Assembly: GCF_013184075.1 (NCBI RefSeq)
Contig: NZ_JABEQQ010000001.1
Span: 682,001-746,000, forward strand
Length of the DNA stretch: 64,000 nucleotides
Direction: 5' to 3'
Source of the DNA: Lentilactobacillus kribbianus
GTDB lineage: Bacteria > Bacillota > Bacilli > Lactobacillales > Lactobacillaceae
In this document: piece by piece, positions 1 through 64,000 of the stretch
Layout: each line of letters begins with the position of its first letter
Position numbering within the stretch: the first letter of the stretch is position 1
Translations under genes and position numbers: made by a program
The notes under the pieces: model-generated
Databases searched by the model: none
The model's input: the letters and a program-made list of their open reading frames with translations, nothing else
Told to the model about the DNA's origin: nothing

Positions 1-383
1 CGGCTACGGTCTTAACTGATGCGTTGGTTTGTCAAATTAATCGCGCTGATTTTCAACGATTATTACACCAAATTCCAGAAGTAGCAGTTAGTTTATTAAA
101 TCAAATGAGTCAAAAAATTGCTCAATTAGAGAAACAAGTAACGTTGACTAATACGGTAGACGTGAAAGGGCGGTTGGCTCAATATTTAGTAGAAACGAGC
201 GCAGCTTTACACCAAGAGAGCTTCTCGTTGCCATTATTAAAAAAGGATATTGCTACTTATTTAGGAACCACGGCCGAAACAGTTAGTCGAACCTTTAAAG
301 AATTAGTTCACGAACAGTTGATTACTAACAAGGGTCGTCAAGTGACCATTTTGGATGCCGATGGATTGGCCCTGTTAATATAG
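1..383 (+). CDS. Crp/Fnr-family transcriptional regulator, C-terminal part (5' end outside window)
   Basis: The reading frame is open from the left edge, so only the last 127 or so codons are present. What remains is the end of the cyclic-nucleotide-binding-like sensor domain, a long dimerisation helix (around QMSQKIAQLEKQV) and a Crp-type winged helix. The recognition segment TAETVSRTFKELVHEQLI is characteristic: Crp/Fnr proteins contact DNA through the SR residues of this helix. The protein ends just before a bidirectional terminator shared with convergent thrS. The effector and targets cannot be told from this fragment. No Cys cluster is visible in the part that is present. Confidence 0.85.
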   Translation, partial: ATVLTDALVCQINRADFQRLLHQIPEVAVSLLNQMSQKIAQLEKQVTLTNTVDVKGRLAQYLVETSAALHQESFSLPLLKKDIATYLGTTAETVSRTFKELVHEQLITNKGRQVTILDADGLALLI

Positions 384-463
384 TAGAAACTCATAAAATA
401 TATAGAAAATAAAGCGCTGAAACTAGCGGTATAATAGCTATTAAGCTCTTTATTTAACCAAAT

Positions 464-511
464 AAAAAAAGCCGATCACAAAAGTATTATTTGTGATCGG
501 CTTTTTTATTT
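464..511. terminator. Bidirectional intrinsic terminator between crp-like gene and thrS
   Basis: A 12-bp perfect stem (GCCGATCACAAA at 471-482 pairing with 490-501) is flanked by A-run and T-run on opposite sides, so it can serve the plus-strand regulator and the minus-strand thrS. Confidence 0.85.
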
Positions 512-528
512 TTAATTAAACAAGTTCA

Positions 529-2508
529 TTATTTCTCTAATTTTTCGGCGACGATGTCTTCAGCATCAGTATCACGTGAGTAAGATTCAAGATCTTTCTT
601 AACGTAATCAGTGAAGTCTTTCATAGACATTTCTTTACTATCTTTATGACCGTATTGACGAACAGAAACGGAATTATCATTAACTTCATCGTCACCAACA
701 ACAATCGTATATGGAATCTTGTTAGTTTGGGCATCACGAATCAAGTAACCCATCTTTTCAGAACGTGAATCCACATCAGAACGAATGTGCATCTTGTGAA
801 GTTCTTGGTTCAATTCTTCAGCGTACTTACCATGTTTTTCTTCACTAACTGGGATGATACGAACTTGGTGTGGGGCCAACCAAGTTGGGAAAGCACCCTT
901 ATAAATTTCAGTTAGGTAAGCAGTGAAACGTTCCATCGTTGAAATAATACCACGGTGAATCATAACTGGGCGGTGTTGTTGACCGTCTTCACCAACGTAG
1001 TGAAGGTCAAAACGTTCTGGCAACATGAAGTCCAATTGAATGGTTGATAGAGTTTCTTCGTTACCAAGAGCAGTCTTAGTTTGGACATCTAACTTAGGAC
1101 CATAAAAGGCAGCTTCACCCTCAGCTTCAGTGTATTCAAGGCCCAATTCATCCATGGCACCCTTTAACATTGATTGAGCTCGATTCCACATTTCATCATC
1201 GTCAAAGTATTTTTCAGTGTTTTCTGGGTCACGGTAACTCAAACGGAAAGTGTAGTCTTTGATATCAAAGTCACGGTAAACAGAAACCATCAACTTCAAG
1301 ATTTTTTGGAATTCTTCTTGGATTTGATCAAGCATAACGAAGGTATGACCATCATTTAATTCCATTTCCCGAACTCGTTGAAGACCAGTCAAGGCACCAG
1401 ATTTTTCGTAACGGTGCATCATACCGATTTCAGCAATCCGAAGTGGTAATTCACGGTATGAACGAATGAGGTGTTTGTAAACTTGGATGTGTGAAGGGCA
1501 GTTCATTGGGCGAAGTTCTAGCATTTCGCCGTCACCCATATCCATTGGTGGGAACATATCTTCACGATAGTGATCCCAGTGACCAGAAGTTTTGTACAAA
1601 TCAAGGTTAGCTAATACTGGAGTATAAACGTGTTCATAACCTGCTTCTACTTCCCGGTCAATAATGTAGCGTTCTAGTGTTCGACGAATAGTAGCACCGT
1701 TTGGCATCCAGTAAGGAAGACCAGCACCAACTTTAGGATCAACAAAGAAGAGGTCTAATTGGTTACCGATAACTCGGTGATCGCGTTCCTTAGCTTCTTG
1801 TCTTCTCTTTAAATCTTCTTCTAATTGAGCCTTCTTCAAGAAAGCAGTTGCGTAAATACGTTGCAACATTGGGTTAGAAGACTTACCTTGCCAGTAAGCA
1901 CCAGCAACAGAAAGTAACTTAAAGATCTTAACGTCACCAGTTGAAGGAAGGACTACGCCTTCGTTTAAACTCATGAAGTCACCAATCTTATTGAAAGAAA
2001 CTTGACCGTCTTTAGCGGCAGCGTTAACTAATTCAGTTTGGTATTTATCACCGGCAACTTGTTTCAACGCATCGTCTAATGAAAGTTCAACGTTTTCAAT
2101 AGCTACCTTGTCAGCAATGATTTTCTTCATAGTATCAGTAAGACTAGCTAATTCGTCGACACTGATTTGCGTGTTAGGCTTGTCAGTATCAAGGTAAAAG
2201 CCGTCAACGTCTGCGGCACTTTCACCAAATGAAACGTCGCTAAAGTCACTAGCAATTGCCATCTTCAAGATTTGAGCAGCAGTTTGCCGTAAAACTTGGT
2301 AACCTTCAGCGGTGTCATTAGTAATGATTTCAATCGTGCCGTCGTAGTTGATAGGGGCATTAATTGCAATCATTTCACCATCTAACTTACCAGCAACGGC
2401 CTTCTTAGCCAAACTAGTGGAAATGGATTTCGCAATTTCTAAAACAGTAGTACCAGCAGCGAATGATTTGATGCTGCCATCGGGGAACTTAAGTGATAAT
2501 TCTGCCAT
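529..2508 (-). CDS. thrS: Threonine--tRNA ligase
   Basis: Class II aminoacyl-tRNA synthetase of 659 aa that charges tRNA-Thr in the cytoplasm. Domains in order: N-terminal TGS domain (about residues 1-62), the SAD editing-type domain (about 65-230), the catalytic core with motif 2 and the zinc ligands (Cys in MNCPSHIQ, His in DGHTFV, His in MIHRGII), and the anticodon-binding domain from about residue 545. Length is normal for the family. Start ATG follows an AAAGGAG site. The gene lies alone behind a threonine T-box leader, so it is expected to be induced when uncharged tRNA-Thr accumulates. Confidence 0.97.
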
Positions 2509-2542
2509 GAAAACTCTCCTTTATTATTGGCCTGAAACCACA

Positions 2543-2780
2543 AAAAAACGTCCCTAAAATGCCAATACTTTGGCATTTTAGGGACGCAAATAGCGTGGTT
2601 CCACCCATTTTTACTTAATTAAAAGTACTCTAGTAGTTGTTAACGGCTACTAACCGGAATGGAATTCTCCTCCACTCGAGATAAAGAGTGGTAACGCTGA
2701 TCTTCTAAACAAACGGACTTCCAGGCTAGATCCGTTCTCCCTGTGATGAGAAATCAGTGTCATGTCTCTTTATTTGTGAT
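2543..2780 (-). promoter_or_regulatory. T-box riboswitch (threonine) upstream of thrS
   Basis: The minus-strand leader carries the T-box core GGGTGGAACCACGC (about 2593-2609) followed by a long terminator hairpin (arms near 2549-2564 and 2571-2586) with a T-run. In Stem I, helix AAAGAG/CTCTTT and helix CACTGAT/ATCAGCG bracket a specifier loop whose 3' strand reads TTACCA. The specifier is therefore ACC (Thr), complement of 2690-2692, followed by the expected purine. The UGGA in the T-box would pair with a tRNA ending UCCA. Specifier and downstream gene agree. Confidence 0.95.
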
Positions 2781-2782
2781 TA

Positions 2783-2811
2783 ATTGTGCCCTGTTCTGAA
2801 AAAATTGTCAA
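2783..2811 (-). promoter_or_regulatory. Promoter of the thrS T-box transcript
   Basis: Minus-strand TTGACA (2806-2811), 17-nt spacer, CACAAT (2783-2788). The predicted start lies just before Stem I of the T-box. Confidence 0.6.
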
Positions 2812-2893
2812 GGGTCAACCGTAATTTATAATTTTGATTGTTAAAAACAACGTAAAATGCCGATAAAGAGACACTACGTTCCGAATTAATTAC

Positions 2894-2922
2894 TTTACCG
2901 GCAATAATTTTGAGAGTATAAT
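2894..2922 (+). promoter_or_regulatory. Promoter of the SteT-like permease gene
   Basis: TTTACC (2894-2899), 17-nt spacer, perfect TATAAT (2917-2922), about 70 nt before the start codon. It is divergent from the thrS promoter. Confidence 0.6.
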
Positions 2923-2994
2923 TCTCGAGTTGATAATTTAAATCGCTAAACTAAATTTTAAAAAATGCAACTTGGTTGCGGGAGGTGAACTCGA

Positions 2995-4329
2995 ATGGAA
3001 GAAAATAACGGCTTACAAAGAACCGTCACCTTAATGCCAGCTCTTTCATTAGTGGTTGGAACAGTGATTGCATCAGGAGTCTTCTTTAAAGCATCCGCCG
3101 TGACGCAGGCCGCAGGCTCTAGCAGTATTGCGATGCTGGCGTGGCTGGTCGGTGGTATTGTGACGCTTTGTGCGGGGTTAACTGCTGCTGAATTGGCAGC
3201 AGCGATTCCTCAAACTGGGGGACTTACTACTTATATTCAGATGACTTACGGTCACTTTTGGGGATTTTTGGCTGGTTGGGCTCAAGGCTTTATTTATTTT
3301 CCCGCGAATGTGGCCGCCATTTCAATTGTTTTTGGAACACAAGTGGTGAATCTATTCAATCTGTCCGCTCAATGGATTGTGCCTATTTCAATGTTAGAGG
3401 CTTTTTCACTAACGTTAATTAATTTTGCGGGAGCTAAAGCGGCCAGTCGGGTTCAATTTATTGCTACCGTCATTAAGTTAGTACCGCTAATTTTGATCGT
3501 GGTGTTTGGTTTCTTTCATAAAGGTGGCGGCGACTTTTCTCTCTTTCCAATAGTTGCTGGACCGCATCGTAATTTTTGGACGGCCCTCACTAACGCTACG
3601 TTTGGGACTATGTTTGCCTATGATGGTTGGATTCACGTGGGCAATATTGCCGGGGAAATGAAAAACCCCAAGCGGGATTTACCGCTCGCCATTACCATCG
3701 GTATCATGATTATTATGAGTGTTTATTTGTTAGTTAATGCAGTCTTTTTATACATTGAACCGCTCAACCACGTGGCTGGTAATTTAAACGTTGCTTCCAA
3801 TGTGGCGGAAATGATTTTTGGTAAAATGGGTGGTAAATTAGTCACTATCGGTATTTTAATTGCCGTTTACGGCGGGGTAAATGGCTACATTACTACTGGA
3901 ATGCGGTTGCCAATGATTATGGGCCGGGAACATAAACTCCCATTTGGGCGGTGGTTTGCGACCTTGAATAAAAATGGAGTACCTTGGATTAGTGGTTTGG
4001 TTCAATTGGCCATTGCTTTTGTTATGATGATGTCAGGTCAATTTGATTCCATTACGAATATGTTGGTCTTTGTAATTTGGATTTTTTATGTGATGGCCTT
4101 TGTAGCCGTCTTTATCTTGCGTAAACGTTGGCCGGAATTGGATCGTCCGTACAAAGTTCCCGGTTATCCGATTGTGCCGTTAATTGCTATTTTAGGTGGT
4201 GGCTTCATCCTAGTGGTTACTTTATTTACTCAGTGGCAAACGTCATTGATTGGGTTAATGTTAACGGCTGTTGGAATTTTGTTTTATATTCCGCTGGAAA
4301 AGAAATATCATTTTAATGAAAAGAAATAG
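2995..4329 (+). CDS. APC-superfamily amino acid permease, SteT-like (LAT family)
   Basis: Integral membrane transporter of 444 aa with about 12 predicted transmembrane segments. The first segment contains LSLVVGTVIASGVFF, matching the unwound substrate-binding helix 1 (GxxIGSGIF-like) of APC exchangers. Overall order and length fit the L-amino acid transporter branch, whose bacterial model SteT is a serine/threonine exchanger of 438 aa; the substrate here is not proven. The start ATG is 7 nt after GGGAGGTGA. It lies next to thrS but has its own divergent promoter and terminator. A link to threonine supply is plausible but is only inferred from family and position. Confidence 0.85.
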   Translation: MEENNGLQRTVTLMPALSLVVGTVIASGVFFKASAVTQAAGSSSIAMLAWLVGGIVTLCAGLTAAELAAAIPQTGGLTTYIQMTYGHFWGFLAGWAQGFIYFPANVAAISIVFGTQVVNLFNLSAQWIVPISMLEAFSLTLINFAGAKAASRVQFIATVIKLVPLILIVVFGFFHKGGGDFSLFPIVAGPHRNFWTALTNATFGTMFAYDGWIHVGNIAGEMKNPKRDLPLAITIGIMIIMSVYLLVNAVFLYIEPLNHVAGNLNVASNVAEMIFGKMGGKLVTIGILIAVYGGVNGYITTGMRLPMIMGREHKLPFGRWFATLNKNGVPWISGLVQLAIAFVMMMSGQFDSITNMLVFVIWIFYVMAFVAVFILRKRWPELDRPYKVPGYPIVPLIAILGGGFILVVTLFTQWQTSLIGLMLTAVGILFYIPLEKKYHFNEKK

Positions 4330-4334
4330 TTGTT

Positions 4335-4366
4335 AGGCTGGTTGTTATTTACAACCGGCTTTTTTG
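4335..4366 (+). terminator. Intrinsic terminator after the SteT-like gene
   Basis: Stem AGGCTGGTTGT / ACAACCGGCTT with a 5-nt loop and T-run. Confidence 0.8.
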
Positions 4367-4392
4367 TTTGTCGACGATTTTGTGGTTATAAT
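4364..4392 (+). promoter_or_regulatory. Promoter of the GNAT/AlkD pair, overlapping the preceding terminator
   Basis: TTGTTT (4364-4369), 17-nt spacer, TATAAT (4387-4392). The -35 box is formed by the T-run of the upstream terminator, and the leader is very short: the ribosome site begins about 6 nt after the -10 box. Confidence 0.5.
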
Positions 4393-4411
4393 GAACCAAA
4401 GGAGTGATGAT

Positions 4412-4936
4412 ATGCAAATTAGACCGATTCAAGCTAGCGATTACGATGCCGTAAATGGATTATTGCACCGAGCATTTAATGAGACTCCGAATGGTTACGA
4501 TGGGGAAGCGGAGCTAGTAACAGCATTGCGCCAAGAGGTTAAATATAATCCTCAAGCAGAATTAGTGGCGGTGATGGATAACCAAATTGTGGGCACCGTC
4601 TTAATTACCCCCTTAATTGTTGATGGGCCTCGGTCTTCTACCAAGGGAGCAGCCCTAGCTCCGTTAGCTGTTGCTCCCGAATATCAACAACAAGGGGTAG
4701 GAAAAGCCTTGATGACCGAAATCGAAAAAGTCGGGCGACAATTAGGTTTTCGGTTTATCGTCATTTTAGGTTGGCCGGATTACTATACTAAATTTGGTTA
4801 TCAACCAGCCGAACAGTTCAATATTCATGCGCCTTATGATGTACCTACGGAGAACTTTATGGTGAAAGCACTAGTTCCAGACGGTCTGAAAAATATTGAT
4901 GGGACGGTCCGGTATTTAGATAGTTTTGGAGGTTAG
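4412..4936 (+). CDS. GNAT-family N-acetyltransferase, YhbS-like
   Basis: Protein of 174 aa with a single GNAT fold. The acetyl-CoA motif A is LAPLAVAPEYQQQGVGKALM, containing the Q-x-x-G-x-G/A loop, and the later LGWPDYYTKFGYQPA segment is typical of the YhbS group. The start at 4412 is preferred over an upstream in-frame codon because AAAGGAG lies 8 nt before it. The AlkD-like gene follows after 2 nt, so the two are co-transcribed. The acetyl acceptor is unknown. Confidence 0.8.
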   Translation: MQIRPIQASDYDAVNGLLHRAFNETPNGYDGEAELVTALRQEVKYNPQAELVAVMDNQIVGTVLITPLIVDGPRSSTKGAALAPLAVAPEYQQQGVGKALMTEIEKVGRQLGFRFIVILGWPDYYTKFGYQPAEQFNIHAPYDVPTENFMVKALVPDGLKNIDGTVRYLDSFGG

Positions 4937-4938
4937 GG

Positions 4939-5580
4939 ATGGATTTTGAATTAATGGGTGATCCTAATAATCGCAAACCGATGGCAAACTACATGCGCGA
5001 TCAGTTTGTGTTTGCTGGCGTGAAAGCTAAAGCCCGTCAAGAACAAGCAAAGCCGCTGATTAAGGCTAGTAAGTCGCTAGCGTTTAACGAAATTAAAACG
5101 CTAATCGCAAACCTTTATGCGCGTTCGGAACGCGAATATCAATATACGGCGATCGATGTAGCGGTGGCTAATGTGCGTCGTTTTAATCTGGCTGAGTTGC
5201 AGGCATTATTACCATTTGTGACCCAAAAAGCGTGGTGGGATACGGTTGATTCTTGGCGTAAAGTTTTAGGGCTCTACATTGCTCGCCATCAAGAGGATAA
5301 GGCAACCGTTTTTAGCTGGTTATACCAACAAGATGATTTTTGGTTACGGCGACTTTCAATTATTCTGCAGTTAACGGAAAAAGAAAAAACGGATCAGATT
5401 ATGTTGACGCAGGCGATTGAAAATGATTTGAATACCGATGAATTTTTCATTCAAAAAGCTATTGGTTGGGCCTTACGACAATATAGTAAATTAAACCCCA
5501 ACTGGGTTGCTGATTTCATTGCTGATCATCAACTTTCGAAGTTGGCGGTGCACGAAGGTAGTAAATATTTAAATAAATAA
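4939..5580 (+). CDS. DNA alkylation repair protein, AlkD-like HEAT-repeat family
   Basis: Protein of 213 aa made almost wholly of amphipathic helices, as in AlkD-type DNA glycosylases that remove bulky or positively charged N3/N7 alkylpurines. Segments typical of the family are visible: WWDTVDSW (holding the catalytic-type Asp and an aromatic), WLRRLSII (the conserved Arg) and DEFFIQKAIGWALRQYSK near the C terminus. The start follows GGAGG by 6 nt. It is encoded directly downstream of a GNAT gene and probably translated from the same message. Function is assigned by family resemblance only. Confidence 0.8.
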   Translation: MDFELMGDPNNRKPMANYMRDQFVFAGVKAKARQEQAKPLIKASKSLAFNEIKTLIANLYARSEREYQYTAIDVAVANVRRFNLAELQALLPFVTQKAWWDTVDSWRKVLGLYIARHQEDKATVFSWLYQQDDFWLRRLSIILQLTEKEKTDQIMLTQAIENDLNTDEFFIQKAIGWALRQYSKLNPNWVADFIADHQLSKLAVHEGSKYLNK

Positions 5581-5599
5581 ACTTGCCAAATTAAAAAAG

Positions 5600-5821
5600 T
5601 TAGTTACACTGCTAGTAATTATTAAAAGGGAAGTGAACGAATTGAAAATTGCTACTCGTTAAGAAATTGAATGTTAATCGTAGTCGAACAGACTAGGGTT
5701 ATTTCTAACGATGTGCAACTTTTAATTCGGCTAATAGCGGTATAAAAGGACGCAGTTGCGTCTTTTTTTGTGCACTAATTTTGAAATACCCAGCTGTTCA
5801 TTAATGATGGGGTGAATAACT
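5600..5821 (+). promoter_or_regulatory. Attenuator-like leader before the ABC-F-like gene
   Basis: A 241-nt gap holds two possible leader peptides: a 6-codon TTG-started frame (5642-5662, MKIATR) behind AAAAGGGAAG, and a 24-codon ATG frame (5671-5745). A terminator follows (AAAGGACGC / GCGTCTTTT, about 5746-5766) before the gene. GCAACT at 5715-5720 is complementary to AGTTGC at 5754-5759, so an antiterminator that breaks the terminator can form. Ribosome-mediated attenuation is known for several ABC-F resistance genes. That it operates here is inference. Confidence 0.45.
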
Positions 5822-6571
5822 ATGGGAATGATAAAAATCGAAAATGTCACGTTTCAATACGATGGCATGTTGACACCAATTTTTGCTAATTTGAACTTAA
5901 ATATTGATCAGTACTGGCGTATGGGACTCATTGGTCGTAATGGGCGCGGTAAGACCACCTTTTTGAAGCTGTTATTGGGTCAATTACAACCTGCTAAAAC
6001 CAATACACCACTACTAACGGTTAATGATTTGCAAGTTAAACGGGGCCCACAGTGGTTAGCACAACCGGTTAGTTTTGAGATTAGTAATCATGATCGCTTG
6101 ATTTTAAGTGGTGAAAATGGGGCGGGAAAGTCATCGTTACTGGCGGCATTACTGCCTCAGGCAACTATTGAATATCGAGGTACCATTAATTGGGCTCACC
6201 AAGCCAAAGTATCGTATGTGGCACAATCATTTGAACAGCTCAGCGGTTCGTTGACTGCTTATGCTGAAAAGAATGGGGTGGCAGTAGATCAGTTCTTTAA
6301 TTTATTACGCAAATTGGGATTTGAACGGGCTTATTTTCAAACACCGATGCAAGAACTAAGTATGGGCCAAAAAAGAAAGGTCAGCCTGGCACGCTCATTA
6401 TGCGAACCGGCTAACCTCTATATTTGGGATGAACCCTTGAATTATTTGGATGTTATCACCAGACAACAAATCGAAGACTTGATTTTAACGGTGGCACCAG
6501 CAATGTTAATTATTGATCACGATCAGCTTTTTGTGGAACATGTGGCCACCCAACCGGCTATTGAAATTTAA
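5822..6571 (+). CDS. ABC-F-type ATPase with large internal deletion
   Basis: Protein of 249 aa, about half the usual 480-650 aa of ABC-F proteins. Residues 1-55 match the start of the first ATPase domain, including Walker A GRNGRGKTTFL. At about residue 60 the sequence passes straight into the beginning of a second ATPase domain (TVNDLQVKRG), which is complete: Walker A GENGAGKSS, signature LSMGQKRK, Walker B LYIWDEPLNYLD and switch His in IDHDQ. The signature and Walker B of domain 1 and the inter-domain linker are missing, yet the frame is open. It resembles Lsa/Msr-like ribosome-protection proteins. It is most likely a decayed or repurposed allele, because an ABC-F needs both domains to sandwich ATP. 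Confidence 0.8.
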   Translation: MGMIKIENVTFQYDGMLTPIFANLNLNIDQYWRMGLIGRNGRGKTTFLKLLLGQLQPAKTNTPLLTVNDLQVKRGPQWLAQPVSFEISNHDRLILSGENGAGKSSLLAALLPQATIEYRGTINWAHQAKVSYVAQSFEQLSGSLTAYAEKNGVAVDQFFNLLRKLGFERAYFQTPMQELSMGQKRKVSLARSLCEPANLYIWDEPLNYLDVITRQQIEDLILTVAPAMLIIDHDQLFVEHVATQPAIEI

Positions 6572-7233
6572 AGGCTAAACGGCCAATTTGCTTGATCATA
6601 AGCGGTTTGCCAAAATTGTAATTCAAAGTAGGCACTGCGTAAAAAGGCTTCGATCATTTGCGATTGAACGACACTAGATTGAGCTTCACCTAGACGATCC
6701 ACGATATCAATCATGGTATTGGTGGCAGCAGTGAACTCAGGGCTGGCGTAGGTATCAATGAATTGTTGGTAGATTTTAACGGGTGAAGATACATCACTTA
6801 AATGTTGACCTAATTCATTATAAAGCCAATAGCACGGCAATAAAGCAGCAGCGCCACAAGCCGAATTGCTATTTAATTCATGCTCCATATGAGTGATGTA
6901 ATTGTAAGTATTGGGCGCCATAGGTGTCTCCGTCATTTCGTTGGCAGTGATGTCTAATTGACTGAAGAATTCTTCTCTGACTTCTTGTTCACTATTGTTA
7001 AATCCGGAAGCTTCGTTTTCTAAAAAGGCAATCGTATCTGGATTGCTCATTTTAAGTGCGAGTTCATGATGAAGGCGGGCAAAGTTTTCCAGGTAATAGT
7101 GATCTTGTTTTAAATAAAAACGAAAACGGGCCATTGATAGTTGGCCATCAGCAAGTTCGGTGATAAAGGGATGATTGAAGCTGGCTGCAAATAAATCACT
7201 GGCTGCAGCGTGCATATTAGCGGTTAAAGTCAT
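6568..7233 (-). CDS. tenA: TenA-family aminopyrimidine aminohydrolase (thiaminase II)
   Basis: Protein of 221 aa, normal length for TenA, which hydrolyses aminopyrimidines from degraded thiamine so that the pyrimidine can be salvaged. Conserved features are NHPFITELADG near the N terminus, the active-site Cys in CGAAALLPCYW and the Glu-containing C-terminal segment FELQFWQTAYDQANW. I place the start at 7233, 7 nt after GGAGCC. An in-frame ATG at 7272 would add 13 residues absent from the family. Its stop codon overlaps the stop of the convergent ABC-F-like gene. No other thiamine gene or THI-box leader is nearby. Confidence 0.88.
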   Translation of the reverse strand: MTLTANMHAAASDLFAASFNHPFITELADGQLSMARFRFYLKQDHYYLENFARLHHELALKMSNPDTIAFLENEASGFNNSEQEVREEFFSQLDITANEMTETPMAPNTYNYITHMEHELNSNSACGAAALLPCYWLYNELGQHLSDVSSPVKIYQQFIDTYASPEFTAATNTMIDIVDRLGEAQSSVVQSQMIEAFLRSAYFELQFWQTAYDQANWPFSL

Positions 7234-7317
7234 AGTATCGGGCTCCTTTAAGAACGGATTTGATAATTCCATTGTATTATAGATTTTTCTATAAGGCTTA
7301 AATAATTACACTTTTGG

Positions 7318-7347
7318 TTGAGAATGGTAGAATTAGGTAAATATGAT
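7318..7347 (+). promoter_or_regulatory. Promoter of the SDR gene
   Basis: TTGAGA (7318-7323), 18-nt spacer, TATGAT (7342-7347), 20 nt before the start codon. Confidence 0.5.
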
Positions 7348-7367
7348 GGAAAATGGAGGTAGTTGCA

Positions 7368-8114
7368 ATGGATCGTTTGAAGGATAAAACAGCTGTTATC
7401 ACTGGTGGCGTGGCCGGAATTGGTTTGGGAATTGCCCAAAGTTACATTGATGAAGGTGCTAACGTTGTTATTACTGCCAATCATAATGTTGATGGCGGTA
7501 AAAAAGCCGTAGAAAAATTTGGTGAAGATCGCGCTTTATTTGTTCAACAAGATGTCGCAAATGAAGAAGCTTGGGAACGGGTGATGGACGCGGCCGTTGA
7601 TAAGTTTGGCAAAGTCGATATTGTGGTTAATAACGCTGGTATTGGTGGCGTCGGCGGTCCCATTCAAGACACTTCATTGGAAGATTGGAACAAGGTCATT
7701 AACACTAATTTAACCGGTAACTTTTTAGGCGAAAAATATGCGGTTCGAGTGATGAAAGAATTTAATAACGGTAAAGGTTCCATTATTAATATTTCCTCAG
7801 TTGCCGGCTTAGTAGGTTTGCCAATGAGTCCCGCTTACTCTGCAAGTAAGGGTGGTACTCGGATGTTGACTCATGCGACGGCATTGCAATTAGCCCAACA
7901 AAAATTGGATATTCGGGTTAACTCCGTGCATCCAGGCTGGATTGATACTAATATTATTCCGGAAGAACAAAAAGATGCTATTATTTCAACTATTCCGGTA
8001 GGCCATTTGGGCAAACCAAGAGATATTGGGGCCATTTGTGTTTACCTGGGTAGTGATGAATCAGAATTTGCTAATGGTGCTGAATTCGTAGTGGACGGCG
8101 GCCAAAGAGCATAA
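7368..8114 (+). CDS. Short-chain dehydrogenase/reductase, R-ADH-like
   Basis: NAD(P)-dependent oxidoreductase of 248 aa. The Rossmann motif is TGGVAGIG, followed by the NNAG motif. The catalytic residues are visible as Ser in NISSVAG and the YxxxK pair in YSASKGG. The sequence runs to VVDGGQRA at the C terminus, as in the R-specific alcohol dehydrogenases of lactobacilli, which reduce ketones and aldehydes. The physiological substrate is unknown. Start ATG 7368 is chosen because GGAGGT lies 7 nt upstream. The gene is monocistronic between a promoter and a terminator. Confidence 0.88.
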
Positions 8115-8163
8115 CAACGTGTTGTAAGTGTGAACCAAGCGGTAAGTTACCGCTAATTAATCT

Positions 8164-8211
8164 AAAAAAAGTCCAATAGTTCGTCGATTATGACGCTATT
8201 GGGCTTTTTTT
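8164..8211. terminator. Bidirectional terminator between SDR and methyltransferase genes
   Basis: Stem GTCCAATAG / CTATTGGGC with A-run before and T-run after, lying between convergent genes. Confidence 0.8.
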
Positions 8212-8247
8212 AATTAGACAGTAAAAGGACACATTGCAAGGTACCAT

Positions 8248-8961
8248 TTATTTTTGGGCTCGAATCACAAAAGATGCCATCCACGGGCCACCCCACCAAC
8301 CGTTGAACCCAATTTTTTGTTTCTTAACCGTAGTTATACCTAATTGTTTTAAGGTCGTAATGAATTCGGTATCCTTGTATTCAGTATCCACAATAATTAA
8401 CTGACCGTTGGGTTTTAACACTCGCACCATTTCTGCTAGTGCCTGGTAACGATTACTGGCTGGTTTAACATTATGAATAGCAAAACTAGTGGTGATGCCG
8501 TCGAACGTATTATCGGCAAACGGCAATTCCTGCATATCAGCCGTTTGAACGCTAACTTGATGATTTAACCCGCGCGTTTGAATCTCTTCAGTAACTGCTT
8601 GAATGGAATTATGTGCTTGATCGCTATTATTCCAAATATCGATCCCAATGACTTGTCCCATTTGCAATCGCTTAGCTACTTCAAACATGACCAAACCATG
8701 ACCGCAACCGATGTCTAGATAGTTTCCGTTAGCGTTAATTTTGGTTTGCTGTAAAACTTTTTGCCAAATTAATGGCTTGCCAACTAGGCTAGTATGTAAA
8801 TAAATGAGACCACAAATAAGTAGCCAACCGCCACCAATCCAATTACCCAAAGAATGGGTGATGGTGATGGGCGGAATAAATCCTAGTGTTAGGATAATTA
8901 AGCCCCCGCCGCAAAATAAGATGGGGACCAGTGGTGCGTCCACGTTATGTGTTTTAAACAT
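8248..8961 (-). CDS. Class I SAM-dependent methyltransferase with N-terminal membrane segments
   Basis: Protein of 237 aa. Residues about 10-60 form two hydrophobic segments, then a methyltransferase domain with motif I LDIGCGHG (residues about 82-89), acidic IGIDIW, DMQEL and the later ITTSFAIHNV and MVRVLKPNG segments. This is a UbiE/type-11 pattern. Membrane anchoring suggests a lipid, quinone or membrane-bound substrate, but that is inference. Start ATG has GGAG 7 nt upstream. It has no obvious operon partner. Confidence 0.8.
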   Translation of the reverse strand: MFKTHNVDAPLVPILFCGGGLIILTLGFIPPITITHSLGNWIGGGWLLICGLIYLHTSLVGKPLIWQKVLQQTKINANGNYLDIGCGHGLVMFEVAKRLQMGQVIGIDIWNNSDQAHNSIQAVTEEIQTRGLNHQVSVQTADMQELPFADNTFDGITTSFAIHNVKPASNRYQALAEMVRVLKPNGQLIIVDTEYKDTEFITTLKQLGITTVKKQKIGFNGWWGGPWMASFVIRAQK

Positions 8962-9056
8962 GATTTTCTCCTTAATTAAGAATTAACTTTTAGGATACAG
9001 TAATCATAATATAAATACCAGTTGTTACAAAAAGGGCGCTAGTTGCTGACCAATAA

Positions 9057-9097
9057 AAAAACCGTGACAAACTTTTAATTTGTCACAGCTTTTTTAT
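9057..9097 (-). terminator. Terminator after the nuclease gene
   Basis: Minus-strand stem CTGTGACAAA / TTTGTCACGG followed by a T-run; A/T runs on both sides may allow bidirectional use. Confidence 0.75.
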
Positions 9098-9951
9098 TCG
9101 CTGACACTTGCAACTTTCATACTACGATCAATAGTGGAGCGACCAGTAGCATAATCGAATTTTACTTTAGGTTGAACGTTGAAGAGATAAACGTTGAAAT
9201 TCAGCGAGCCGTCGGTACTAAGAGCTTGTAGGTGAACTCCTCGAGCCATCAATTCATTGCCCCGGAAAAGGGGTTGGGCCGCGTAAATGACTTTTTTATT
9301 GTTGTAAAGAGCATTTCTGACCTTTTGCTCATATTTGGTTTGTAGGTCTTGGTTGGAATAGGCCGTTTGGGTAAATAGATTTTTCGGATTGTTTTGATCG
9401 CCAGACTGATCATTAGGATTGTATTTACCGCTGGTGCTGATACCTTTAGAAATCGAATAGGCCATTAAATGCCCCCGGTTAATAATGGGATCATCATCCA
9501 CGAATTTTTGGTGCCAGCCCGTTGGTTGAACATATTGGCGCACTCGTAAGCTACCATCAGCGATGTTGCGTTTTTCTAAGTAACCGGTGTTAGTACCACT
9601 AGTACGATTTAAGTTATCTAAGTCTTGGTAGTCGACCTTGTTAATCTTCCAATCACTAGCTTTTAAATCGGCCTTATTATGGTTCACAACGACGACCGGA
9701 TTATCCCCGGATTTAAAATCCAGACTGGCTAATTTATCACTGGTCACGCTGTTTTTATTACTAGTTTTACTTTGACTAGCGCCGTTAAAAACATCGATGA
9801 TTTGGTTGGCCAAATTAGCGTTAGGTTGATTATTCGAAACGCCTTTACCCGTAATCAAGCCCCCGATGACCACCACGGCCAATAAAATAATACTATTAAG
9901 GGTGATTTTAGTATTAGTAGGCAATTTTTGTTTCCGTTTTTTTCCTGACAT
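9094..9951 (-). CDS. Secreted or membrane-anchored DNA/RNA non-specific endonuclease (DNA-entry nuclease type)
   Basis: Protein of 285 aa with one N-terminal transmembrane segment (about residues 17-37), a Ser/Asn-rich spacer and a beta-beta-alpha-metal nuclease domain. The catalytic motif, usually DRGH, reads NRGHLMAYSI here. The magnesium-binding Asn segment is visible as NNPKNLFTQTAYSNQ. The family includes streptococcal EndA, which degrades one strand during DNA uptake, and extracellular scavenging nucleases. The His of the motif is present, so activity is likely despite Asp-to-Asn. No competence gene is adjacent. Confidence 0.85.
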   Translation of the reverse strand: MSGKKRKQKLPTNTKITLNSIILLAVVVIGGLITGKGVSNNQPNANLANQIIDVFNGASQSKTSNKNSVTSDKLASLDFKSGDNPVVVVNHNKADLKASDWKINKVDYQDLDNLNRTSGTNTGYLEKRNIADGSLRVRQYVQPTGWHQKFVDDDPIINRGHLMAYSISKGISTSGKYNPNDQSGDQNNPKNLFTQTAYSNQDLQTKYEQKVRNALYNNKKVIYAAQPLFRGNELMARGVHLQALSTDGSLNFNVYLFNVQPKVKFDYATGRSTIDRSMKVASVSE

Positions 9952-10103
9952 TACTTTTCTCCATTCATGACTAATAACAAACTCATAGGGTTCTACTATA
10001 TCATTTCTAGACTTAAATGGCGATTGGAATCAGGCAGTTAACACCGTTTCATTCAGCCTTTAAGCTTGATTTAACTTGGATTTAGTATGCTACTAATAGG
10101 TAG

Positions 10104-10613
10104 TTAATTCGGTAGGCTCACTGCTTGAATATTGATAGCAAATGTGGCCGCAGGAGCATGGACTGTCACAGTTTCGCCTAAATGATGATTTAAAACAGCT
10201 TTACCTAAGGGAGAGGCAATTGATAATTTATTTTGGTCCACGTCCACTTCTTGGGTGCCCACAATTTGGTAAGTCACGGTTTCGTGATCATCTAAGAATT
10301 CGACGGTCACTAAATTACCGATTTCAACGGTGTCACTATCCGTGGGTGTGACAATTCGGGCGTACTGGAGTTGTTTATTTAAGAAGCGCAACTGACTTTC
10401 TAAATGGCGTAAATCACGCTTAGCCGAACTATATTCGGCGTTTTCTGATAAGTCACCGAGAGCCCGCGCTGCCGCTAAGCTTTGAATTTTGTGGGGCCGA
10501 TCAGCTTTTAGCGCCTCGATTTTAGCTTCGATTTGTTGGTAGCCGGCAGCAGTAATGGGATTGAATTCTGAATCGATGATGACGCACCTCGTTTTAGCAG
10601 ATTTACCTATCAT
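10104..10613 (-). CDS. GreA/GreB-family transcription elongation factor (second GreA-type)
   Basis: Cytoplasmic protein of up to 169 aa that would rescue backtracked RNA polymerase. The N-terminal coiled coil contains the family signature LGDLSENAEYSSAKRDL, followed by the C-terminal FKBP-like domain (TVEIGNLVTVEFLDDHETVTY). Only a weak ribosome site precedes the ATG at 10613. Homologues usually begin about 11 residues later, where a good GAGGTG stands before two ATC codons (10580 and 10577), so the true start could be a rare AUC. The sequence differs from housekeeping GreA, so it is probably a paralogue. Confidence 0.85.
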   Translation of the reverse strand: MIGKSAKTRCVIIDSEFNPITAAGYQQIEAKIEALKADRPHKIQSLAAARALGDLSENAEYSSAKRDLRHLESQLRFLNKQLQYARIVTPTDSDTVEIGNLVTVEFLDDHETVTYQIVGTQEVDVDQNKLSIASPLGKAVLNHHLGETVTVHAPAATFAINIQAVSLPN

Positions 10614-10670
10614 ATTACCGCAAAATGAGTTTAAAAAAACTAAAAAAGATTGATTGAAAGAAGTGATTTT

Positions 10671-11153
10671 ATGCGTTGGCTATTTGGCTTGATTTTGGCC
10701 TTATTGTTAACCGCCTGGTACTTACCTAAAGAAAATCGCAAACACCTTCATTTATGGGAATATCTTTATCTAATGACGGTGAATGTATTGGTGTTTACGC
10801 CATTGTCGATTACTGATTTTTGGATCAGTATCACTCCGTTAGGGACAGGGCGGGTATCTTTTGAAGTGTATCTTTGGCAATTTTCAGTTTTAGAAAATAT
10901 TTGGTTAACCATCCCACTGGGAGCTATGATAGCCAAACATCGACCAGCTTGGTCGTTGATAATTAGTGGTCTTGTGGTTGGTGGTGGGATTGAAACGATA
11001 CAATATCTCATTTCTCATTGGTGGTGGTTGAACCGAAGCTCTGATATCAATGACGTTATTGCTAATGCTATTGGGGTGATGATTGGGGGCGTTGTCTGGA
11101 AAGTGGGCAGTAAATTAAAGGGGAGCTTGACTACGGTCATGAAAGGAAACTAA
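10671..11153 (+). CDS. VanZ-family membrane protein
   Basis: Integral membrane protein of 160 aa with four to five predicted helices. The family pattern is clear: an N-terminal helix, VNVLVFTPLSI in the middle, ENIWLTIPLGAMI, and the C-terminal RSSDINDVIANAIGVMIGG, whose DxxDvxxNxxG motif marks VanZ. VanZ gives low-level teicoplanin resistance in enterococci; most chromosomal members have no known role. Start ATG 10671 lies 6 nt after GAAGTGA. It is divergent from the GreA-type gene and convergent with uspA. Confidence 0.85.
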   Translation: MRWLFGLILALLLTAWYLPKENRKHLHLWEYLYLMTVNVLVFTPLSITDFWISITPLGTGRVSFEVYLWQFSVLENIWLTIPLGAMIAKHRPAWSLIISGLVVGGGIETIQYLISHWWWLNRSSDINDVIANAIGVMIGGVVWKVGSKLKGSLTTVMKGN

Positions 11154-11157
11154 TCAA

Positions 11158-11192
11158 TAAAAAAAGATTTTGACCATTTTAGTCAAAATCTC
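11158..11192 (-). terminator. Terminator of the uspA transcript
   Basis: Minus-strand stem AGATTTTGAC / GTCAAAATCT followed by a run of seven T. The plus strand lacks a T-run, so it serves the minus-strand gene. Confidence 0.8.
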
Positions 11193-11228
11193 GTTGGGTT
11201 ATTAACGTTCACTTACCGCAGTCACTAA

Positions 11229-11678
11229 TTATTCATCTTGAGAAACAATCATAACGTTGTTATTAGCATAACGTGCCACGTAAGCAGTTGTCGAACCAAT
11301 CATGAGTCTAGTTAAGGCGTTGGCCCCTGACTTACCCATTACCGTTAAATCAATATCATATTCTTCCGGAATATCCTTAGCAATCATTCCCTTAGGACTA
11401 CCTTGGAAAACCTTAGTTTCGTAAGGAATATTACGGTTTTTCACTTCACTAACGGCCTTTTTGATGTAGCTTTCGGCTTCTTCAATCATTGGGCCAATTA
11501 ATTGATCCGGACCCACGGCGGTATGTGCTTCTAACATTACCCCAGAAACACGACCAGGATCAACTACGGAGACGATGAAAACTTTAGAATCGAACTTTTG
11601 CGCAATAGTTAAAGCTTCATCTAATGCTAAACGTGAATTTTCGGAACCATCTAAAGGAACTAAAATATTTTTATACAT
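11229..11678 (-). CDS. Universal stress protein, UspA family
   Basis: Cytoplasmic protein of 149 aa with the Rossmann-like Usp fold. It carries the ATP-binding signature G-2x-G-9x-G(S/T), visible as GKSGANALTRLMIGST, followed by AYVARYANNNVMIV. The N terminus MYKNILVPLDGS is typical. Members bind ATP and support stress survival; the exact role is unknown. AGGAGGTTATGTT precedes the start. It is monocistronic with its own terminator. Confidence 0.93.
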   Translation of the reverse strand: MYKNILVPLDGSENSRLALDEALTIAQKFDSKVFIVSVVDPGRVSGVMLEAHTAVGPDQLIGPMIEEAESYIKKAVSEVKNRNIPYETKVFQGSPKGMIAKDIPEEYDIDLTVMGKSGANALTRLMIGSTTAYVARYANNNVMIVSQDE

Positions 11679-11882
11679 AACATAACCTCCTGTTAGCTTT
11701 AATTAAAGTATTCTTTTACTATGTCTTAATTGTAAGGGAGAGTCAGTTCGTTTAGCAAAAACGACGCCTATTTAGATTCTGGTTTTGAATTAATCTATTT
11801 GTAACATGGTGTTAATTTGTCTGTAAATCCAGTTAGATATAATGAAAGTATTGAAGACGAATTTGGGGGAATTATTTTAACC

Positions 11883-12257
11883 ATGAAAATTAAAAAAATG
11901 GCACTAATGGCTGTTAGTTCATTGGCCTTATTTACTTCAGGTGATTTGTTAAACTTTACTAACGTGACCACACCGATGACCCAAGTGGCAAGCGCTAAAA
12001 CCAAGAAAAAGGTTTATAAGTGCAAATTATCTAAGAAAAATAAAGCAGCCAAAGAATGGATTGCTTATCGTGAATCTCGCGGCTCATACAGTGTTCGTAA
12101 TGGTCAATACATTGGTCGGTATCAGTTATCACGCGCTTACTTAAAGGGCGATTTCTCAAAATACAATCAAGAAATGACGGCCGACCGGTACGTTAAAAAT
12201 CGTTACGGTAGCTGGGTAAATGCGAAAAAGCATTGGCGTTGGTACGGATGGTACTAA
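11883..12257 (+). CDS. Small secreted transglycosylase/lysozyme-like protein
   Basis: Protein of 124 aa with an N-terminal signal peptide (MKIKKMALMAVSSLALFTSG, cleavage likely near VASA-KT), a short Lys-rich linker and a C-terminal lysozyme-like module: AAKEWIAYRESRGSYSVRNG, where the Glu of YRES is the presumed catalytic acid, then IGRYQLSRAYL and the closing WRWYGWY. This is the module of Apf and resuscitation-promoting-factor-like wall enzymes, here without LysM. I prefer ATG 11883, preceded by GGGGGA at 12 nt, since the upstream extension would bury the signal peptide. TATAAT at about 11837 is a likely -10 box. Confidence 0.75.
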   Translation: MKIKKMALMAVSSLALFTSGDLLNFTNVTTPMTQVASAKTKKKVYKCKLSKKNKAAKEWIAYRESRGSYSVRNGQYIGRYQLSRAYLKGDFSKYNQEMTADRYVKNRYGSWVNAKKHWRWYGWY

Positions 12258-12269
12258 ATATTCTAGTCA

Positions 12270-12306
12270 TTGAAACCTTCACAATTAGTTGTGGAGGTTT
12301 TTTTAG
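12270..12306 (+). terminator. Terminator after the small transglycosylase-like gene
   Basis: Stem AAACCTTCACAA / TTGTGGAGGTTT with a 4-nt loop and T-run. Confidence 0.8.
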
Positions 12307-12323
12307 TATGCTTATGAAAGCGG

Positions 12324-12351
12324 TTAATATTCAGTAAGACCCGAATATTAA
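12324..12351. repeat. Perfect 9-bp inverted repeat upstream of the xanthine-type permease
   Basis: TTAATATTC (12324-12332), 10-nt spacer containing CCCG, GAATATTAA (12343-12351). It overlaps one of two weak PurBox-like matches. Function is unknown; it could be an operator or a hairpin. Confidence 0.5.
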
Positions 12352-12420
12352 TAGTGATTTAACCGGAAAACACGAACAAAAAGATGACGAAAACCATTAT
12401 TTTTCCTGGAATTAAGAATA

Positions 12421-12465
12421 ATCTTCGTATTTTACATTGAATTTCAAAAGCGAAGATGATAATAT
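12421..12465 (+). promoter_or_regulatory. Promoter of the permease gene flanked by an inverted repeat
   Basis: TTGAAT (12437-12442), 17-nt spacer, TAATAT (12460-12465). ATCTTCG (12421-12427) and CGAAGAT (12451-12457) are inverted copies, one upstream of the -35 and one inside the spacer, which is where a repressor site would be expected. Weak PurBox-like sequences lie at 12337-12349 and 12367-12379. Confidence 0.4.
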
Positions 12466-12495
12466 TAGTCTAATTTAAAACAAATGGAGGTTGTC

Positions 12496-13806
12496 ATGGG
12501 AAATGATTCGGTTTCTAACCAAAAATCAGTAGTACGTAATGCAATTTTAGGGTTACAACATTTATTAGCAATGTATTCGGGCGATATACTTATTCCATTA
12601 CTGGTTGGTGGAGCGCTTCATTTTACGGCCTTACAAATGACTTACTTGGTGTCGACTGATATCTTTATGTGTGGGATTGCCACTTTTCTACAAATTAAAC
12701 GGACGCCGTTGACTGGGATCGGCCTGCCGGTGGTGCTGGGATGTGCAGTGGAGTACGTGGCACCGCTAGAAGCAATCGGCAAAAATTATGGCCTAGCTTA
12801 TATGTATGGTGGCATTATTATTGCGGGGATTTTCGTGATGTTGATGGCCAAGCCGTTTGCTAAGATGCGCCGGTTCTTTCCTCCGGTGGTTACTGGTTCT
12901 TTGATTACTTTAATTGGATTTACTTTGATTCCAGTAGCCTTTCAAAATATGGGCGGCGGGGACTTGACCAGTAAAAACTTTGGACAACCACTTAGCTTAA
13001 TGATTGCTTTGGTGACGGCGGTCACTATCTTGATTTTGAATATTTGGGGTCGCGGTTTCTTAAAGCAAATTTCAATTTTAATTGGAATTTTAGTAGGTAC
13101 CTTGTTGGCCTTTGGGATGGGTATTGTTAATTTTAAAACCGTTGGTCAAGCTAACTGGTTACAATTGCCACACTTCTTTTACTTTGCGACACCTAAGTTT
13201 GAATGGTCCTCGGCCTTAACCATGATTATGGCAGCTTTCATCTGTATGATTGAATCCACTGGGGTTTATTTCGCCCTAGCTGATATTGTGGGTAAAGATT
13301 TAAGCGACAATGATTTGGAACGGGGTTACCGTTCTGAAGGGCTTTCTGCGATTTTAGGGGGGCTCTTTAATACTTTTCCATACTCTACTTTTTCTCAAAA
13401 CGTCGGTATTGTGCAATTATCTGGAATTAAAACCCTCGCACCGGTTTATTATTCTGCCGGGATGTTAGTTATCCTGGGACTAGTACCTAAGTTTGGGGCA
13501 ATTGCGACCTTAATTCCTACCTCCGTCCTCGGGGGTGCCATGTTAGTAATGTTTGGGATGGTGGGCGCTCAAGGAATTAAGATGTTATCGAACGTGGAAA
13601 TGAACAATAAGAACATGTTAATTATTGCCATTTCAGTTGGGTTAGGCATTGGGGTTACTAGTGTACCTAGTTTGTTTCAATACTTACCAGCCAGCGTTCA
13701 AACTTTGATGAGTAACGGAATGGTTGTTGGTGGGCTAGCTGCTGTAATTCTCAATCTATTGTTAAATCATACTGGGGTTAAAGACCAGGTTGAAGAAGAA
13801 CTTTAA
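12496..13806 (+). CDS. pbuX: NCS2-family nucleobase permease, probably xanthine
   Basis: Membrane transporter of 436 aa with about 12-14 hydrophobic segments. N-terminal LGLQHLLAMYSGDILIPLLVGGAL and the central MIESTGVYFALADIVGKDL are characteristic of the xanthine/uric-acid branch of the nucleobase-cation symporter-2 family, and the latter holds the substrate-binding Glu. Start 12496 is preferred to the ATG at 12484 because TGGAGG lies 5 nt before it. No xpt gene is adjacent. The upstream region shows promoter and operator-like repeats but not the conserved core of a purine riboswitch. The exact base transported is inferred. Confidence 0.82.
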   Translation: MGNDSVSNQKSVVRNAILGLQHLLAMYSGDILIPLLVGGALHFTALQMTYLVSTDIFMCGIATFLQIKRTPLTGIGLPVVLGCAVEYVAPLEAIGKNYGLAYMYGGIIIAGIFVMLMAKPFAKMRRFFPPVVTGSLITLIGFTLIPVAFQNMGGGDLTSKNFGQPLSLMIALVTAVTILILNIWGRGFLKQISILIGILVGTLLAFGMGIVNFKTVGQANWLQLPHFFYFATPKFEWSSALTMIMAAFICMIESTGVYFALADIVGKDLSDNDLERGYRSEGLSAILGGLFNTFPYSTFSQNVGIVQLSGIKTLAPVYYSAGMLVILGLVPKFGAIATLIPTSVLGGAMLVMFGMVGAQGIKMLSNVEMNNKNMLIIAISVGLGIGVTSVPSLFQYLPASVQTLMSNGMVVGGLAAVILNLLLNHTGVKDQVEEEL

Positions 13807-13813
13807 TAATGAA

Positions 13814-13854
13814 CAATAAAAAACAACCATCAAAATGATGGTTGTTTTTTTGTG
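13814..13854. terminator. Bidirectional terminator between permease and LysR genes
   Basis: Stem AACAACCATCA / TGATGGTTGTT with A-run before and T-run after. Confidence 0.85.
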
Positions 13855-13857
13855 GTG

Positions 13858-14796
13858 CTATTTATTTTCGTTACCATGAACTTCATTAACTACGTTGGTA
13901 ACAATATCAACTAAATCATTAACTGGTTCAGAGTTTTGCTTGGTTTTGATGTATGAAACCCCGAAGTTAGAAGTGAAGACATCTTCAGGAATTTCGATGA
14001 AGTTTAAGTCTTCTTTAGCTTCGTCACTAAGTTTATCTTCTTCAATCAAATGTTTTGGTGTAATGACGGCACCTAATTGATTTTCAGAAAGGGTAGTCGC
14101 CAAATGAATGTCTGGAACTTCTACGTTGTATTCAACTGAAATTCCTTGATCATTCAAGAAGTTGTTTACCATGCGTTGGTAATTGCTGTCATGTGGTGTA
14201 CCGATGAAAGCTTCACCAGAAAGTTGGGAAACCTTAGCGGCACTGTAATCAGCCCAGAGCTTACCACGTTCATACAACTTAGAGTAACGTGGTACGATCA
14301 ATACCAATGGGAAATTCATAATAGGAATGTATTCCACTTTATGGTTACGTAATGGTTGACCCATGAAGAAGTCAAGTGAACCAGATAATAACCGGTTTTC
14401 GGCATCCCGACTGGTCATTTTAAGCAGTTGGGCGTGAATCTTAGGGTACTTGTTATAAAATTGGGTCAAAACAGGGTTGAAGATGCTGTTATCAAGCACT
14501 TCATTAGAAGCAATCGTTAAATGACCGTATTTAAATTCTGACAAATGAGTCATTTCGCGATCAAGACTAGAACGGAGTCGATTTTCTTCTTGTAAATAGC
14601 TGAGTAATCTTTCGCCCGCATACGTTAACTGGATTGGATGAGATGAACGATCAATTAAACGAACGCCGAATTGAGTTTCAGCATTTTTAATTACCCGACT
14701 AATATATGGTTGGGTAACGAATAAAATTTCGGCCGCTTTAGACATGTTACCTTGAGCCTTAATTTCTTCAAGGAACGATAGTAATTTTCGATTCAT
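13858..14796 (-). CDS. LysR-family transcriptional regulator
   Basis: Protein of 312 aa with an N-terminal winged helix-turn-helix (GNMSKAAEILFVTQPYISRVIKNAETQFGVRLIDR, given here as position 16-50) and a C-terminal periplasmic-binding-like effector domain. Length and layout are standard. GGAG lies 11 nt before the ATG. It is convergent with the permease gene and divergent from rpsN. LysR regulators often control a divergent neighbour, but the neighbour here is a Zur-type S14 gene, so the target is probably elsewhere. Effector unknown. Confidence 0.88.
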   Translation of the reverse strand: MNRKLLSFLEEIKAQGNMSKAAEILFVTQPYISRVIKNAETQFGVRLIDRSSHPIQLTYAGERLLSYLQEENRLRSSLDREMTHLSEFKYGHLTIASNEVLDNSIFNPVLTQFYNKYPKIHAQLLKMTSRDAENRLLSGSLDFFMGQPLRNHKVEYIPIMNFPLVLIVPRYSKLYERGKLWADYSAAKVSQLSGEAFIGTPHDSNYQRMVNNFLNDQGISVEYNVEVPDIHLATTLSENQLGAVITPKHLIEEDKLSDEAKEDLNFIEIPEDVFTSNFGVSYIKTKQNSEPVNDLVDIVTNVVNEVHGNENK

Positions 14797-15007
14797 ATGG
14801 GCATAATCTCCTTAGTATAAGTTAGATTGGGTTGGCTAACGAACTATGAGTGGTTTGGTACTTTGATCAAATTGTCATAATCGTTCCTTAGTTATGGTTA
14901 TGATACGCAAACCTTAATAACAAAACACTTTGAATTATATCAAGATAATCCCTACTCGTAAACTATATATACCAATTGACACAAAGTCGTAAAATAACTC
15001 ACAAAAA
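14797..15007. other. Intergenic region between LysR gene and rpsN
   Basis: A 300-nt AT-rich divergent region. Apart from the rpsN promoter and Zur-box-like site at its right end I see no gene, and no convincing LysR T-N11-A operator could be picked out by eye. Confidence 0.4.
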
Positions 15008-15060
15008 TTGACATTTTTTGTAAGTGTGGTATTCTTCTAAATGGTAATTATTACTTTTTA
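15008..15060 (+). promoter_or_regulatory. rpsN promoter with downstream Zur-box-like operator
   Basis: TTGACA (15008-15013), 16-nt spacer, TATTCT (15030-15035). Directly after it, 15038-15060 is a 23-nt near-palindrome with core GTAATTATTAC. It matches the Bacillus-type Zur box (core GTAATNATTAC with AT-rich arms) at all but about two defined positions. The same arrangement occurs before the zinc-type binding lipoprotein at 47738-47760. Confidence 0.75.
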
Positions 15061-15099
15061 AAAGAACAACTACAATATATTTTGAAAGAAGGGTTTATT

Positions 15100-15369
15100 A
15101 TCGCAAAAAAATCAAAGATTGAAAAGGAACGTAAGATTGAACGAACTGTTCAAAAGTACGCTGCTTTGCGGGCGGAACTAAAGGCTAATCACGATTATGA
15201 AGGTCTTAGCCGCTTACCTAAGAATGCTTCACCGGTTAGAATGCACCGTCGTGACAGTTTAGATGGTCGTCCACGGGGATTCATGCGTAAATTCGAGTTA
15301 TCTAGAATTAATTTTAGAAAACTTGCACATGAAGGCCAACTACCAGGTGTTAAAAAAGCTAGTTGGTAG
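15100..15369 (+). CDS. rpsN: 30S ribosomal protein S14, zinc-independent type
   Basis: Protein of 89 aa. It lacks the CxxC pairs of the zinc-binding 61-residue S14 and matches the longer C-minus form, RpsN2/YhzA of Bacillus, which replaces the zinc form when zinc is scarce. Conserved segments are [11 protein letters not shown] at the N terminus, [17 protein letters not shown] and the ending [11 protein letters not shown]. Homology places the start where the codon is ATC (15100), 6 nt after AGAAGGG. The alternative TTG at 15082 has no ribosome site and adds six foreign residues. The Zur-box-like site in its promoter fits zinc repression. Confidence 0.9.
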
Positions 15370-15390
15370 CAATGACTATAAGGGTTATCT

Positions 15391-15424
15391 TAAAGGTTGG
15401 GAATTAAATTCCCAACCTTTTTTC
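15391..15424 (+). terminator. rpsN terminator
   Basis: Stem AAAGGTTGGGAATT / AATTCCCAACCTTT with T-run. Confidence 0.88.
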
Positions 15425-15558
15425 ACAATCTAAGTACAATTTTAAGAATTGTAATTATAAATTATTGTTACTAATTATGTAGCTAATTTATAATTTAGGT
15501 TAGTTAAATATTTATGGACTATTGTTTTTTATTTAACCACTCATTCATACCAACATTA

Positions 15559-15605
15559 TTGTTATTATTACACAGATTAGTGTATGATTAATGAATAATA
15601 TTCAT
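15559..15605 (+). promoter_or_regulatory. argR promoter with ARG-box-like operator
   Basis: TTGTTA (15559-15564), 18-nt spacer, TATGAT (15583-15588). It is followed at once by ATGAATAATATTCAT (15591-15605), a perfect palindrome around one A that matches the ARG box recognised by ArgR/AhrC. The position just after the -10 box suggests autorepression. Confidence 0.65.
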
Positions 15606-15658
15606 TTTTTTAGTTAAATATAGAATGATTAAACATTTAGTCAAAAGTAGGAGTTTAT

Positions 15659-16147
15659 ATGAAAAAAGAAACTCGTCAAGCTCGCATTGAGCAAATTATT
15701 AACCAAGAGGCCATCACCACTCAAGAAGAATTAATGGAAAAACTGAAACAAAATGGCATCGATGTTGCACAAGCGACTCTGTCTCGGGATATTCGAGAAA
15801 TGAAAATCGTGAAACAACCAGATAGCTTTGGTAACTCCCGGTATATGATTTTTAAAACGGGTAATAAAAATGAAGTAGAACGGTTGGAGAGAATGATCAA
15901 TAGTACTGTGACTGACGTTACGCAGGTGCAATTCGTGAACGTTATTCACACGTTACCCAGTTACGCGAACGTTTTAGCAGCGATTATTGATGATTTAAAA
16001 CTAGAAATGGTAACTGGCACCATTGCCGGTCATGACACGATTGTGACGTTTAGTGCTTCTGAAGCGTTAGCACAGGAACTTAAGGAGTTTTTTGATAAGT
16101 TTGCTAACCCCGAATTAGCTAGTCAAATCCATGATACAAGTGAATAA
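15659..16147 (+). CDS. argR: Arginine repressor family protein ArgR
   Basis: Protein of 162 aa, normal ArgR size. The N-terminal winged helix holds the family motif ATLSRDIREMKIVK. The C-terminal domain, which trimerises and binds arginine, has the motif GTIAGHDTI where most ArgR proteins have GTIAGDDTI. The first of the two arginine-contacting Asp residues is thus His. Lactobacilli often carry two ArgR paralogues with divided roles, so this may be the divergent one. No arginine gene is adjacent. Start ATG has AGGAG 7 nt upstream, and an ARG-box-like palindrome lies in the promoter. Confidence 0.93.
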   Translation: MKKETRQARIEQIINQEAITTQEELMEKLKQNGIDVAQATLSRDIREMKIVKQPDSFGNSRYMIFKTGNKNEVERLERMINSTVTDVTQVQFVNVIHTLPSYANVLAAIIDDLKLEMVTGTIAGHDTIVTFSASEALAQELKEFFDKFANPELASQIHDTSE

Positions 16148-16149
16148 TT

Positions 16150-16186
16150 TCCAAACGCTGCGGAAACTACCGGAGCGTTTTTTTGG
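16150..16186 (+). terminator. argR terminator
   Basis: Stem AAACGCTGCGG / CCGGAGCGTTT with a run of seven T. Confidence 0.8.
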
Positions 16187-16263
16187 TTAACTAAGGTGCT
16201 AAATAAATGGTCGTTACCAAAAGATGTTACAATGTTAGTATTAAATATTGGAGATTTTTATAA

Positions 16264-16839
16264 ATGAAACAAATTTATTGGGATGCCGTGGAAATTAGTA
16301 ATCACAAATTCTTTTTCACAATGACCCAAGACGGGGTGAACTTTGTCTCGAGTCCAGAAAGTTATTTGTCTGAAATTTTTGATTTTTATCCGGATGACCA
16401 CTTTAACTATCAATTTAAACATGATGAAACAGTTACTGCTGATGTGAAACGCCAATTTGAACATTACTTAACTGGCAAGCGAGAAACTTTTGATGTTAAG
16501 CTAGATTTGACGGTGGGCACAGCTTTTCAACATGAAATTTGGCAGGTGGTTAGCAAGATTCCGTACGGAACTACCATGACTTATGCCGAGGTGGCTAAAA
16601 AAGTCAACCGGCCTCGAGCTGCCCGAGCCGTAGGACACGCCTTAGCGTTAAATCCAGTATTGATACTGATCCCGTGTCATCGGGTGATTTTAAGCAACGG
16701 TGATCTGGGACGTTATCGAGGGGGCACTGACAGCAAAAAGGAATTATTGCGAATTGAAAAAAGTGTGGTCGCAAAAAAAGCAACTACCAAAAAATTGGTG
16801 TTGCCCAGAATTAGTCAATTAGGTAAATCTGATCTTTAA
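16264..16839 (+). CDS. ogt: Methylated-DNA--protein-cysteine methyltransferase
   Basis: Suicide DNA repair protein of 191 aa that removes alkyl groups from O6-alkylguanine. The C-terminal domain is well conserved: IWQVVSKIPYGTTMTYAEVAKKV, the recognition Arg in RAARAVG, and the acceptor Cys in LILIPCHRVILSNG. About 15 basic residues extend past the usual end. A weak ribosome site (GGAG at 12 nt) precedes the ATG. Its 3' end overlaps the convergent methyltransferase-like gene by 29 bp. Confidence 0.93.
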   Translation: MKQIYWDAVEISNHKFFFTMTQDGVNFVSSPESYLSEIFDFYPDDHFNYQFKHDETVTADVKRQFEHYLTGKRETFDVKLDLTVGTAFQHEIWQVVSKIPYGTTMTYAEVAKKVNRPRAARAVGHALALNPVLILIPCHRVILSNGDLGRYRGGTDSKKELLRIEKSVVAKKATTKKLVLPRISQLGKSDL

Positions 16840-17668
16840 TTAAATCGAATGGTTGGTGGTGCCGATTCAACTTAGCAGTGGCCTCTGGTTCAATATAATG
16901 AGCCATTTCCCAGAACTGCTTGGAATTGGTAGCACCATTTTTTTCGCCTAAAACGATTAACTTTAATGGTCGAGCTGATTGGCGCAGCGTTGCTAGAATT
17001 TCTTGATCAATCGGTAAACCGTCCGGGGACCAACTCATGATTACGTAGTCCACTTGATCTTGGTATTTTTGAATAGCAGCGATAGCATCCAGTTTTTCAA
17101 CGTCGGTGACTTGGTGTTTCCCGGTTTGATTTTCAGTGGTCCAAGCTAAGCTATCAGTGGTGTAGACGGTTTTATGCAGGTCTTTGAGGCCTTTAGAAAT
17201 ATAGCCGTTGCCAGCCATTACTTCTAACACCGCGCTGTCGCCCACGTAACCAGCGATGTCAGCTACTAGTGGTGCTGATATGTAGGCCCACATACCGTAT
17301 TGTTCTTCTAAGTAATCCCGAAAGCCCCGTAAATCAGCGTCTAGCTGAGGTAAAGCTGCTACCAATTGATTCCATTTTTGGTCGCCCGCGGTATCTCCCG
17401 GTGCAAATTGCTGATTTATTTTTTGGAAAATCTGATCTTGAATATCATCTGGTAACAAAAGATATGGTAAATCTTGAGGGAGCAAGCTTTGTTTAATTAA
17501 GCGATCGCTTTGCAAAACATGGTTAATCAAAAATTTGACGGTGGGATAATCACTAAATAACTCACCGTAAGCTTGCATCCGACTAATATAAGGAGCGGTA
17601 GCCACCGGAGCTGAATGGGTGATTTTTTTATTTTTTAGTAGCTTTTTTCTTTGTTTATTAGAAACCAT
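16811..17668 (-). CDS. SAM methyltransferase-like protein of unknown target
   Basis: Protein of 285 aa. The N terminus is Lys-rich (KQRKKLLKNKK). The C-terminal half looks like a class I methyltransferase: motif I VLEVMAGNGYISKGL, then VYTTDSLAW and VDYVIMSWSPDG as later strands. The N-terminal 130 residues are helical and unfamiliar. The start is separated from the upstream XRE gene by only 2 nt and has AAAGGA inside the end of that gene, so the two form an operon. Substrate unknown; it could be RNA or protein modification. Confidence 0.6.
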   Translation of the reverse strand: MVSNKQRKKLLKNKKITHSAPVATAPYISRMQAYGELFSDYPTVKFLINHVLQSDRLIKQSLLPQDLPYLLLPDDIQDQIFQKINQQFAPGDTAGDQKWNQLVAALPQLDADLRGFRDYLEEQYGMWAYISAPLVADIAGYVGDSAVLEVMAGNGYISKGLKDLHKTVYTTDSLAWTTENQTGKHQVTDVEKLDAIAAIQKYQDQVDYVIMSWSPDGLPIDQEILATLRQSARPLKLIVLGEKNGATNSKQFWEMAHYIEPEATAKLNRHHQPFDLIKDQIYLID

Positions 17669-17670
17669 TC

Positions 17671-18099
17671 CTAGTCCTTTCCATCCCGGTTATTTAAGCC
17701 TAAATCAAGTTGTACATCCCGGTTACGCTTGGTAGCGTGGCGTTGAGTTTTACCGTGCATGTAGCCTTCGATTAGTTGATAAATTTCGTAGCGGTCCTGG
17801 CTGGTTAGCATTTCTTGGTTAAATAACAGTTCTTTATCAGAAATAAAGAGGCGTCCTAAATCTACCTGGCTGTTATCAGCCAAGCCGGTTAAATAATCCA
17901 TTGAAACTCGGAAAAAACGAGCGAGTTTTTGAACCTCTAAATACGAAGGGGTTCGCACGCCCCGTTCCCAGTTTCCGATTTGAGAGGCCGTATTTTCGTG
18001 TTCTTCATCCGTGGGGAATTGGACGTTTAATGCATCGGCTAATTGTGCTAGTGTAATGTTTTGGCCTTTTCGTAAGGCACGAAGTCGTTCGGGAAACAT
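17671..18099 (-). CDS. XRE-family transcriptional regulator
   Basis: Protein of 142 aa. The N-terminal Cro/CI-type helix-turn-helix (residues about 1-70: MFPERLRALRKGQNITLAQL, then ASQIGNWERGVRTPS) has a short acidic insertion between helices 1 and 3. A C-terminal region of mixed charge follows, ending in LDLGLNNRDGKD. It is first in a two-gene operon with the methyltransferase-like gene. AAGGTGA precedes the start. Target unknown. Confidence 0.85.
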   Translation of the reverse strand: MFPERLRALRKGQNITLAQLADALNVQFPTDEEHENTASQIGNWERGVRTPSYLEVQKLARFFRVSMDYLTGLADNSQVDLGRLFISDKELLFNQEMLTSQDRYEIYQLIEGYMHGKTQRHATKRNRDVQLDLGLNNRDGKD

Positions 18100-18163
18100 T
18101 TAATCACCTTCCTAACAAGTATCATTATACTTCATTTGCGCCAATTGGGCACCGTTAGAATGG

Positions 18164-18192
18164 TTGCGCTGCTGGCAGGGGGAGCATATAAT
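18164..18192 (+). promoter_or_regulatory. Promoter of the membrane-anchored hydrolase gene
   Basis: TTGCGC (18164-18169), 17-nt spacer, TATAAT (18187-18192). Confidence 0.5.
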
Positions 18193-18243
18193 TTGCTTAA
18201 TTGACGAAAATTATTTGTTTTTAAGAAATGAGAGGTCCCTGTG

Positions 18244-19191
18244 ATGAAGAAAAAAACCAAATATTGGTTAATTGGTGTGGGTTGCTTGGGTGGTCTACTG
18301 GCAGTGCTGGCTTTGGGGGCCGGTTGGTATTTCTTTAAGGTAGCGGTCGTGCCTAGCCCCAAGTCCTTTTTGTCCAAACAGGAACGAGTTACTAAGGCCA
18401 GTTCCTTATATCCGGCACAGAAATGGTATGACCATGCTGATAAACAACCGTGGCAACAACAAGCGGCGGGAGCTGACCTCACGTTAGTGGCTAACTACAT
18501 TCCGGCCACTCAAAAGACCGTCAAAACAGCGGTCGTGGCTCACGGCTTTATGGGTAATAAGGACCAAATGTATCAATATGCCTACATGTTTCATAACTTA
18601 GGTTACAATGTGTTGGTGCCAGATGATCGTGCTCATGGTGATAGTCAAGGCGACTACATTGGCTACGGTTGGCCAGATCGGCGTGATTACGTGAAGTGGA
18701 TCAAAAAAGTCGTAGCTAAAAATGGACCAGATTCACAAATTGTGATGTTTGGGACCAGTATGGGTGGGGCTACGACAATGATGGTTAGTGGCGAAGCAGA
18801 TGTTCCTAAGCAAGTCAAAGCTTACATAGAAGATTGTGGTTACACCAGTGTTTATGATGAAATCTCCTACCAAGCGAAGTCCATGTATCATTTGCCTAAA
18901 TGGCCAATGGTTCCTATCGTTAGCTTAATTACTAAGTTGAAGGCGGGGTATAGCTTTCAACAGGCTAGCTCGCTAAAGCAGGTACAAAAAAATCATCGAC
19001 CAATGCTATTTATTCATGGTAGTAACGATAAATTTGTTCCTACCAGCATGGTTTACCCACTGTATCATGCTGATCATGGCCCTAAAGAGTTATTTATCAT
19101 GAAAGGGGCGGCGCATGCCCGCTCCTATGAGAAAAATCCGGCATTGTATACAGCTAAAGTGCAGAAATTTTTAGCGAAATATGTAAACTAA
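18244..19191 (+). CDS. Membrane-anchored alpha/beta hydrolase
   Basis: Protein of 315 aa with one N-terminal transmembrane helix (about residues 7-30), so the catalytic domain faces outside. The nucleophile elbow is GTSMGGAT, preceded by the DDRAHGDSQGDYIGYG segment. The acid lies in HGSNDKFVP and the His in GAAHARSY. This is the S9-like BAAT/serine-aminopeptidase pattern found in many lactobacilli. The substrate, an ester or a peptide, is unknown. GTG at 18241 is adjacent, but ATG 18244 with GAGGT upstream is preferred. Confidence 0.82.
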   Translation: MKKKTKYWLIGVGCLGGLLAVLALGAGWYFFKVAVVPSPKSFLSKQERVTKASSLYPAQKWYDHADKQPWQQQAAGADLTLVANYIPATQKTVKTAVVAHGFMGNKDQMYQYAYMFHNLGYNVLVPDDRAHGDSQGDYIGYGWPDRRDYVKWIKKVVAKNGPDSQIVMFGTSMGGATTMMVSGEADVPKQVKAYIEDCGYTSVYDEISYQAKSMYHLPKWPMVPIVSLITKLKAGYSFQQASSLKQVQKNHRPMLFIHGSNDKFVPTSMVYPLYHADHGPKELFIMKGAAHARSYEKNPALYTAKVQKFLAKYVN

Positions 19192-19192
19192 G

Positions 19193-19221
19193 TTCGCGAA
19201 CCCGCTAACTTTCGGTATAAT
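19193..19221 (+). promoter_or_regulatory. Promoter of the RNase Y-like gene
   Basis: TTCGCG (weak -35, 19193-19198), 17-nt spacer, TATAAT (19216-19221). Confidence 0.4.
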
Positions 19222-19298
19222 AGGAAGTAGCGGCATTTATTGTCGCGTCAAATAAAATTTTAATATTGAAACCAGATAATAATTAAAGGAGGTTAAGA

Positions 19299-20912
19299 AT
19301 GCCAACGGAACTAATTGTCATATTGTTGATTGCGATTGTTTTAGTAGTAATCAGTGGAATTACGGGCTATAAGTTGCAAGAAAAAAAGCACCAAACTGAA
19401 TTAGATCAAGCTAATCAGCAAGCGCAAAAGATATTGCAACAAGGTAGCCAAACGGCTCACCAGCAGGCCCAAAGTATCCAGCAAAAAACTAACCGTCAAA
19501 CCGATAGCTACAAGTTGTCGATGACAGAAGAACTTGATAGTTACGAAGCGGATAATCAAACTCGAGCTAATCGGGTGGAACAACATCAAAAAATGTTGGA
19601 TAGCACGCGCGTTCATTTGAACGAAGTGGCTGATCGTTTGGGTCAATTAAATCATGAATTAAGTCAAACTAAAGCGCAAATCAAACAGGATCGAGATGCC
19701 GGCAATCAATTACTCGACACCCGGGTGAATATGATGGCACAAACGGCGGGGATGAGTGTTACAGATGCCCAAAACCAAATTTTGACACAATTAAGTGAAG
19801 ACCTAGAACAAGAACGAGAAGTGGAATTACGTTTCCGGCGTGAAGATGACGAGGGTAATGTCAATAAAGCTGCTAAAGCGATGGCGACCGATTTAATTCA
19901 ACGGGGACCGGTAGATTTTCCTAGAGAACACTTAGAGCATTCAGTGATTATTGCCGATGCGGATAGTCGGCGTAAATTAATGGATCGTGATGAACAGGTG
20001 CTGCGTTATTTGGAAACTTTGACCGGGACGAGCTTAATCTTTGCCCCTGCTAACGAAACTGAACTTCAAATCGTAACTGGAGATCCATTACGACGAGAAA
20101 TTGCCCGTTTAGCCATTACTAACTTGGCAGTAGAACACCAGTGGGGACCACTAGCCGTGGAAAAACACGTCAATGATGCCAGAAGTGAAGTGCTTAACGA
20201 TCTACGTCGCACCGGTGAAGATGTGGTGGCCAAGTTACGGGTGGGGTGGATGCATCCTGATTTGATTAAAATTTTAGGCCGCTTAAAGTTTCGAACTAGT
20301 TATGGTCAAAACGTGTTGTATCATTCGGTAGAAGTGGCTCAAATGGCTGGTAGTATTGCCGCTGAATTGGGCCTTGATGCCCGTTTAGCTAGACGAGCTG
20401 GTTTATTACATGATATCGGTAAAGCAATTGATCATGATATCGACGGCACGCACGTTGAATTAGGGGTTCAACTAGCTGAATTATACGATGAAGATCAACA
20501 AATTATTAATGCAATTGCGGCCCATCACGGTGATGTGGACGCAACGTCGCCATATGCCGCATTGGTAGAAGCCGGTGATTCCGTTTCGGGTGGCCGACCA
20601 GGTGCTCGAAGCGAATCGGTAGAAGATTACGTTAATCGGCTTAGAAGTCTTGAAAAAATTGCTGATCAACATGATGGCGTTAAGGAAAGTTATGCTATTC
20701 AAGCGGGTCGAGAAATCCGAATTATTGTGGATCCGCATGCGGTGAATGATGAGCAAGTGGATGCGTTGACGAAAGACGTTAAGGACCAGATTGAAACGGA
20801 ATTAACGTATCCGGGTAAGATTAAAGTGACGACTATTCGTGATTTTAGGGCGACTGCGTATGTGGGAGCGGACCGGAATAAGAACAAGAGTAAGAAGAAA
20901 AAAAGGGCTTAA
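19299..20912 (+). CDS. Ribonuclease Y-like endoribonuclease with degenerate KH loop
   Basis: Protein of 537 aa with RNase Y architecture: N-terminal membrane anchor (residues about 4-23), long Gln-rich coiled coil (30-190), a KH-position region, then the HD domain (LLHDIGKAIDHD, AAHHGD) and conserved segments HPDLIKILGRLKFRTSYGQN and AIQAGREIRI. In normal RNase Y the KH domain carries IIGREGRNIR; here the corresponding stretch reads KLMDRDEQVLRYLETLTG, so the GxxG RNA-binding loop is lost. The HD active site looks intact. It may be a second RNase Y paralogue with altered RNA selection. AAAGGAGGT gives strong initiation. Confidence 0.85.
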   Translation: MPTELIVILLIAIVLVVISGITGYKLQEKKHQTELDQANQQAQKILQQGSQTAHQQAQSIQQKTNRQTDSYKLSMTEELDSYEADNQTRANRVEQHQKMLDSTRVHLNEVADRLGQLNHELSQTKAQIKQDRDAGNQLLDTRVNMMAQTAGMSVTDAQNQILTQLSEDLEQEREVELRFRREDDEGNVNKAAKAMATDLIQRGPVDFPREHLEHSVIIADADSRRKLMDRDEQVLRYLETLTGTSLIFAPANETELQIVTGDPLRREIARLAITNLAVEHQWGPLAVEKHVNDARSEVLNDLRRTGEDVVAKLRVGWMHPDLIKILGRLKFRTSYGQNVLYHSVEVAQMAGSIAAELGLDARLARRAGLLHDIGKAIDHDIDGTHVELGVQLAELYDEDQQIINAIAAHHGDVDATSPYAALVEAGDSVSGGRPGARSESVEDYVNRLRSLEKIADQHDGVKESYAIQAGREIRIIVDPHAVNDEQVDALTKDVKDQIETELTYPGKIKVTTIRDFRATAYVGADRNKNKSKKKKRA

Positions 20913-20918
20913 TTCAGA

Positions 20919-21034
20919 GTGCAACAGGCCTCGGTAAAAAATTGAGTACTAAAGCTAAAAACCACCAATAGTTCGGTCTTTGACCGCTATTGGTGGTTTT
21001 TGATTTAAACGGATATTTTTGAGGCCTGTCGCAC
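20919..21034. repeat. Long inverted repeat enclosing the rny-side terminator
   Basis: GTGCAACAGGCCTC (20919-20932) and GAGGCCTGTCGCAC (21021-21034) pair at 13 of 14 positions and enclose the terminator hairpin, giving a cruciform-like element between convergent genes. I do not recognise it. Confidence 0.55.
20956..21004. terminator. Intrinsic terminator after the RNase Y-like gene
   Basis: Stem AAAAACCACCAATAG / CTATTGGTGGTTTTT with a long loop. Confidence 0.8.
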
Positions 21035-21126
21035 GTTTTCGATAAGTATACGATCTTTTTTAGTTAGATGAAAGGGATGCTGATGAGAGCACGTTTTAAC
21101 TATATGTTGGTAATCACAATTCAAAC

Positions 21127-21178
21127 AATAAAAAGACGTTCCGCTATCCTTTTCGATAGTTAGAACGTCTTTTTATTT
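21127..21178. terminator. Terminator of purA
   Basis: Stem AGACGTT...CTATC / GATAG...AACGTCT between A- and T-runs. It can act on the minus strand for purA. Confidence 0.75.
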
Positions 21179-22468
21179 TTACCAAATCTTTTGCATTTGC
21201 ACAGTTTGACTACGATCAGGTCCAATTGAAAAAGCAGCAATAGGAGTATCGGTTAATTCAGCAATTCGTTTCAAGTAGTTTTGCGCATTAACTGGCAGTT
21301 GGTCAAAGCCAGCTACACCAGTGATGTCTTCGTCCCAACCAGGTAATTCTTCATAAACTGGTGTTACTTGGCTTAGTAGTTCGTCATCGGCGGGATAATA
21401 ATCGATAACTTCAGTGCCAACTTGATAACCGACACAGATTTTAAGGGTTTTAAAACCGCTCATTACATCCATGCAGTTAATCACTAACCCGGTGAACCCG
21501 TTGATTTGCGTTACATATTTCATTAATACGGCATCAAACCAACCAATTCGCCGTGGACGATGAGTTACGGTTCCGTATTCGTGAGCGATATCTCTAATGG
21601 TATCACCGATTTCGTTGATTTGTTCGGTAGGAAACGGACCATCACCAACGCGAGAAACGTAAGCCTTGGCTACCCCTAAAACATGGTTGATCTTAGTAGG
21701 ACCTAAGCCAGTGCCGGTACAAGCGCCACCAGCCGTTGGATTGGCTGAAGTTACAAATGGATAGGTTCCGTGATCGATATCTAACATGGCACCCTGTGAA
21801 CCTTCAAATAAAACGTGTTGAGCGGCATCAACCGCTTGATTAATTAAGGTGCTAGTATCTTTAATTTGCGATTTTAATTGTTGTCCCATGGCGTAGTAGG
21901 TCTCAGTTAATTCATCTAGGGATGGGAGTTGTTCGTAAAGTTCGGCGGATAAGACCCGTTGCTTTTGGATTAAATTAAAAGCTAATTTCTTCTTTAAGCC
22001 GGCCTTATCTAATAAATCAATCATCCGAATCCCGATTCGTTGCATCTTATCCATGTAAGTAGGACCGATGCCTTTATTAGTAGTCCCGATTTTTTCACCG
22101 GATTGAGCCCGGTCTAATTCTTGTTGTTGGTCTTGTAAGATATGATATGGAAAAATGACGTGTGCCCGTTGCGAAATCACGAGGTGGTCAGTGGTAATGC
22201 CAGCGTCGTTTAACTCCTTCATTTCGGCTAATAAAACTGTGGGGTTAACCACCGTTCCGTTAGCAATTACACATTGTGCGTTTGGATTTAAGATTCCTGA
22301 TGGAATTAAGCGCAAGGCGATTTTACGGTCGCCAGCAACGATAGAATGACCAGCGTTGTCGCCACCTGAATAACGGACGGTCAGTTGAGCATCTTGACTA
22401 AGTAAATCAATGATCTTGCCCTTTCCTTCGTCGCCCCATTGGCTCCCAATTACAATTGCAGTTGTCAT
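21179..22468 (-). CDS. purA: Adenylosuccinate synthetase
   Basis: Cytoplasmic enzyme of 429 aa that joins IMP and aspartate using GTP, the first step from IMP to AMP. The P-loop-like GSQWGDEGKGK is at the N terminus. Also visible are NGTVVNP, the IMP-loop GTTNKGIGPTYMDK, the FEGSQGAMLDIDHGTYP strand and VTHRPRRIGWFD. Length is normal. GGAGGT precedes the start. It is divergent from purB, the next enzyme of the same pathway, and the region between them carries PurBox-like sequences. Confidence 0.97.
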   Translation of the reverse strand: MTTAIVIGSQWGDEGKGKIIDLLSQDAQLTVRYSGGDNAGHSIVAGDRKIALRLIPSGILNPNAQCVIANGTVVNPTVLLAEMKELNDAGITTDHLVISQRAHVIFPYHILQDQQQELDRAQSGEKIGTTNKGIGPTYMDKMQRIGIRMIDLLDKAGLKKKLAFNLIQKQRVLSAELYEQLPSLDELTETYYAMGQQLKSQIKDTSTLINQAVDAAQHVLFEGSQGAMLDIDHGTYPFVTSANPTAGGACTGTGLGPTKINHVLGVAKAYVSRVGDGPFPTEQINEIGDTIRDIAHEYGTVTHRPRRIGWFDAVLMKYVTQINGFTGLVINCMDVMSGFKTLKICVGYQVGTEVIDYYPADDELLSQVTPVYEELPGWDEDITGVAGFDQLPVNAQNYLKRIAELTDTPIAAFSIGPDRSQTVQMQKIW

Positions 22469-22500
22469 AATTTCCTACCTCCAAGTTTGATTACGAGAGC

Positions 22501-22530
22501 ATCATAGCATATTCGTTCAACATAAATCAA
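22501..22530 (-). promoter_or_regulatory. purA promoter
   Basis: Minus-strand TTGATT (22525-22530), 18-nt spacer, TATGAT (22501-22506). Confidence 0.55.
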
Positions 22531-22533
22531 GAC

Positions 22534-22579
22534 AAAACCGAATGATTATAAAACTACTAAAAGTAAAAGTTCGTGTTTT
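22534..22579. promoter_or_regulatory. Pair of PurBox-like sites between purA and purB
   Basis: AAAACCGAATGAT (22534-22546) and, on the other strand, the complement of AAAGTTCGTGTTT (22566-22578) resemble the Gram-positive PurBox with its CCGAAC core. They are in inverted orientation, as PurR pairs usually are. Each has one or two mismatches, so this is a by-eye match. Confidence 0.45.
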
Positions 22580-22640
22580 CAAAATGGATAAAATTTGGTA
22601 TGCTATTGATATAATCTTTAAAATCAAGGGAGAAACTAAC

Positions 22641-23939
22641 ATGATTGAACGGTACGCACGACCAGAAATGCAAGCAATTTGGAGTCGGGAAAATCAATTC
22701 GATAGTTGGCTAAAAGTTGAAGTAGCAGTTGATAAGGCTTGGGCTGACTTGGGTGAAATTCCAGCAGCTGATTATCAAAAAATTGCTGCTAATGCGAACT
22801 TTGATTTAGATCGTATCGATGAATTAGAAGCCCAAACGCATCATGACGTGATTGCCTTCACTCGGGCAGTTTCCGAAAGTTTGGGAGCAGAACGTAAGTG
22901 GGTTCACTACGGCTTGACTAGTACCGACGTAGTGGATACCGCTCAATCACTAAGAATTAAGGCCGCTAATGAAATTATTGAAGCTGATTTAGTGGAATTT
23001 GCCACTACCTTGAAGAACTTGGCCGTCCAATATAAAGACTTAGTGGTTATCGGTCGAACTCACGGTATTCACGCTGAACCCACTACGCTAGGCTTGAAAT
23101 TTTTGCGCTGGTACGCTGAAGCTAACCGGAACTTGGAACGGTTCCGCCATGCCAGAAAAGAAATCGAAGTAGGCAAGATTAGTGGGGCCGTGGGGACGTT
23201 TGCGAACGTACCACTAGCCGTTGAAGAATCAGTTTGTGAAACCCTAGGGCTAGGCGTGCAACCGATTTCGACGCAAATCTTGCCACGGGATTTACACGCC
23301 CAATACCTCAGTAGTCTTGCTTTGATCGCTGCCATGGTGGAAGAAATAGCCACCGAGATTCGCAGTCTACAACGCACCGAAATCAACGAAGTACGCGAAG
23401 GATTTGCCAAGGGCCAAAAGGGTTCTTCGGCCATGCCCCATAAGCGTAATCCGATCAGTTCGGAAAACGTTTCGGGACTAGCCCGGGTGATTAGAGGAGA
23501 GATGGTGACGGCCTTTGAAGACATCAACTTATGGCACGAACGCGATATCTCTCACTCATCAGCCGAACGAGTGATTTTACCAGATAGTACCGAAGCCACT
23601 GATTACATTTTGCACCGCATGAACCGGGTCTTGAACAATCTGGTGGTTAATGAAGCTGAAATTCAAAAGAACTTGGAACTCAACCACGGCCTCATCTTCT
23701 CTCAACACGTGATGCTAGCTTTAATTGAAGCGGGCTGGTCTCGTGAAAAGGCCTACGATACCATTCAACCAATTACGATGGCGGTCTGGCAAACCGGTCA
23801 ACCGTTCAAGCAAATGTTGTTACAAGACCCGGCCGTTAGGGCGACGTTAACAACCACTGAAATTGAACAATTATTTGATATTAAATACCACTTACGCAAC
23901 GTCGATAATATCTATCGCCGCTTAGGGGTCATTGAATAA
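22641..23939 (+). CDS. purB: Adenylosuccinate lyase
   Basis: Enzyme of 432 aa of the fumarase/aspartase superfamily that releases fumarate from SAICAR and from adenylosuccinate. The signature GSSAMPHKRNP is present (residues about 258-268), with THHDVIAFTRAV and YGLTSTDVVDTA nearer the N terminus. The in-frame upstream extension is rejected because MIERYARPEM is the family's usual N terminus and AAGGGAG precedes ATG 22641. It is divergent from purA, which supplies its substrate. Confidence 0.97.
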   Translation: MIERYARPEMQAIWSRENQFDSWLKVEVAVDKAWADLGEIPAADYQKIAANANFDLDRIDELEAQTHHDVIAFTRAVSESLGAERKWVHYGLTSTDVVDTAQSLRIKAANEIIEADLVEFATTLKNLAVQYKDLVVIGRTHGIHAEPTTLGLKFLRWYAEANRNLERFRHARKEIEVGKISGAVGTFANVPLAVEESVCETLGLGVQPISTQILPRDLHAQYLSSLALIAAMVEEIATEIRSLQRTEINEVREGFAKGQKGSSAMPHKRNPISSENVSGLARVIRGEMVTAFEDINLWHERDISHSSAERVILPDSTEATDYILHRMNRVLNNLVVNEAEIQKNLELNHGLIFSQHVMLALIEAGWSREKAYDTIQPITMAVWQTGQPFKQMLLQDPAVRATLTTTEIEQLFDIKYHLRNVDNIYRRLGVIE

Positions 23940-23978
23940 TAAAAAAGATGCTGGCCATAATAGGTCAACATCTTTTTT
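23940..23978. terminator. Bidirectional terminator between purB and the nucleotidase gene
   Basis: Stem AAAAAAGATGCTGGCC / GGTCAACATCTTTTTT. Confidence 0.8.
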
Positions 23979-25548
23979 AATTGCACTGTGGTTTATTCAC
24001 TACTTGGAAATTATGATTGTTTTTGGCCACCACCACCGGATGATTTTCTAAATATTCAAAAATTAATTGACTCATAGTGGTGTTGTTTCGGCGAATGATT
24101 TTACTTTCATCAAACATCGGGTAATGACCGCCACCAGTAGCACGGTACTTGTTTAAGGCCACGTCTAAGATTTGCTCATCATGTAAGTCATGACCGTGGT
24201 ACTTAAGCTTAGTGACCCGTTGTCCAATCGGATTAGCAATATTTAGTTCGTAATCGATGCCTTCATACATATCGTAATTGTAGAAGCGGTGTTTCGGAAA
24301 CAAGAAGCGGGGATTAACGACGATGTCATTGGTTTTTTCGTTAATGGCAAAGTAGCGGGCCGAGACTTCCAACGCAGCCCGTAAGTCAGCGCCAGTAATG
24401 CGCACGACTGCTAGGGTATTCGGGTAAACGTAGTTAGTGATGATGTTTCTCATCGTAATGGGATTTTCAAAACCATGGGCTTCGTTATTGTAAAGCGCGG
24501 TGGCCGAAATGTCGGTTCCCATAGTGGCCATTTGCACGGTTTGAATGAATTCGGTAAAGGCAGTTTCTTCCAGGCGGGCTTGAGCTGCGTTAGCAAACGT
24601 TAAGTCACCCTTAATGTGAGAGAGAGGTTGATCTAACCATTTTTCTAGCGGTTTTTCTAAGGGAGCCAAGGTGGCCACAATTTGGGAATCTTCTGTCGCC
24701 GGCGCACAAGACATTAAGTTTGGTGTACCAGTAAAGACCCGTTTAGTTTTGTCATCGATATCGAGGGTGATTTTGCCGACAAATTCACCGCGGTGACCGG
24801 GTTGAACTAGTGGCACGCCAAATAAATGATTGGCTAATTTACGGTGTTGGTGCCCGGAAATGAGCGCATCAATGCCCGGAACTTGTTCTAAGAGGGCGTA
24901 ACCTTCGTTTTCCCCGGGTGTGATGTCGGTCCAAGTACCGCTTAAATCTCGTTCAAAGCCACCGTGATAAGCTACGACCACTACGTCAGCGTACTTTTGT
25001 AAGAAGGGCACGTACTTTTTGGCAACGGCAACGGCCGATTCGAGATGAAAATCATTAAGTTGATTGATGTTTTTCCATTTGCGCGCACTGGTGGTAGTTA
25101 GCCCCAAGATACCGATTTTTAAGCCGGCTTTATTAATGATAGTGTAGGGTTTTCCTAATAATGGCACGCCTTGACTATCAACGACGTTAGCGCACAAGAA
25201 TTTGCGGTCGGACTGGTTTATACAATAGTGAAGGTAATCCAGCCCGTAGTCGAACTCATGATTGCCAATGGTGCCGATATCGTAATCCACTGCGTTATAA
25301 CATTCAGTATAGGCCTGGCGCTGTTTCGCGTTAGCCTTGGTCGCAGTAAAATAAGCGAGGGGTGAACCTTCTAAAAAATCACCATTTTCAATAGTTAAGG
25401 TGATTTCGTCGGGATGGTCTTGTTTGTATTTTTTAATGACTGCAGCGGCTTTTTCTAACCCATATGGTTTATCGTCAGCAATGTCGACAAAGTTAGTGGG
25501 TGGAATAAAACCATGGGTGTCACTGGTCGCTAGAATGGTTAATTTCAT
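23977..25548 (-). CDS. Bifunctional metallophosphatase/5'-nucleotidase family protein, cytoplasmic type
   Basis: Protein of 523 aa with an N-terminal metallophosphoesterase domain (ATSDTHGF, IENGDFLEG, IGNHEFDYG, YHGG, SGHQHRK) binding two metals, and a C-terminal 5'-nucleotidase domain (residues about 330-490). UshA-like relatives hydrolyse nucleoside 5'-phosphates or 2',3'-cyclic nucleotides. Most are exported, but this one has no signal peptide, LPxTG or lipobox, so it probably acts in the cytoplasm. GGTGAG precedes the start. Confidence 0.88.
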   Translation of the reverse strand: MKLTILATSDTHGFIPPTNFVDIADDKPYGLEKAAAVIKKYKQDHPDEITLTIENGDFLEGSPLAYFTATKANAKQRQAYTECYNAVDYDIGTIGNHEFDYGLDYLHYCINQSDRKFLCANVVDSQGVPLLGKPYTIINKAGLKIGILGLTTTSARKWKNINQLNDFHLESAVAVAKKYVPFLQKYADVVVVAYHGGFERDLSGTWTDITPGENEGYALLEQVPGIDALISGHQHRKLANHLFGVPLVQPGHRGEFVGKITLDIDDKTKRVFTGTPNLMSCAPATEDSQIVATLAPLEKPLEKWLDQPLSHIKGDLTFANAAQARLEETAFTEFIQTVQMATMGTDISATALYNNEAHGFENPITMRNIITNYVYPNTLAVVRITGADLRAALEVSARYFAINEKTNDIVVNPRFLFPKHRFYNYDMYEGIDYELNIANPIGQRVTKLKYHGHDLHDEQILDVALNKYRATGGGHYPMFDESKIIRRNNTTMSQLIFEYLENHPVVVAKNNHNFQVVNKPQCN

Positions 25549-25648
25549 ATACTCACCTGAATTATGTTTAATGATTAAATTATAAGCAACTTGGCCATTA
25601 AGTGCAATCCGTGGCTATATAAATTGTCGGGTGGGGTGCATTTGGGCC

Positions 25649-25679
25649 ACAAAAAATCTCTAAGCCAAGGGCTTAGAGG
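25649..25679 (-). terminator. Terminator of the CPA1 antiporter gene
   Basis: Minus-strand stem CTCTAAGCCC / GGCTTAGAG followed by a T-run. Confidence 0.75.
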
Positions 25680-25686
25680 TAATGAG

Positions 25687-27732
25687 TTAGTCACTAATGG
25701 ATTGCATATATACCAATTGATCAGAAGAGATGCTTTGGTTTAATTCGTCGGCTTGTTGCTTCGAAATTTTATGCTGACCATATAGGTTAGCGACGTAAGA
25801 ATATTCACTTTGTAGGGCTTGAATGAACAATTTGGTTCGTTGATCGTTATTAGCAACGGAGTTAGTAATGCGGTTGTGGCGAACGTTGTAGAAACGTCTT
25901 ACATAAGCTACCGCAGCGGCATTTTGCTTAGTACTAATTTCATCTAAGTAGTTAATAACGTTTTTAAAGATAGCATTTTCGGCGGTGGCCAGTTGTTGAG
26001 TCATGGTTTGGATTTTTTGTTGACCATCATCGCTTTGAACAAATTGTTGGAAGTTTTTCTTTTTTTCACGGAAATGTCGGCGTTGCTTGCGGTTAGCTGG
26101 TGAATAACGCCGCCATAAGAAGCGGAAGTAATTGGAAAAACTACGTTGGGTCATGCGAGAATCTCGTGAAGCGGTAATGTTGGCGACTCGTCCGGTAATT
26201 TGGTTCGTATCTGATAAATTATTTAACGTATCCTGCGCTACTTTGACCGTTTGCTTTAAGATTTTATTGACCTCGGCGCGATCAGCTTGCTGGTTCTTTT
26301 GGGTTACTAAAGTATCGATAACGTAATCACGATCAACGAGTGGGGCGGTGGAATTATTTTTCAGTTGATTGACACTGTAATCCACCATTTCGGCCCGGTA
26401 TTGCGCGATGGTTTCTTTATCGACCTTGGCGACGGCCGGTAAAATTTGCGGCAAGATGAGAGATGGGGCCAACAAACTCAATAAAATAACGACAGCGGCT
26501 AGGAAAATGATGTCATTTCTAAATGGAAAGGCCACCCCATCCACGGCTAACGGAATTGACAGTGCCATAGAAAGGGTAATGGTGCCATGAATACCACTAA
26601 CAGCGATGATAAATGCATCTTTGACCGATGAAGGTTGGTGGCGTTGTCGGCGCTGTTGATGAGGGTTGCTGGCTAATTTTTTTTGCAACGAGTTAGATTG
26701 TGGCGAATCGTCTTCTGGCATTAATTGAGCCCAGCCTAAACGGGCCCAAATGAAACGACAAACAAACATAACTAGGTAAATCCCAACGCCAAGTAGGGCC
26801 AGTCCACTGATACGTTGCCAAGAATAACCAGACATTTGACTTAAAACGGTGGGCAAAGTAACCCCCATTAATACGAACACGAATCCGTTTAAAAGGTTAA
26901 TGATAATTTGCCAGGTAGCTGAAGCAACAATTTGAACGTTGGTAGAAGTTAACTTGAGCCGATTTTGCGAAATACCGAACACAATCCCGGCAGCCACGGC
27001 AGCTAAGATACCCGAACTGCCCATGATTTCAGCAATTAAATAAATGGCGAAGGGCGTCATAATACTAAATGGAACGACAACACTGGTAGTATCCATTGAT
27101 TGACTGATGAACCAGCTTTGAATATGAGTGAATAAAAATCCAAAAACCAAGCCAATTAATAAACCGCCTAAAAAACTGACCGCAAAATTTTTGATACCAT
27201 TGGCAATCGAAAAATTACCGGTAGTAAAAGCAACTAATGCCAGATTAAAAATCACAATGCCGGAAGCATCGTTGAATAAAGATTCATTCTCTAAGGCGGC
27301 ATCTAAATGGTCAGGCACCTGTAAACCGCTGGTAATAGAGGACAAAGCGACCGAATCTGTTGGCGTAATAATGGCAGCTAAAGCAAAGGCTAGCGCTAAT
27401 GGTAAGGCAGTATAGATTTGTTTAGTGAACAAACCGACTCCGATAGCTGTGACCAGTGCCAAGAAAACGGACAGAGAAATGATTTGACCTACTGAACGCG
27501 ATAGGCGTTTCAAGTTGGTTTGCTGACCGTCATTAAATAGTAGTGGCGCAATGATGACCAGCATAAACATTTCTGGATACAACGTGTAATGATGAAAAAT
27601 TGGTAACAGTGACAGTAATAAGCCACTGCCGATTTGATAAAAAGCTAATGGCACTACAGGCCACTCGGTATAAACGATGTTGGCGATTACGGCGGCAACC
27701 ACCAACAAAGCGATGGAATAAAAGATTTCCAT
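25687..27732 (-). CDS. Na+(K+)/H+ antiporter, CPA1 family
   Basis: Protein of 681 aa. The N-terminal 410 residues hold about 12 membrane segments of the CPA1 fold with the ion-binding segment FNDASGIVIFN (ND in the usual ND motif) and TPTDSVALSS earlier. A long hydrophilic C-terminal tail of some 270 residues is predicted cytoplasmic and helical, as in NhaK/NhaP-type exchangers where it regulates transport. Role: sodium, potassium or pH balance. AAGGAG precedes the start. It is monocistronic. Confidence 0.9.
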   Translation of the reverse strand: MEIFYSIALLVVAAVIANIVYTEWPVVPLAFYQIGSGLLLSLLPIFHHYTLYPEMFMLVIIAPLLFNDGQQTNLKRLSRSVGQIISLSVFLALVTAIGVGLFTKQIYTALPLALAFALAAIITPTDSVALSSITSGLQVPDHLDAALENESLFNDASGIVIFNLALVAFTTGNFSIANGIKNFAVSFLGGLLIGLVFGFLFTHIQSWFISQSMDTTSVVVPFSIMTPFAIYLIAEIMGSSGILAAVAAGIVFGISQNRLKLTSTNVQIVASATWQIIINLLNGFVFVLMGVTLPTVLSQMSGYSWQRISGLALLGVGIYLVMFVCRFIWARLGWAQLMPEDDSPQSNSLQKKLASNPHQQRRQRHQPSSVKDAFIIAVSGIHGTITLSMALSIPLAVDGVAFPFRNDIIFLAAVVILLSLLAPSLILPQILPAVAKVDKETIAQYRAEMVDYSVNQLKNNSTAPLVDRDYVIDTLVTQKNQQADRAEVNKILKQTVKVAQDTLNNLSDTNQITGRVANITASRDSRMTQRSFSNYFRFLWRRYSPANRKQRRHFREKKKNFQQFVQSDDGQQKIQTMTQQLATAENAIFKNVINYLDEISTKQNAAAVAYVRRFYNVRHNRITNSVANNDQRTKLFIQALQSEYSYVANLYGQHKISKQQADELNQSISSDQLVYMQSISD

Positions 27733-27836
27733 TATGTAAACTCCTTGTTTGGATATTGTTCATTTTCATTATAGAGATGCCGATTACAGAAAACAAATGT
27801 TTTATACTAATGTTCCTATAAAAATAATTTATGGTG

Positions 27837-27864
27837 TTGACAATGTGAATGGCTATGATAAGAT
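27837..27864 (+). promoter_or_regulatory. Promoter of the Spx-like gene
   Basis: TTGACA (27837-27842), 16-nt spacer, TAAGAT (27859-27864). The leader is about 90 nt. Confidence 0.55.
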
Positions 27865-27958
27865 AAAAATGTGGAGAATAATTGTGTAAATATTCATAGG
27901 GGAAGATTATTTTTTACAATCTTATTATTTTGAGTTCGTGATAAGGGGGAGATTTTGT

Positions 27959-28354
27959 ATGTTAAACTTATATGTAGCACCAAGTAGCGCATCAAGTCGT
28001 AAAGCACGAGCATGGCTCAAGGAACACAATATTGCGTTCAAGGAACGAAATATTAATTCTAAGCCACTCAATAGTGATGAGGTCAAAGATATCTTGCGAC
28101 TTACTGAAAATGGTAGTGAAGATATCATCTCAACGCGCTCTAATATTTTCAAGAAGTTGAATTTGGATATGGAAAACTTGTCAATTTCTCAATTAATTGA
28201 CCTAGTGGTGAAGTATCCTGATCTTATCAAACGGCCAATTTTGTTTGATGATCATCGACTTGAAGTCGGCTTTAACGAAGAAGAAATTCGTCGTTTCTTA
28301 CCTCGCGAAGTGCGAGAAGCCGAATTGAAAGCTTTAGAAGCAAAAATCAGTTAA
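27959..28354 (+). CDS. Spx/ArsC-family regulator lacking the CxxC redox switch
   Basis: Protein of 131 aa, exactly the size of Spx, which binds the RNA polymerase alpha subunit and redirects transcription under thiol stress. The family pattern is clear: MLNLYVAPSSASSRKARAWL, LTENGSEDIISTRS with the functional Arg, and RPILFDDHRLEVGFNEEEIRRFLPR. At the redox centre, where Spx has CTSC, this protein has SASS, so both cysteines are serine. It cannot form the activating disulfide. I place the start at ATG 27959, 7 nt after AAGGGGGAG. Confidence 0.9.
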   Translation: MLNLYVAPSSASSRKARAWLKEHNIAFKERNINSKPLNSDEVKDILRLTENGSEDIISTRSNIFKKLNLDMENLSISQLIDLVVKYPDLIKRPILFDDHRLEVGFNEEEIRRFLPREVREAELKALEAKIS

Positions 28355-28357
28355 TTA

Positions 28358-28403
28358 TAATCAACCGATTACTAACTTAGTTGGTAATCGGTTGATTTTT
28401 TTT
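28358..28403 (+). terminator. Terminator of the Spx-like gene
   Basis: Stem ATCAACCGATTAC / GTAATCGGTTGAT with a run of eight T. Confidence 0.88.
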
Positions 28404-28530
28404 ATTAAAAATTGGTTCCCACCATTTCAGAAAGGTGTATTATCTAAAGTGTCTAATCAAAGTGATAGTCGTCACAAAGTATTATAGTCCTTTATCACCT
28501 TGATTAGTAATACTAGGAGGAGAAATATTA

Positions 28531-29346
28531 ATGAGTGAAATTAAAATGATTGCCCTAGATCTTGATGGCACGTTGCTAACTAGCCAAAAGACCATTAGTC
28601 CAGCTACTGAAACTATTTTAAAACAATTACATAATGATGGCATCAAGGTGGTCTTGTGTACCGGTCGCCCAATTAATGCTATTTGGCGTTTCATCGAACA
28701 ATTGGGGTTAACAGGCCCAGAAGATTACACCATTACTTTTAACGGAGCTTTAGTGGTAGAAAACGATAATAAATCAGAACTCTTTAAACAAGGATTAAAT
28801 AAGCATGATTTTGATCGTCTTCATGCCTTTGCTAGAAGGGTTCATGCCCCACTAGACTTATTAGATTTTGAACGGGCTTATCCATTGACGGATTTGAAAC
28901 CTTCTAATTACCAAAATCAATTTAAACCTGGGGTTTTGAATTTTGAACCGGAAAACTACGCTAACATTAGTAATGAAGACGTCTTTCCTAAAGCGGTAAT
29001 GTGTGATTCTAAGGAATTGTTGGATGAATACTTAGCTCAATTACCAGCAGAAGCCAACAAGCATTACCATATTGTTCGGTCACAACCCATTATTACCGAA
29101 TTCTTGGCGTTAGACATGGACAAAAAAGTGGGCTTGAGTCATTTGTTAAATCACTTTGGCTGGGATTTCAGTAACCTAATGACCTTTGGTGATGCTGAAA
29201 ATGACCTTGGTATGATTGAATCCGCTGGTACGGGAGTAGTGATGACTAACGGTCAAGAACCAGTGAAGGCAGCCGCTAATGCATTAACGCAATTTGATAA
29301 TGATCATGATGGGGTGGCCCATTATTTGGAAGAATACTTTAGTTAA
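28531..29346 (+). CDS. HAD-superfamily Cof-type phosphatase (YidA-like)
   Basis: Cytoplasmic phosphatase of 271 aa. HAD motif I is DLDGTLLTS (nucleophile and acid/base Asp), motif II CTGRP, motif III Lys in DKKVGLSHLL and motif IV FGDAENDLGMI, with a type IIB cap between. Relatives dephosphorylate sugar phosphates or flavin intermediates; the substrate is unknown here. AGGAGG precedes the start. Its own terminator follows. Confidence 0.92.
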   Translation: MSEIKMIALDLDGTLLTSQKTISPATETILKQLHNDGIKVVLCTGRPINAIWRFIEQLGLTGPEDYTITFNGALVVENDNKSELFKQGLNKHDFDRLHAFARRVHAPLDLLDFERAYPLTDLKPSNYQNQFKPGVLNFEPENYANISNEDVFPKAVMCDSKELLDEYLAQLPAEANKHYHIVRSQPIITEFLALDMDKKVGLSHLLNHFGWDFSNLMTFGDAENDLGMIESAGTGVVMTNGQEPVKAAANALTQFDNDHDGVAHYLEEYFS

Positions 29347-29349
29347 AAA

Positions 29350-29382
29350 TAAAAATGACCTCCTTTAGGAGGTCATTTTTTA
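29350..29382 (+). terminator. Terminator of the HAD phosphatase gene
   Basis: Stem AAAAATGACCTCC / GGAGGTCATTTTT; A-run upstream may also serve the convergent gene. Confidence 0.85.
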
Positions 29383-29419
29383 GGTTAAGTTCAAAGTTTA
29401 AATGCTGGAAGTCACCCTG

Positions 29420-30379
29420 TTAGTTATTTTCAAACAAGGTCGTCAATAACTTCATAAAGGTGTCCAAATAAGCATCTACATTCGCATTTACTGCAACCTT
29501 AACGTTAGTGTCGGGTTCAGACAAGCGAGCGGGATCTCCAACAGTTCGACCATAATATTTTTCATCGGTCGTAACGTACATATTAAGATCAATCGTTGAA
29601 ACGAATGAAGGATCGATTGCGACCCCAACCGCAAATGGGTCGTGTAAAGCACAACCATGAAGATCTGGACTGGTAACTTCATAGGCTTTGATATAGTAAT
29701 CAACGATATCAGCAAAAGCCTGACCAGATTTAGTGCCTAAATCGCGCCATTGCTTAGTTTCATTTCTAGTTAATAGGGTTCTTAAAGTAACGTCTAAACC
29801 AACCATAGTTAAGTGTAGTGGACTAGTAAAGACATTATTAGCAGCACTAGCATCTTGATTAATGTTGGCTTCAGTTACTTGAGTAACGTTACCAGGAACG
29901 GTTAAAGCACCACCCATGATTGTAACGTTGCCAATTTCGGAAGTAATTTCTGGAGCTTTGTCGATGGCTGCGGAAAGATTGGTAAGGGGGCCAGTAGGTA
30001 CTAAAATTAAGTCCTTACCGTATTGTTTAACGGAATCAATCAAGAAATCAATTGCGTCACCGGTTTCTGGTTTGCGAGTAGGTGCTGGTAGATCCACTTG
30101 ACCAATCCCATTTTCACCGTGAATTTGAGCACTAATAGGCATCCGGTCAAAGTGGTCTGATTCAGAAGAATGTGGTAAACCAGTATAAACGGGAACATCA
30201 GTAGCACCAAGTAATTCCAAGATCTTTAGGGAATTAATGACACCATCTTCCACGTACACGTTACCATAAGAACCGATAATACCAATCAAATCAACTTCAG
30301 GGTTAGCAACCGCATAAGCGATGGCCATTGCGTCGTCGATTCCAGTATCTAAATCAAGAATCATTTTCTTTTGAGCCAT
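29420..30379 (-). CDS. Nucleoside hydrolase (inosine-uridine preferring family)
   Basis: Enzyme of 319 aa that cleaves N-ribosides to base and ribose. The calcium-binding DLDTGIDDA motif is at the N terminus, with VPTGPLTNLSAA, IMGGALTVPGN and HDPFAVGVA further along. Base preference cannot be set. Start 30379 is chosen because GGAGGT lies 6 nt before it. A cre-like palindrome lies 50 nt upstream. A second, distinct nucleoside hydrolase is encoded at 56853-57794. Confidence 0.92.
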   Translation of the reverse strand: MAQKKMILDLDTGIDDAMAIAYAVANPEVDLIGIIGSYGNVYVEDGVINSLKILELLGATDVPVYTGLPHSSESDHFDRMPISAQIHGENGIGQVDLPAPTRKPETGDAIDFLIDSVKQYGKDLILVPTGPLTNLSAAIDKAPEITSEIGNVTIMGGALTVPGNVTQVTEANINQDASAANNVFTSPLHLTMVGLDVTLRTLLTRNETKQWRDLGTKSGQAFADIVDYYIKAYEVTSPDLHGCALHDPFAVGVAIDPSFVSTIDLNMYVTTDEKYYGRTVGDPARLSEPDTNVKVAVNANVDAYLDTFMKLLTTLFENN

Positions 30380-30428
30380 TTTCAAACCTCCAAATGAAAT
30401 TATTAAAGCGTGTGCTTATATCATAGCG

Positions 30429-30442
30429 TAAAAGCGCTTTAT
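30429..30442 (-). promoter_or_regulatory. cre-like site upstream of the nucleoside hydrolase
   Basis: TAAAAGCGCTTTAT is nearly palindromic around CG and close to the CcpA cre consensus (TGWAANCGNTNWCA), suggesting carbon catabolite control. It deviates at both ends. Confidence 0.45.
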
Positions 30443-30520
30443 TCTCAAACCTAAAAGGGTTAATCAGTTGAAAGCGGCGAGGCAAAATCGGTATAATTAG
30501 GACTAGTTTAGGAGAAAAAT

Positions 30521-31588
30521 ATGAAAAATAAATTAAATGACCGCGGCCTTCACTGGTGGGATCTGGTATGGACCGGTGTGCGGCGTAATTATGATAATTT
30601 AGATGACGCCATTGCGCGCCGCTTAGAAGATACACCTGCCGATGATCAAGTAGAAATTCATTTATCCAAAATGTTTTCTAGTATTTTTAAACGGCATACC
30701 AAAAACGAAGCTGACCGAATTTTCATTGTCGGTACGGCTACCACTACTCCGGGTTTACGTAAGGTTTCCAGCCGACCGGTGAAACCATGGTTTTTTACCA
30801 GAGTATTTGCGGTGTTGGCCCTGAGTTTTACCATGTTAATGCTATTACTGTATTTTTTTGGTAGCGATAAGGCCATTCCGGGGATGATTTTTATCGGTTC
30901 GTTGGCGGTTCCGTTTTCGTTACTCATGATGTTTTTTGAAATTAACGTTTACCAAAATATTTCGATTTTACAGGTCTTACAGACCTTTTTAGTTGGAGGG
31001 ATTTTATCGTTACTAGTGACGATGACCTTTTATACGATTTTGCCGATTCAGGCGATAGTTAGTATTGAAAATGCCCTGTTAGTGGGAGTGATAGAAGAAA
31101 CCGCCAAATGTTTGGTGATTATTTTGTTTATTAATCGCTATAAGTTAAACTATATTTTTAATGGTATTCTAATTGGGGCAGCCGTTGGTGCTGGTTTCTC
31201 GGTGTTTGAGAGTTCCGGTTACGTTAGTGATTACGGCTTGGCTACCATTTATACGCGCAGCTTTCAATCCATTGGGACTCATACTATTTGGGCGGCTATT
31301 TTAGGTGGCGCCATTATTTTAGGCAAAGTGCGGCAACGACGCTTTAACGTGCACGATTTCTTTACTAAGCCCAAATTTTTTATCTTTTTATTAATCACGA
31401 TTGGTTTACATACTTTATGGGATTGGGATATTCCCAACGGTACCTTGATGACATCGTTATTACAAGAATTACTGGTGATTATCATTGGTTGGTTTTTAAT
31501 TTTTGTGTTAATTGATGCGGGGCTACGCGAAGTGCGAACCTTGCAAGGTCAATTAATTGTTAAGAAACGAAGAAAAAGGAGACACTAA
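30521..31588 (+). CDS. PrsW-family intramembrane metalloprotease
   Basis: Membrane protein of 355 aa. The N-terminal 85 residues are hydrophilic; then about eight membrane segments carry the family motifs VIEETAK (EE pair), FESSGY, THTIW and HTLWDW. PrsW cuts anti-sigma factor RsiW in Bacillus; substrates in lactobacilli are unknown. The ATG has AGGAG 6 nt upstream. The next gene begins 1 nt after its stop, so both are in one transcript. Confidence 0.85.
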   Translation: MKNKLNDRGLHWWDLVWTGVRRNYDNLDDAIARRLEDTPADDQVEIHLSKMFSSIFKRHTKNEADRIFIVGTATTTPGLRKVSSRPVKPWFFTRVFAVLALSFTMLMLLLYFFGSDKAIPGMIFIGSLAVPFSLLMMFFEINVYQNISILQVLQTFLVGGILSLLVTMTFYTILPIQAIVSIENALLVGVIEETAKCLVIILFINRYKLNYIFNGILIGAAVGAGFSVFESSGYVSDYGLATIYTRSFQSIGTHTIWAAILGGAIILGKVRQRRFNVHDFFTKPKFFIFLLITIGLHTLWDWDIPNGTLMTSLLQELLVIIIGWFLIFVLIDAGLREVRTLQGQLIVKKRRKRRH

Positions 31589-31589
31589 A

Positions 31590-32582
31590 TTGACGGATTA
31601 TGATATTACGATTGTTGGTGGCGGTCCTAGTGGGATTTTTGCGACCTTTTTTGCTGGGTTACGCAACGCTAAGGTCCAACTGATTGAAAGCCTACCAGAA
31701 TTAGGGGGCCAAGTGATGGCGCTTTATCCGGAAAAAACCATTTTAGACGTGCCCGGTTTTACTGGTATTAAGGGTCGAAACTTAGTTGAACACTTGGACC
31801 AACAGCTGGCTGAAATGGATGTCGACGTTAAGCTAGGAGAAACTGTCCAAAATGTAGCTCGTATTGACACGGACTTCAAGATTGTGACTAATAAAGGAAT
31901 AACTACTAGTAAAACGGTGATTGTGGCTACGGGAGTCGGCGCCTTTACCCCTCGTAAACTAGCGGTGGATAATGCGACGGATTTTGAAGGCACGCATTTG
32001 TTTTATAGCGTTAAAGATCTGGAACATTTCCGTGATCGGGTAGTGTTAGTGGCTGGTGGTGGTGATGCCGCCATTGATGAAGCGCTATTGTTAGAAACGG
32101 TGGCGTCTAAAGTCTATTTGCTGCATCGTAGAGAGCAATTTCGGGCGTTAGAAAATACGGTTGATCGTTTATATGCCTCAAACATTGAATTAATCACACC
32201 CTATTTAATTCGTGCTTTGCAATTAACTCCAGCTGATCAGGTTCAGGTGACGGCGAAAAAAATGCGTACGGAAGCTGAAATGACCGACTTGGTAGTTGAT
32301 GATATTGTGGTTAATTATGGTTTTAGTGCTGAGAACTCGGTCTTAGACGAGTGGACGGTTAAACCAACCGGACAACGGGGCCAAGTGGAAGCCCAATTGG
32401 CTGGGGTAACTGACGTGGCTGGCATGTTTGCGATTGGCGACGTTAGTACTTTTGCTGACAAGCAGGCCTTGATTGCTACTGGTTTTGGGGAAGCACCGCT
32501 AGCCGTTAATGCGGCGTTGAAATATATTGATCCCAATAATCGGGGCGGCATGCATAGTACATCACTAAAATTAAAGCATTAA
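31590..32582 (+). CDS. Ferredoxin (flavodoxin)--NADP+ reductase, thioredoxin-reductase-like type
   Basis: FAD enzyme of 330 aa. The N-terminal FAD motif is IVGGGPSGIFA, the NADPH motif VAGGGDAAIDEA and the C-terminal FAD segment FAIGDVSTF. The redox-active CxxC of thioredoxin reductase is absent, which is diagnostic for the YumC/TrxB2-like ferredoxin reductases. The start is TTG 31590, 8 nt after AAGGAG. It is co-transcribed with the PrsW-like gene. Confidence 0.9.
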   Translation: MTDYDITIVGGGPSGIFATFFAGLRNAKVQLIESLPELGGQVMALYPEKTILDVPGFTGIKGRNLVEHLDQQLAEMDVDVKLGETVQNVARIDTDFKIVTNKGITTSKTVIVATGVGAFTPRKLAVDNATDFEGTHLFYSVKDLEHFRDRVVLVAGGGDAAIDEALLLETVASKVYLLHRREQFRALENTVDRLYASNIELITPYLIRALQLTPADQVQVTAKKMRTEAEMTDLVVDDIVVNYGFSAENSVLDEWTVKPTGQRGQVEAQLAGVTDVAGMFAIGDVSTFADKQALIATGFGEAPLAVNAALKYIDPNNRGGMHSTSLKLKH

Positions 32583-32584
32583 AC

Positions 32585-32631
32585 GCAAAAATGGTATCTG
32601 GACGTTCTCACGTTCAGATACCATTTTTTTA
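32585..32631. terminator. Bidirectional terminator between ferredoxin reductase and K+ channel genes
   Basis: Stem AAAAATGGTATCTG / CAGATACCATTTTT with T-run. Confidence 0.85.
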
Positions 32632-33411
32632 AGATTTATTCGACGACTGTGTTTTCGTCGTTTTTTTACTCTGATGCAGTTCACGTTGTAAGGCATTGAC
32701 CTTGCGAGTTAATTGATTTACCTGCTGGGTCAGTTCTTTTAAGGCCTTGGTCTGTTCATCTTCGGTATCATCTTGCGCAGTTTGGGTGAAGTAATCGGTA
32801 ATTGTCGAGGTTAATAAACCGATAAAACCAATCCCACCAAACATCAAGACGGCGGCCACGATTTTTCCTCCCGCAGACTTAGGGGTGACATCACCATAAC
32901 CGACGGTCGTTGATGTTACCACGGACCACCAGAGTGATTGGGCTAAAGAGTGATGTTCAAAAAAGGAAAAGAGCAGCGATGCAAAAATCAAAATGACCAA
33001 ACTAAATGAAAACAAGTAAATAAAGCCGGTGTCATAAAAGAAATTGTGGATTTTACGACTCCAAGTACCTGACCAGCCTAATTTCCAAAAGACGTGGTAT
33101 TCCCGCAACACTGCAACGATCCGGGCCGCTCTGAAAAAGACAAAGATGGGATGGGAAGGTACTAAAGCCAGCAGATCAAACAAATTTTGGATCAAGAAAT
33201 CCTTTTTAGACTTAGCTACCAATAATCGTGTTAGGTAATCAATCAAAAAGACTAACCAAATGGCGGTAAGGCTCCAATTCCAAATGCCAGATTTAATATT
33301 AATCAAGTGCAGCAGGCCCAAAAAGACGATACTCATCGAAATTAGGGCTAAGCCACAAATGAAGAGGTGATAAATTAAGATTAAACTGTTGTTTTGTTTT
33401 TTGGCTTTCAA
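32629..33411 (-). CDS. Potassium channel, voltage-gated-like
   Basis: Protein of 260 aa with about six membrane segments. The pore loop has the selectivity filter TVGYGD, and the fourth segment has spaced basic residues (RAARIVAVLREY) like a voltage sensor. A cytoplasmic C-terminal coiled coil (LKELTQQVNQLTRKVNALQREL) probably tetramerises. The start is TTG 33411, 10 nt after the stop of the ltaS-like gene, so both are likely co-transcribed. Confidence 0.87.
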   Translation of the reverse strand: MKAKKQNNSLILIYHLFICGLALISMSIVFLGLLHLINIKSGIWNWSLTAIWLVFLIDYLTRLLVAKSKKDFLIQNLFDLLALVPSHPIFVFFRAARIVAVLREYHVFWKLGWSGTWSRKIHNFFYDTGFIYLFSFSLVILIFASLLFSFFEHHSLAQSLWWSVVTSTTVGYGDVTPKSAGGKIVAAVLMFGGIGFIGLLTSTITDYFTQTAQDDTEDEQTKALKELTQQVNQLTRKVNALQRELHQSKKTTKTQSSNKS

Positions 33412-33420
33412 GCTGTTCGC

Positions 33421-35568
33421 CTACCTTAGTGAGGCTGAATTCACGTCGTCCGGGTTGGTAATCTTAATCCGACTAGTGTCAGTCTTTTTGTGATCCACTT
33501 CTGGAGCATCGGTAAAGTATTGAGAAGCGGTTGATTTGTTACCGTTACGAGAGTACAAACTAGTAGATTGACTGCCCTTCTTCTTTTCAACCTGTTTTTC
33601 TTTGGCTAGTTCATCGGCGTAATTGTAATTTTGCGGATTAATTGGTTTAAAGCCTTTAGGCGTATAGAAACGAAGTAAGTTCTTTTCGTTAAGTGAATCC
33701 GATAGGGATAATTCGGTTTGGACTTTTTTGTCGTTCTGGGCGAAGAGCTTCTTTTGTTCATCAGTCGGATTGATAATTTCTTGACCGGTTTGATTATCAT
33801 AAACCGTTTTGTTTAAAGAGGTGTATTTAGGTGATACCCAATCTTGATTTCTAAAGGCGACTAATTGATCGTGTTGTTTGGAAAGTAAATCAGTCCCAAA
33901 CTGAATGTAGCGTTTACTACTAATACCCAAAAGATGCATTAAGGTTGGTAAAGCATCAATTTCACCGCCATAGGTCTTAAAGATCTTTCCGTCACTACGA
34001 CCAGGAATATTTACCATGTACGGTACTCGTTGTAATTGGGCATTGTCAAAGTCATCCCAATCATCAGGATTTTTGCCTAAGGCTTTGGCGAGACTCTTAT
34101 TTTCAGAATTAGAGATTCCATAATGATCACCATAAAGAACGATTACGGAGTTATCTAATAGCCCGGTTTTCTTTAAGTAGTCATAAAATTCCTTGATAGA
34201 TTGATCTAAATAGTGCGCCGTCTTGAAGTAATTATCCACGGCCTTGTCGCCGGTATCGGTAGTCTTGAAGTCAGAATCTTCACTATCGGTATCATAAGGG
34301 AAGTGGTTAGTAACGGTGATGTATTTGACGTAAAATGGTTGTTGCAAATGTTCCAAATAAGGAATTGAATCATGGAAGAGTAACTTATCTTTGAGCCCAT
34401 AACCACCAGCACGATCACCGGTAGTATTGAAGTAACTAGCATCAAAGAAGTATTGGTAACCCATGTTTTTATAAACATTGTTACGATTCCAAAAACTGGC
34501 AACGTTACCATGAACCACGGCTGAGGTGTAGCCAGCTCGTTGGTTTAAAATAGCGGGGGCAGCTTGGAAGGTATTATCGCTACCCAGTTGGGCGAATAAC
34601 GATCCCTGTGGTAAGCCGTAGGTACTGGTTTCAAGCATATTTTCAGCATCGGAAGTCTTCCCTTGGCCAACTTGGTGGAAGAAGTTAGAGTAGGCATAAG
34701 TGGATTTACTATTATAGATCTTGTTTAAGAATGGGGTCACTTCTTTACCATTAATTTTTTGGCCGATTAAGAATTGTTGGAAACTTTCCAAATGTAAGAC
34801 AATTACGTTTTTGCCTTTAGCCACTCCATAATATTTATCGTTAGGTTTGGCGTAGTGCTTTTGAGTGAACTTCTCTACGGCTTTTAATTCGGATTTAGTG
34901 GCCGTTGAACGCAATTCGTGGTTTTGCTGGGTCTTCATCCCGTCATAGACCGTAAAGGCGTCTAATCCTAAATATTTAACGATATAGGTTCGATCAAAGG
35001 TCCGGGTAAGAAGTTGGGGCCGATCCATTTCGCCTAGTGCTAGGTTAAAGGTAAAAAAGAGCACTGACAGCGAGGTAGCGGCAAAACCGATCCGTTTATT
35101 AAGAGGCCGATTATCGATTTTGATTTTCTTGGCCAACATGAGCCCTAGCACTACTAAAATATCAAGCCAGTACAAAATATCGTGGATATCAGTTAGGGCT
35201 AGAGAGCTACCACTTAATCCTTGGTTAACCTTGGAATAACCAGTCATGGTGGCGACCGTCATAAAGTCGGTGAATTCCCGGAAATAAATGACGTTTAGAT
35301 ATAATAAGACGGTGTTAGCAATATCCATGATAAAAGCCATTGGATAAAAGTAGCGTGACTTCTTGAAATAAATGGGAAGACTAAATAATAAAACAGTGGT
35401 GGCAATAGGATTAATTAATAAAATAAAAAATTGAAAGGGATTAGACACGCCTAGTCGAAAATCAACTACATAGGCAAACATGGTTTTAATCCAAAATAAA
35501 ACTGCTAATAGGGTTAAAAATCCCAATCGAGTACTGCTGGTTTTTAGAATTTTATTTACGTATTTCAC
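33421..35568 (-). CDS. LTA synthase family protein (membrane-anchored sulfatase fold)
   Basis: Protein of 715 aa: five N-terminal membrane helices (residues about 15-185), then an extracellular sulfatase-like domain. The catalytic Thr sits in GQGKTSDAEN, with metal-binding LHLESFQQF, YGDHYG and the His in TNHFPYDTD. This family polymerises glycerol phosphate from phosphatidylglycerol into lipoteichoic acid. The C-terminal 75 residues are Lys/Ser-rich and probably wall-exposed. The start is GTG with AAGGAG upstream. It may be one of several LtaS paralogues. Confidence 0.92.
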   Translation of the reverse strand: MKYVNKILKTSSTRLGFLTLLAVLFWIKTMFAYVVDFRLGVSNPFQFFILLINPIATTVLLFSLPIYFKKSRYFYPMAFIMDIANTVLLYLNVIYFREFTDFMTVATMTGYSKVNQGLSGSSLALTDIHDILYWLDILVVLGLMLAKKIKIDNRPLNKRIGFAATSLSVLFFTFNLALGEMDRPQLLTRTFDRTYIVKYLGLDAFTVYDGMKTQQNHELRSTATKSELKAVEKFTQKHYAKPNDKYYGVAKGKNVIVLHLESFQQFLIGQKINGKEVTPFLNKIYNSKSTYAYSNFFHQVGQGKTSDAENMLETSTYGLPQGSLFAQLGSDNTFQAAPAILNQRAGYTSAVVHGNVASFWNRNNVYKNMGYQYFFDASYFNTTGDRAGGYGLKDKLLFHDSIPYLEHLQQPFYVKYITVTNHFPYDTDSEDSDFKTTDTGDKAVDNYFKTAHYLDQSIKEFYDYLKKTGLLDNSVIVLYGDHYGISNSENKSLAKALGKNPDDWDDFDNAQLQRVPYMVNIPGRSDGKIFKTYGGEIDALPTLMHLLGISSKRYIQFGTDLLSKQHDQLVAFRNQDWVSPKYTSLNKTVYDNQTGQEIINPTDEQKKLFAQNDKKVQTELSLSDSLNEKNLLRFYTPKGFKPINPQNYNYADELAKEKQVEKKKGSQSTSLYSRNGNKSTASQYFTDAPEVDHKKTDTSRIKITNPDDVNSASLR

Positions 35569-35738
35569 GGTTGTGCTCCTTAAAATTTTAGCTGTAATTA
35601 TCTTAGCAGACCAACTTCCAAACTGGACAAAAATTTAGCAAATTTAAGTGTTTGTTGAACATTATAAGCTAAAAACTGAATAGTATTGCTATTTTGCATG
35701 CGGTATACTAGAAGTAATTAAGAAAGGATGTGGCATTG

Positions 35739-36398
35739 ATGGCAAAGATTACGGTTTATATGGTGCGACATGGTCAAACGTATTTTAACATTTATAACAA
35801 GTTACAGGGGTGGAGTAACTCACCACTGACGCAAAAGGGTCAGCAAAATGCTCAAGATACTGGAGCTAAGTTAGCTCAAACACCATTTGTGGCGGCTTAT
35901 TGTTCTGATACTACCCGAGCCATGGAAACTGCGGCCGCAATCTTAGCGGCCAATCAAGTTTCCCATCTTGATCAGCCGGTGACATCGCCATTTTTCCGCG
36001 AAGAATTCTACGGTTATTTTGAAGGAACTGATATGGATCAAGCCTGGTACTTAGCGGGGGCGCCACACGGGATGCCTACTTTTGCTGATATCGTGGCAAA
36101 ATACTCAATTGGTAAGGCCAAAGATTTGTTAAAGGCGGCTGATCCGTTTCATCAAGCCGAAGATAATCAAGAATATTGGGCGCGGTTAAATCAAGGCCTT
36201 GATCTCATTAAGCATAATCCTGACTTGCATGATGGTGATAACGTTCTTTTGGTTAGTCATGGAAATACCTTGCTGAGTTTAGTAGAACGGTTTGGCAACG
36301 GTAAGTACGATGTCAGTCAACGACCAGCCAATGGGAGTATCACTAAGTTAGAAATTAATGATGATGAAATTGAGGTTAGTGCCTTTAATGTCCAATAG
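35739..36398 (+). CDS. Histidine phosphatase (phosphoglycerate mutase) family protein
   Basis: Cytoplasmic phosphatase of 219 aa. The catalytic motif is YMVRHGQTYFN, the second Arg lies in SDTTRAMETA and the second His in LLVSHGNTLLS. Acidic EEFYGYFEG is also typical. Whether it acts on phosphoglycerate or another phosphate is not clear; the sequence resembles broad-specificity members. Start ATG 35739 follows GAAAGGATG. The next gene overlaps by 11 bp, so translation is probably coupled. Confidence 0.88.
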   Translation: MAKITVYMVRHGQTYFNIYNKLQGWSNSPLTQKGQQNAQDTGAKLAQTPFVAAYCSDTTRAMETAAAILAANQVSHLDQPVTSPFFREEFYGYFEGTDMDQAWYLAGAPHGMPTFADIVAKYSIGKAKDLLKAADPFHQAEDNQEYWARLNQGLDLIKHNPDLHDGDNVLLVSHGNTLLSLVERFGNGKYDVSQRPANGSITKLEINDDEIEVSAFNVQ

Positions 36399-36831
36399 TT
36401 TAACAATTAAAAACAGCCAACAAGTAGATAGTCAATTAGTCAAAGATGCCCATTTCATTCGCGAAATGGTTTTTGTAAATGAACAGGGAGTGCCGTTGGA
36501 ATTAGAGTATGACGGTACTGATAACGAAGCGACCCATTTTGTGGGCTACGTCGATCAAACGCCGGTGGTGACTGCTCGGGTTACTATAACAACTCAAGGT
36601 GCTCATATTCAACGAGTTGCCACTTTAAAGCAATTTCGGCGGCACGGGTACGCACGTGAGTTACTGCTAGCTTTGATGGATACCGTGTCAACTCAATTTA
36701 CAGAGGAGATTTTTTATCTAGATGCGCAATTAACGGCAATTCCATTTTACGAAACACTGGGATTTCAGACCGTGGGGACGGTCTTTATGGATGCTGGTAT
36801 TCAACATAAAAAAATGATTAAAACTAATTAA
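36388..36831 (+). CDS. GNAT-family N-acetyltransferase, ElaA/YitI-like
   Basis: Protein of 147 aa. The N-terminal VFVNEQGVPLELEYDGTDNEA segment (here at residues 28-48) is typical of the ElaA/YitI group, and the acetyl-CoA loop is RVATLKQFRRHGYARELL. The start at 36388 lies inside the end of the phosphatase gene. The acetyl acceptor is unknown. Confidence 0.8.
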   Translation: MSNSLTIKNSQQVDSQLVKDAHFIREMVFVNEQGVPLELEYDGTDNEATHFVGYVDQTPVVTARVTITTQGAHIQRVATLKQFRRHGYARELLLALMDTVSTQFTEEIFYLDAQLTAIPFYETLGFQTVGTVFMDAGIQHKKMIKTN

Positions 36832-36833
36832 TT

Positions 36834-36863
36834 GGGGGCCGAGAAGTTGCTGGCCCTTTTTTT
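36834..36863 (+). terminator. Terminator after the GNAT gene
   Basis: Stem GGGCC / GGCCC with T-run. Confidence 0.65.
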
Positions 36864-36889
36864 AGTCACAAAATATTGGAGTAAAGACA

Positions 36890-37381
36890 ATGGATTTGGC
36901 AAATCGAGATCTAAAAGTAAATAATAAACAAACGCTGGTATTAGTCTTTTTACTAGCAATCATAAGTGCCGGCGCCAGTTGGAGCTTAGAATGGGCATTA
37001 ACCACGGCGGACTTAGGTCTAGAGTGGTTAATACAAGGGCTGAGCGTTGGCTTAATGATGGGGCTAATGGCTGTTGGTCCCTTTCCTAAGCGTCGGTTAG
37101 CTATTAACCTCCGGGTGCACGGCATTAGTCGCGGCAAAATTATTGTGCTGGCATTATGGCAAGGATTAAGCCTGGCAATTATGAGCTTATTATTAGGTGA
37201 TGTGATGATATATGTAGTGTTTCGGTGGTTGTTAGCCGGGCATTTGACTGAAGCACCACACTGGTGGTTAAATCTCGAATTATTAGTGGCGATGTTAATA
37301 GGGGCTGTGCTCAAAATTAGTCCAGCACTTAAAAAAGATCCGTATGTTATTGATCGGAGGAATCATCATGGCAATCATTGA
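36890..37381 (+). CDS. Small membrane protein, probable partner of the adjacent ABC ATPase
   Basis: Protein of 163 aa with four predicted membrane segments (about residues 16-38, 44-64, 85-120 as two, 127-147). I do not recognise a family. Its 3' end overlaps the next gene, encoding an ABC ATPase, by 14 bp, so it may be that protein's membrane partner. It is short for an ABC permease. GGAG lies 9 nt before the ATG. Confidence 0.65.
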   Translation: MDLANRDLKVNNKQTLVLVFLLAIISAGASWSLEWALTTADLGLEWLIQGLSVGLMMGLMAVGPFPKRRLAINLRVHGISRGKIIVLALWQGLSLAIMSLLLGDVMIYVVFRWLLAGHLTEAPHWWLNLELLVAMLIGAVLKISPALKKDPYVIDRRNHHGNH

Positions 37382-38015
37382 ATTAAAAAAAGCTACTAAA
37401 ATTATTCAACAACGGCTAGCGATTGCGCCAATTAATTTGCGAGTGCGAGCGGGTGAATTTGTAACGTTAATTGGACCAGCTGCGGCTGGTAAAACGACGC
37501 TGTTGGCGATGATGGGTGGTCTATTGACGCCAACAACGGGTTCCGCAATGTTAAATGGTTATGATCTGGCTGATGTTTTAGAAGAACAGCGCCAAAAAAT
37601 GCGATTAAGTCAATGTGGTTACGTATTAGGTCACAATGATTTAGTACCGTTTTTGACGGTGGACGAACAGTTTAGCTTAATTGAGCAACCCAACTTGGCG
37701 GGAAATAAATTAGAAGAGATGCATTTATTAAATGAATTTGCAGTACTTGATGTTCGACAACAATTAGTACAAAATTTAACCCCGCAACAACAACTAAGAG
37801 TGGCTATGGCCCAAGCTTTTTATAATCATCCCACCGTGATTTTTGTTGATGACTTAAGCCGCCAGGAGTCGGCTGACGACTGGTTACAACCATTAAACAC
37901 CCTCCGTTACTTAGCACAGCGTCATAATGTAGCCGTAGTGATGGCGACACGAAGTGAAAATCTTAATTACATTGGTGATACTAGGTATCATCTAGCGGCA
38001 GGGCATTTAGAATAA
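37368..38015 (+). CDS. ABC transporter ATP-binding protein with degenerate catalytic motifs
   Basis: Protein of 215 aa, the size of a LolD/MacB-type ATPase. Walker A is intact (GPAAAGKTTLL) and the Q-loop Gln is plausible. The signature expected as LSGGQ reads LTPQQQ, the Walker B catalytic Glu is Asp (VIFVDDLSR), and the switch-region His is not visible (VVMATRSENL). ATP binding is likely, but hydrolysis is probably weak. TCGGAGG precedes ATG 37368, inside the end of the membrane-protein gene. Confidence 0.82.
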   Translation: MAIIELKKATKIIQQRLAIAPINLRVRAGEFVTLIGPAAAGKTTLLAMMGGLLTPTTGSAMLNGYDLADVLEEQRQKMRLSQCGYVLGHNDLVPFLTVDEQFSLIEQPNLAGNKLEEMHLLNEFAVLDVRQQLVQNLTPQQQLRVAMAQAFYNHPTVIFVDDLSRQESADDWLQPLNTLRYLAQRHNVAVVMATRSENLNYIGDTRYHLAAGHLE

Positions 38016-38017
38016 AA

Positions 38018-38056
38018 AGAAAGGTCGATGCAATAGATATGCATCGACCTTTTTAT
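38018..38056 (+). terminator. Terminator after the ABC ATPase gene
   Basis: Stem AAAGGTCGATGC / GCATCGACCTTT with T-run. Confidence 0.88.
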
Positions 38057-38096
38057 ATGTCGTGGGATTAAATTAAACTAAAGATATTATTATGAA

Positions 38097-38582
38097 TTAT
38101 TTTAAGTTAGCAACTCGTGCAGAACCATAGTAGTTCCACCATGGTGCCAAGATTTGTTCTTTAACGACACCGTTGTTTTGGGCGTCAATCATTTGACCAT
38201 TACCGATGTACATTCCAACGTGATAAATTGAATAAGCGCTGTAACCGAAGAAAACTAGATCACCTTTCTTCATTTTGTCATAAGCAACTTTTTTACCAGC
38301 TTGATATTGGGCAGCGGCAGTACGAGGAATTTGTACTTTAGCGGTCTTTTTGTAGATGTAGCTAGTGAAGCCAGAGCAATCAAATGCTGAAGGACCAGTA
38401 GCACCATATACGTATGGCTTACCTAAGTTCTTCTTAGCAGTCTTGTAAACTGACTTGTATTTTACTTTAGTAGTTGGGATGTTAGTTGAAGCAGCTTCAG
38501 CAGTAGTTGAAGCGATAAAACCACCAGCAAGTAAAGAAACGAATGCAACCAAACTCAAAAATAGATTTTTATGTAATTTCAT
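38097..38582 (-). CDS. Secreted NlpC/P60-family peptidoglycan endopeptidase
   Basis: Protein of 161 aa with a signal peptide (residues 1-31, cleavage near AEA-AS) and one NlpC/P60 domain that cuts D-Glu-type peptide bonds in peptidoglycan. The catalytic Cys is in FDCSGFTSYIY and the His in YHVGMYIG. The domain fills nearly the whole mature protein; there is no wall-binding module. A WalR-box-like repeat and a cre-like site lie upstream. Confidence 0.93.
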   Translation of the reverse strand: MKLHKNLFLSLVAFVSLLAGGFIASTTAEAASTNIPTTKVKYKSVYKTAKKNLGKPYVYGATGPSAFDCSGFTSYIYKKTAKVQIPRTAAAQYQAGKKVAYDKMKKGDLVFFGYSAYSIYHVGMYIGNGQMIDAQNNGVVKEQILAPWWNYYGSARVANLK

Positions 38583-38631
38583 AATTTAATATAGCCCCCA
38601 TATGTTTATGCTCTTACTTTAACAAGCCAAT

Positions 38632-38659
38632 GTTGCAAAATTGTAACAAAACGTTTTCA
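38632..38659 (-). promoter_or_regulatory. WalR-box-like and cre-like sites upstream of the NlpC/P60 gene
   Basis: On the minus strand TGTTAC, 5 nt, TGCAAC (38632-38648) fits the direct-repeat WalR box with one mismatch. TGAAAACGTTTTGT (38646-38659) is a 12/14 cre match. WalR commonly controls peptidoglycan hydrolases. Confidence 0.4.
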
Positions 38660-38737
38660 AACAAATTAAATACTTTCTTAATAAATAAAAGATTTCCTTA
38701 ATAAATAAGAATAAACCGCGCCAACATTGGAATAGAC

Positions 38738-38775
38738 CACAAAAAAAGACCTCCGAAAAAAGAGGCCTTTTTTAG
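38738..38775 (-). terminator. Terminator of the RND exporter gene
   Basis: Minus-strand stem AGGCCTC / GGAGGTCT followed by a T-run. Confidence 0.75.
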
Positions 38776-38778
38776 AAA

Positions 38779-41508
38779 TTATTTTGTGAATTTTTTCAAT
38801 AAACGACTTTTATCGCTCGCTTTAACTGCCATTTTACCTAAAGATGACACAATCATTGGCAAGATTAGGTAGTAAATAATGAAGGTAAAACCGGTAATCA
38901 AGGCTAATTCGATCATTGTCATGGCCATGCCTTGCGCCCAAGCAGTCAAGGCAACGCTGGTAACGATAACTAACATGACTAACATAATGTAGCGAACTAC
39001 CTGAGCGTAACTCGCCATGGTAGGGCGAATCCACTCTAAGAGACTTAAGCGAGTATAGCGCATAGATAATCCTAAACTAATGATTTGCCAAGCCCCCACA
39101 GCAGTTACCGCTACTAATACTAACGGCAATACGTGCCAGTCAAAACTATTGGTGTGATTGAAATATCCCAAACTGAGGTAGGTCAGTTGAAAACCAGTGA
39201 TAAGGGAAATGACAAAAGCAATGGTCCAATAAAGTGGCTGTAACATCGCTCGGCTTAAGCTAAAGACGGCAATTAAGATGACCGTTAAGATAATCGCCAT
39301 GGCAATGATTAAGTCGTGTTTCAAACCATTTTGGGCTGCAGCCACGGCCACTGGTTCGCCGGCAAGGGCCACCTTAACGTAACGTAACGTTGATCCTTGG
39401 GTTTGGGTTTTGATTTGATCTTGCAATTGAGTCATTTGAGCGCTGGTTTGATTGCCCGGAGCTTTGTTAAAGACGACTTGCAAGGTGGTAATTTTATTGT
39501 TTTTACTATTATAGTTATACATATTTTGCAAGAAATCAGTATCTTGCAGTTGATCACTAGTAATGTAGTAAACGTCAGCCGCAGATGATTTTTGTAAACC
39601 GTGTAAGTAGTTATAGACGCTGTCTAGTTGTTTCTTCACGGCTTGACTTTTAATTTGGACATCATCTAAATCATCTTTGACTTTTTGAATTTTAGTACTG
39701 TAAGCATCTAGACTAGTATAAGAACCACTTAAGCCGCTTTGAGCTGCGTTCACATTAGCTACTAAATCGGCTACATCGGTTGAAGTTAAATTCAACTTAG
39801 TTTTTAAGGCGGCTAATTTACTTTCATAAGTTCGCACTTTTTTATTAGCGCTACTTTGTTGAGAAGCGGACGCTTGGCTAGCAGCGGCCGTAACTTGGTT
39901 TTTAATTTGACCACTTTTATCGCTAATGGTTTGGTTAGTGGTGGTGAGTTCATCTAACTTAGCTACTTGTTGTTGCAGTTTTTCAACGTCAAGGCTTTTT
40001 TGACTACCTTTAAGTTCTTTTTTGATTTTGTCTAACTGTTTAGCAGCAGATTTAACTGAACTGGTAATATCTGTTAATTGATTAGAAACATAATATTTAT
40101 CAATAGGCATACCGCTAGGTTGAGTGACAGAATACACATCGTGAACACCAGGCATGGTTTGTAACTTAGTAATTAATTGATCGATTTGTTGTAAGTAAGC
40201 TTCTTGGTTAAATGGCCAATCATTTTTTAAGTAGATAGTCACCGGAGTGGGTTTACCTTCATTAAAATGAGCTTGCAGCACCTTAGCACCATTTACCGCT
40301 TGATTATGGTCTTTGATGGCGGCGACTGGTGTGAAATCTAGGCTGGGCCGGAAGTTATAAATGAAAGGAAAAGTTAAGTAAACAGCTACCAAGAGACCTG
40401 CCAAGGGGCGCCACAAAGAAAAGCTGACCACTTTGTTCCAGAAATGAGATTGAACGTGTTTATTAGGACGGTTATTGGGCCAAAATAAACTTTCACCTAA
40501 AGCAGCCGTGAAAATCGGATTAATGGTTAGCACTGCAAGCATTAAAACTAAATAAGCAATGCCCACACCATACAGGGCTTTGATTGGAATAAATGGTAGA
40601 AAACCAGTGAGTCCAAAGCCAATGGCTAAAGTAAAACCAACGGCAGTGATGGGAAACCGCAGGCCTTTGATCATTTGTTGGGTAGCGTAAGCCCCATCAG
40701 GCTGTAACAAGAGGGTGCGTTTTAAGTGACGGTAAAGATAAATATTCCAAATTAAGCCCATAGTAAGGGTCGCAATTGCGATTTCTAATTGTGAATATAC
40801 TGAAAAGGCCCAATGATAATGAATGGCTAAGTTAGTGACGATGCTTAACGATACTACGTAACTAGCAAAGAGAACGATTAATGAAACAAAAGCGGCAAGG
40901 ATTGATCGGAAGTAAATTAAAACAATTAAGGCAGCTACTACAAAGAGAGCAATCGTAACAATATTGGTAATTTTGGCAATTTTTTTCGTTTGGAGCTGGT
41001 TAATAATAGTTGGGCTGGTAACGTAATTTTTCAGGCCACTAATTTTACTAGCAGATACTAGTTGGGTAGTAATACTAGGTAAATCGGCATTAGCTTGTTT
41101 TAAATCCAAAGTGATAACTTCAGTCGTTTTGTCTTTACTTAGAATTTGGGCTTTACCAGCTTTGTTAGTTTTTAAGCTAGTAATTCGTTTAATACCATAG
41201 TAGTCTTGATCTTTCTTTAAGGTAGTTAACTTAGCATTGATCTTCGCCTGTTGTTTTTTAGTAATCGGCTTGTGACCATGGTTATAAACTAAGCTGACTT
41301 GTTTGGTATGACCTAGGCCATGTCCCATCTGCGCTTGAATCTTAGCAGCTTGTTTAGGTTGGGCATTAGAACTGTATGTAATATCGCCGGCCTGTTGAAT
41401 CATATTGTTTAGGCTAGGTGTATAAATAATGGCAATGAAAATAATAGCCAGCCAAATAATTAATGAAAAAATGCGATTTTTATGTAATTTACTAACGGTG
41501 CTTTTCAT
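38779..41508 (-). CDS. RND-superfamily exporter, MmpL/YdfJ-like
   Basis: Membrane protein of 909 aa with the MmpL layout: one membrane helix, an extracytoplasmic domain (about 40-170), five helices, a second large extracytoplasmic domain (about 385-690) and five or six helices at the end. The second outer domain contains a long helical hairpin rich in Lys, Gln and Ser (about 450-640). Substrates of lactobacillar members are unknown; surface glycolipids and polymers are the usual idea. ATG 41508 is chosen; a TTG at 41517 is possible. It stands alone. Confidence 0.88.
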   Translation of the reverse strand: MKSTVSKLHKNRIFSLIIWLAIIFIAIIYTPSLNNMIQQAGDITYSSNAQPKQAAKIQAQMGHGLGHTKQVSLVYNHGHKPITKKQQAKINAKLTTLKKDQDYYGIKRITSLKTNKAGKAQILSKDKTTEVITLDLKQANADLPSITTQLVSASKISGLKNYVTSPTIINQLQTKKIAKITNIVTIALFVVAALIVLIYFRSILAAFVSLIVLFASYVVSLSIVTNLAIHYHWAFSVYSQLEIAIATLTMGLIWNIYLYRHLKRTLLLQPDGAYATQQMIKGLRFPITAVGFTLAIGFGLTGFLPFIPIKALYGVGIAYLVLMLAVLTINPIFTAALGESLFWPNNRPNKHVQSHFWNKVVSFSLWRPLAGLLVAVYLTFPFIYNFRPSLDFTPVAAIKDHNQAVNGAKVLQAHFNEGKPTPVTIYLKNDWPFNQEAYLQQIDQLITKLQTMPGVHDVYSVTQPSGMPIDKYYVSNQLTDITSSVKSAAKQLDKIKKELKGSQKSLDVEKLQQQVAKLDELTTTNQTISDKSGQIKNQVTAAASQASASQQSSANKKVRTYESKLAALKTKLNLTSTDVADLVANVNAAQSGLSGSYTSLDAYSTKIQKVKDDLDDVQIKSQAVKKQLDSVYNYLHGLQKSSAADVYYITSDQLQDTDFLQNMYNYNSKNNKITTLQVVFNKAPGNQTSAQMTQLQDQIKTQTQGSTLRYVKVALAGEPVAVAAAQNGLKHDLIIAMAIILTVILIAVFSLSRAMLQPLYWTIAFVISLITGFQLTYLSLGYFNHTNSFDWHVLPLVLVAVTAVGAWQIISLGLSMRYTRLSLLEWIRPTMASYAQVVRYIMLVMLVIVTSVALTAWAQGMAMTMIELALITGFTFIIYYLILPMIVSSLGKMAVKASDKSRLLKKFTK

Positions 41509-41517
41509 ATTCTCCAA

Positions 41518-41808
41518 ACTCTCCCCGTAATCGATTTAACGTTAGTCACTGTAAGTATAATTTTAGCATTATCTTAAGCAAAGTTATTAAAAAATTTAAT
41601 AATATTAGAATTATGCAACCGTTTTTACGGAAAAATTAAGTTTTCGGAGGATAAATTTCGGTTGAAATGATTAGTTAAAACTAATTTATCCCCCGATGAT
41701 TATTAAAAATACCTTAATGAAATTATTTTATGAAGCGAAAAGCTGCCGTTTTAACGTCGTTGATGATAAAATATCGATAACAAATCCGATAAAAGTGGGG
41801 GAACGCAA
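41518..41808. other. Intergenic region between the RND exporter and glucosaminidase genes
   Basis: A 290-nt AT-rich divergent region. I see no gene, no convincing repeat and no clear promoter by eye. Confidence 0.4.
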
Positions 41809-42441
41809 TTGCGAAAAAAATCCGGGGGATTCATCATTATTGCGACAATTTTAATTTTAGTAGTACTAGGGGCTTTTTACGTGCGGCGAACTTCTCAGAT
41901 CAATCAAGCTAACGCCCTAGCCCAACAGGCTGCCCAACAAGCATCAGAGAGTGCGCATGCAGCCGTGGTCAAAGAACAAAAAGAACATAATCAATTCATT
42001 GCATCGGTAGCTAAACCAGCCACGGTGCTATATGAAAAACAACAACAAGTATTGCCTAGTATTGTGGTGGCTCAAGCAATTTTAGAGTCAGATTGGGGTA
42101 AGTCTGGTTTATATAAGAATGCCAACAATCCGTTTGGTATCAAAGGAAACTATAAGGGCCAGTCGGTACGTTACGAAACCACTGAAGTTTTAGATGGTAA
42201 AAGTCAAAAAGTTTTAGCTGACTTTAAGAAGTACCCAAACCTAGAAGCAGCCATTAATGATCACAACCAAATTTTAGTAACTAATTACGTTAAAGAAAAT
42301 AATACTCAATCTTATCAACAAATGGCCAAAAGTTTACAAGAGCATGGTTACGCTACCGATCCGGACTATACGGATAAAATTGTTAGCATCATTCAAAAAT
42401 ATAAATTAAGTGACTATGATTTAAAAGCCATTAATGGTTAA
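41809..42441 (+). CDS. Membrane-anchored glucosaminidase (GH73-type)
   Basis: Protein of 210 aa with one N-terminal helix (about residues 8-25), a Gln/Ala-rich spacer and a GH73 N-acetylglucosaminidase domain that cleaves peptidoglycan glycan strands. Typical segments are VVAQAILESDWGKSGLY (with the presumed catalytic Glu), NNPFGIKGNY and YATDPDYTDKI. No LysM or SH3 repeats are present. The start is TTG after GGGGGAACG. It may be an uncleaved, membrane-tethered enzyme. Confidence 0.9.
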   Translation: MRKKSGGFIIIATILILVVLGAFYVRRTSQINQANALAQQAAQQASESAHAAVVKEQKEHNQFIASVAKPATVLYEKQQQVLPSIVVAQAILESDWGKSGLYKNANNPFGIKGNYKGQSVRYETTEVLDGKSQKVLADFKKYPNLEAAINDHNQILVTNYVKENNTQSYQQMAKSLQEHGYATDPDYTDKIVSIIQKYKLSDYDLKAING

Positions 42442-42487
42442 AATGGTGTTAAGATAATGGTTACTTAAATGGATGGAGGAATTGTAT

Positions 42488-43270
42488 TTGCTGAATTGGC
42501 TTGTTAATTTATATGCACCATTTTTTGATTTGAACAATTGGAAAACGGTAATTGAATCTGGTCAAGATTGGCTGATTATTTTATCGTTGGTTTTGATTGA
42601 GTGTTTGCTTTCCGTCGATAATGCGGTGGTGTTAGCAGCACAAACTCAGGTCTTACCTACTAAAGAAGAACAAGAAAAATCACTTTTTTATGGTTTATGG
42701 GGCGCTTATATTTTCCGCTTCCTTATTATTGGGATTGGGACATATTTGATTCACTTTTGGGAAATCAAGGTCATCGGTGGGGGCTATTTACTATATTTAG
42801 TTTATTCCTTCTTTAGAAAGACCAAGAAAACCCATACCCGCAAATTAAAAAAAGGCGGCAAAATCTCACTATTTTGGTCAGTGGTGATTCAAATTGAATT
42901 TATGGATATTGTCTTCTCCATTGATTCCGTGTTAGCTTCGTTAGCTATTTCATCGAACCCAGTTATTGTGTTGATTGGTGGGATGATCGGTATTTTAGCA
43001 ATGCGGGGAGTGGCCGAAGTAATTATGAAATTAATGGCCAAAATTCCTGAATTACAGCCAATGGCTTATATTTTGATTGGATTTATCGCCATCAAATTAA
43101 TTCTTTCAATTCCAGCAATTGATATTGAAATTCCATCAAGTGTCTTTGGAATTATCGTATTATTAGCTATCGCTGGAACCATTATTTTCCATTATGTAAG
43201 AAAAGGACGGGGTAATAATAGTGGCAGTGGAGATCAATCAACAAAACCTAACGACAGTGACCAACAATAA
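42488..43270 (+). CDS. TerC-family integral membrane protein
   Basis: Protein of 260 aa with about seven helices. The family marks are SLVLIECLLSVDNAVVLA and MDIVFSIDSVLAS, whose Asp pairs sit in the membrane. TerC-type proteins have been linked to tellurite response and, more recently, to manganese efflux that loads secreted enzymes. The start is TTG 42488, 7 nt after GGAGGA. Its last 50 bp overlap the thioredoxin gene in another frame, an unusually long overlap. Confidence 0.88.
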   Translation: MLNWLVNLYAPFFDLNNWKTVIESGQDWLIILSLVLIECLLSVDNAVVLAAQTQVLPTKEEQEKSLFYGLWGAYIFRFLIIGIGTYLIHFWEIKVIGGGYLLYLVYSFFRKTKKTHTRKLKKGGKISLFWSVVIQIEFMDIVFSIDSVLASLAISSNPVIVLIGGMIGILAMRGVAEVIMKLMAKIPELQPMAYILIGFIAIKLILSIPAIDIEIPSSVFGIIVLLAIAGTIIFHYVRKGRGNNSGSGDQSTKPNDSDQQ

Positions 43271-43553
43271 AATGACCGTGATTGATTTTTGGGCACCTTG
43301 GTGTGGTCCTTGTAAAATCATGGATCCCATTTTAGAACAATTGGAAGCTGAATTAGGCGATCAGATTCAATTTGCAAAAGTAAATGTCGATAATAATCAG
43401 GCTTTAGCCGAACAATATCATGTGATGAGTATCCCTAGCATCGTGGTATTTAAAAACGGTGAGGCCAAAGAAAAAGTCTCTGGGTTATTTCCCAAAGACA
43501 AATTAAAAGAATATTTAGTTAAAAAATTAGGCGAGGCTAGTGAAACGGCTTAA
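43221..43553 (+). CDS. trxA: Thioredoxin
   Basis: Small redox protein of 110 aa with the active site WAPWCGPCKIMDP and the cis-Pro in SIPSIVVF. The start is GTG 43221 with GGACGGGG upstream, lying inside the end of terC. Overlapping and same-strand placement implies coupled translation with the TerC gene. It reduces disulfides in cytoplasmic proteins. Confidence 0.95.
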   Translation: MAVEINQQNLTTVTNNKMTVIDFWAPWCGPCKIMDPILEQLEAELGDQIQFAKVNVDNNQALAEQYHVMSIPSIVVFKNGEAKEKVSGLFPKDKLKEYLVKKLGEASETA

Positions 43554-43926
43554 TGTCTTTACTAGCTGCTAATTGGGTAACTTGACGATCTAATGAGTTC
43601 AGATTTTGAAGAGAAAAATTCAAAACTGGACTCATTATGTGTTTTTTCTGGGGATCGGGGACTACTTGTGATTTTTTCAAGTCGGGCAACATGGCTATTA
43701 AATCGGCCTGGGTCAAATTAAGGGCTCGAGCGTAGTACATGGTGCGTTCAAAGACTTCGTTTTTAAACGCTAAATAATATGCAATTCCCGCTCCAGCAAT
43801 CAGCCAAAAGGCAGTCCAAGGTAACCCAACTTGACTTGGACCAATAATTTTAAAGAATAACATGCCAAATGCATATATAATGTAAAGAATGGTGCTAATG
43901 ATGGTCCATTTTGTTTTGGAAGTCAT
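43537..43926 (-). CDS. Hypothetical membrane protein, two helices
   Basis: Protein of 129 aa with two N-terminal membrane segments (about residues 8-28 and 35-53), then a polar region containing LNLTQADLIAMLPDLKKSQ and SLQNLNSLDRQVTQLA. I do not recognise it. Its 3' end overlaps trxA by 17 bp (convergent). The ribosome site is modest (AGTAGG). Confidence 0.6.
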   Translation of the reverse strand: MTSKTKWTIISTILYIIYAFGMLFFKIIGPSQVGLPWTAFWLIAGAGIAYYLAFKNEVFERTMYYARALNLTQADLIAMLPDLKKSQVVPDPQKKHIMSPVLNFSLQNLNSLDRQVTQLAASKDIKPFH

Positions 43927-44001
43927 AAAACGCCTACTTTCTGGTTAATTAATATAGTTTATTATAAACCACAAATTTTGAGAAGATAGAGGTTGTTTAT
44001 T

Positions 44002-44556
44002 GTGAAATTTTCAATTCGGGTTATTCATCCGAACGATTATGCAGCGGTGCATGAGTTAGTGGCCTTAAGTTATGGTCAAAATGATCAGGCCACTGATCGC
44101 GTGGCGACGATTGAACGATTACGGCAGTGGAGTGATTACAATCCCCGCTTTGAAATTGTTGCTGAAGAAGTTAATACTGGTCGAGTGATCGGCCATAGTC
44201 AAATGGTACCAGTAACGGTTAAAGGTCTAACTAACCAGCCCTTTAAATTGGTATCGATTATTAGTGTTAGTGTTTTGCCGGAATTTCAACATCATGCTAT
44301 TGGCCAAGGCTTAATTAAAGAATTAGAAAGTCGGGCACAACTTGCTGGCTATCCAGCAGTGAGTGCGATAGATAAAGGCGATTTCTTCTATAATGATGGT
44401 TATGTGGCCGGGGAGAATTTTAACATTCAATCCACCATGCCCATTGATACGTACGATAATTTGATTAAGCCATTGTTTGATGGAGCTTTATTTAAAAAAG
44501 CCGGTAAGATTTATTATCCGGATGAATTCTTTGGCGTGAAGCACCATTTTAATTAA
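44002..44556 (+). CDS. GNAT-family N-acetyltransferase
   Basis: Protein of 184 aa. The acetyl-CoA region is IISVSVLPEFQHHAIGQGLI, followed by YPAVSAIDKGDFFYNDGY, similar in layout to the YhbS-like protein at 4412-4936. The start is GTG 44002 with AGAGG 9 nt upstream. The promoter of the next gene overlaps the final codons' downstream edge. Substrate unknown. Confidence 0.78.
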   Translation: MKFSIRVIHPNDYAAVHELVALSYGQNDQATDRVATIERLRQWSDYNPRFEIVAEEVNTGRVIGHSQMVPVTVKGLTNQPFKLVSIISVSVLPEFQHHAIGQGLIKELESRAQLAGYPAVSAIDKGDFFYNDGYVAGENFNIQSTMPIDTYDNLIKPLFDGALFKKAGKIYYPDEFFGVKHHFN

Positions 44557-44559
44557 TGG

Positions 44560-44588
44560 TTGACGATGGTCGTTATCGTTGGTAAAAT
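44560..44588 (+). promoter_or_regulatory. Promoter of the NhaC T-box transcript
   Basis: TTGACG (44560-44565), 17-nt spacer, TAAAAT (44583-44588), starting 4 nt after the preceding stop codon. Confidence 0.6.
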
Positions 44589-44599
44589 TGGTGCACAAT

Positions 44600-44851
44600 T
44601 AAAATGAAAACGATGATGCTATATCAAGTAGCTGTTTATCTGTGGGTCAGGAAGCCGGTGGTTGCTGCGAATCGGTCAGGGTAATTCAGACGAAATACTG
44701 TAGCTAGTGTCCTTTGGACCGGAAAATAACTAGAACCGTTACTATCTAGTGAGAAGAATTTGGGCTGCTTGTAGTGGCTCCAATTTTAAAACTGGGTGGT
44801 ACCACGGTCATGCGTCCCTACTGAATTAATTTTCAGTAGGGGCGTTTTTTT
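44600..44851 (+). promoter_or_regulatory. T-box riboswitch (probably tyrosine) upstream of nhaC-like gene
   Basis: A Stem I region with an AAGTA motif is followed by the T-box core CTGGGTGGTACCACGG (about 44792-44807) and a terminator (GCGTCCCTACTGA / TCAGTAGGGGCG, 44812-44844, T-run). In the specifier loop 3' strand GAAATACTG, TAC at 44696-44698 reads Tyr, though ACT (Thr) one base on is also possible. The T-box UGGU pairs with a tRNA ending ACCA, unlike the UGGA of the window's threonine T-box, which favours Tyr. Confidence 0.85.
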
Positions 44852-44881
44852 GTGGTCTCAGGAAAAATAGGAGAGATGAGT

Positions 44882-46282
44882 ATGAAAGAAAAGCAACAAC
44901 AATCAAATGTAAGTATGATAGAAGGTATTTGGATTTTAATCATTATGATGGTTATCTTGGGAACGGCGGTTATTAAATTTCAAGTTAGTCCAGAAGTTCC
45001 TATTTTACTGGTGATAATGTTAATTATGTTTTGGGCTCGTCTTCGCGGCTTTTCGTGGGATGATATTAATAATAGCTTGATAAAAGGAGTTAGTACCGGT
45101 ATTATTCCCATTTTTATTTTTATATTAATTGGGGCTTTAATTAGTACGTGGATCTTAAGTGGGGTTATTCCTAGCTTAATGGTTTGGGGCTTTAAATTGA
45201 TTTCGATTCGTTGGTTTTTACCGTCAGTATTTGTGGTTTGTGCTGTGGTAGGGAGCGCTATTGGGAGTGCCTTAACGGTGATTTCGACCGTGGGGATTGC
45301 CTTTTTAGGAATGGGAATTACGATGGGGATGAATCCAGCGATGGTAGCTGGGGCCATTATCTCCGGAGCGGTATTTGGCGATAAAACTTCACCACTATCC
45401 GATTCAACTAACTTAGCGGCCGCAATTGTCGGTGCTGATTTATTTAGCCATATTAAAAATTTGATGTGGTCGACGATCCCGGCCTTTATCGTTTCTTTGA
45501 TTGGTTACGCGCTTTTGGGCCATGGTAGCAATCATTTTAATGGAGCGACTATTAACCAAACTATTAGTACTTTGCAACATCATTTCTTCATTAGTCCGTG
45601 GGCTTTATTACCAATTGTGTTGATGTTTGTCTGTGCTTGGGTTAAATTACCAGCTATTCCCACGTTATTTGTGAACGTATTAGTGGCTATTTTAATGAGT
45701 TTCTTAAATCAAGCACATTTGAGTTTGACTAAAGTCGCCGACGTGATTATTAATGGAATTGTTGCTAAGACGGGCAATGCCAATGTTGATAAATTGCTCA
45801 GTCGTGGTGGTATTAGTGCCATGATGGGGACCGTTTCCTTAGTAATCTTAGCTCTAGGACTAGGGGGATTATTAATGCACCTAGGAGTGATTGAAGCGGT
45901 TATGAAGCCGGTCTCTAAATACCTAAATTCGCCTAAAGCATTAGTGACGGCTACTTTATTAAGTGGCTTGGGGGTTAACTTATTTGTCGGCGAACAATAT
46001 TTAGCCAGCATCTTACCTGGAAATGCGTTTAAGGACACCTATCGACGGGCAGGATTGGCGCCAGTAGCTTTAAGTCGGGTGTTAGAAGATGGTGGGACCG
46101 TCATTAATTACTTAGTACCGTGGGGAGTTGCCGCTGTTTTTACCGCTCAAACTCTAGGAGTAGCGACTCTAAGTTACTTGCCATTTGTCTTTTTCAGCTT
46201 AGCTTCACCACTATTCTCATTACTAAGTGCTTACACCGGAATCGGTTTGAAATATTTAAAAGACGAGGTGAAAGACGAATAG
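44882..46282 (+). CDS. NhaC-family Na+/H+ antiporter-like transporter, probable tyrosine transporter
   Basis: Membrane protein of 466 aa with 11-12 segments. Typical NhaC features include GAIISGAVFGDKTSPLSDSTNLAAA and the C-terminal LEDGGTVINYLVPWGVAA. Some NhaC homologues in Firmicutes lie behind amino-acid T-boxes and are thought to carry amino acids such as tyrosine; T-box control would be odd for a pure sodium exchanger. Substrate by regulation is therefore probably tyrosine, by inference. ATG 44882 follows GGAGAG by 8 nt. Confidence 0.82.
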   Translation: MKEKQQQSNVSMIEGIWILIIMMVILGTAVIKFQVSPEVPILLVIMLIMFWARLRGFSWDDINNSLIKGVSTGIIPIFIFILIGALISTWILSGVIPSLMVWGFKLISIRWFLPSVFVVCAVVGSAIGSALTVISTVGIAFLGMGITMGMNPAMVAGAIISGAVFGDKTSPLSDSTNLAAAIVGADLFSHIKNLMWSTIPAFIVSLIGYALLGHGSNHFNGATINQTISTLQHHFFISPWALLPIVLMFVCAWVKLPAIPTLFVNVLVAILMSFLNQAHLSLTKVADVIINGIVAKTGNANVDKLLSRGGISAMMGTVSLVILALGLGGLLMHLGVIEAVMKPVSKYLNSPKALVTATLLSGLGVNLFVGEQYLASILPGNAFKDTYRRAGLAPVALSRVLEDGGTVINYLVPWGVAAVFTAQTLGVATLSYLPFVFFSLASPLFSLLSAYTGIGLKYLKDEVKDE

Positions 46283-46394
46283 ATGCGATGAGCACGCGAT
46301 ATATCCGTTTTTAAAATCCTAATTTCAATAACACAATTGTTACTTAGAGGTGACATTGTTACGAAATTTCTGGGTTAGTTTAATCTGGCTGATA

Positions 46395-46422
46395 TTGAGT
46401 GGTAACAGTCATGCTTTATAGT
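46395..46422 (+). promoter_or_regulatory. Promoter of the Apf-like gene
   Basis: TTGAGT (46395-46400), 16-nt spacer, TATAGT (46417-46422). The leader is about 85 nt. Nothing else was seen in the 230-nt gap. Confidence 0.5.
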
Positions 46423-46514
46423 ATGTAATTGTTAAATCGATGAGCCGAACAAAAGAAACGGCCGTCATATGTATCTAGAAACTAAATGGATTTTAATTAA
46501 TAGGAGAATATATT

Positions 46515-47168
46515 TTGAAAAAACAATTATCTTTATTTTTAGCAACCGCTACTGCAGCTTTAGGTTTATACGTTGCCGGCTACACTTACGCTGATGCCGC
46601 AACTGTTACTGTAAAATCAGGTGACACTGTTGCTAAGCTAGCTGCTGATTACAATGATACTATTAATGGTATTAAGAACCGTAACAACCTTGCTGACGTT
46701 AACTTTATCGTGGTAGGTCAACAATTAGAAGTTGGCGAAGACACTGCTAAGGCTGCTACTACTAGCACTCCAGCAACTGCTGCTACTACTCAAAGTGCAC
46801 CAGCAGCAACTACTAATACTAACCAAAACACTCAAGTAGCAACTACTAACAATAACGCTACTCAAAATACTCAAACTAATACTGCTTCAAAAGCAGCATC
46901 TACTACTTCAAACAGTAGCAGTAACTACAGTACTGGTTCACATGCCGATGTATTGAGCCAAATGGAATCACGGACTGGTGTTTCAGCTTCTACTTGGAAC
47001 TACATCATCAACCGTGAATCAAACTGGCAAGCTAACGTAGTTAACAGCACTTCAGGTGCCTATGGCTTGTTCCAAAACATGCACATCAGTGGCGGTTCAG
47101 TGCAAGACCAAATTGATGCTGCCGTAAGTCTATACCACCAACAAGGTATGGCTGCTTGGGCAATGTAA
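46515..47168 (+). CDS. Secreted LysM/transglycosylase-like protein (aggregation-promoting-factor-like)
   Basis: Protein of 217 aa: signal peptide (1-27, near ADA-AT), one LysM domain (about 30-75, [14 protein letters not shown]) that binds peptidoglycan, a Thr/Ala/Asn/Gln-rich linker (78-145) and a C-terminal lysozyme-like module with the presumed acid in [23 protein letters not shown] and closing GMAAWAM. This is the Apf layout found in many lactobacilli, tied to cell shape and surface. The start is TTG with AGGAG 9 nt before it. Confidence 0.92.
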
Positions 47169-47186
47169 TTATTACCCAATAAAATT

Positions 47187-47224
47187 TAAAAAGGTGAATC
47201 GACTATGTCGATTCACCTTTTTTG
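47187..47224. terminator. Bidirectional terminator between Apf-like and csbD genes
   Basis: Stem AAAAGGTGAATCGAC / GTCGATTCACCTTTT. Confidence 0.85.
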
Positions 47225-47225
47225 T

Positions 47226-47459
47226 TTAAAATTTTTTCTTTAATTTATCAAAAGCTTCCTTAGTTTTGTCTTTGGCGTCATCAAATTTATCTTCGACATC
47301 ATCTTTAACATCACTAAGTTTTTCTTTTAGTTTTCCACCAGCATTTTCAGCTTTACCTTGAGCTTCCCGGGCCTTATCGTTGGTTACTTTCCCTTCGACT
47401 TCTTTAGCCTTACCAGTTACTTGGTCCTTAGTTGCGTCCACTTTATCATCTAAACTCAT
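47226..47459 (-). CDS. CsbD-family stress protein
   Basis: Small hydrophilic protein of 77 aa rich in Lys, Asp and Ala, with the family pattern DKVDATKDQVTGKAKEVEGK then KAREAQGKAENAGGKLKEK. CsbD proteins accumulate under general stress in Bacillus and lactobacilli; the molecular role is unknown. GGAGG lies 7 nt before the start. A small reading frame lies 41 nt upstream on the same strand. Confidence 0.92.
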   Translation of the reverse strand: MSLDDKVDATKDQVTGKAKEVEGKVTNDKAREAQGKAENAGGKLKEKLSDVKDDVEDKFDDAKDKTKEAFDKLKKKF

Positions 47460-47500
47460 TGTAAATACCTCCTCAATTAATCCGAGTAAATTAACGTCAG

Positions 47501-47620
47501 TTAGTCGTCTAAATCATCAACCGTATGCTTTACATGCCGAACTGTGCCACAAAAACTAGTTTGTAAAGAGCAGTCCGGCTGTGGTAACTGCTTAGTAGGA
47601 GTAGATTCATATAGGTTCAT
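47501..47620 (-). CDS. Small hypothetical protein upstream of csbD
   Basis: A 39-codon frame beginning MNLYESTPTKQLPQPDCSL and ending VDDLDD, with GGAGG 8 nt before the ATG. It holds two Cys and no hydrophobic segment. Position and strand suggest co-transcription with csbD. There is no recognised family; the strong ribosome site is the main support. Confidence 0.5.
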   Translation of the reverse strand: MNLYESTPTKQLPQPDCSLQTSFCGTVRHVKHTVDDLDD

Positions 47621-47708
47621 AAGCCAGCCTCCAATTTATTTATTAACCATAATTATTGCAGAAAAGCGCTACCAAAACAAAAAATATGCTTGCAGGCCTA
47701 AATTACAA

Positions 47709-47760
47709 TTGACGAGGAAAATATTTTCTTGTAAAGTTAAACAGTAATGATTACTTTTTA
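47709..47760 (+). promoter_or_regulatory. Promoter with Zur-box-like operator before the zinc-type lipoprotein
   Basis: TTGACG (47709-47714), 17-nt spacer, TAAAGT (47732-47737). Then 47738-47760 is a near-palindrome with core GTAATGATTAC, matching the Bacillus Zur box at all but about three positions. Its right half is identical to the site before rpsN at 15038-15060. Confidence 0.75.
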
Positions 47761-47792
47761 ACCAAAATTAATTAAGGAAAGCGAGCAAAAAA

Positions 47793-48680
47793 TTGAAAAT
47801 AAAATGGCAGCGACTGGTAACAATATTAGGGTTATTGGGATTAATGGCAGTGGTAACTGGGTGTGGCAAACAAACTACTACTAACAGTGAGCAGATTAAG
47901 GTGGTTAGTTCCTTGGATTTTTACGGAGAAGCGGCGCGAGCGGTACTTGGCCAACATGGTCAGGTTACCACTATCATTAATAGTCCTAGTGTGGATCCGC
48001 ATGATTTTGAACCTACCACTAAAGATGCTCAAACTGCGGCTCAAGCCAACGTTACCATTGCCAACGGGATTGGCTATGATGATTGGATGACTAAAATTAC
48101 CACTGATAAGACTAAAAACATCAAGGTGGGAAAATTAATGAATAAGCACGATGGCGATAATGAACATCTTTGGTATAATTCGCAAACCATGCGCCAGCTG
48201 ACTGACAAGTTGGCTCAAACTTATAGCCAAATCGATCCCAAGCATCGAGCTGATTATGAAAAGAACGCGAAAAAATATCAGCAACAATTACGCCAATTAG
48301 ATACCTTAATTAAGCAAGTGAAGACCCAGGTGAACGGAAAAAAGGCCGATGTTAGTGAACCAGTCTTTGATTACGCGTTAGCTGATTTAGGAGTTAAAAT
48401 TAATAATCGCCAATTCGAAAACGCAATTGAAAAGGGAGTTGATCCGACCCCAGCCGCCATTAAGGCGATTCAAACGGATATTACTAAACACCGAATTGCC
48501 TTTTTTGTGGATAATTCTCAAGTAAGTAATCCAACGGTGAGTGGTTTAGTTGACTTAGCCCATAAAAATAACGTTCCAGTACTCAAAGTGACTGAAACGT
48601 TACCTAAAGATAAAACTTACTTAGACTGGATGATGGGTCAGTACCAACAATTAAGAAAAATTACCGCGTCAACACATTAA
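47793..48680 (+). CDS. Metal (zinc-type) ABC transporter substrate-binding lipoprotein, ZnuA/AdcA-like
   Basis: Protein of 295 aa with a lipoprotein signal (lipobox VVTGC, lipidated Cys about 25). The cluster A-I fold shows the metal ligands His in VDPHDFEP and His in NEHLWYN, and the later VSEPVFDYAL and VDNSQVSNP segments. It would capture zinc or manganese at the membrane. No permease or ATPase is adjacent, so it must use components encoded elsewhere. The start is TTG. The Zur-box-like operator supports zinc. Confidence 0.9.
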   Translation: MKIKWQRLVTILGLLGLMAVVTGCGKQTTTNSEQIKVVSSLDFYGEAARAVLGQHGQVTTIINSPSVDPHDFEPTTKDAQTAAQANVTIANGIGYDDWMTKITTDKTKNIKVGKLMNKHDGDNEHLWYNSQTMRQLTDKLAQTYSQIDPKHRADYEKNAKKYQQQLRQLDTLIKQVKTQVNGKKADVSEPVFDYALADLGVKINNRQFENAIEKGVDPTPAAIKAIQTDITKHRIAFFVDNSQVSNPTVSGLVDLAHKNNVPVLKVTETLPKDKTYLDWMMGQYQQLRKITASTH

Positions 48681-48692
48681 ACGAATTAGCGG

Positions 48693-48824
48693 TTAATAAG
48701 TCGGTGTAGTGAATAATTCTTGTAAATTTTTATCGAGTCGAACTTTTAGTCGATCAATTTCTTTGGCAGCAGCGATGATTTCATCGTTGGTGTCAATTTT
48801 TTTGTCCCTGTTAGCAATTTCTAA
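48693..48824 (-). pseudogene. Possible 3' remnant of a Spo0E-like small gene
   Basis: An open minus-strand stretch of 43 codons lacks a start codon and is closed upstream by a stop. It reads LEIANRDKKIDTNDEII, then AAAKEIDRLKVRLDKNLQEL and ends FTTPTY. The I..A.. IDRLKVRLDKNLQELF pattern is faintly like Spo0E-type phosphatases (SxxLDxxLNxY), common as small proteins in lactobacilli. It is probably a truncated relic. Confidence 0.3.
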
Positions 48825-48903
48825 TTATGAGAATGGTACAGACTAATCGGGAAAAATATTCTATACTCAAGATAGCACAGAAACTATGTTGGGGGTTAAA
48901 TGT

Positions 48904-49863
48904 ATGTCAATCAACGAACCACTTTTTTTAAATGCACCACTACACGATAAAATCTGGGGTGGTACTAACTTAACTCAATACGGCTTTACTTTATCTTCTG
49001 ATCATGTGGGTGAAGCCTGGATTGTGTCAGCTCATGATCATGGAACGAGCACCATTTTAAACGGTACGTTAGCTGGCCAAACCCTCAAGCAAGCCTGGGA
49101 TAAACACCCAGAATTGTTTGGTGGTCACCCGGCTGAACAAGCTTTTCCGATGTTAGTTAAAATTTTAGATGCCAATAAGGATCTTTCAATTCAAGTTCAT
49201 CCAGCAGACGAGTACGCTCGTGCTCACGGTGACAAGTATGGTAAGACCGAAAGTTGGTATATTCTCTCTGCGACGCCAGACGCTAAATTATACTTTGGTC
49301 ATAAAGCGCAAACCAGAGAGGAATTGGCCGCTGCCGTTCATGAAGGTCGTTGGGATGACATTTTGCGGACAGTTCCCGTTCATGCTGGGGAATTTGTGTA
49401 CGTTCCTGCTGGCACGTTACACGCTTTAGGAGCCGGCATTGTGGCCTTGGAAACGCAACAAAGTTCTGATACGACTTTTCGGTTTTACGATTTTGATCGA
49501 CCCGATGCCCATACGGGAAAGTTACGACCACTACAAATTGATCCAGCCATTGAGGTTACAACGGTTCCCCACCAAGATTATCCCACTCAAGCAACGGTTA
49601 AAGACGTCGAAAATGGTCAGTTAACTTTATTAGTTGACGCGCAGTATTTTGCGGTGGCTAAGCTAGAAATCCATGGTACCAGTCATTTACGGGCGGCTAA
49701 ACCATATCAAATTATGACGGTGATTGCTGGTAACGGTGAAATTAAGGTGAATGATAAAACCTACCCGTTGATTAAAGGCCAATCTTTAATTTTGCCTACC
49801 AGTATTGCTGAATATGAATTAAGTGGTGACTTAACTTTAATCATGAGTCACGAAAATCGCTAG
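48904..49863 (+). CDS. manA: Mannose-6-phosphate isomerase, class I
   Basis: Zinc enzyme of 319 aa that interconverts mannose 6-phosphate and fructose 6-phosphate. Cupin motifs hold the zinc ligands: QVHPADEYA, KTESWYIL and GTLHALGAGIVALETQQ, followed by TFRFYDFDR. ATG 48904 is chosen because GGGGG lies 8 nt before it and MSINEPLFLNAP fits the family. rdgB follows after 11 nt, probably in one transcript. Confidence 0.95.
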   Translation: MSINEPLFLNAPLHDKIWGGTNLTQYGFTLSSDHVGEAWIVSAHDHGTSTILNGTLAGQTLKQAWDKHPELFGGHPAEQAFPMLVKILDANKDLSIQVHPADEYARAHGDKYGKTESWYILSATPDAKLYFGHKAQTREELAAAVHEGRWDDILRTVPVHAGEFVYVPAGTLHALGAGIVALETQQSSDTTFRFYDFDRPDAHTGKLRPLQIDPAIEVTTVPHQDYPTQATVKDVENGQLTLLVDAQYFAVAKLEIHGTSHLRAAKPYQIMTVIAGNGEIKVNDKTYPLIKGQSLILPTSIAEYELSGDLTLIMSHENR

Positions 49864-49874
49864 GAGGAATAAAC

Positions 49875-50468
49875 ATGACCAAAACGGTAATTATTGCGAG
49901 TAAAAATGACCACAAAGTAGCTGAATATAAGCAAATGCTAAGCGACGTAGATGTTGACGTAAAGTCGTTAGCTGATTTCGCCGATGTGCCAGAAATCGAT
50001 GAAAATGGCGCTACTTTTTCGGAAAATGCTCATATTAAAGCAGCTGCGATTGCCAATCATTTTCAATTACCAGTAATTGCTGATGATTCCGGCTTGATGG
50101 TACGAGCATTAAACAACGAACCGGGAGTACATTCGGCTCGTTATGCGGGAGATCATGATGACGCCGCTAATCGGGCCAAGGTATTAGCTAAATTAACGGA
50201 TAAAACAGATCGTTCGGCAGTTTTTCACACGACGATTGTGGCGCAAAAACCAAATGGCTCAGTGTTAGAGACGGTGGGGGAAGTGCCCGGCCAAATTGTC
50301 AAAGAACCACGTGGTTCGGAAGCCTTTGGCTATGATTGTCTCTTTTTACCAGATGGTAAAGATAAAACATTTGGTGAAATGACTAAAGAAGAAAAAGATG
50401 AAGACAGTCACCGCGGTCGGGCGTTAGTGAAATTATTGGCGCAATTTGACGAATGGTGGCATGCTTAA
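49875..50468 (+). CDS. rdgB: Non-canonical purine NTP pyrophosphatase (XTP/dITP diphosphatase), RdgB/HAM1 family
   Basis: House-cleaning enzyme of 197 aa that removes ITP, dITP and XTP from the nucleotide pool. Typical segments are IASKNDHKVAEYKQM at the start, VIADDSGLMV, EAFGYDCLFLPDG and the closing EKDEDSHRGRAL. AGGAGG gives strong initiation. The next gene, encoding the HTH-PfkB fusion, begins at its stop codon, which links it to the nucleoside locus. Confidence 0.95.
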   Translation: MTKTVIIASKNDHKVAEYKQMLSDVDVDVKSLADFADVPEIDENGATFSENAHIKAAAIANHFQLPVIADDSGLMVRALNNEPGVHSARYAGDHDDAANRAKVLAKLTDKTDRSAVFHTTIVAQKPNGSVLETVGEVPGQIVKEPRGSEAFGYDCLFLPDGKDKTFGEMTKEEKDEDSHRGRALVKLLAQFDEWWHA

Positions 50469-50469
50469 A

Positions 50470-51579
50470 ATGCCTGATAATAACGAACTGACCAAACGTG
50501 AACAACAAATTCTAGAATGGATTCAACAGGATCCGATGATTAGTCAAAATGATTTGGCCAAATTAGCTGGAATTTCGCGCTCCGGTGCGGCAGCTCATAT
50601 TTCTAGTTTGATGAAAAAGGGCTACCTCAAGGGCAAAGGCTATATTGTGGCTGAAAAACGCTATGCTTTAGTCATTGGTGGGATCAACATTGATACTTAC
50701 GGAATGGCTACGCAAAATTTCACTACTAAAACTTCTAATCCCGGACATATTTCGCACCAAATTGGGGGATTAGGGCGTAATATGGCACTGAATTTACGTA
50801 AATTGGGAGTGTTTAATTACTTTATTACGGCTTATGGTGATGATTTTTGGGGTGAACAATTTAAGGCGGATGTGGCTAATAACAACATGGATATTAGTTA
50901 TGCCAAACAATTTTCAAACCAAAAAACCTCTAACTATATTTATTTAAACCGCGCTAATGGTGAGCGTTTTATCGGTTTAGATGATATGGGCATTAACGAT
51001 TTGATTACTCCCGAGTTTTTACAACAACGCTTAGAAATTATTAAGGCGGCTCAATACCTGATAATTGATACTAATTTACCTCAAGCAACGATTGACTGGT
51101 TAGCGGCTAATTATAGTGGTCCCCTTATTGCTAAGGCGGTCTCAATTACCAAAACTGGGCGTTTGAAATCCGTCCTAAACCAGTTAGATACCTTAGTGAT
51201 TAATGGGGTAGAAACTCCTATTTTAACCGATATTGATCCGTTAAACCGCGCCCTCGCCGAACGAGCTGCGGCTAGTTTAGTGAAGCAAGGAGTCACCAAT
51301 GTCTTTTTGTATGTTGATGGTTTGGGTGCCGTCTATGCTAACCAAAAAGAAATAAAATACTTCAAGCAACCTAATTCACAAATTCTGAATACTAATGGCG
51401 ATGGTGCCGCTGCGACGGCCGCTATTGTCTTTGCTAAAATCAAGCAAATGGACTTTGATTTAACTGGTAAAATGGGAACGGCAGCAATGGCAATTACCGC
51501 CAAAAGTCAAGAGTCCGTAAATGCAGAGATGAATTCACATTTGTTAATTGAAACTGCAAATAAAATTAAAGTGAGCTGA
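50470..51579 (+). CDS. Winged-helix regulator fused to a catalytically dead PfkB-like kinase domain
   Basis: Protein of 369 aa. Residues about 1-60 form a winged helix (LTKREQQILEWIQ, NDLAKLAGISRSGAAAHISS). The rest is a PsuK-like PfkB domain (GGINIDTYG, GGLGRNMALNLRKLG). In active relatives the C-terminal motif is NxxGAGD; here it reads NTNGDGAAATAA, so the catalytic base Asp is Ala. The sister kinase at 51734 has intact NGAGD. I read this as a sensor that binds the operon's nucleoside and controls transcription. ATG 50470 restarts after the rdgB stop; ATG 50461 is possible. Confidence 0.85.
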   Translation: MPDNNELTKREQQILEWIQQDPMISQNDLAKLAGISRSGAAAHISSLMKKGYLKGKGYIVAEKRYALVIGGINIDTYGMATQNFTTKTSNPGHISHQIGGLGRNMALNLRKLGVFNYFITAYGDDFWGEQFKADVANNNMDISYAKQFSNQKTSNYIYLNRANGERFIGLDDMGINDLITPEFLQQRLEIIKAAQYLIIDTNLPQATIDWLAANYSGPLIAKAVSITKTGRLKSVLNQLDTLVINGVETPILTDIDPLNRALAERAAASLVKQGVTNVFLYVDGLGAVYANQKEIKYFKQPNSQILNTNGDGAAATAAIVFAKIKQMDFDLTGKMGTAAMAITAKSQESVNAEMNSHLLIETANKIKVS

Positions 51580-51605
51580 GAAAAATTATTCTCAGCTTTT
51601 TTATT
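51572..51605 (+). terminator. Terminator after the HTH-PfkB gene
   Basis: Stem AGCTGAGAA / TTCTCAGCT with T-run, separating regulator and operon transcripts. Confidence 0.85.
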
Positions 51606-51642
51606 TGGCTCAAAATTATGTGAAAAAAATTACAAAATTCAT

Positions 51643-51671
51643 TTGACAACGCTTCCAAAATGTTATATCTT
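51643..51671 (+). promoter_or_regulatory. Operon promoter overlapped by a cre-like site
   Basis: TTGACA (51643-51648), 17-nt spacer, TATCTT (51666-51671). TGACAACGCTTCCA (51644-51657) matches the cre consensus at 12 of 14 positions and covers the -35, which predicts CcpA repression. Confidence 0.65.
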
Positions 51672-51677
51672 AATACC

Positions 51678-51707
51678 AACAAATGTTAATGCTAGCTAAC
51701 AATTGTT
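51678..51707 (+). promoter_or_regulatory. Inverted-repeat operator candidate downstream of the promoter
   Basis: AACAAATGTTA (51678-51688), 8-nt spacer, TAACAATTGTT (51697-51707). The arms pair at 10 of 11 positions. It begins 7 nt after the -10 box, where a repressor would block transcription. The nearby HTH-PfkB protein is the obvious candidate. Confidence 0.6.
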
Positions 51708-51733
51708 TAGAAGATTTTTAGGAGGATTCTAAC

Positions 51734-52687
51734 ATGAGAAGCCAAAACAATGCTTTGGAAGACTACGTTGTTGTAATTGGTGGAATGAACATGGACATTT
51801 TCGGAATGCCCCATGAAAAGGTAATCGACCGTGACTCTAATCCTGGAGAAGTTGGGATGACGGTTGGTGGCGTTGGCCAAAATATTGCTCAAAATCTAGC
51901 TCATTTGGATGTACCAACCTACTTAATTACGGTATTTGGTGATGATTACAACGGTAAGTTACTCAGTGCTTCATGTGCTGAAAACAACATTCGCTTAGAT
52001 TATGCTGCTGAAATCAAAGGTGAACGTTCTTCAACTTACATGTACATTACGGATGAAACTGGCGACATGCTAGTAGGTGTTAATGACATGGGTATTTGCG
52101 AAAATATCTCACCAGAATTTCTGGCCCAACGGTTAGATTTCATCAATGGTGCCAAGGTTTGTCTAGTCGATGCTAACTTATCTAAAGAAACCATCGATTG
52201 GATTGGCGCTAACGTAACTGCACCATTGTTTGGTGATACTGTGTCAGTTGCTAAAGCTCGTCACTTCGAAGATATTTTAGACAAGATGCATACTTTAAAG
52301 CCTAATGCGCTTGAAGCTAGCTTGTTAACTGGAATCGAAATTCATGACGAAGCTTCTGCTAAGCAAGCGGCTCAAGCACTACTTAATATGGGCGTGGAAA
52401 ATGTCTATATTTCATTGGGAGCTGCTGGAATTCTTTGCGCCGACAACGACAAGATGGTAGTTATTCATCCATTTAAGACCAATATCGTTAACGCTAACGG
52501 TGCCGGTGATTGTGGGATGGCAGCCATTACTTGGAGTTACTTCGATAATCCAGAACGTAACTTAGGTGAAATTGGCCGGATTGCCCAAGCCGCATCAGCT
52601 ATTACCCTAGAAAGTTCTAAATCAGTTTCAGATATTACTATTAATCAAATCTTTGCTAAATTAGCTAGCATGACGGTCGTACTTTAA
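51734..52687 (+). CDS. PfkB-family nucleoside kinase, PsuK-like
   Basis: Cytoplasmic kinase of 317 aa. It closely follows the E. coli pseudouridine kinase pattern: VVIGGMNMDIFG, SNPGEVGMTVGGVGQNIAQN, TLKPNALEASLLTG and catalytic NANGAGDCGMAA. PsuK phosphorylates the 5'-hydroxyl of pseudouridine; related enzymes act on other nucleosides. The usual partner PsuG, which splits pseudouridine 5'-phosphate, is not in this operon. AGGAGG precedes the ATG. It is the first of seven same-strand genes with short gaps. Confidence 0.85.
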   Translation: MRSQNNALEDYVVVIGGMNMDIFGMPHEKVIDRDSNPGEVGMTVGGVGQNIAQNLAHLDVPTYLITVFGDDYNGKLLSASCAENNIRLDYAAEIKGERSSTYMYITDETGDMLVGVNDMGICENISPEFLAQRLDFINGAKVCLVDANLSKETIDWIGANVTAPLFGDTVSVAKARHFEDILDKMHTLKPNALEASLLTGIEIHDEASAKQAAQALLNMGVENVYISLGAAGILCADNDKMVVIHPFKTNIVNANGAGDCGMAAITWSYFDNPERNLGEIGRIAQAASAITLESSKSVSDITINQIFAKLASMTVVL

Positions 52688-52714
52688 TATTTATATTTTT
52701 TGGAGGAAAGCGAA

Positions 52715-53407
52715 ATGATTAAACAAATTTATTCTTTGATTCAATATGATGAATCAGTTAAAACAATGGAAGCCGGTGCCGATAACATTGGTTTAGTACC
52801 AATGCAAAACGGTGGTGTGCCTGCTCATCGAGTTCCAATCGAACGAGTTCACAAAATTTTTGATGAAGCTAAACGTCGGGGCGTAACATCAGTGGCTATT
52901 ATGCTAACTAATGATCCTGAAGAAATGCTTCAAATTGCTGAAGAAGTTCAACCAGATATTTTGCATGTTGCTGGTGATGGCTACGCTGCTACCCCAGAAT
53001 TTGCTAAACGTCTAAAAGAAATTGCGCCTAACACTGAATTAATGCAAGCTGTTTTAGTTGATAATGAATCAGCGATTGATCGGGCCAAGAAATTCGCCGA
53101 ATACGTTGATTACATTTTGCTTGATTCAGGCTTAGCTCCAGATACTGGAATTGGTGCCAGTGGCCAAACTCACGATTGGGATATTGATGCTCGAATCGTT
53201 CAAGAAGTTAACGTTCCCGTAATTGAAGCTGGTGGAATGGGTCCTGACAACGTGGCCGAAGCCATTGCTAAGATCAAACCTTACGGAGTGGATTCATTAA
53301 CTAAAACTAGTATCAAATACGAAGGCGGTAACATGGAAAAGGATATCGACAAAGTTCGAGCATTCTGTGAAGCTGCTGATAAAGCTGCGGCTGAATTGGG
53401 ACTTTAA
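52715..53407 (+). CDS. TrpF-like (phosphoribosylanthranilate isomerase-type) barrel protein without the catalytic Cys
   Basis: Protein of 230 aa with a TIM-barrel pattern. Marks of TrpF are GADNIGLVPMQNG, HRVPIERVHKIF, ILHVAGDGYA, DYILLDSG (the catalytic-type Asp), VIEAGGMGPDNVAEAI and the phosphate-site GVDSLTKTSIKYEGGNMEKD. The N terminus reads MIKQIYSLIQYDE where TrpF has KICG, so the base Cys is missing. There are no trp genes around. It may act on a phosphorylated nucleoside or ribosylamine made by the upstream kinase. GGAGG precedes ATG 52715. Confidence 0.75.
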   Translation: MIKQIYSLIQYDESVKTMEAGADNIGLVPMQNGGVPAHRVPIERVHKIFDEAKRRGVTSVAIMLTNDPEEMLQIAEEVQPDILHVAGDGYAATPEFAKRLKEIAPNTELMQAVLVDNESAIDRAKKFAEYVDYILLDSGLAPDTGIGASGQTHDWDIDARIVQEVNVPVIEAGGMGPDNVAEAIAKIKPYGVDSLTKTSIKYEGGNMEKDIDKVRAFCEAADKAAAELGL

Positions 53408-53412
53408 TCTCA

Positions 53413-54060
53413 ATGGGGGACGTAACAACGACTAAGAGTCGTCTAACCGTTAAAAAAGTGGTCGTTGCGATGTTGGGCATCTTTCTAGTTTGTCTAGGCG
53501 TGGCGTTTAATAACAACACTGGCCTAGGTAATGATCCGGTCGGTATTGTTTATGACGGTATTCGCGCTGCCTTTCACATTCCGTTGGTGCGGCTAGGATT
53601 TGTTTCTAACTTTATTAACGTTGGACTAGTCATCATTTTATGGTTAATTGGTCGTCACTACGTTAATATTGGGACCGCCATGTACCTGATTCCCTACGGC
53701 TTATTCATTACCATTGGTTCTCATTTATATCCGTTGATTTTTACCAGTCACACATTGCCTACCCGGTTATTGGGAGCGGCAGTGGGGATTAGCCTGTACT
53801 ATGTCGGCATTAGTTTGTTTGTTGCCGCTGACATTGGGGTCGACCCTTTTAATGGTTTTATGTTAACGATTCGAGATCGAACTGGTTGGAGTATTCGCCG
53901 GAGCAAGATTACCTTTGACGTTGTTTTGATGACTGCGGGCTTCCTACTTGGTGGGAAGTTTGGTCTCATCACCATTGTAACCGCTTTAACGACTGGTCCA
54001 ACGATTCAGGCGTTAGGTGGCTGGTTTCAACAACATCTGTTTAACGAAAGGAAGAAATAA
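53413..54060 (+). CDS. YczE/YitT-like integral membrane protein
   Basis: Protein of 215 aa with about five to six helices. Segments LGVAFNNNTGLGNDPVGIVYDGI and SLFVAADIGVDPFNGFMLTI form the repeat typical of the YczE group. These proteins are presumed transporters, with no settled substrate. It starts 6 nt after the TrpF-like stop and lacks a strong ribosome site, so coupling is likely. A relative is encoded at 61012-61668. Confidence 0.72.
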   Translation: MGDVTTTKSRLTVKKVVVAMLGIFLVCLGVAFNNNTGLGNDPVGIVYDGIRAAFHIPLVRLGFVSNFINVGLVIILWLIGRHYVNIGTAMYLIPYGLFITIGSHLYPLIFTSHTLPTRLLGAAVGISLYYVGISLFVAADIGVDPFNGFMLTIRDRTGWSIRRSKITFDVVLMTAGFLLGGKFGLITIVTALTTGPTIQALGGWFQQHLFNERKK

Positions 54061-54061
54061 T

Positions 54062-55222
54062 TTGGTAAATTATAAAATGCTTCAAAATGTCAAAGTGGTT
54101 AACACCGATAACTTGGCTGAGACCTTACTAGATATTTTGAATACAGAGGGCTACAAACGCCCATTATTCGTCATGGATGGTTTCTTAAACACCGTGGAGA
54201 CGGTGGTAGCTGCTAAACAAAAATTAGCTGACAATAATATTGAATATGCTGTTTTTGATAAAATCGTTCCTGATCCACCAGCTGAAGTAGTTGATGCTGG
54301 GGTTAAAGCGTTTAATGATAATAATTCAGATAGTATCATCGCTATCGGTGGTGGTAGTTCGATTGACGTTGCTCGCGGCATTAACATTGTTCGCGTTAAC
54401 GGTGGTAACATTAGAGACTATGCTGGCGAAAGTCGAGAAATTGCCCACACTCCAGGCTTGATTGCTGTGCCAACCACTTCTGGTACGGGTAGTGAAATGT
54501 CTAATGCGTTAGTAATTACTAACAAAGAAACGCAACAAAAAATTGCCATTTTAGCTGACAATGCGGTCAGTGAATACGCCGTATTGAACCCAGATTTGGT
54601 ATTAACTTTGCCAAAAGGGATGACCATTGCGACTGGATTAGATGCTTTTTCTCACGCCGCTGAAGGTTACTTATCTAACTTGGCCACTCCTATGACTGAT
54701 GCACTTTGCGAAAAAGTAATGTTTTTACTTTATAACTATTTACCAACTGCAGTTCACGATGGTCAAAATCGGGAAGCTCGCGAACGCGTAATGGTGGCTG
54801 CTAGTTTAGCTGGTTGGATGCTAAACAATGCCGGTACTAACATTGGTCATTCTACCGCTCACATCTTAGGTTCTAAATATCACATTGTTCATGGTGAAGC
54901 CGTTGCTTATGCCTTGCCAGGTGTGTTGGAACTAGTTGGTCACGCTATGCCTAAGAAGGTTCGCGAAATTGGTCAAATTTTGGGGGCTACTTTCCCAGCA
55001 GATGCCACTCCAGAACAAATTATTGAAATTACAGTTACAAGTTATAAAGACTTCCGCGACAACGTTTTAGGTCTTCATTCATTTACTGATTATGAAATTT
55101 CTAGCGATGAAATCGTTAAGAATGCTGACGAAGTTTTACACGAACGATTTGCCGGTAATACACCAGTTGATTTGACTGTTGATAACGTTACCGCTTATCT
55201 CCGCAAATTTGGTCAACAATAA
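54062..55222 (+). CDS. Iron-containing alcohol dehydrogenase family protein
   Basis: Oxidoreductase of 386 aa (group III ADH). The nucleotide-binding motif is AIGGGSSIDVARG. The metal ligands are visible as Asp and His in GLDAFSHAAEGY and two His in IGHSTAHILGSKYHIVHGE. In this operon it could oxidise or reduce a sugar-derived aldehyde or ketose. The start is TTG 54062, 6 nt after AAAGGAAG, and ATG 54077 is possible. It is 1 nt after the YczE-like stop. Confidence 0.88.
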   Translation: MVNYKMLQNVKVVNTDNLAETLLDILNTEGYKRPLFVMDGFLNTVETVVAAKQKLADNNIEYAVFDKIVPDPPAEVVDAGVKAFNDNNSDSIIAIGGGSSIDVARGINIVRVNGGNIRDYAGESREIAHTPGLIAVPTTSGTGSEMSNALVITNKETQQKIAILADNAVSEYAVLNPDLVLTLPKGMTIATGLDAFSHAAEGYLSNLATPMTDALCEKVMFLLYNYLPTAVHDGQNREARERVMVAASLAGWMLNNAGTNIGHSTAHILGSKYHIVHGEAVAYALPGVLELVGHAMPKKVREIGQILGATFPADATPEQIIEITVTSYKDFRDNVLGLHSFTDYEISSDEIVKNADEVLHERFAGNTPVDLTVDNVTAYLRKFGQQ

Positions 55223-55240
55223 AACTATGAGGTGAACAAC

Positions 55241-56425
55241 ATGAATTTTGTCTTTTTACTTACAGGAATGGCGTTAGTGTTTGTAGTTGGTTGGTTAATT
55301 AGTAGCGATCGCAAACACATTCGTTACATGTCCATGCTTCGTTTATTCATTCTTCAAGCCGTTATTTCTTTCCTATGTTTACATACAACTGGTGGGATCA
55401 ACGCCTTGAAAGGTATTTCTGCATTCTTTAGTTGGTTAATGTCACAAGCTGCCGGCGGGGTTGATTTCGTCTTTGGTGGTTTGATGATTAAGCCCGGTGG
55501 TTCCGTATTTTTCTTAACTGTTTTAATGCCAATCGTCTTTATTTCCGCTTTGGTTGGGATTTTGAACTACATTAAGGTTTTGCCATTCATTATCAAGTGG
55601 ACCGGTTGGGCTTTAAACAAAGTTTCTGGCATGGGTGAACTAGAAAGTTACTTTGCCGTTTCTACTGCCGTATTAGGTCAACCAGAAGTTTTCTTAACCA
55701 TTAAAGATCAAATTTCTAAATTAAACGAACAACGTTTATACACTATCTGTGCCTCAGCAATGAGTGCCGTATCAGCTGCAATGTTAGCTTCATACATGAA
55801 GATGGTGCCTGGTAAGTTCGTCGTTGTAGCGGTATTTTTAAACATTCTATCTTCATTGATTGTGTCATGTATCGTTAACCCTTACGAACCAGTGGCTGAA
55901 GATGAAACAGTCGAAGTTCAAGAAGGCGAAAAAGAATCATTCTTCCAAATGCTAGGTGGCTACATTACTGATGGTTTCAGTTTAGCTATTACCGTTGGGG
56001 CCATGTTAATTGGTTTCATTTCATTGGTTACCTTCTTAAACAACAGTTTTATTGCCGTTATTCACATTAGCTTTACTGAATTAATTGGTTACGTTTTTGC
56101 ACCAGTAGCTTTCTTAATGGGAGTTCCTGCTCACGATATCGTTAAAGTTGGTAGTTTGATGGCCACTAAGTTAATCACTAACGAATTCGTTGCCATGGGT
56201 AGCTTACATGAAATGGCTGCTCAATTAAGTGCTAAATCTCATGCAATTATTTCTGCTTACCTCGTTTCATTTGCCAACTTCGGTACCATCGGAATTATTA
56301 CTGGTTCAATCAAATCAATTAGTTCCCAACAAGGTGCTTACGTTGCTAAGTTCTCAATGAAATTATTATTGGGTGCTACTTTAGCATCAGTCTTGACCGG
56401 TACGATTGTTGGATTCTACTTCTAA
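55241..56425 (+). CDS. Concentrative nucleoside transporter, NupC/CNT family
   Basis: Membrane protein of 394 aa with about ten helices. CNT marks are the TAVLGQPEVFLTIK segment (the family's GQTEAPL site), ASAMSAVSAAMLASY, and LMATKLITNEFVAMGSL. The cytoplasmic-loop stretch AEDETVEVQEGEKES is acidic. CNT proteins import nucleosides with H+ or Na+. It provides the substrate for the kinase and hydrolase of this operon. GAGGTG lies 7 nt before ATG 55241. Confidence 0.88.
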   Translation: MNFVFLLTGMALVFVVGWLISSDRKHIRYMSMLRLFILQAVISFLCLHTTGGINALKGISAFFSWLMSQAAGGVDFVFGGLMIKPGGSVFFLTVLMPIVFISALVGILNYIKVLPFIIKWTGWALNKVSGMGELESYFAVSTAVLGQPEVFLTIKDQISKLNEQRLYTICASAMSAVSAAMLASYMKMVPGKFVVVAVFLNILSSLIVSCIVNPYEPVAEDETVEVQEGEKESFFQMLGGYITDGFSLAITVGAMLIGFISLVTFLNNSFIAVIHISFTELIGYVFAPVAFLMGVPAHDIVKVGSLMATKLITNEFVAMGSLHEMAAQLSAKSHAIISAYLVSFANFGTIGIITGSIKSISSQQGAYVAKFSMKLLLGATLASVLTGTIVGFYF

Positions 56426-56444
56426 GAAATAAAGGAGCTTAGTT

Positions 56445-56837
56445 ATGAAATCAAATCGTCAAAATCTATCATTATTAGTCGTATTAGTAGTCATCTTATT
56501 TGCCTTAGGTAATGCCATTGCGTTTGTGTTAGGCAACAGTCATCCAGATATCAGTTCCTTAGTTCGCTCAATCGTATTTGTGGCAGCCCTTTACGGGTGG
56601 GCACTAGTTCGAGTACTAGGGAATAAACTGTTTGCGCTACCATTTCTAGGGTTTATTGACTTCGTTTATGCGGTTGGTTTTGTTAGCAACATCTCGGTAG
56701 CGATGATGAAGATTTCGGGCTTTGCTCTTGGTGCGGTAGTGGCGATGAGTATTTTAGGGATTATCCTAAGTGTTTTCACCTTTATCGCGGCTAAAAACGT
56801 GATTAGTACGCAATCAGTTGCTCATTCAAATAATTAA
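56445..56837 (+). CDS. Small membrane protein in the nucleoside operon
   Basis: Protein of 130 aa with four predicted helices (about residues 8-30, 37-57, 63-83, 90-115) and short polar ends. I do not recognise a family. AAAGGAG 7 nt before the start and 15-19 nt gaps on both sides show it is a true member of the operon. Confidence 0.65.
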   Translation: MKSNRQNLSLLVVLVVILFALGNAIAFVLGNSHPDISSLVRSIVFVAALYGWALVRVLGNKLFALPFLGFIDFVYAVGFVSNISVAMMKISGFALGAVVAMSILGIILSVFTFIAAKNVISTQSVAHSNN

Positions 56838-56852
56838 TTGGAGGAATTTACA

Positions 56853-57794
56853 ATGACAAAAACAAAAATTATTCTTGATTGTGATCCAGGCCATGATGAC
56901 GCCTTAGCAATGATGCTTGCCGTGGCTTCACCTAAGATTGAATTGGCTGCGGTAACTACTTCGGCTGGTAACCAAACCCCAGAAAAGACGTTAAATAACG
57001 CGATGCGGATGTTAACGCTACTTAACCGGCAAGATATTCCGGTAGCTGGTGGGAATCGCACACCATTGGTGAAACCATTAGAAACGGCTGGTAATGTTCA
57101 TGGTAAGTCTGGTTTGGACGGAGCTGAATTACCAGACCCTGACTTTAAACCGCAAGACATGACGGCCATTGAATTGATTGCCAAAACTATTAGTGAGTCT
57201 AAAGAACCAATCACGCTGGTTGTAACTGGTCCAATGACTAATGCTGCCTTATTCTTACGCGTTTACCCAGAATTAGGACAAAAACTGGAACGCATCGTTT
57301 ACATGGGTGGGGCCATGGGCTTAGGTAACTGGACACCATCCGTTGAATTTAATATTTACGTGGATCCAGAAGCTGCCAAGATTGTCATGAATGCGGGAAT
57401 TCCGTTGACCATGGCACCATTAAACGTTACCCACAAGGCGCAAATTACTAAAGAAGAAATTGCTGAGTTAGATCAGATTGATAACCCAGTCGCTCACGCC
57501 TTTTATGGTTTGTTGAACTTCTTTGAACTTTATCATGAAGCACCTAAGTGGGGATTCTTCGGAGCCCCTTTGCATGATCCATGTACCATTGCCTGGTTAA
57601 TTGATCCAGATATGTTTGAAAGTGAGTACATGAACGTGGACGTGGAAACTAAGGGTGAATTAACCACTGGGGAAACGGTTTGTGATTACTACGAATTAAC
57701 TGGCAAGCCTAAGAATACCGATGTGTTATTGAATATTGATCGGGATAAATTTATTCAATTGATTAAAGATTCATTAGCTACTTTTAATAAATAA
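56853..57794 (+). CDS. Nucleoside hydrolase (pyrimidine-type RihA/RihB-like)
   Basis: Enzyme of 313 aa. [12 protein letters not shown] binds calcium; [32 protein letters not shown] and [10 protein letters not shown] match the family, the second His-containing loops being of the pyrimidine-preferring kind. It cleaves ribosides to ribose and base. It is the last gene of the operon before a terminator. It differs from the paralogue at 29420-30379. Confidence 0.92.
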
Positions 57795-57801
57795 TAGTTA
57801 A

Positions 57802-57843
57802 TAAAAAGATCGTCATTGTCTGTGAGCAGTGACGGTCTTTTTG
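57802..57843 (+). terminator. Terminator of the nucleoside operon
   Basis: Stem AAAAAGATCGTCA...TGACGGTCTTTTT. Confidence 0.8.
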
Positions 57844-57854
57844 TTTTGAAAATG

Positions 57855-57902
57855 AATTGAAAATAAAACAATTTATTTTCAATTTGCTGTTGTTTATACT
57901 AG
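57855..57902 (+). promoter_or_regulatory. MFS gene promoter with perfect 13-bp inverted repeat
   Basis: AATTGAAAATAAA (57855-57867), 4-nt spacer, TTTATTTTCAATT (57872-57884), perfect. The right arm includes TTTATT (57872-57877) as a weak -35, 17 nt from TATACT (about 57895-57900). This is a strong operator candidate for an unknown repressor. Confidence 0.55.
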
Positions 57903-57986
57903 ACGAACGGTAGTTGAACCTGTATCATAGTTGAAGTCTGTCAAAAACGATTTTATGAAAAAATATGAAAAGGAAGTGATAAAACG

Positions 57987-59165
57987 ATGAAGTACTTCAA
58001 ATTTCAAAGTTTTGTATTAGTGTTAATTGCCTTTACCCTTGGGTTTAGTGAATTTTTAATTGTGGGAATTTTAGACGACTTGTCACGTCAATTTCAAGTT
58101 TCAGTGGCCACGATTGGCTATCTCGTGACTATTTTTGCCCTTGTTTATGCTATTAGTACACCCATCATCACGTTAATGCTGGGTAAGGCTAATTTATTTT
58201 GGAGTTTGCTGGCGCTAATGGGGGTCTTTACAAGCGGTAATATTTTAAGTTTAACGGCATCCAACTTTGGCTGGTTCGCGGTATCGCGGGTAGTGACGGC
58301 ATTGGTATCTGGCGTAGCCATTTCGATTGCTTTATCGTTTGTCAGCCGCATTGCCCCGATGGCTAAGCGTGGTTGGTTGTTATCATGGGTCTTTTCTGGT
58401 TTTAGTATTGCTTCCGTTTTAGGAGTCCCTTTGGGAACTTGGATTTCGACTAACTTTGGTTGGCGGGTCTCATTTTTAACCATCATTGTGATAGCGGTGA
58501 TCACTATGGGATTAACCTTAGTCGCATTGCCGCGAGACTTTAAACAAAAACCTAGTAGCATTAGCGGTCAATTAGCGCTTTTAAAGGATCGTCGCATTCA
58601 GGTAGGAATGTTTCTTCCAATGTTTAATTTAGCGGCTATATACGTCTTTTATACGTATTTACGACCAATTATCACCACTAAGTTACACTTTTCGACGACG
58701 ATGTTGACCGTCTTATTATTTGTTTTTGGGATTGCTAACATTATTGGCAATCAAATTAGCGGTAAGTTAACTGAGGGACCAGGTCTTCGAGTAATGCCCG
58801 CCATTTATTTGGCTCAGTTTATTTTATTGATTGTAATGCCCATTACATTTAATTTTAGCGGGGCAGGGGTGCTGGTATTAATGCTTTTGATTATCAGTAT
58901 GCCATTATTGAATTCACCGATTCAGATTGAATTTTTACAAGTAGCTGAAAAAGATTATCCGCAATCGATTGTTTTAGCTTCTTCATTAAATTCCATTTTT
59001 TCTAATTTTGGTATTGCCTTAGGATCAGCTACCGGTGGTTTGGTGGTTACTCATTTGGGTATGAATGCTGTTGGGCCTGGTGGGGCAATCTATGCCTTAG
59101 TTACCTTTATTTTAGTCATTTGGTTGAATCGCTTAAATAAGCCTCAATTAAAAAATAAGTTATAA
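57987..59165 (+). CDS. Major facilitator superfamily transporter, DHA1/AraJ-like
   Basis: Membrane protein of 392 aa with 12 predicted helices. Motif A-like VYAISTPIITLMLG and motif C-like GFSIASVLGVPLGTWISTNFGWR point to the drug:H+ antiporter-1 group including sugar-efflux AraJ proteins. Substrate unknown. It has its own promoter, operator-like repeat and terminator. Whether it belongs functionally to the upstream nucleoside operon is open. Confidence 0.85.
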   Translation: MKYFKFQSFVLVLIAFTLGFSEFLIVGILDDLSRQFQVSVATIGYLVTIFALVYAISTPIITLMLGKANLFWSLLALMGVFTSGNILSLTASNFGWFAVSRVVTALVSGVAISIALSFVSRIAPMAKRGWLLSWVFSGFSIASVLGVPLGTWISTNFGWRVSFLTIIVIAVITMGLTLVALPRDFKQKPSSISGQLALLKDRRIQVGMFLPMFNLAAIYVFYTYLRPIITTKLHFSTTMLTVLLFVFGIANIIGNQISGKLTEGPGLRVMPAIYLAQFILLIVMPITFNFSGAGVLVLMLLIISMPLLNSPIQIEFLQVAEKDYPQSIVLASSLNSIFSNFGIALGSATGGLVVTHLGMNAVGPGGAIYALVTFILVIWLNRLNKPQLKNKL

Positions 59166-59169
59166 AGAT

Positions 59170-59206
59170 CAACACCCCCCTGATTAATTCGTCAGGAGGG
59201 TGTTTT
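59170..59206 (+). terminator. Terminator of the MFS gene
   Basis: Stem AACACCCCCCTGA / TCAGGAGGGTGTT followed by T's. Confidence 0.85.
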
Positions 59207-59220
59207 AGTATGAAGTCAAC

Positions 59221-59662
59221 AAAAAAGAGTCACGCCTTAATCAGAGGCGCGACTCCTGTGGAAAGTTCTCAAATGATCGAGCTTGGTACTACTGTTAAAT
59301 ACTTAATCACTTAACAACCTCATTACTTCTTTATTGAGCTGCCCTAGATGCTTGTTACGGGCAATTCGGTGAATCGGTTAGATCTTTACTTAAAGCTTGG
59401 TGGATAAGGGAGAGCCATTAGTTATTTAATACTCTCGTGGTTCAAAATCATTTACTGTACAAGATAATTGGATCAAAATTCTGTGTTGCTTAAGTTACTA
59501 TCCCAAACTTTTAATTGGTACAGATACTATTAAACTTTGACCATCTCTCAATGGAACGACTTTGACGGATAGTAACACTCGTACATAGATTCTTATGGTG
59601 TAACATTAATCAGACAAATCATGAAACGAAAATCTCGATCAAGTGAACTATTACCTTTCCAC
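59221..59662 (-). ncRNA. Large structured non-coding RNA, about 440 nt, unknown family
   Basis: No protein frame fits. The 5' and 3' ends pair over 360 nt: GTGGAAAG / CTTTCCAC (59655-59662 with 59258-59265) and TGATCGAG / CTCGATCA (59634-59641 with 59274-59281), nested. A 10-bp perfect internal helix joins 59567-59576 with 59494-59503. The RNA ends in a terminator (59227-59255, 11-bp stem with one mismatch, T6). A promoter lies just upstream. It lacks the conserved cores of tmRNA, RNase P or 6S RNA. Large ornate RNAs such as ROOL and GOLLD are known in lactobacilli; membership is untested. Confidence 0.6.
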
Positions 59663-59668
59663 ACTCTA

Positions 59669-59697
59669 AGAATAACATCATCTAATTAGACTAGCAA
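59669..59697 (-). promoter_or_regulatory. Promoter of the large ncRNA
   Basis: Minus-strand TTGCTA (59692-59697), 17-nt spacer, TATTCT (59669-59674). It places the start at the closing helix of the RNA. Confidence 0.45.
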
Positions 59698-59723
59698 ATT
59701 TAAAGGCTCAACTTTTTAGACAT

Positions 59724-60052
59724 AAAAAAAATCGACCAGGGGAGGTCGATTTGATGTTTTTATATCAATTCTAGGGGAAGAATATGAAATATGAAAAACT
59801 GATTAATAAATTAAAGGGGGATTTAATTTATTAGGAATGTAGGGGGAATAGAAACAAGGTTTTAAGTACTTATCTCTTATCTACAATTAATAATATAAAG
59901 GATAGAAATTGCGTTTTTTAGGACAAAGTATGAAGTTTTTGTGAACCTATATTAAGAAAAAGTGAAATAGGCTTTAAAAGTAATACAAACGGATTGAAGC
60001 CCAAGCATTTACTTATAGTTGCTTGAGATGCTTCACTTAATCGTCTTTATTT
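59724..60052 (-). ncRNA. Small RNA with multiple UCCCC hairpin loops
   Basis: The predicted transcript ends in a terminator (stem AATCGACC/GGTCGATT, 59730-59751, T-run) whose loop is UCCCCU. Upstream are a hairpin with perfect 12-bp stem and UCCCCC loop (59804-59833), a 5-bp hairpin with UCCCCU loop (59768-59783) and an unpaired UCCCCC (59841-59847). Near the 5' end is a stem GAAGC-CAAGCA / TGCTTG-GCTTC (about 59998-60035). Repeated C-rich loops are typical of Gram-positive sRNAs that pair with Shine-Dalgarno sequences. Confidence 0.55.
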
Positions 60053-60058
60053 TTACCC

Positions 60059-60087
60059 ATTATAACACTAACTAGAAAGCATTTTAA
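60059..60087 (-). promoter_or_regulatory. Promoter of the C-rich-loop small RNA
   Basis: Minus-strand TATAAT (60059-60064) with an extended -10 TG, 17-nt spacer and weak -35 TTAAAA (60082-60087). Confidence 0.5.
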
Positions 60088-60100
60088 GTACTAACAAAGG

Positions 60101-60158
60101 TTGACCTTTTACTAGAAATGACGTATTTTCGATATAGAGAATTATTGAAACGGTTACA
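60101..60158 (+). promoter_or_regulatory. Promoter and cre-like site of the esterase-like gene
   Basis: TTGACC (60101-60106), 17-nt spacer, TATTTT (60124-60129). TTGAAACGGTTACA (60145-60158) matches cre at 12 of 14 positions, downstream of the promoter, so it would block elongation. Confidence 0.5.
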
Positions 60159-60176
60159 TAATTTTGGAGGTGCACC

Positions 60177-61040
60177 ATGAGTTTTGCAGCACGCAGACTG
60201 CAACGGCGATTAACTTCGACCGATTATAAACGGGTGGTTGCAGAAAGATTCTTAAACCCGGATCAAAAAGTTAATATTTTTAAGGAGCACCCCAACTGGG
60301 CCGCATCGGTAATTCCGATGGGCGGCGGTCAATTAGTGGAAATGTATGCAGATCAGCCGATTCAAGGGCAATTATTATATTTTCACGGTGGGGCCTTACG
60401 GGTGCCACTCAACGAAGAGCAGCTTGATTTCATTGATTCTTTGGCGCAGGCTAGTCATAGTAAACCATTTATCGCTGATTATCCGCTATTAAACGAGGAA
60501 ACTGATGGTGCTCAAATTATTCAATTTGCCGAAGAGGCTTTAGAGTGGTTAGGAGAAGACGGTAAGACTACTACCATTGTGGCTGATTCAGCTGGAGCTT
60601 GGTTGGCTTTTTACCTATTATTAACTCACGATAATTTGATTAATTCAGCTATTTTAGTGTCACCATGGCTCAATTGGAATCTCAGTGATCAACCAGTAGT
60701 GGAGCGGGCAGCCGCAGACGTAATGTTAGATATTCCGACTCTACGCCAAATTGGTAAACAGTTCTGGATGGGCTTAACAGATGCCCAACGGCAAACCTTC
60801 ACGCAAGAAACACTCTCAGTCACGAGCCCGGTCCAAATTCTGTACGGTAATGACGAAATGTTGGTACCTGATAGTGAAGGGTTGGCCGATGATTTGTCAG
60901 AAAATAACCCTAACGTGACCATTACGCGATTTAAAGACGGCTTTCATGATTTTATCTTATGGCCCGATTTACCAGAAACAAAAAAAGCCATCAATGCGAT
61001 GGCGGAGTTTCTTAAAGATCAACGTGGTGTTTCAAACTAG
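60177..61040 (+). CDS. Alpha/beta hydrolase, hormone-sensitive-lipase-like esterase
   Basis: Cytoplasmic protein of 287 aa. The oxyanion motif is YFHGGAL, the nucleophile elbow VADSAGAWLA (GDSAG-type), the acid lies in GNDEMLVPD and the His in FHDFILWP. This is the HSL/steryl-acetyl-hydrolase group, acting on short-chain esters. GGAGGTGC precedes the ATG. Its 3' end overlaps the convergent membrane-protein gene by 29 bp. A cre-like site suggests carbon control. Confidence 0.87.
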   Translation: MSFAARRLQRRLTSTDYKRVVAERFLNPDQKVNIFKEHPNWAASVIPMGGGQLVEMYADQPIQGQLLYFHGGALRVPLNEEQLDFIDSLAQASHSKPFIADYPLLNEETDGAQIIQFAEEALEWLGEDGKTTTIVADSAGAWLAFYLLLTHDNLINSAILVSPWLNWNLSDQPVVERAAADVMLDIPTLRQIGKQFWMGLTDAQRQTFTQETLSVTSPVQILYGNDEMLVPDSEGLADDLSENNPNVTITRFKDGFHDFILWPDLPETKKAINAMAEFLKDQRGVSN

Positions 61041-61668
61041 GAAAAACGTGAGAATCAGACCATTTCATTACCGCTCCTTGGGTCACAATCGCCCAAACAG
61101 TTCCGAAGCCAATAGCGTGGACCGTTCCAGTGAAAATATAGGTTAAAATAATAATGGTCACTGGAGGAATATAGCTCAACCATTGGGCCGAGACGGCATT
61201 ACCATGGGCGTATTTAAAGCGAATAATGTAAGCTAGATCATCATTGGGATGCATAATTAAGTTCGAGCGGCTGTAGATGGAAACAGCGGCAGCCACGCCA
61301 AACAACCCAACGATGTCTAAGATTAGCCGGGGGATTAACTCCAGTTGAGATACCCCAAGAAATTGCCAAATATAACCGGTCCATTCAACTAGGTAACTAA
61401 AGGGAATAGTGTACATGATGTTAGAAACAAACCGACGACGATCAAAATGGCCTAATAAGAATTGGTTTAAAATAGTAACGGCTACCCCATAAATAAACAT
61501 GGCCGTTCCTAAAGGAATACCAGTCCAAGCCGACAAGTTAACCCCTGATCCGGTCCAAACGGCACTCCCCAAGTTAGAGGCAATGGCCAGTGAATTAGAG
61601 GCAGCATTGATAAAAATTGAAATCACCAGAAAAAACATCCGCTGGTTAAAATCTTGCATTTTTGCCAT
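61012..61668 (-). CDS. YczE/YitT-like membrane protein
   Basis: Protein of 218 aa with five to six helices. NLGSAVWTGSGVNLSAWTGIPLGTAM (positions 32-57) is the N-terminal repeat, and a second, SNLIMHPNDDLAYI, lies past residue 130. It is similar in layout to the protein at 53413-54060 but not close in sequence. GGAG precedes the start. Function unknown. Confidence 0.72.
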   Translation of the reverse strand: MAKMQDFNQRMFFLVISIFINAASNSLAIASNLGSAVWTGSGVNLSAWTGIPLGTAMFIYGVAVTILNQFLLGHFDRRRFVSNIMYTIPFSYLVEWTGYIWQFLGVSQLELIPRLILDIVGLFGVAAAVSIYSRSNLIMHPNDDLAYIIRFKYAHGNAVSAQWLSYIPPVTIIILTYIFTGTVHAIGFGTVWAIVTQGAVMKWSDSHVFPSLKHHVDL

Positions 61669-61792
61669 GAAGTCGCTCCTTCAAATAGAATCTGTTTTAT
61701 TATAGCTCTTCTAGAGATCAAATCAAAATTAACAAGTTGTCATTATAATCGTGATACCATATCAATAAGCAGAGGAAGCAGAGGTGATATAT

Positions 61793-62416
61793 ATGACTAC
61801 TGGTTATTCAGAAGAAAACGCTGAAAGATTACTGTCTAAGAATCATTATTGGTTTATGCGGTTTCGCTCTACGATGTCATTTAACAAGCTGACTAAGAGC
61901 GAACAGGCCAACGCTTTTTACATCACGCAAGCATTTGTAGGATTATCTTATCGGCACCAGCTGAGAAATAATCGGCGTTGGACCGCAGCATCTGTTACTG
62001 AAATTATTACTAAGTATTTTCCGAGAAACATTGCAGCTGATGATGTTTATTTTAATGCTATTTTACCGGTATTACGCCGTTATTTCCGCTTTTTAGGAGT
62101 GCAACATAAGATTAGTAATAGTCAAACGTTGATTAATGCAGTAGATGCAATTGATGTACAACAAGTTACGTTAGCTTCTCATGATTCTACCAAATGGTCC
62201 GAAAAGAAGCGGGCCGGTATGCATTATCTATTTGGGGTTGATAATGGCTGTGGCAGTCTCGAAATGAATAAGTGGGCGGATGTTTTCAACATGCAGGTAC
62301 CGTTAAACCTGAATGGTGAGTCACTACAAAATGCCTATAAAGATAATGATAAAGTCATTGTTTTAACGCCTAGACGCCGACAAGATGCAGCGGAAAAACT
62401 GCGACGACGGCAATAA
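61793..62416 (+). CDS. Hypothetical protein, unknown family
   Basis: Cytoplasmic protein of 207 aa, mostly helical and basic, ending in RRRQDAAEKLRRRQ. Aromatic-rich N terminus (NHYWFMRFRSTMSF) and a central HDSTKWSEKKRAGMHYLFGVDNG. No motif I recognise and no membrane segment. The basic tail may bind nucleic acid. ATG 61793 with GAGGTG 7 nt before it is chosen over GTG 61784. Confidence 0.65.
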   Translation: MTTGYSEENAERLLSKNHYWFMRFRSTMSFNKLTKSEQANAFYITQAFVGLSYRHQLRNNRRWTAASVTEIITKYFPRNIAADDVYFNAILPVLRRYFRFLGVQHKISNSQTLINAVDAIDVQQVTLASHDSTKWSEKKRAGMHYLFGVDNGCGSLEMNKWADVFNMQVPLNLNGESLQNAYKDNDKVIVLTPRRRQDAAEKLRRRQ

Positions 62417-62459
62417 AAAACTTCGGTTTAAGTGAGAGCTTAAACCGAAGCTTTTTTAT
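62415..62459. terminator. Bidirectional terminator
   Basis: Stem CTTCGGTTTAAG / CTTAAACCGAAG with a 6-nt loop, A-run before and T-run after. Confidence 0.9.
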
Positions 62460-62460
62460 T

Positions 62461-62661
62461 TTATAAATTATCTAATTGAGTGATTGATTTAATAGTCAAC
62501 ATGACTACTCCTTTAGCCGGCAATTCTACAAAGACGTGATCACCATTAACTGCTTGAACTTTACCTGTGTGGGTAACTTTGTTGGCAGTAATCCGCACAA
62601 ATTGTTGACTTTGGCTAGCCTGAGCTAGGCGGGTTGCAATATTAGATTGAATTGTATTCAT
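62461..62661 (-). CDS. Small protein, possible Sm-like fold
   Basis: Protein of 66 aa. Residues about 20-63 follow a five-strand hydrophobic pattern: FVRITANKVTHTGKVQAV, NGDHVFVELPAKG, VVMLTIKSITQL. The spacing, with Gly in strand 2 and an acidic turn, recalls Sm/Hfq-like RNA-binding barrels. That is a pattern guess only. GAGGTGA precedes the ATG. It is convergent with the preceding hypothetical gene. Confidence 0.6.
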   Translation of the reverse strand: MNTIQSNIATRLAQASQSQQFVRITANKVTHTGKVQAVNGDHVFVELPAKGVVMLTIKSITQLDNL

Positions 62662-62794
62662 AATATCACCTCGATTGAAACTATACTGTAAGACTAATTG
62701 TTATAAATGTAAAGCAAATAACTCAGCTATTTAACTTTCAAAAAGAAAGTAGACGTTGTATAATATGTGAAAATAATAACAAGAGGTGAAAGAG

Positions 62795-63016
62795 ATGACT
62801 GAAACAACCACGGATTATGCTCAAGAAGTATTGAATAACGCTAGTGACGGGGACCACTATCATTGGGTCGGTGAGTACCAGGGACGACCATATGAACCGC
62901 TATTAATTTCTCATGATAATCATTGCGGTGCGGTCTTCTTAATCTCGCCACAAGATTTTGCTTCGGGAAAACGTTGCTACTTGCACCAACATTGTGGTTG
63001 GCACCCTAAAAAGTAA
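62795..63016 (+). CDS. Small hypothetical protein
   Basis: Protein of 73 aa with YHWVGEYQGRPYEPLLISHD and a Cys/His-rich end (CYLHQHCGWHPKK). Three Cys and seven His could bind metal, but there is no known pattern. GAGGTGA lies 6 nt before ATG 62795. A terminator follows. Confidence 0.6.
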   Translation: MTETTTDYAQEVLNNASDGDHYHWVGEYQGRPYEPLLISHDNHCGAVFLISPQDFASGKRCYLHQHCGWHPKK

Positions 63017-63082
63017 CAATTAATAATTGGTATAGTCATAATCGGTGAAAATAATCACGATAAGATTGGGATATTTGTTTGA

Positions 63083-63121
63083 TAAAGCACACTATGGTAT
63101 AGTTCATAGTGTGCTTTTTAT
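63083..63121 (+). terminator. Terminator after the small hypothetical gene
   Basis: Stem AAAGCACACTATG / CATAGTGTGCTTT with T-run. Confidence 0.88.
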
Positions 63122-63174
63122 ATTTAATTTAAACCTTTAAAATTTTGGATATGGTAATATTAAAAAAAGAAAAA

Positions 63175-63188
63175 TGAAATCGCTTACG
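63175..63188 (+). promoter_or_regulatory. cre site upstream of glpK
   Basis: TGAAATCGCTTACG matches cre at 13 of 14 positions, 19 nt before the start codon, predicting CcpA repression by preferred sugars. Confidence 0.65.
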
Positions 63189-63206
63189 ATAGTTAGGAGA
63201 AAATAA

Positions 63207-64000
63207 ATGTTAACGGACCAAAAGAAATATATTTTATCAATTGACCAAGGGACCACCAGTACCCGTGCCATGATTTATGATCACTCCGGGCGCAAAATTA
63301 TCGAAGGCTATAAAGAAGTGGAACAAATTCTACCTCACAGTGGCTGGGTGGAAGAAGACCCCAATGAAATTTGGAATTCAGTTTTATCAGTGATTGCTAG
63401 TGCACTAATTGATGCCGGTGTTCATCCAGAAGATATCGAAGGCATTGGGATCTCTAATCAACGAGAAACTACCATTATTTGGGATAAAGAAACCGGTGAG
63501 CCGATTTATAATGCAATTGGTTGGCAATCTAAGCAAACGGCTAAATTAGCCCGTCAATTACATAATGATGGTTATGCTAACTTAATTCATAAAAAAACGG
63601 GCCTAATTATTGATTCATATTTCTCAGCTACTAAAATTCGTTGGATTTTAGATCACGTACCTGGGGCACAGGAACGGGCTGAAAAAGGCGAATTGTTATT
63701 TGGGACAGTAGATACCTGGTTAACTTGGAAATTATCTGGTGGCCGTTATCATGTCACTGATTACACTAATGCTAGTCGGACGATGCTGTTTAATATTCAC
63801 GCCTTACGTTGGGATGAAGATATCTTAAAATTAATGAATATTCCACTAGCAATGTTACCCGAAGTGAAAACTTCGAGTGAAGTTTACGGCACCACACAAA
63901 ATTACCAATTTTATGGAATTGAAGTGCCGATTGCCGGCTTAGTTGGTGATCAACAGGCGGCTTTGATTGGACAAATGGCGTTTGAACCCGGGATGGTGAA
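63207..64000 (+). CDS. glpK: Glycerol kinase, N-terminal part (3' end outside window)
   Basis: The frame is open to the right edge (264 codons of about 500). It phosphorylates glycerol to glycerol 3-phosphate. FGGY features are visible: [15 protein letters not shown], the glycerol-site [49 protein letters not shown] and [19 protein letters not shown] precedes ATG 63207. Confidence 0.97.

Follow-up and report, generated by a model that had tools for sequence, protein, structure and literature searches.

Probably, although by no wide margin of confidence, the seven genes A to G of Lentilactobacillus kribbianus (Table 1) constitute a pseudouridine-catabolic operon that would work without PsuG, with the kinase A acting on the nucleoside, the barrel protein B then acting on the 5'-phosphate, the iron-containing alcohol dehydrogenase (Fe-ADH) D acting last, and the protein U1 serving as sensor. 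The genes lie in a window of 64,000 nucleotides, the whole stretch of DNA that was analysed. The seven closely packed genes reported by a first-pass annotation of this DNA are real, all being located on the + strand with intergenic gaps of 1-27 bases, a promoter-like site ahead of them and a strong terminator hairpin behind them (-24.8 kcal/mol, z -7.4). Promoter-like sites commonly arise by chance, with 26 observed across the window versus 22.5 expected. A further hairpin sets the operon apart from the preceding gene, U1, whose true start may be an in-frame ATG near 50464.

Table 1. Features of the locus, in window positions
Feature	Positions	Strand	Remarks
U1, winged HTH + PfkB-like protein	50446..51579	+	Pfam HTH_24 + PfkB
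Terminator-like hairpin between U1 and operon	51573..51598	+	
Promoter-like site TTGACA-17-TATCTT	51643..51671	+	
cre-like sequence overlapping promoter	51643-51657	+	candidate, 9/10 specified positions of the cre pattern
Proposed operator, pair of TAAACAnnTGTTTA-type dyads at a spacing of 20 bases	51676..51709	+	
A, PsuK-type kinase, proposed pseudouridine kinase	51734..52687	+	
B, TrpF-fold barrel, proposed PsuG replacement	52715..53407	+	
C, YczE-like membrane protein, accessory	53413..54060	+	
D, iron-containing alcohol dehydrogenase, proposed to reduce what the barrel forms	54062..55222	+	
E, CNT-type nucleoside transporter	55241..56425	+	
F, small membrane protein, no family match	56445..56837	+	
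G, RihA-type pyrimidine ribonucleoside hydrolase	56853..57794	+	
Stretch with the operon's terminator hairpin	57795..57850	+	

Kinase A is 38% identical to E. coli PsuK (EcPsuK), matches Pfam PfkB with 142 bits, and has PsuK as its nearest relative among solved structures. The pseudouridine-contact and catalytic residues of EcPsuK were taken from an excerpt of PMC9247573, and all 13 of the residues given there are identical in 27/27 A kinases (22 in the first alignment and five added later). The identical contacts are N14, D16, S30, G41, V42, N45, Y97, M114, N143, V166, S167 and K170, and the catalytic Asp of the GAGD motif is retained in all 27 proteins. Across the 22 kinases, identity with EcPsuK is invariant at just 54 of 288 positions, from which the probability of keeping 7/7 base contacts is about 6e-6, and nearly all base contacts are missing from a ribokinase and from four PfkB kinases of other barrel contexts. 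Both the intact pocket and its conservation are in keeping with the nucleoside operon with a PsuK-like kinase that was originally described, and pseudouridine is well supported, at the level of sequence, as the operon's substrate. Because the PsuK pocket is intact, A is predicted to produce pseudouridine 5'-phosphate. The label PsuK-type, not PsuK, is used for A since its score against NCBIfam PsuK (217.8 bits) is under the cut-off of 540.

The gene order, which the first-pass annotation expected to recur beyond this strain, was found in 27 intact loci of Lactobacillaceae and bifidobacteria, which were located through the barrel and of which many are from close species; judged by these loci, the operon is spread between genera. 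Levilactobacillus brevis ATCC 14869 is one food strain that carries it. A, B and D occur together in 27/27 of them, and a chance neighbourhood was rejected on this ground. The seven-gene set first described has to be amended in that the regulator U1, present in 26/27 loci, was overlooked and in that C (YczE, 18/27), E (CNT, 19/27), F (small membrane protein, 15/27) and G are absent from some copies, a nucleoside hydrolase being nearby in 23/27. Loci L050 and L081 contain A-B-D with no hydrolase in the stretch read, as does L045, for which that stretch covers just 864 bases after the D gene. Excluded from these counts were a decayed plasmid copy (L002), which retains pieces of B and D but, over the part that was read, neither A nor U1, as well as L020-L039, L058-L071 and L092-L121, which are short stretches of loci present in longer form or U1-like genes handled separately.

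Of 397 Lactobacillaceae genomes, two separate searches, for kinase A and for the close barrel, singled out exactly the same 19. PsuG (PF04227) was found in 0/397 Lactobacillaceae genomes, in a search whose control was positive in three of the 14 known genomes used, including E. coli, and in 0/7 further genomes or records, including both Bifidobacterium genomes tested. The window's own genome is among those without PF04227, which speaks against the possibility, named earlier as a refutation, of a psuG elsewhere under the same control.

The predicted structure of B has the TrpF fold (pLDDT 93.6), and its ten best Foldseek matches are all TrpF, with a TM score of 0.77 by query and 0.86 by target and 26% identity against the Thermotoga maritima enzyme (PDB 1nsj; also 1lbm). 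Asp137 of B, which is invariant, aligns with the TrpF catalytic Asp126. Unlike TrpF, B has Tyr6 at the position of Cys7, which we take to be the catalytic Cys in T. maritima, has SLTKTS for the TrpF stretch SSGVE, and adjoins a kinase. Tyr is found in 30/30 relatives aligned, including 20 of the 27 type-1 barrels (those of the operon described here), and Ala in the more distant L005 barrel, which lies outside this alignment; three TrpF-like matches have Cys. A function of B as TrpF was rejected because of the Tyr for Cys, because its scores are under every curated TrpF cut-off (best 93.7 versus 215 bits), and because TrpC was not found in the genome by a search that was positive in 14/14 control genomes. 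A phylum sample of 398 genomes gave three weak barrel matches besides the window's own genome, TrpF-like by their Cys. Weak actinobacterial matches were also seen (L072-L079), and one locus, L091, had no related neighbour gene.

In a second operon of different build (type 2, seven loci), members of the barrel family are likewise accompanied by a PfkB kinase, a nucleoside hydrolase and an Fe-ADH. Barrel relatives with 31-40% identity adjoin PfkB kinases that lack the pseudouridine pocket, both in type-2 operons and in rhizobia and Halostella, and so the family is not pseudouridine-specific. Our best reading, which the first-pass annotation shared, is that B and D would together replace PsuG, with the chemistry of the barrel presumably directed at pseudouridine 5'-phosphate.

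D contains the Asp-His-His-His metal site and the GGGS cofactor motif of iron-containing alcohol dehydrogenases: D194, H198, H263 and H277, which we take to be the metal site residues, and G96-S99 are invariant in 27 type-1 proteins, in an alignment from which the fragments of L002, a paralog in L046 and six ADHs of type 2 were left out. The gene identities proposed earlier are backed by Pfam for the kinase, barrel, ADH, CNT transporter and hydrolase, and are less secure for C, which has a weak NCBIfam YczE match (77 bits versus a cut-off of 205) and no Pfam match, and for F, which matches nothing in Pfam or NCBIfam. All of the Pfam Nucleos_tra2 N, Nucleos_tra2 C and Gate domains are present in E, which scores 359.8 bits against NCBIfam nupC, below the cut-off of 442. 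G is over the NCBIfam RihA cut-off (521.6 versus 433 bits), and in a Bifidobacterium copy (L018) it is the UriH cut-off that the hydrolase exceeds.

As we infer the transport and catalytic steps, E would import pyrimidine nucleosides including pseudouridine, and G would handle ordinary N-nucleosides, a nucleoside hydrolase not being expected to cleave a C-nucleoside. A would phosphorylate pseudouridine to pseudouridine 5'-phosphate, and B would open the ribose ring of this product as TrpF opens phosphoribosylanthranilate. The next step of B might be an Amadori-type isomerisation or, as we favour, a retro-aldol C2'-C3' cleavage to glyceraldehyde 3-phosphate and uracil-5-acetaldehyde, and D would use NADH to reduce the resulting carbonyl compound, 5-(2-hydroxyethyl)uracil being one possible outcome, while U1 would sense pseudouridine or its phosphate and act at the paired-dyad operator. 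It is possible, and on balance doubtful, that B is a new C-C lyase cleaving C2'-C3', that D indeed forms 5-(2-hydroxyethyl)uracil, that the same TrpF-derived family performs an analogous step on other ribosyl phosphates alongside other PfkB kinases (type-2 operons, rhizobia and a haloarchaeon), and that a dead pseudouridine kinase is the sensor. Counting against a pseudouridine pathway are the barrel relatives paired with kinases of a different pocket, the hydrolase near most copies, though it is not expected to act on pseudouridine, the score of A under the PsuK cut-off, the incompletely kept and not fully diagnostic pocket of U1, and the decayed L002 without A or U1.

The absence of PsuG and the complete pocket of A would also be explained if B were a non-homologous pseudouridine-5'-phosphate glycosidase that yields uracil and ribose 5-phosphate like PsuG, with the Fe-ADH merely balancing redox; ring opening could also begin this route, and ribose 5-phosphate would enter ordinary pentose metabolism. 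We regard this as unlikely, because D is found alongside B in every intact locus and a distant Fe-ADH is near the type-2 barrel too. An Fe-ADH beside the barrel in both operon types suggests that the barrel yields a carbonyl compound, and a barrel freeing just uracil and ribose 5-phosphate would leave the Fe-ADH without an obvious job. The frequent hydrolase (near 23 of the 27 type-1 copies) would fit an ordinary ribonucleoside operon, as would type-2 operons, Halostella and rhizobia, where the PfkB kinases have no such pocket. In an operon of this kind RihA would free ribose, A would be a ribokinase, and ribose 5-phosphate or some other sugar phosphate would be the substrate of barrel and ADH. 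This is quite improbable in view of the 13/13 contact and catalytic residues in 27/27 A kinases, the closeness of A to PsuK among solved structures, and the A-B-D loci whose sequence, as far as it was read, has no hydrolase (L050, L081 and, over its short stretch, L045); moreover, a plain ribose route would be expected to require neither barrel nor ADH.

In three plasmid clusters, distant barrel relatives (31-33% identical) have Upp, a tautomerase and a PsuG-like gene as neighbours, and every one of these clusters also includes an AMP-binding or adenylation-domain gene. Minimycin biosynthesis includes Upp and NRPS genes according to an excerpt of PMC8724604, and EcPsuK keeps 6.8% activity on N1-methylpseudouridine in the excerpted text of PMC9247573. 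These parallels would suit, as substrate, another uracil-like C-nucleoside, such as N1-methylpseudouridine or a C-nucleoside antibiotic that the cell detoxifies, but the nucleoside importer, the hydrolase and the cre-like promoter suggest nutrition, and we consider such a substrate very improbable. A deoxyribose-type route, with the kinase forming deoxyribose 5-phosphate and the barrel as an aldolase giving acetaldehyde to the ADH, would fit the kinase, the barrel and an aldehyde-reducing ADH in outline. It was rejected as scarcely credible because a DeoC over the curated cut-off is encoded elsewhere in the genome, G is named as a ribonucleoside enzyme, and the kinase pocket is PsuK-like.

The proposed pseudouridine operon resembles the E. 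coli PsuK-PsuG (YeiC-YeiN) pathway, whose transporter is presumably PsuT, in its PsuK-type kinase with identical pseudouridine contacts, its nucleoside transporter and its catabolic setting, and differs from it in that no PsuG accompanies the kinase, which is followed by a TrpF-fold barrel and an Fe-ADH. It also resembles the bifidobacterial RbsR2/RbsR3 ribonucleoside regulons, which place a kinase, a nucleoside hydrolase and a nucleoside transporter under a local regulator; those regulons use a LacI-family regulator and another operator, and no barrel or Fe-ADH is named for them in the excerpted text of PMC4746261. Among the matches listed from open-licence PMC literature, consisting of titles and the starts of abstracts and thus short of proving absence, neither pseudouridine use by Lactobacillaceae or bifidobacteria nor a barrel replacing PsuG was found, and the predicted uracil products had no match in open-licence PMC literature. 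If this is true, fermentation and gut bacteria would possess, in a route without PsuG, a second enzymatic solution for a C-nucleoside; this would indicate how they could feed on pseudouridine and would provide a barrel family lacking assigned chemistry with a substrate.

The first-pass annotation overlooked both U1 and the paired-dyad operator within the promoter region. U1, a paralog of kinase A, joins an HTH domain to PfkB, and its best NCBIfam match (190 bits) is PRK09954, a 'sugar kinase' of the same HTH + PfkB architecture that we take to be E. coli YeiI. Unlike PRK09954, U1 is under the 561-bit cut-off and has the catalytic Asp replaced in 26/26 linked copies. Most of the pseudouridine pocket is kept, the deviations among the 26 proteins being N143 to Ser in five, S167 to Gly in seven and Y97 to Phe in two. 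U1 is therefore likely, as far as its residues indicate, to be a dead-kinase sensor of pseudouridine or its phosphate and the local regulator, and would bind both this ligand and DNA. Such a sensor, if true, would represent a new kind of regulator and might be of use for detection.

The operator was first spotted by eye and then scored, several of the 27 loci having served to recognise the motif, and an automated repeat search did not report it. At the window locus the pair matches 19/24 positions, with p 0.003 by a crude two-base shuffle whose floor is 1/301. Pairs with at least 17/24 positions at a spacing of 19-21 were found in 26/27 loci, and p 0.05 was reached in 23/27; the pairs of L008-L010, taken by themselves, are not beyond chance (p 0.09-0.12). 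In L008-L010, L014-L017 and L082 the pair is located at or past the longest-ORF start taken for A, and the start of A in these loci was read as called too early.

Perfect operator pairs were also found after U1-like orphan genes. Orphans that seemingly control other genes retain S30, Y97, N143, S167 and K170, so the pocket signature of U1 is not fully diagnostic. Counting in favour of the pseudouridine reading, N14 and M114 are replaced and V166 is missing in five orphans with the same operator pair. Each of the three orphans examined is immediately followed by a GH28-like and a sugar-transporter-like gene, families that were confirmed for one of them.

All seven genes of the operon in the first-pass annotation (A, PsuK-type kinase; B, TrpF-fold barrel; C, YczE-like protein; D, iron-type alcohol dehydrogenase; E, CNT transporter; F, small membrane protein; G, hydrolase) were present, on the plus strand and with intergenic gaps of 1–27 bases, but that set was too small, as it omitted the upstream gene U1, a proposed regulator with a dead kinase domain. 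Pfam analysis assigned the PfkB kinase, PRAI barrel, Fe-ADH, CNT transporter and nucleoside hydrolase, the YczE-like product matched NCBIfam YczE weakly, and the small membrane protein matched no family in Pfam or NCBIfam searches. The U1 gene is followed by its own terminator-like hairpin, and the -35 box of the promoter-like site shares bases with a cre-like sequence, an arrangement that would fit catabolite repression. About 3 kb downstream, a 218-aa membrane-protein-like ORF on the opposite strand gave a very weak NCBIfam YczE match (23.5 bits; cut-off, 205).

Coordinates of features in the window and in other loci
Feature	Location	Positions	Remark
U1	window	50446-51579	winged HTH fused to PfkB domain (Pfam)
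Promoter-like site	window	51643-51671	
Small membrane protein	window	56445-56837	plus strand
Strong terminator hairpin	window	within 57795-57850	
Membrane-protein-like ORF	window	61012-61668	minus strand
Decayed operon copy	L002	8001-9829	Limosilactobacillus mucosae plasmid
Barrel, PfkB, nucleoside hydrolase	L006	8001-10578	Halostella (archaeon) plasmid
Cas9 gene	L081	10243-13650	
Orphan U1-like gene, perfect operator pair	L122	2819-6987	ahead of GH28-like/transporter genes
Orphan U1-like gene, perfect operator pair	L125	3005-7209	ahead of GH28-like/transporter genes
Orphan U1-like gene, perfect operator pair	L126	3009-7187	ahead of GH28-like/transporter genes
TrpF-like gene beside Upp, tautomerase, PsuG-like	L005		Agrobacterium vitis plasmid
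TrpF-like gene beside Upp, tautomerase, PsuG-like	L056		Corynebacterium aurimucosum plasmid
TrpF-like gene beside Upp, tautomerase, PsuG-like	L057		Streptomyces lavendulae plasmid

The operon is best read as a pseudouridine operon without PsuG, the known pseudouridine-5'-phosphate cleaving enzyme, and this reading is on balance probable; no published account of such an operon was found in a literature search. The best solved-structure relative of kinase A was E. coli PsuK (E 1e-57, 38% identity), whose pseudouridine contact residues, and whose inactivity on uridine and other normal nucleosides, are described in PMC9247573. All 27 A kinases had the same residue as E. coli PsuK at each of the 13 contact and catalytic positions. 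Among 22 A kinases, in which 54 of 288 E. coli PsuK positions were invariant, the chance of keeping 13 of 13 contacts was about 1e-10, and that of keeping seven of seven base contacts about 6e-6. Nearly all base contacts were missing in ribokinase and in four kinases from other barrel contexts, of which that of L003 retained V166; kinase A scored below the NCBIfam PsuK cut-off. The absence of PsuG noted earlier was borne out, with no PF04227 match in 397 Lactobacillaceae genomes, including the window's own, or in two Bifidobacterium genomes and four plasmid records, while E. coli, T. composti and T. maritima were positive among 14 control genomes.

Conservation of gene order extended beyond the strain: A, B and D occurred together, in that order, in all 27 intact loci with a close (type-1) barrel (window, L007–L019, L043–L050 and L080–L084), all found via the barrel and many from close species. 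The YczE gene lay between B and D in 18 loci, and U1 was present in 26 (downstream in L046, divergent in L048–L050); with L007 and L045 truncated by contig ends, a nearby hydrolase was counted in 23, CNT in 19 and the small membrane protein in 15. The decayed copy in L002 had only pieces of B and D, with a shortened barrel and the ADH annotated as two genes, and the kinase was not found in the stretch read. Of 397 Lactobacillaceae genomes, 19 had the barrel, spread over 10 of 40 genera, and a separate search with kinase A (at least 53% identity) returned exactly the same 19 genomes, plus seven matching through a U1-like protein only. Ten of 121 Bifidobacterium-family genomes had the barrel, seven of them the type-1 form, with 69–81% identity to the window's barrel; this distribution, patchy yet of high identity across two phyla, suggests horizontal transfer.

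The AlphaFold2 model of barrel B (pLDDT 93.6; alignment of 26 rows) matched TrpF best (1nsj; TM 0.77/0.86 by query/target). TrpF identity itself was rejected, because B scored far below each TrpF cut-off, its genome lacked TrpC while 14 of 14 control genomes had it, and the position of the TrpF Cys, which is catalytic, held Tyr6 in each of the 30 relatives aligned, among them those of type 2, rhizobia and Halostella. TrpF Asp126 was kept in the family as Asp137, and further invariants among the 30 included H84, H153, D154, D193, T198 and K209. TrpF carries out acid-assisted furanose opening, after which the C2' proton is moved. By analogy, the uracil of pseudouridine 5'-phosphate could push out the ring oxygen, a step supported by the known furanose/pyranose epimerisation of pseudouridine. 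The opened intermediate might then undergo either a C2' proton shift, giving an Amadori-type ketone, or C2'-C3' cleavage, giving glyceraldehyde 3-phosphate and uracil-5-acetaldehyde. Of the two, we favour cleavage, albeit as a doubtful guess, because B is never without D in the intact copies, because D retains its metal site and cofactor motif and comes closest to alcohol and small-aldehyde enzymes, and because isomerisation and reduction alone would waste ATP and NADH.

Each of the 26 linked U1 copies had A, G, S or T in place of the catalytic Asp, and the pocket was mostly kept, except for N143 to Ser in five, S167 to Gly in seven and Y97 to Phe in two, and a variable V42. Two dyads, TAAACAnnTGTTTA, lay ahead of A in 26 of 27 type-1 loci, a count that is partly circular because the motif was first recognised on some of the same loci; the spacing was 20 bases in 22 loci, 19 in three and 21 in one, and the pair reached p 0.05 against shuffles in 23 of 27, L008–L010 being among those that did not. 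The pair was not found in L081, the sole type-1 locus also without U1, nor in type-2 loci. Shortly after its A-B-D genes, L081 carries a gene for Cas9, which scored above the NCBIfam TIGR01865 cut-off.

Independent support for the association of U1 with this proposed operator pair came from seven genomes that encode a U1-like protein and lack A: five had the pair just after the U1-like gene (four perfect, one 12 + 11 of 12), in one the contig ended soon after the gene, and in one (G238) the gene was broken, with a hydrolase remaining and neither A nor B found in genome searches. In three orphan loci examined, a GH28-like hydrolase and a sugar-transporter-like gene came next (Glyco_hydro_28 and MFS_2 by Pfam in L126). 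All five orphans retained S30, Y97, N143, S167 and K170 and had Thr at N14, Ser at M114 and a gap at V166; the pocket is therefore partly altered where other genes seem controlled, and the dead-kinase regulator type seems to have been re-used for another system.

A second operon type with the barrel was found in seven loci (L051, L052, L085–L088 and L090) from Levilactobacillus, the Bifidobacterium family and an Actinomycetota sample, comprising a divergent LacI-PfkB regulator, ECF S-T-A-A, barrel, PfkB, nucleoside hydrolase(s), a phosphoglycolate-phosphatase-like HAD, a distant Fe-ADH (23–28% identity to D) and MFS. On rhizobial plasmids (L003, L004 and L053), the barrel accompanied an RpiR-type regulator, a sugar ABC transporter, PfkB and a Cys/Met-metabolism PLP enzyme (methionine-gamma-lyase-like, below cut-off), and in Halostella (L006) the genes for barrel, PfkB and hydrolase stood in a row. 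Given these PfkB-adjacent contexts, the closer barrel family presumably acts beside PfkB kinases on ribosyl phosphates, and we infer that kinase A sets the type-1 substrate. In three clusters, more distant barrels (31–33% identity) stood beside genes for Upp, a tautomerase and a PsuG-like protein. The available part of the minimycin account (PMC8724604) names no TrpF-like gene; the three clusters resemble the minimycin-type biosynthesis described there, and each has an adenylation-domain or AMP-binding gene.
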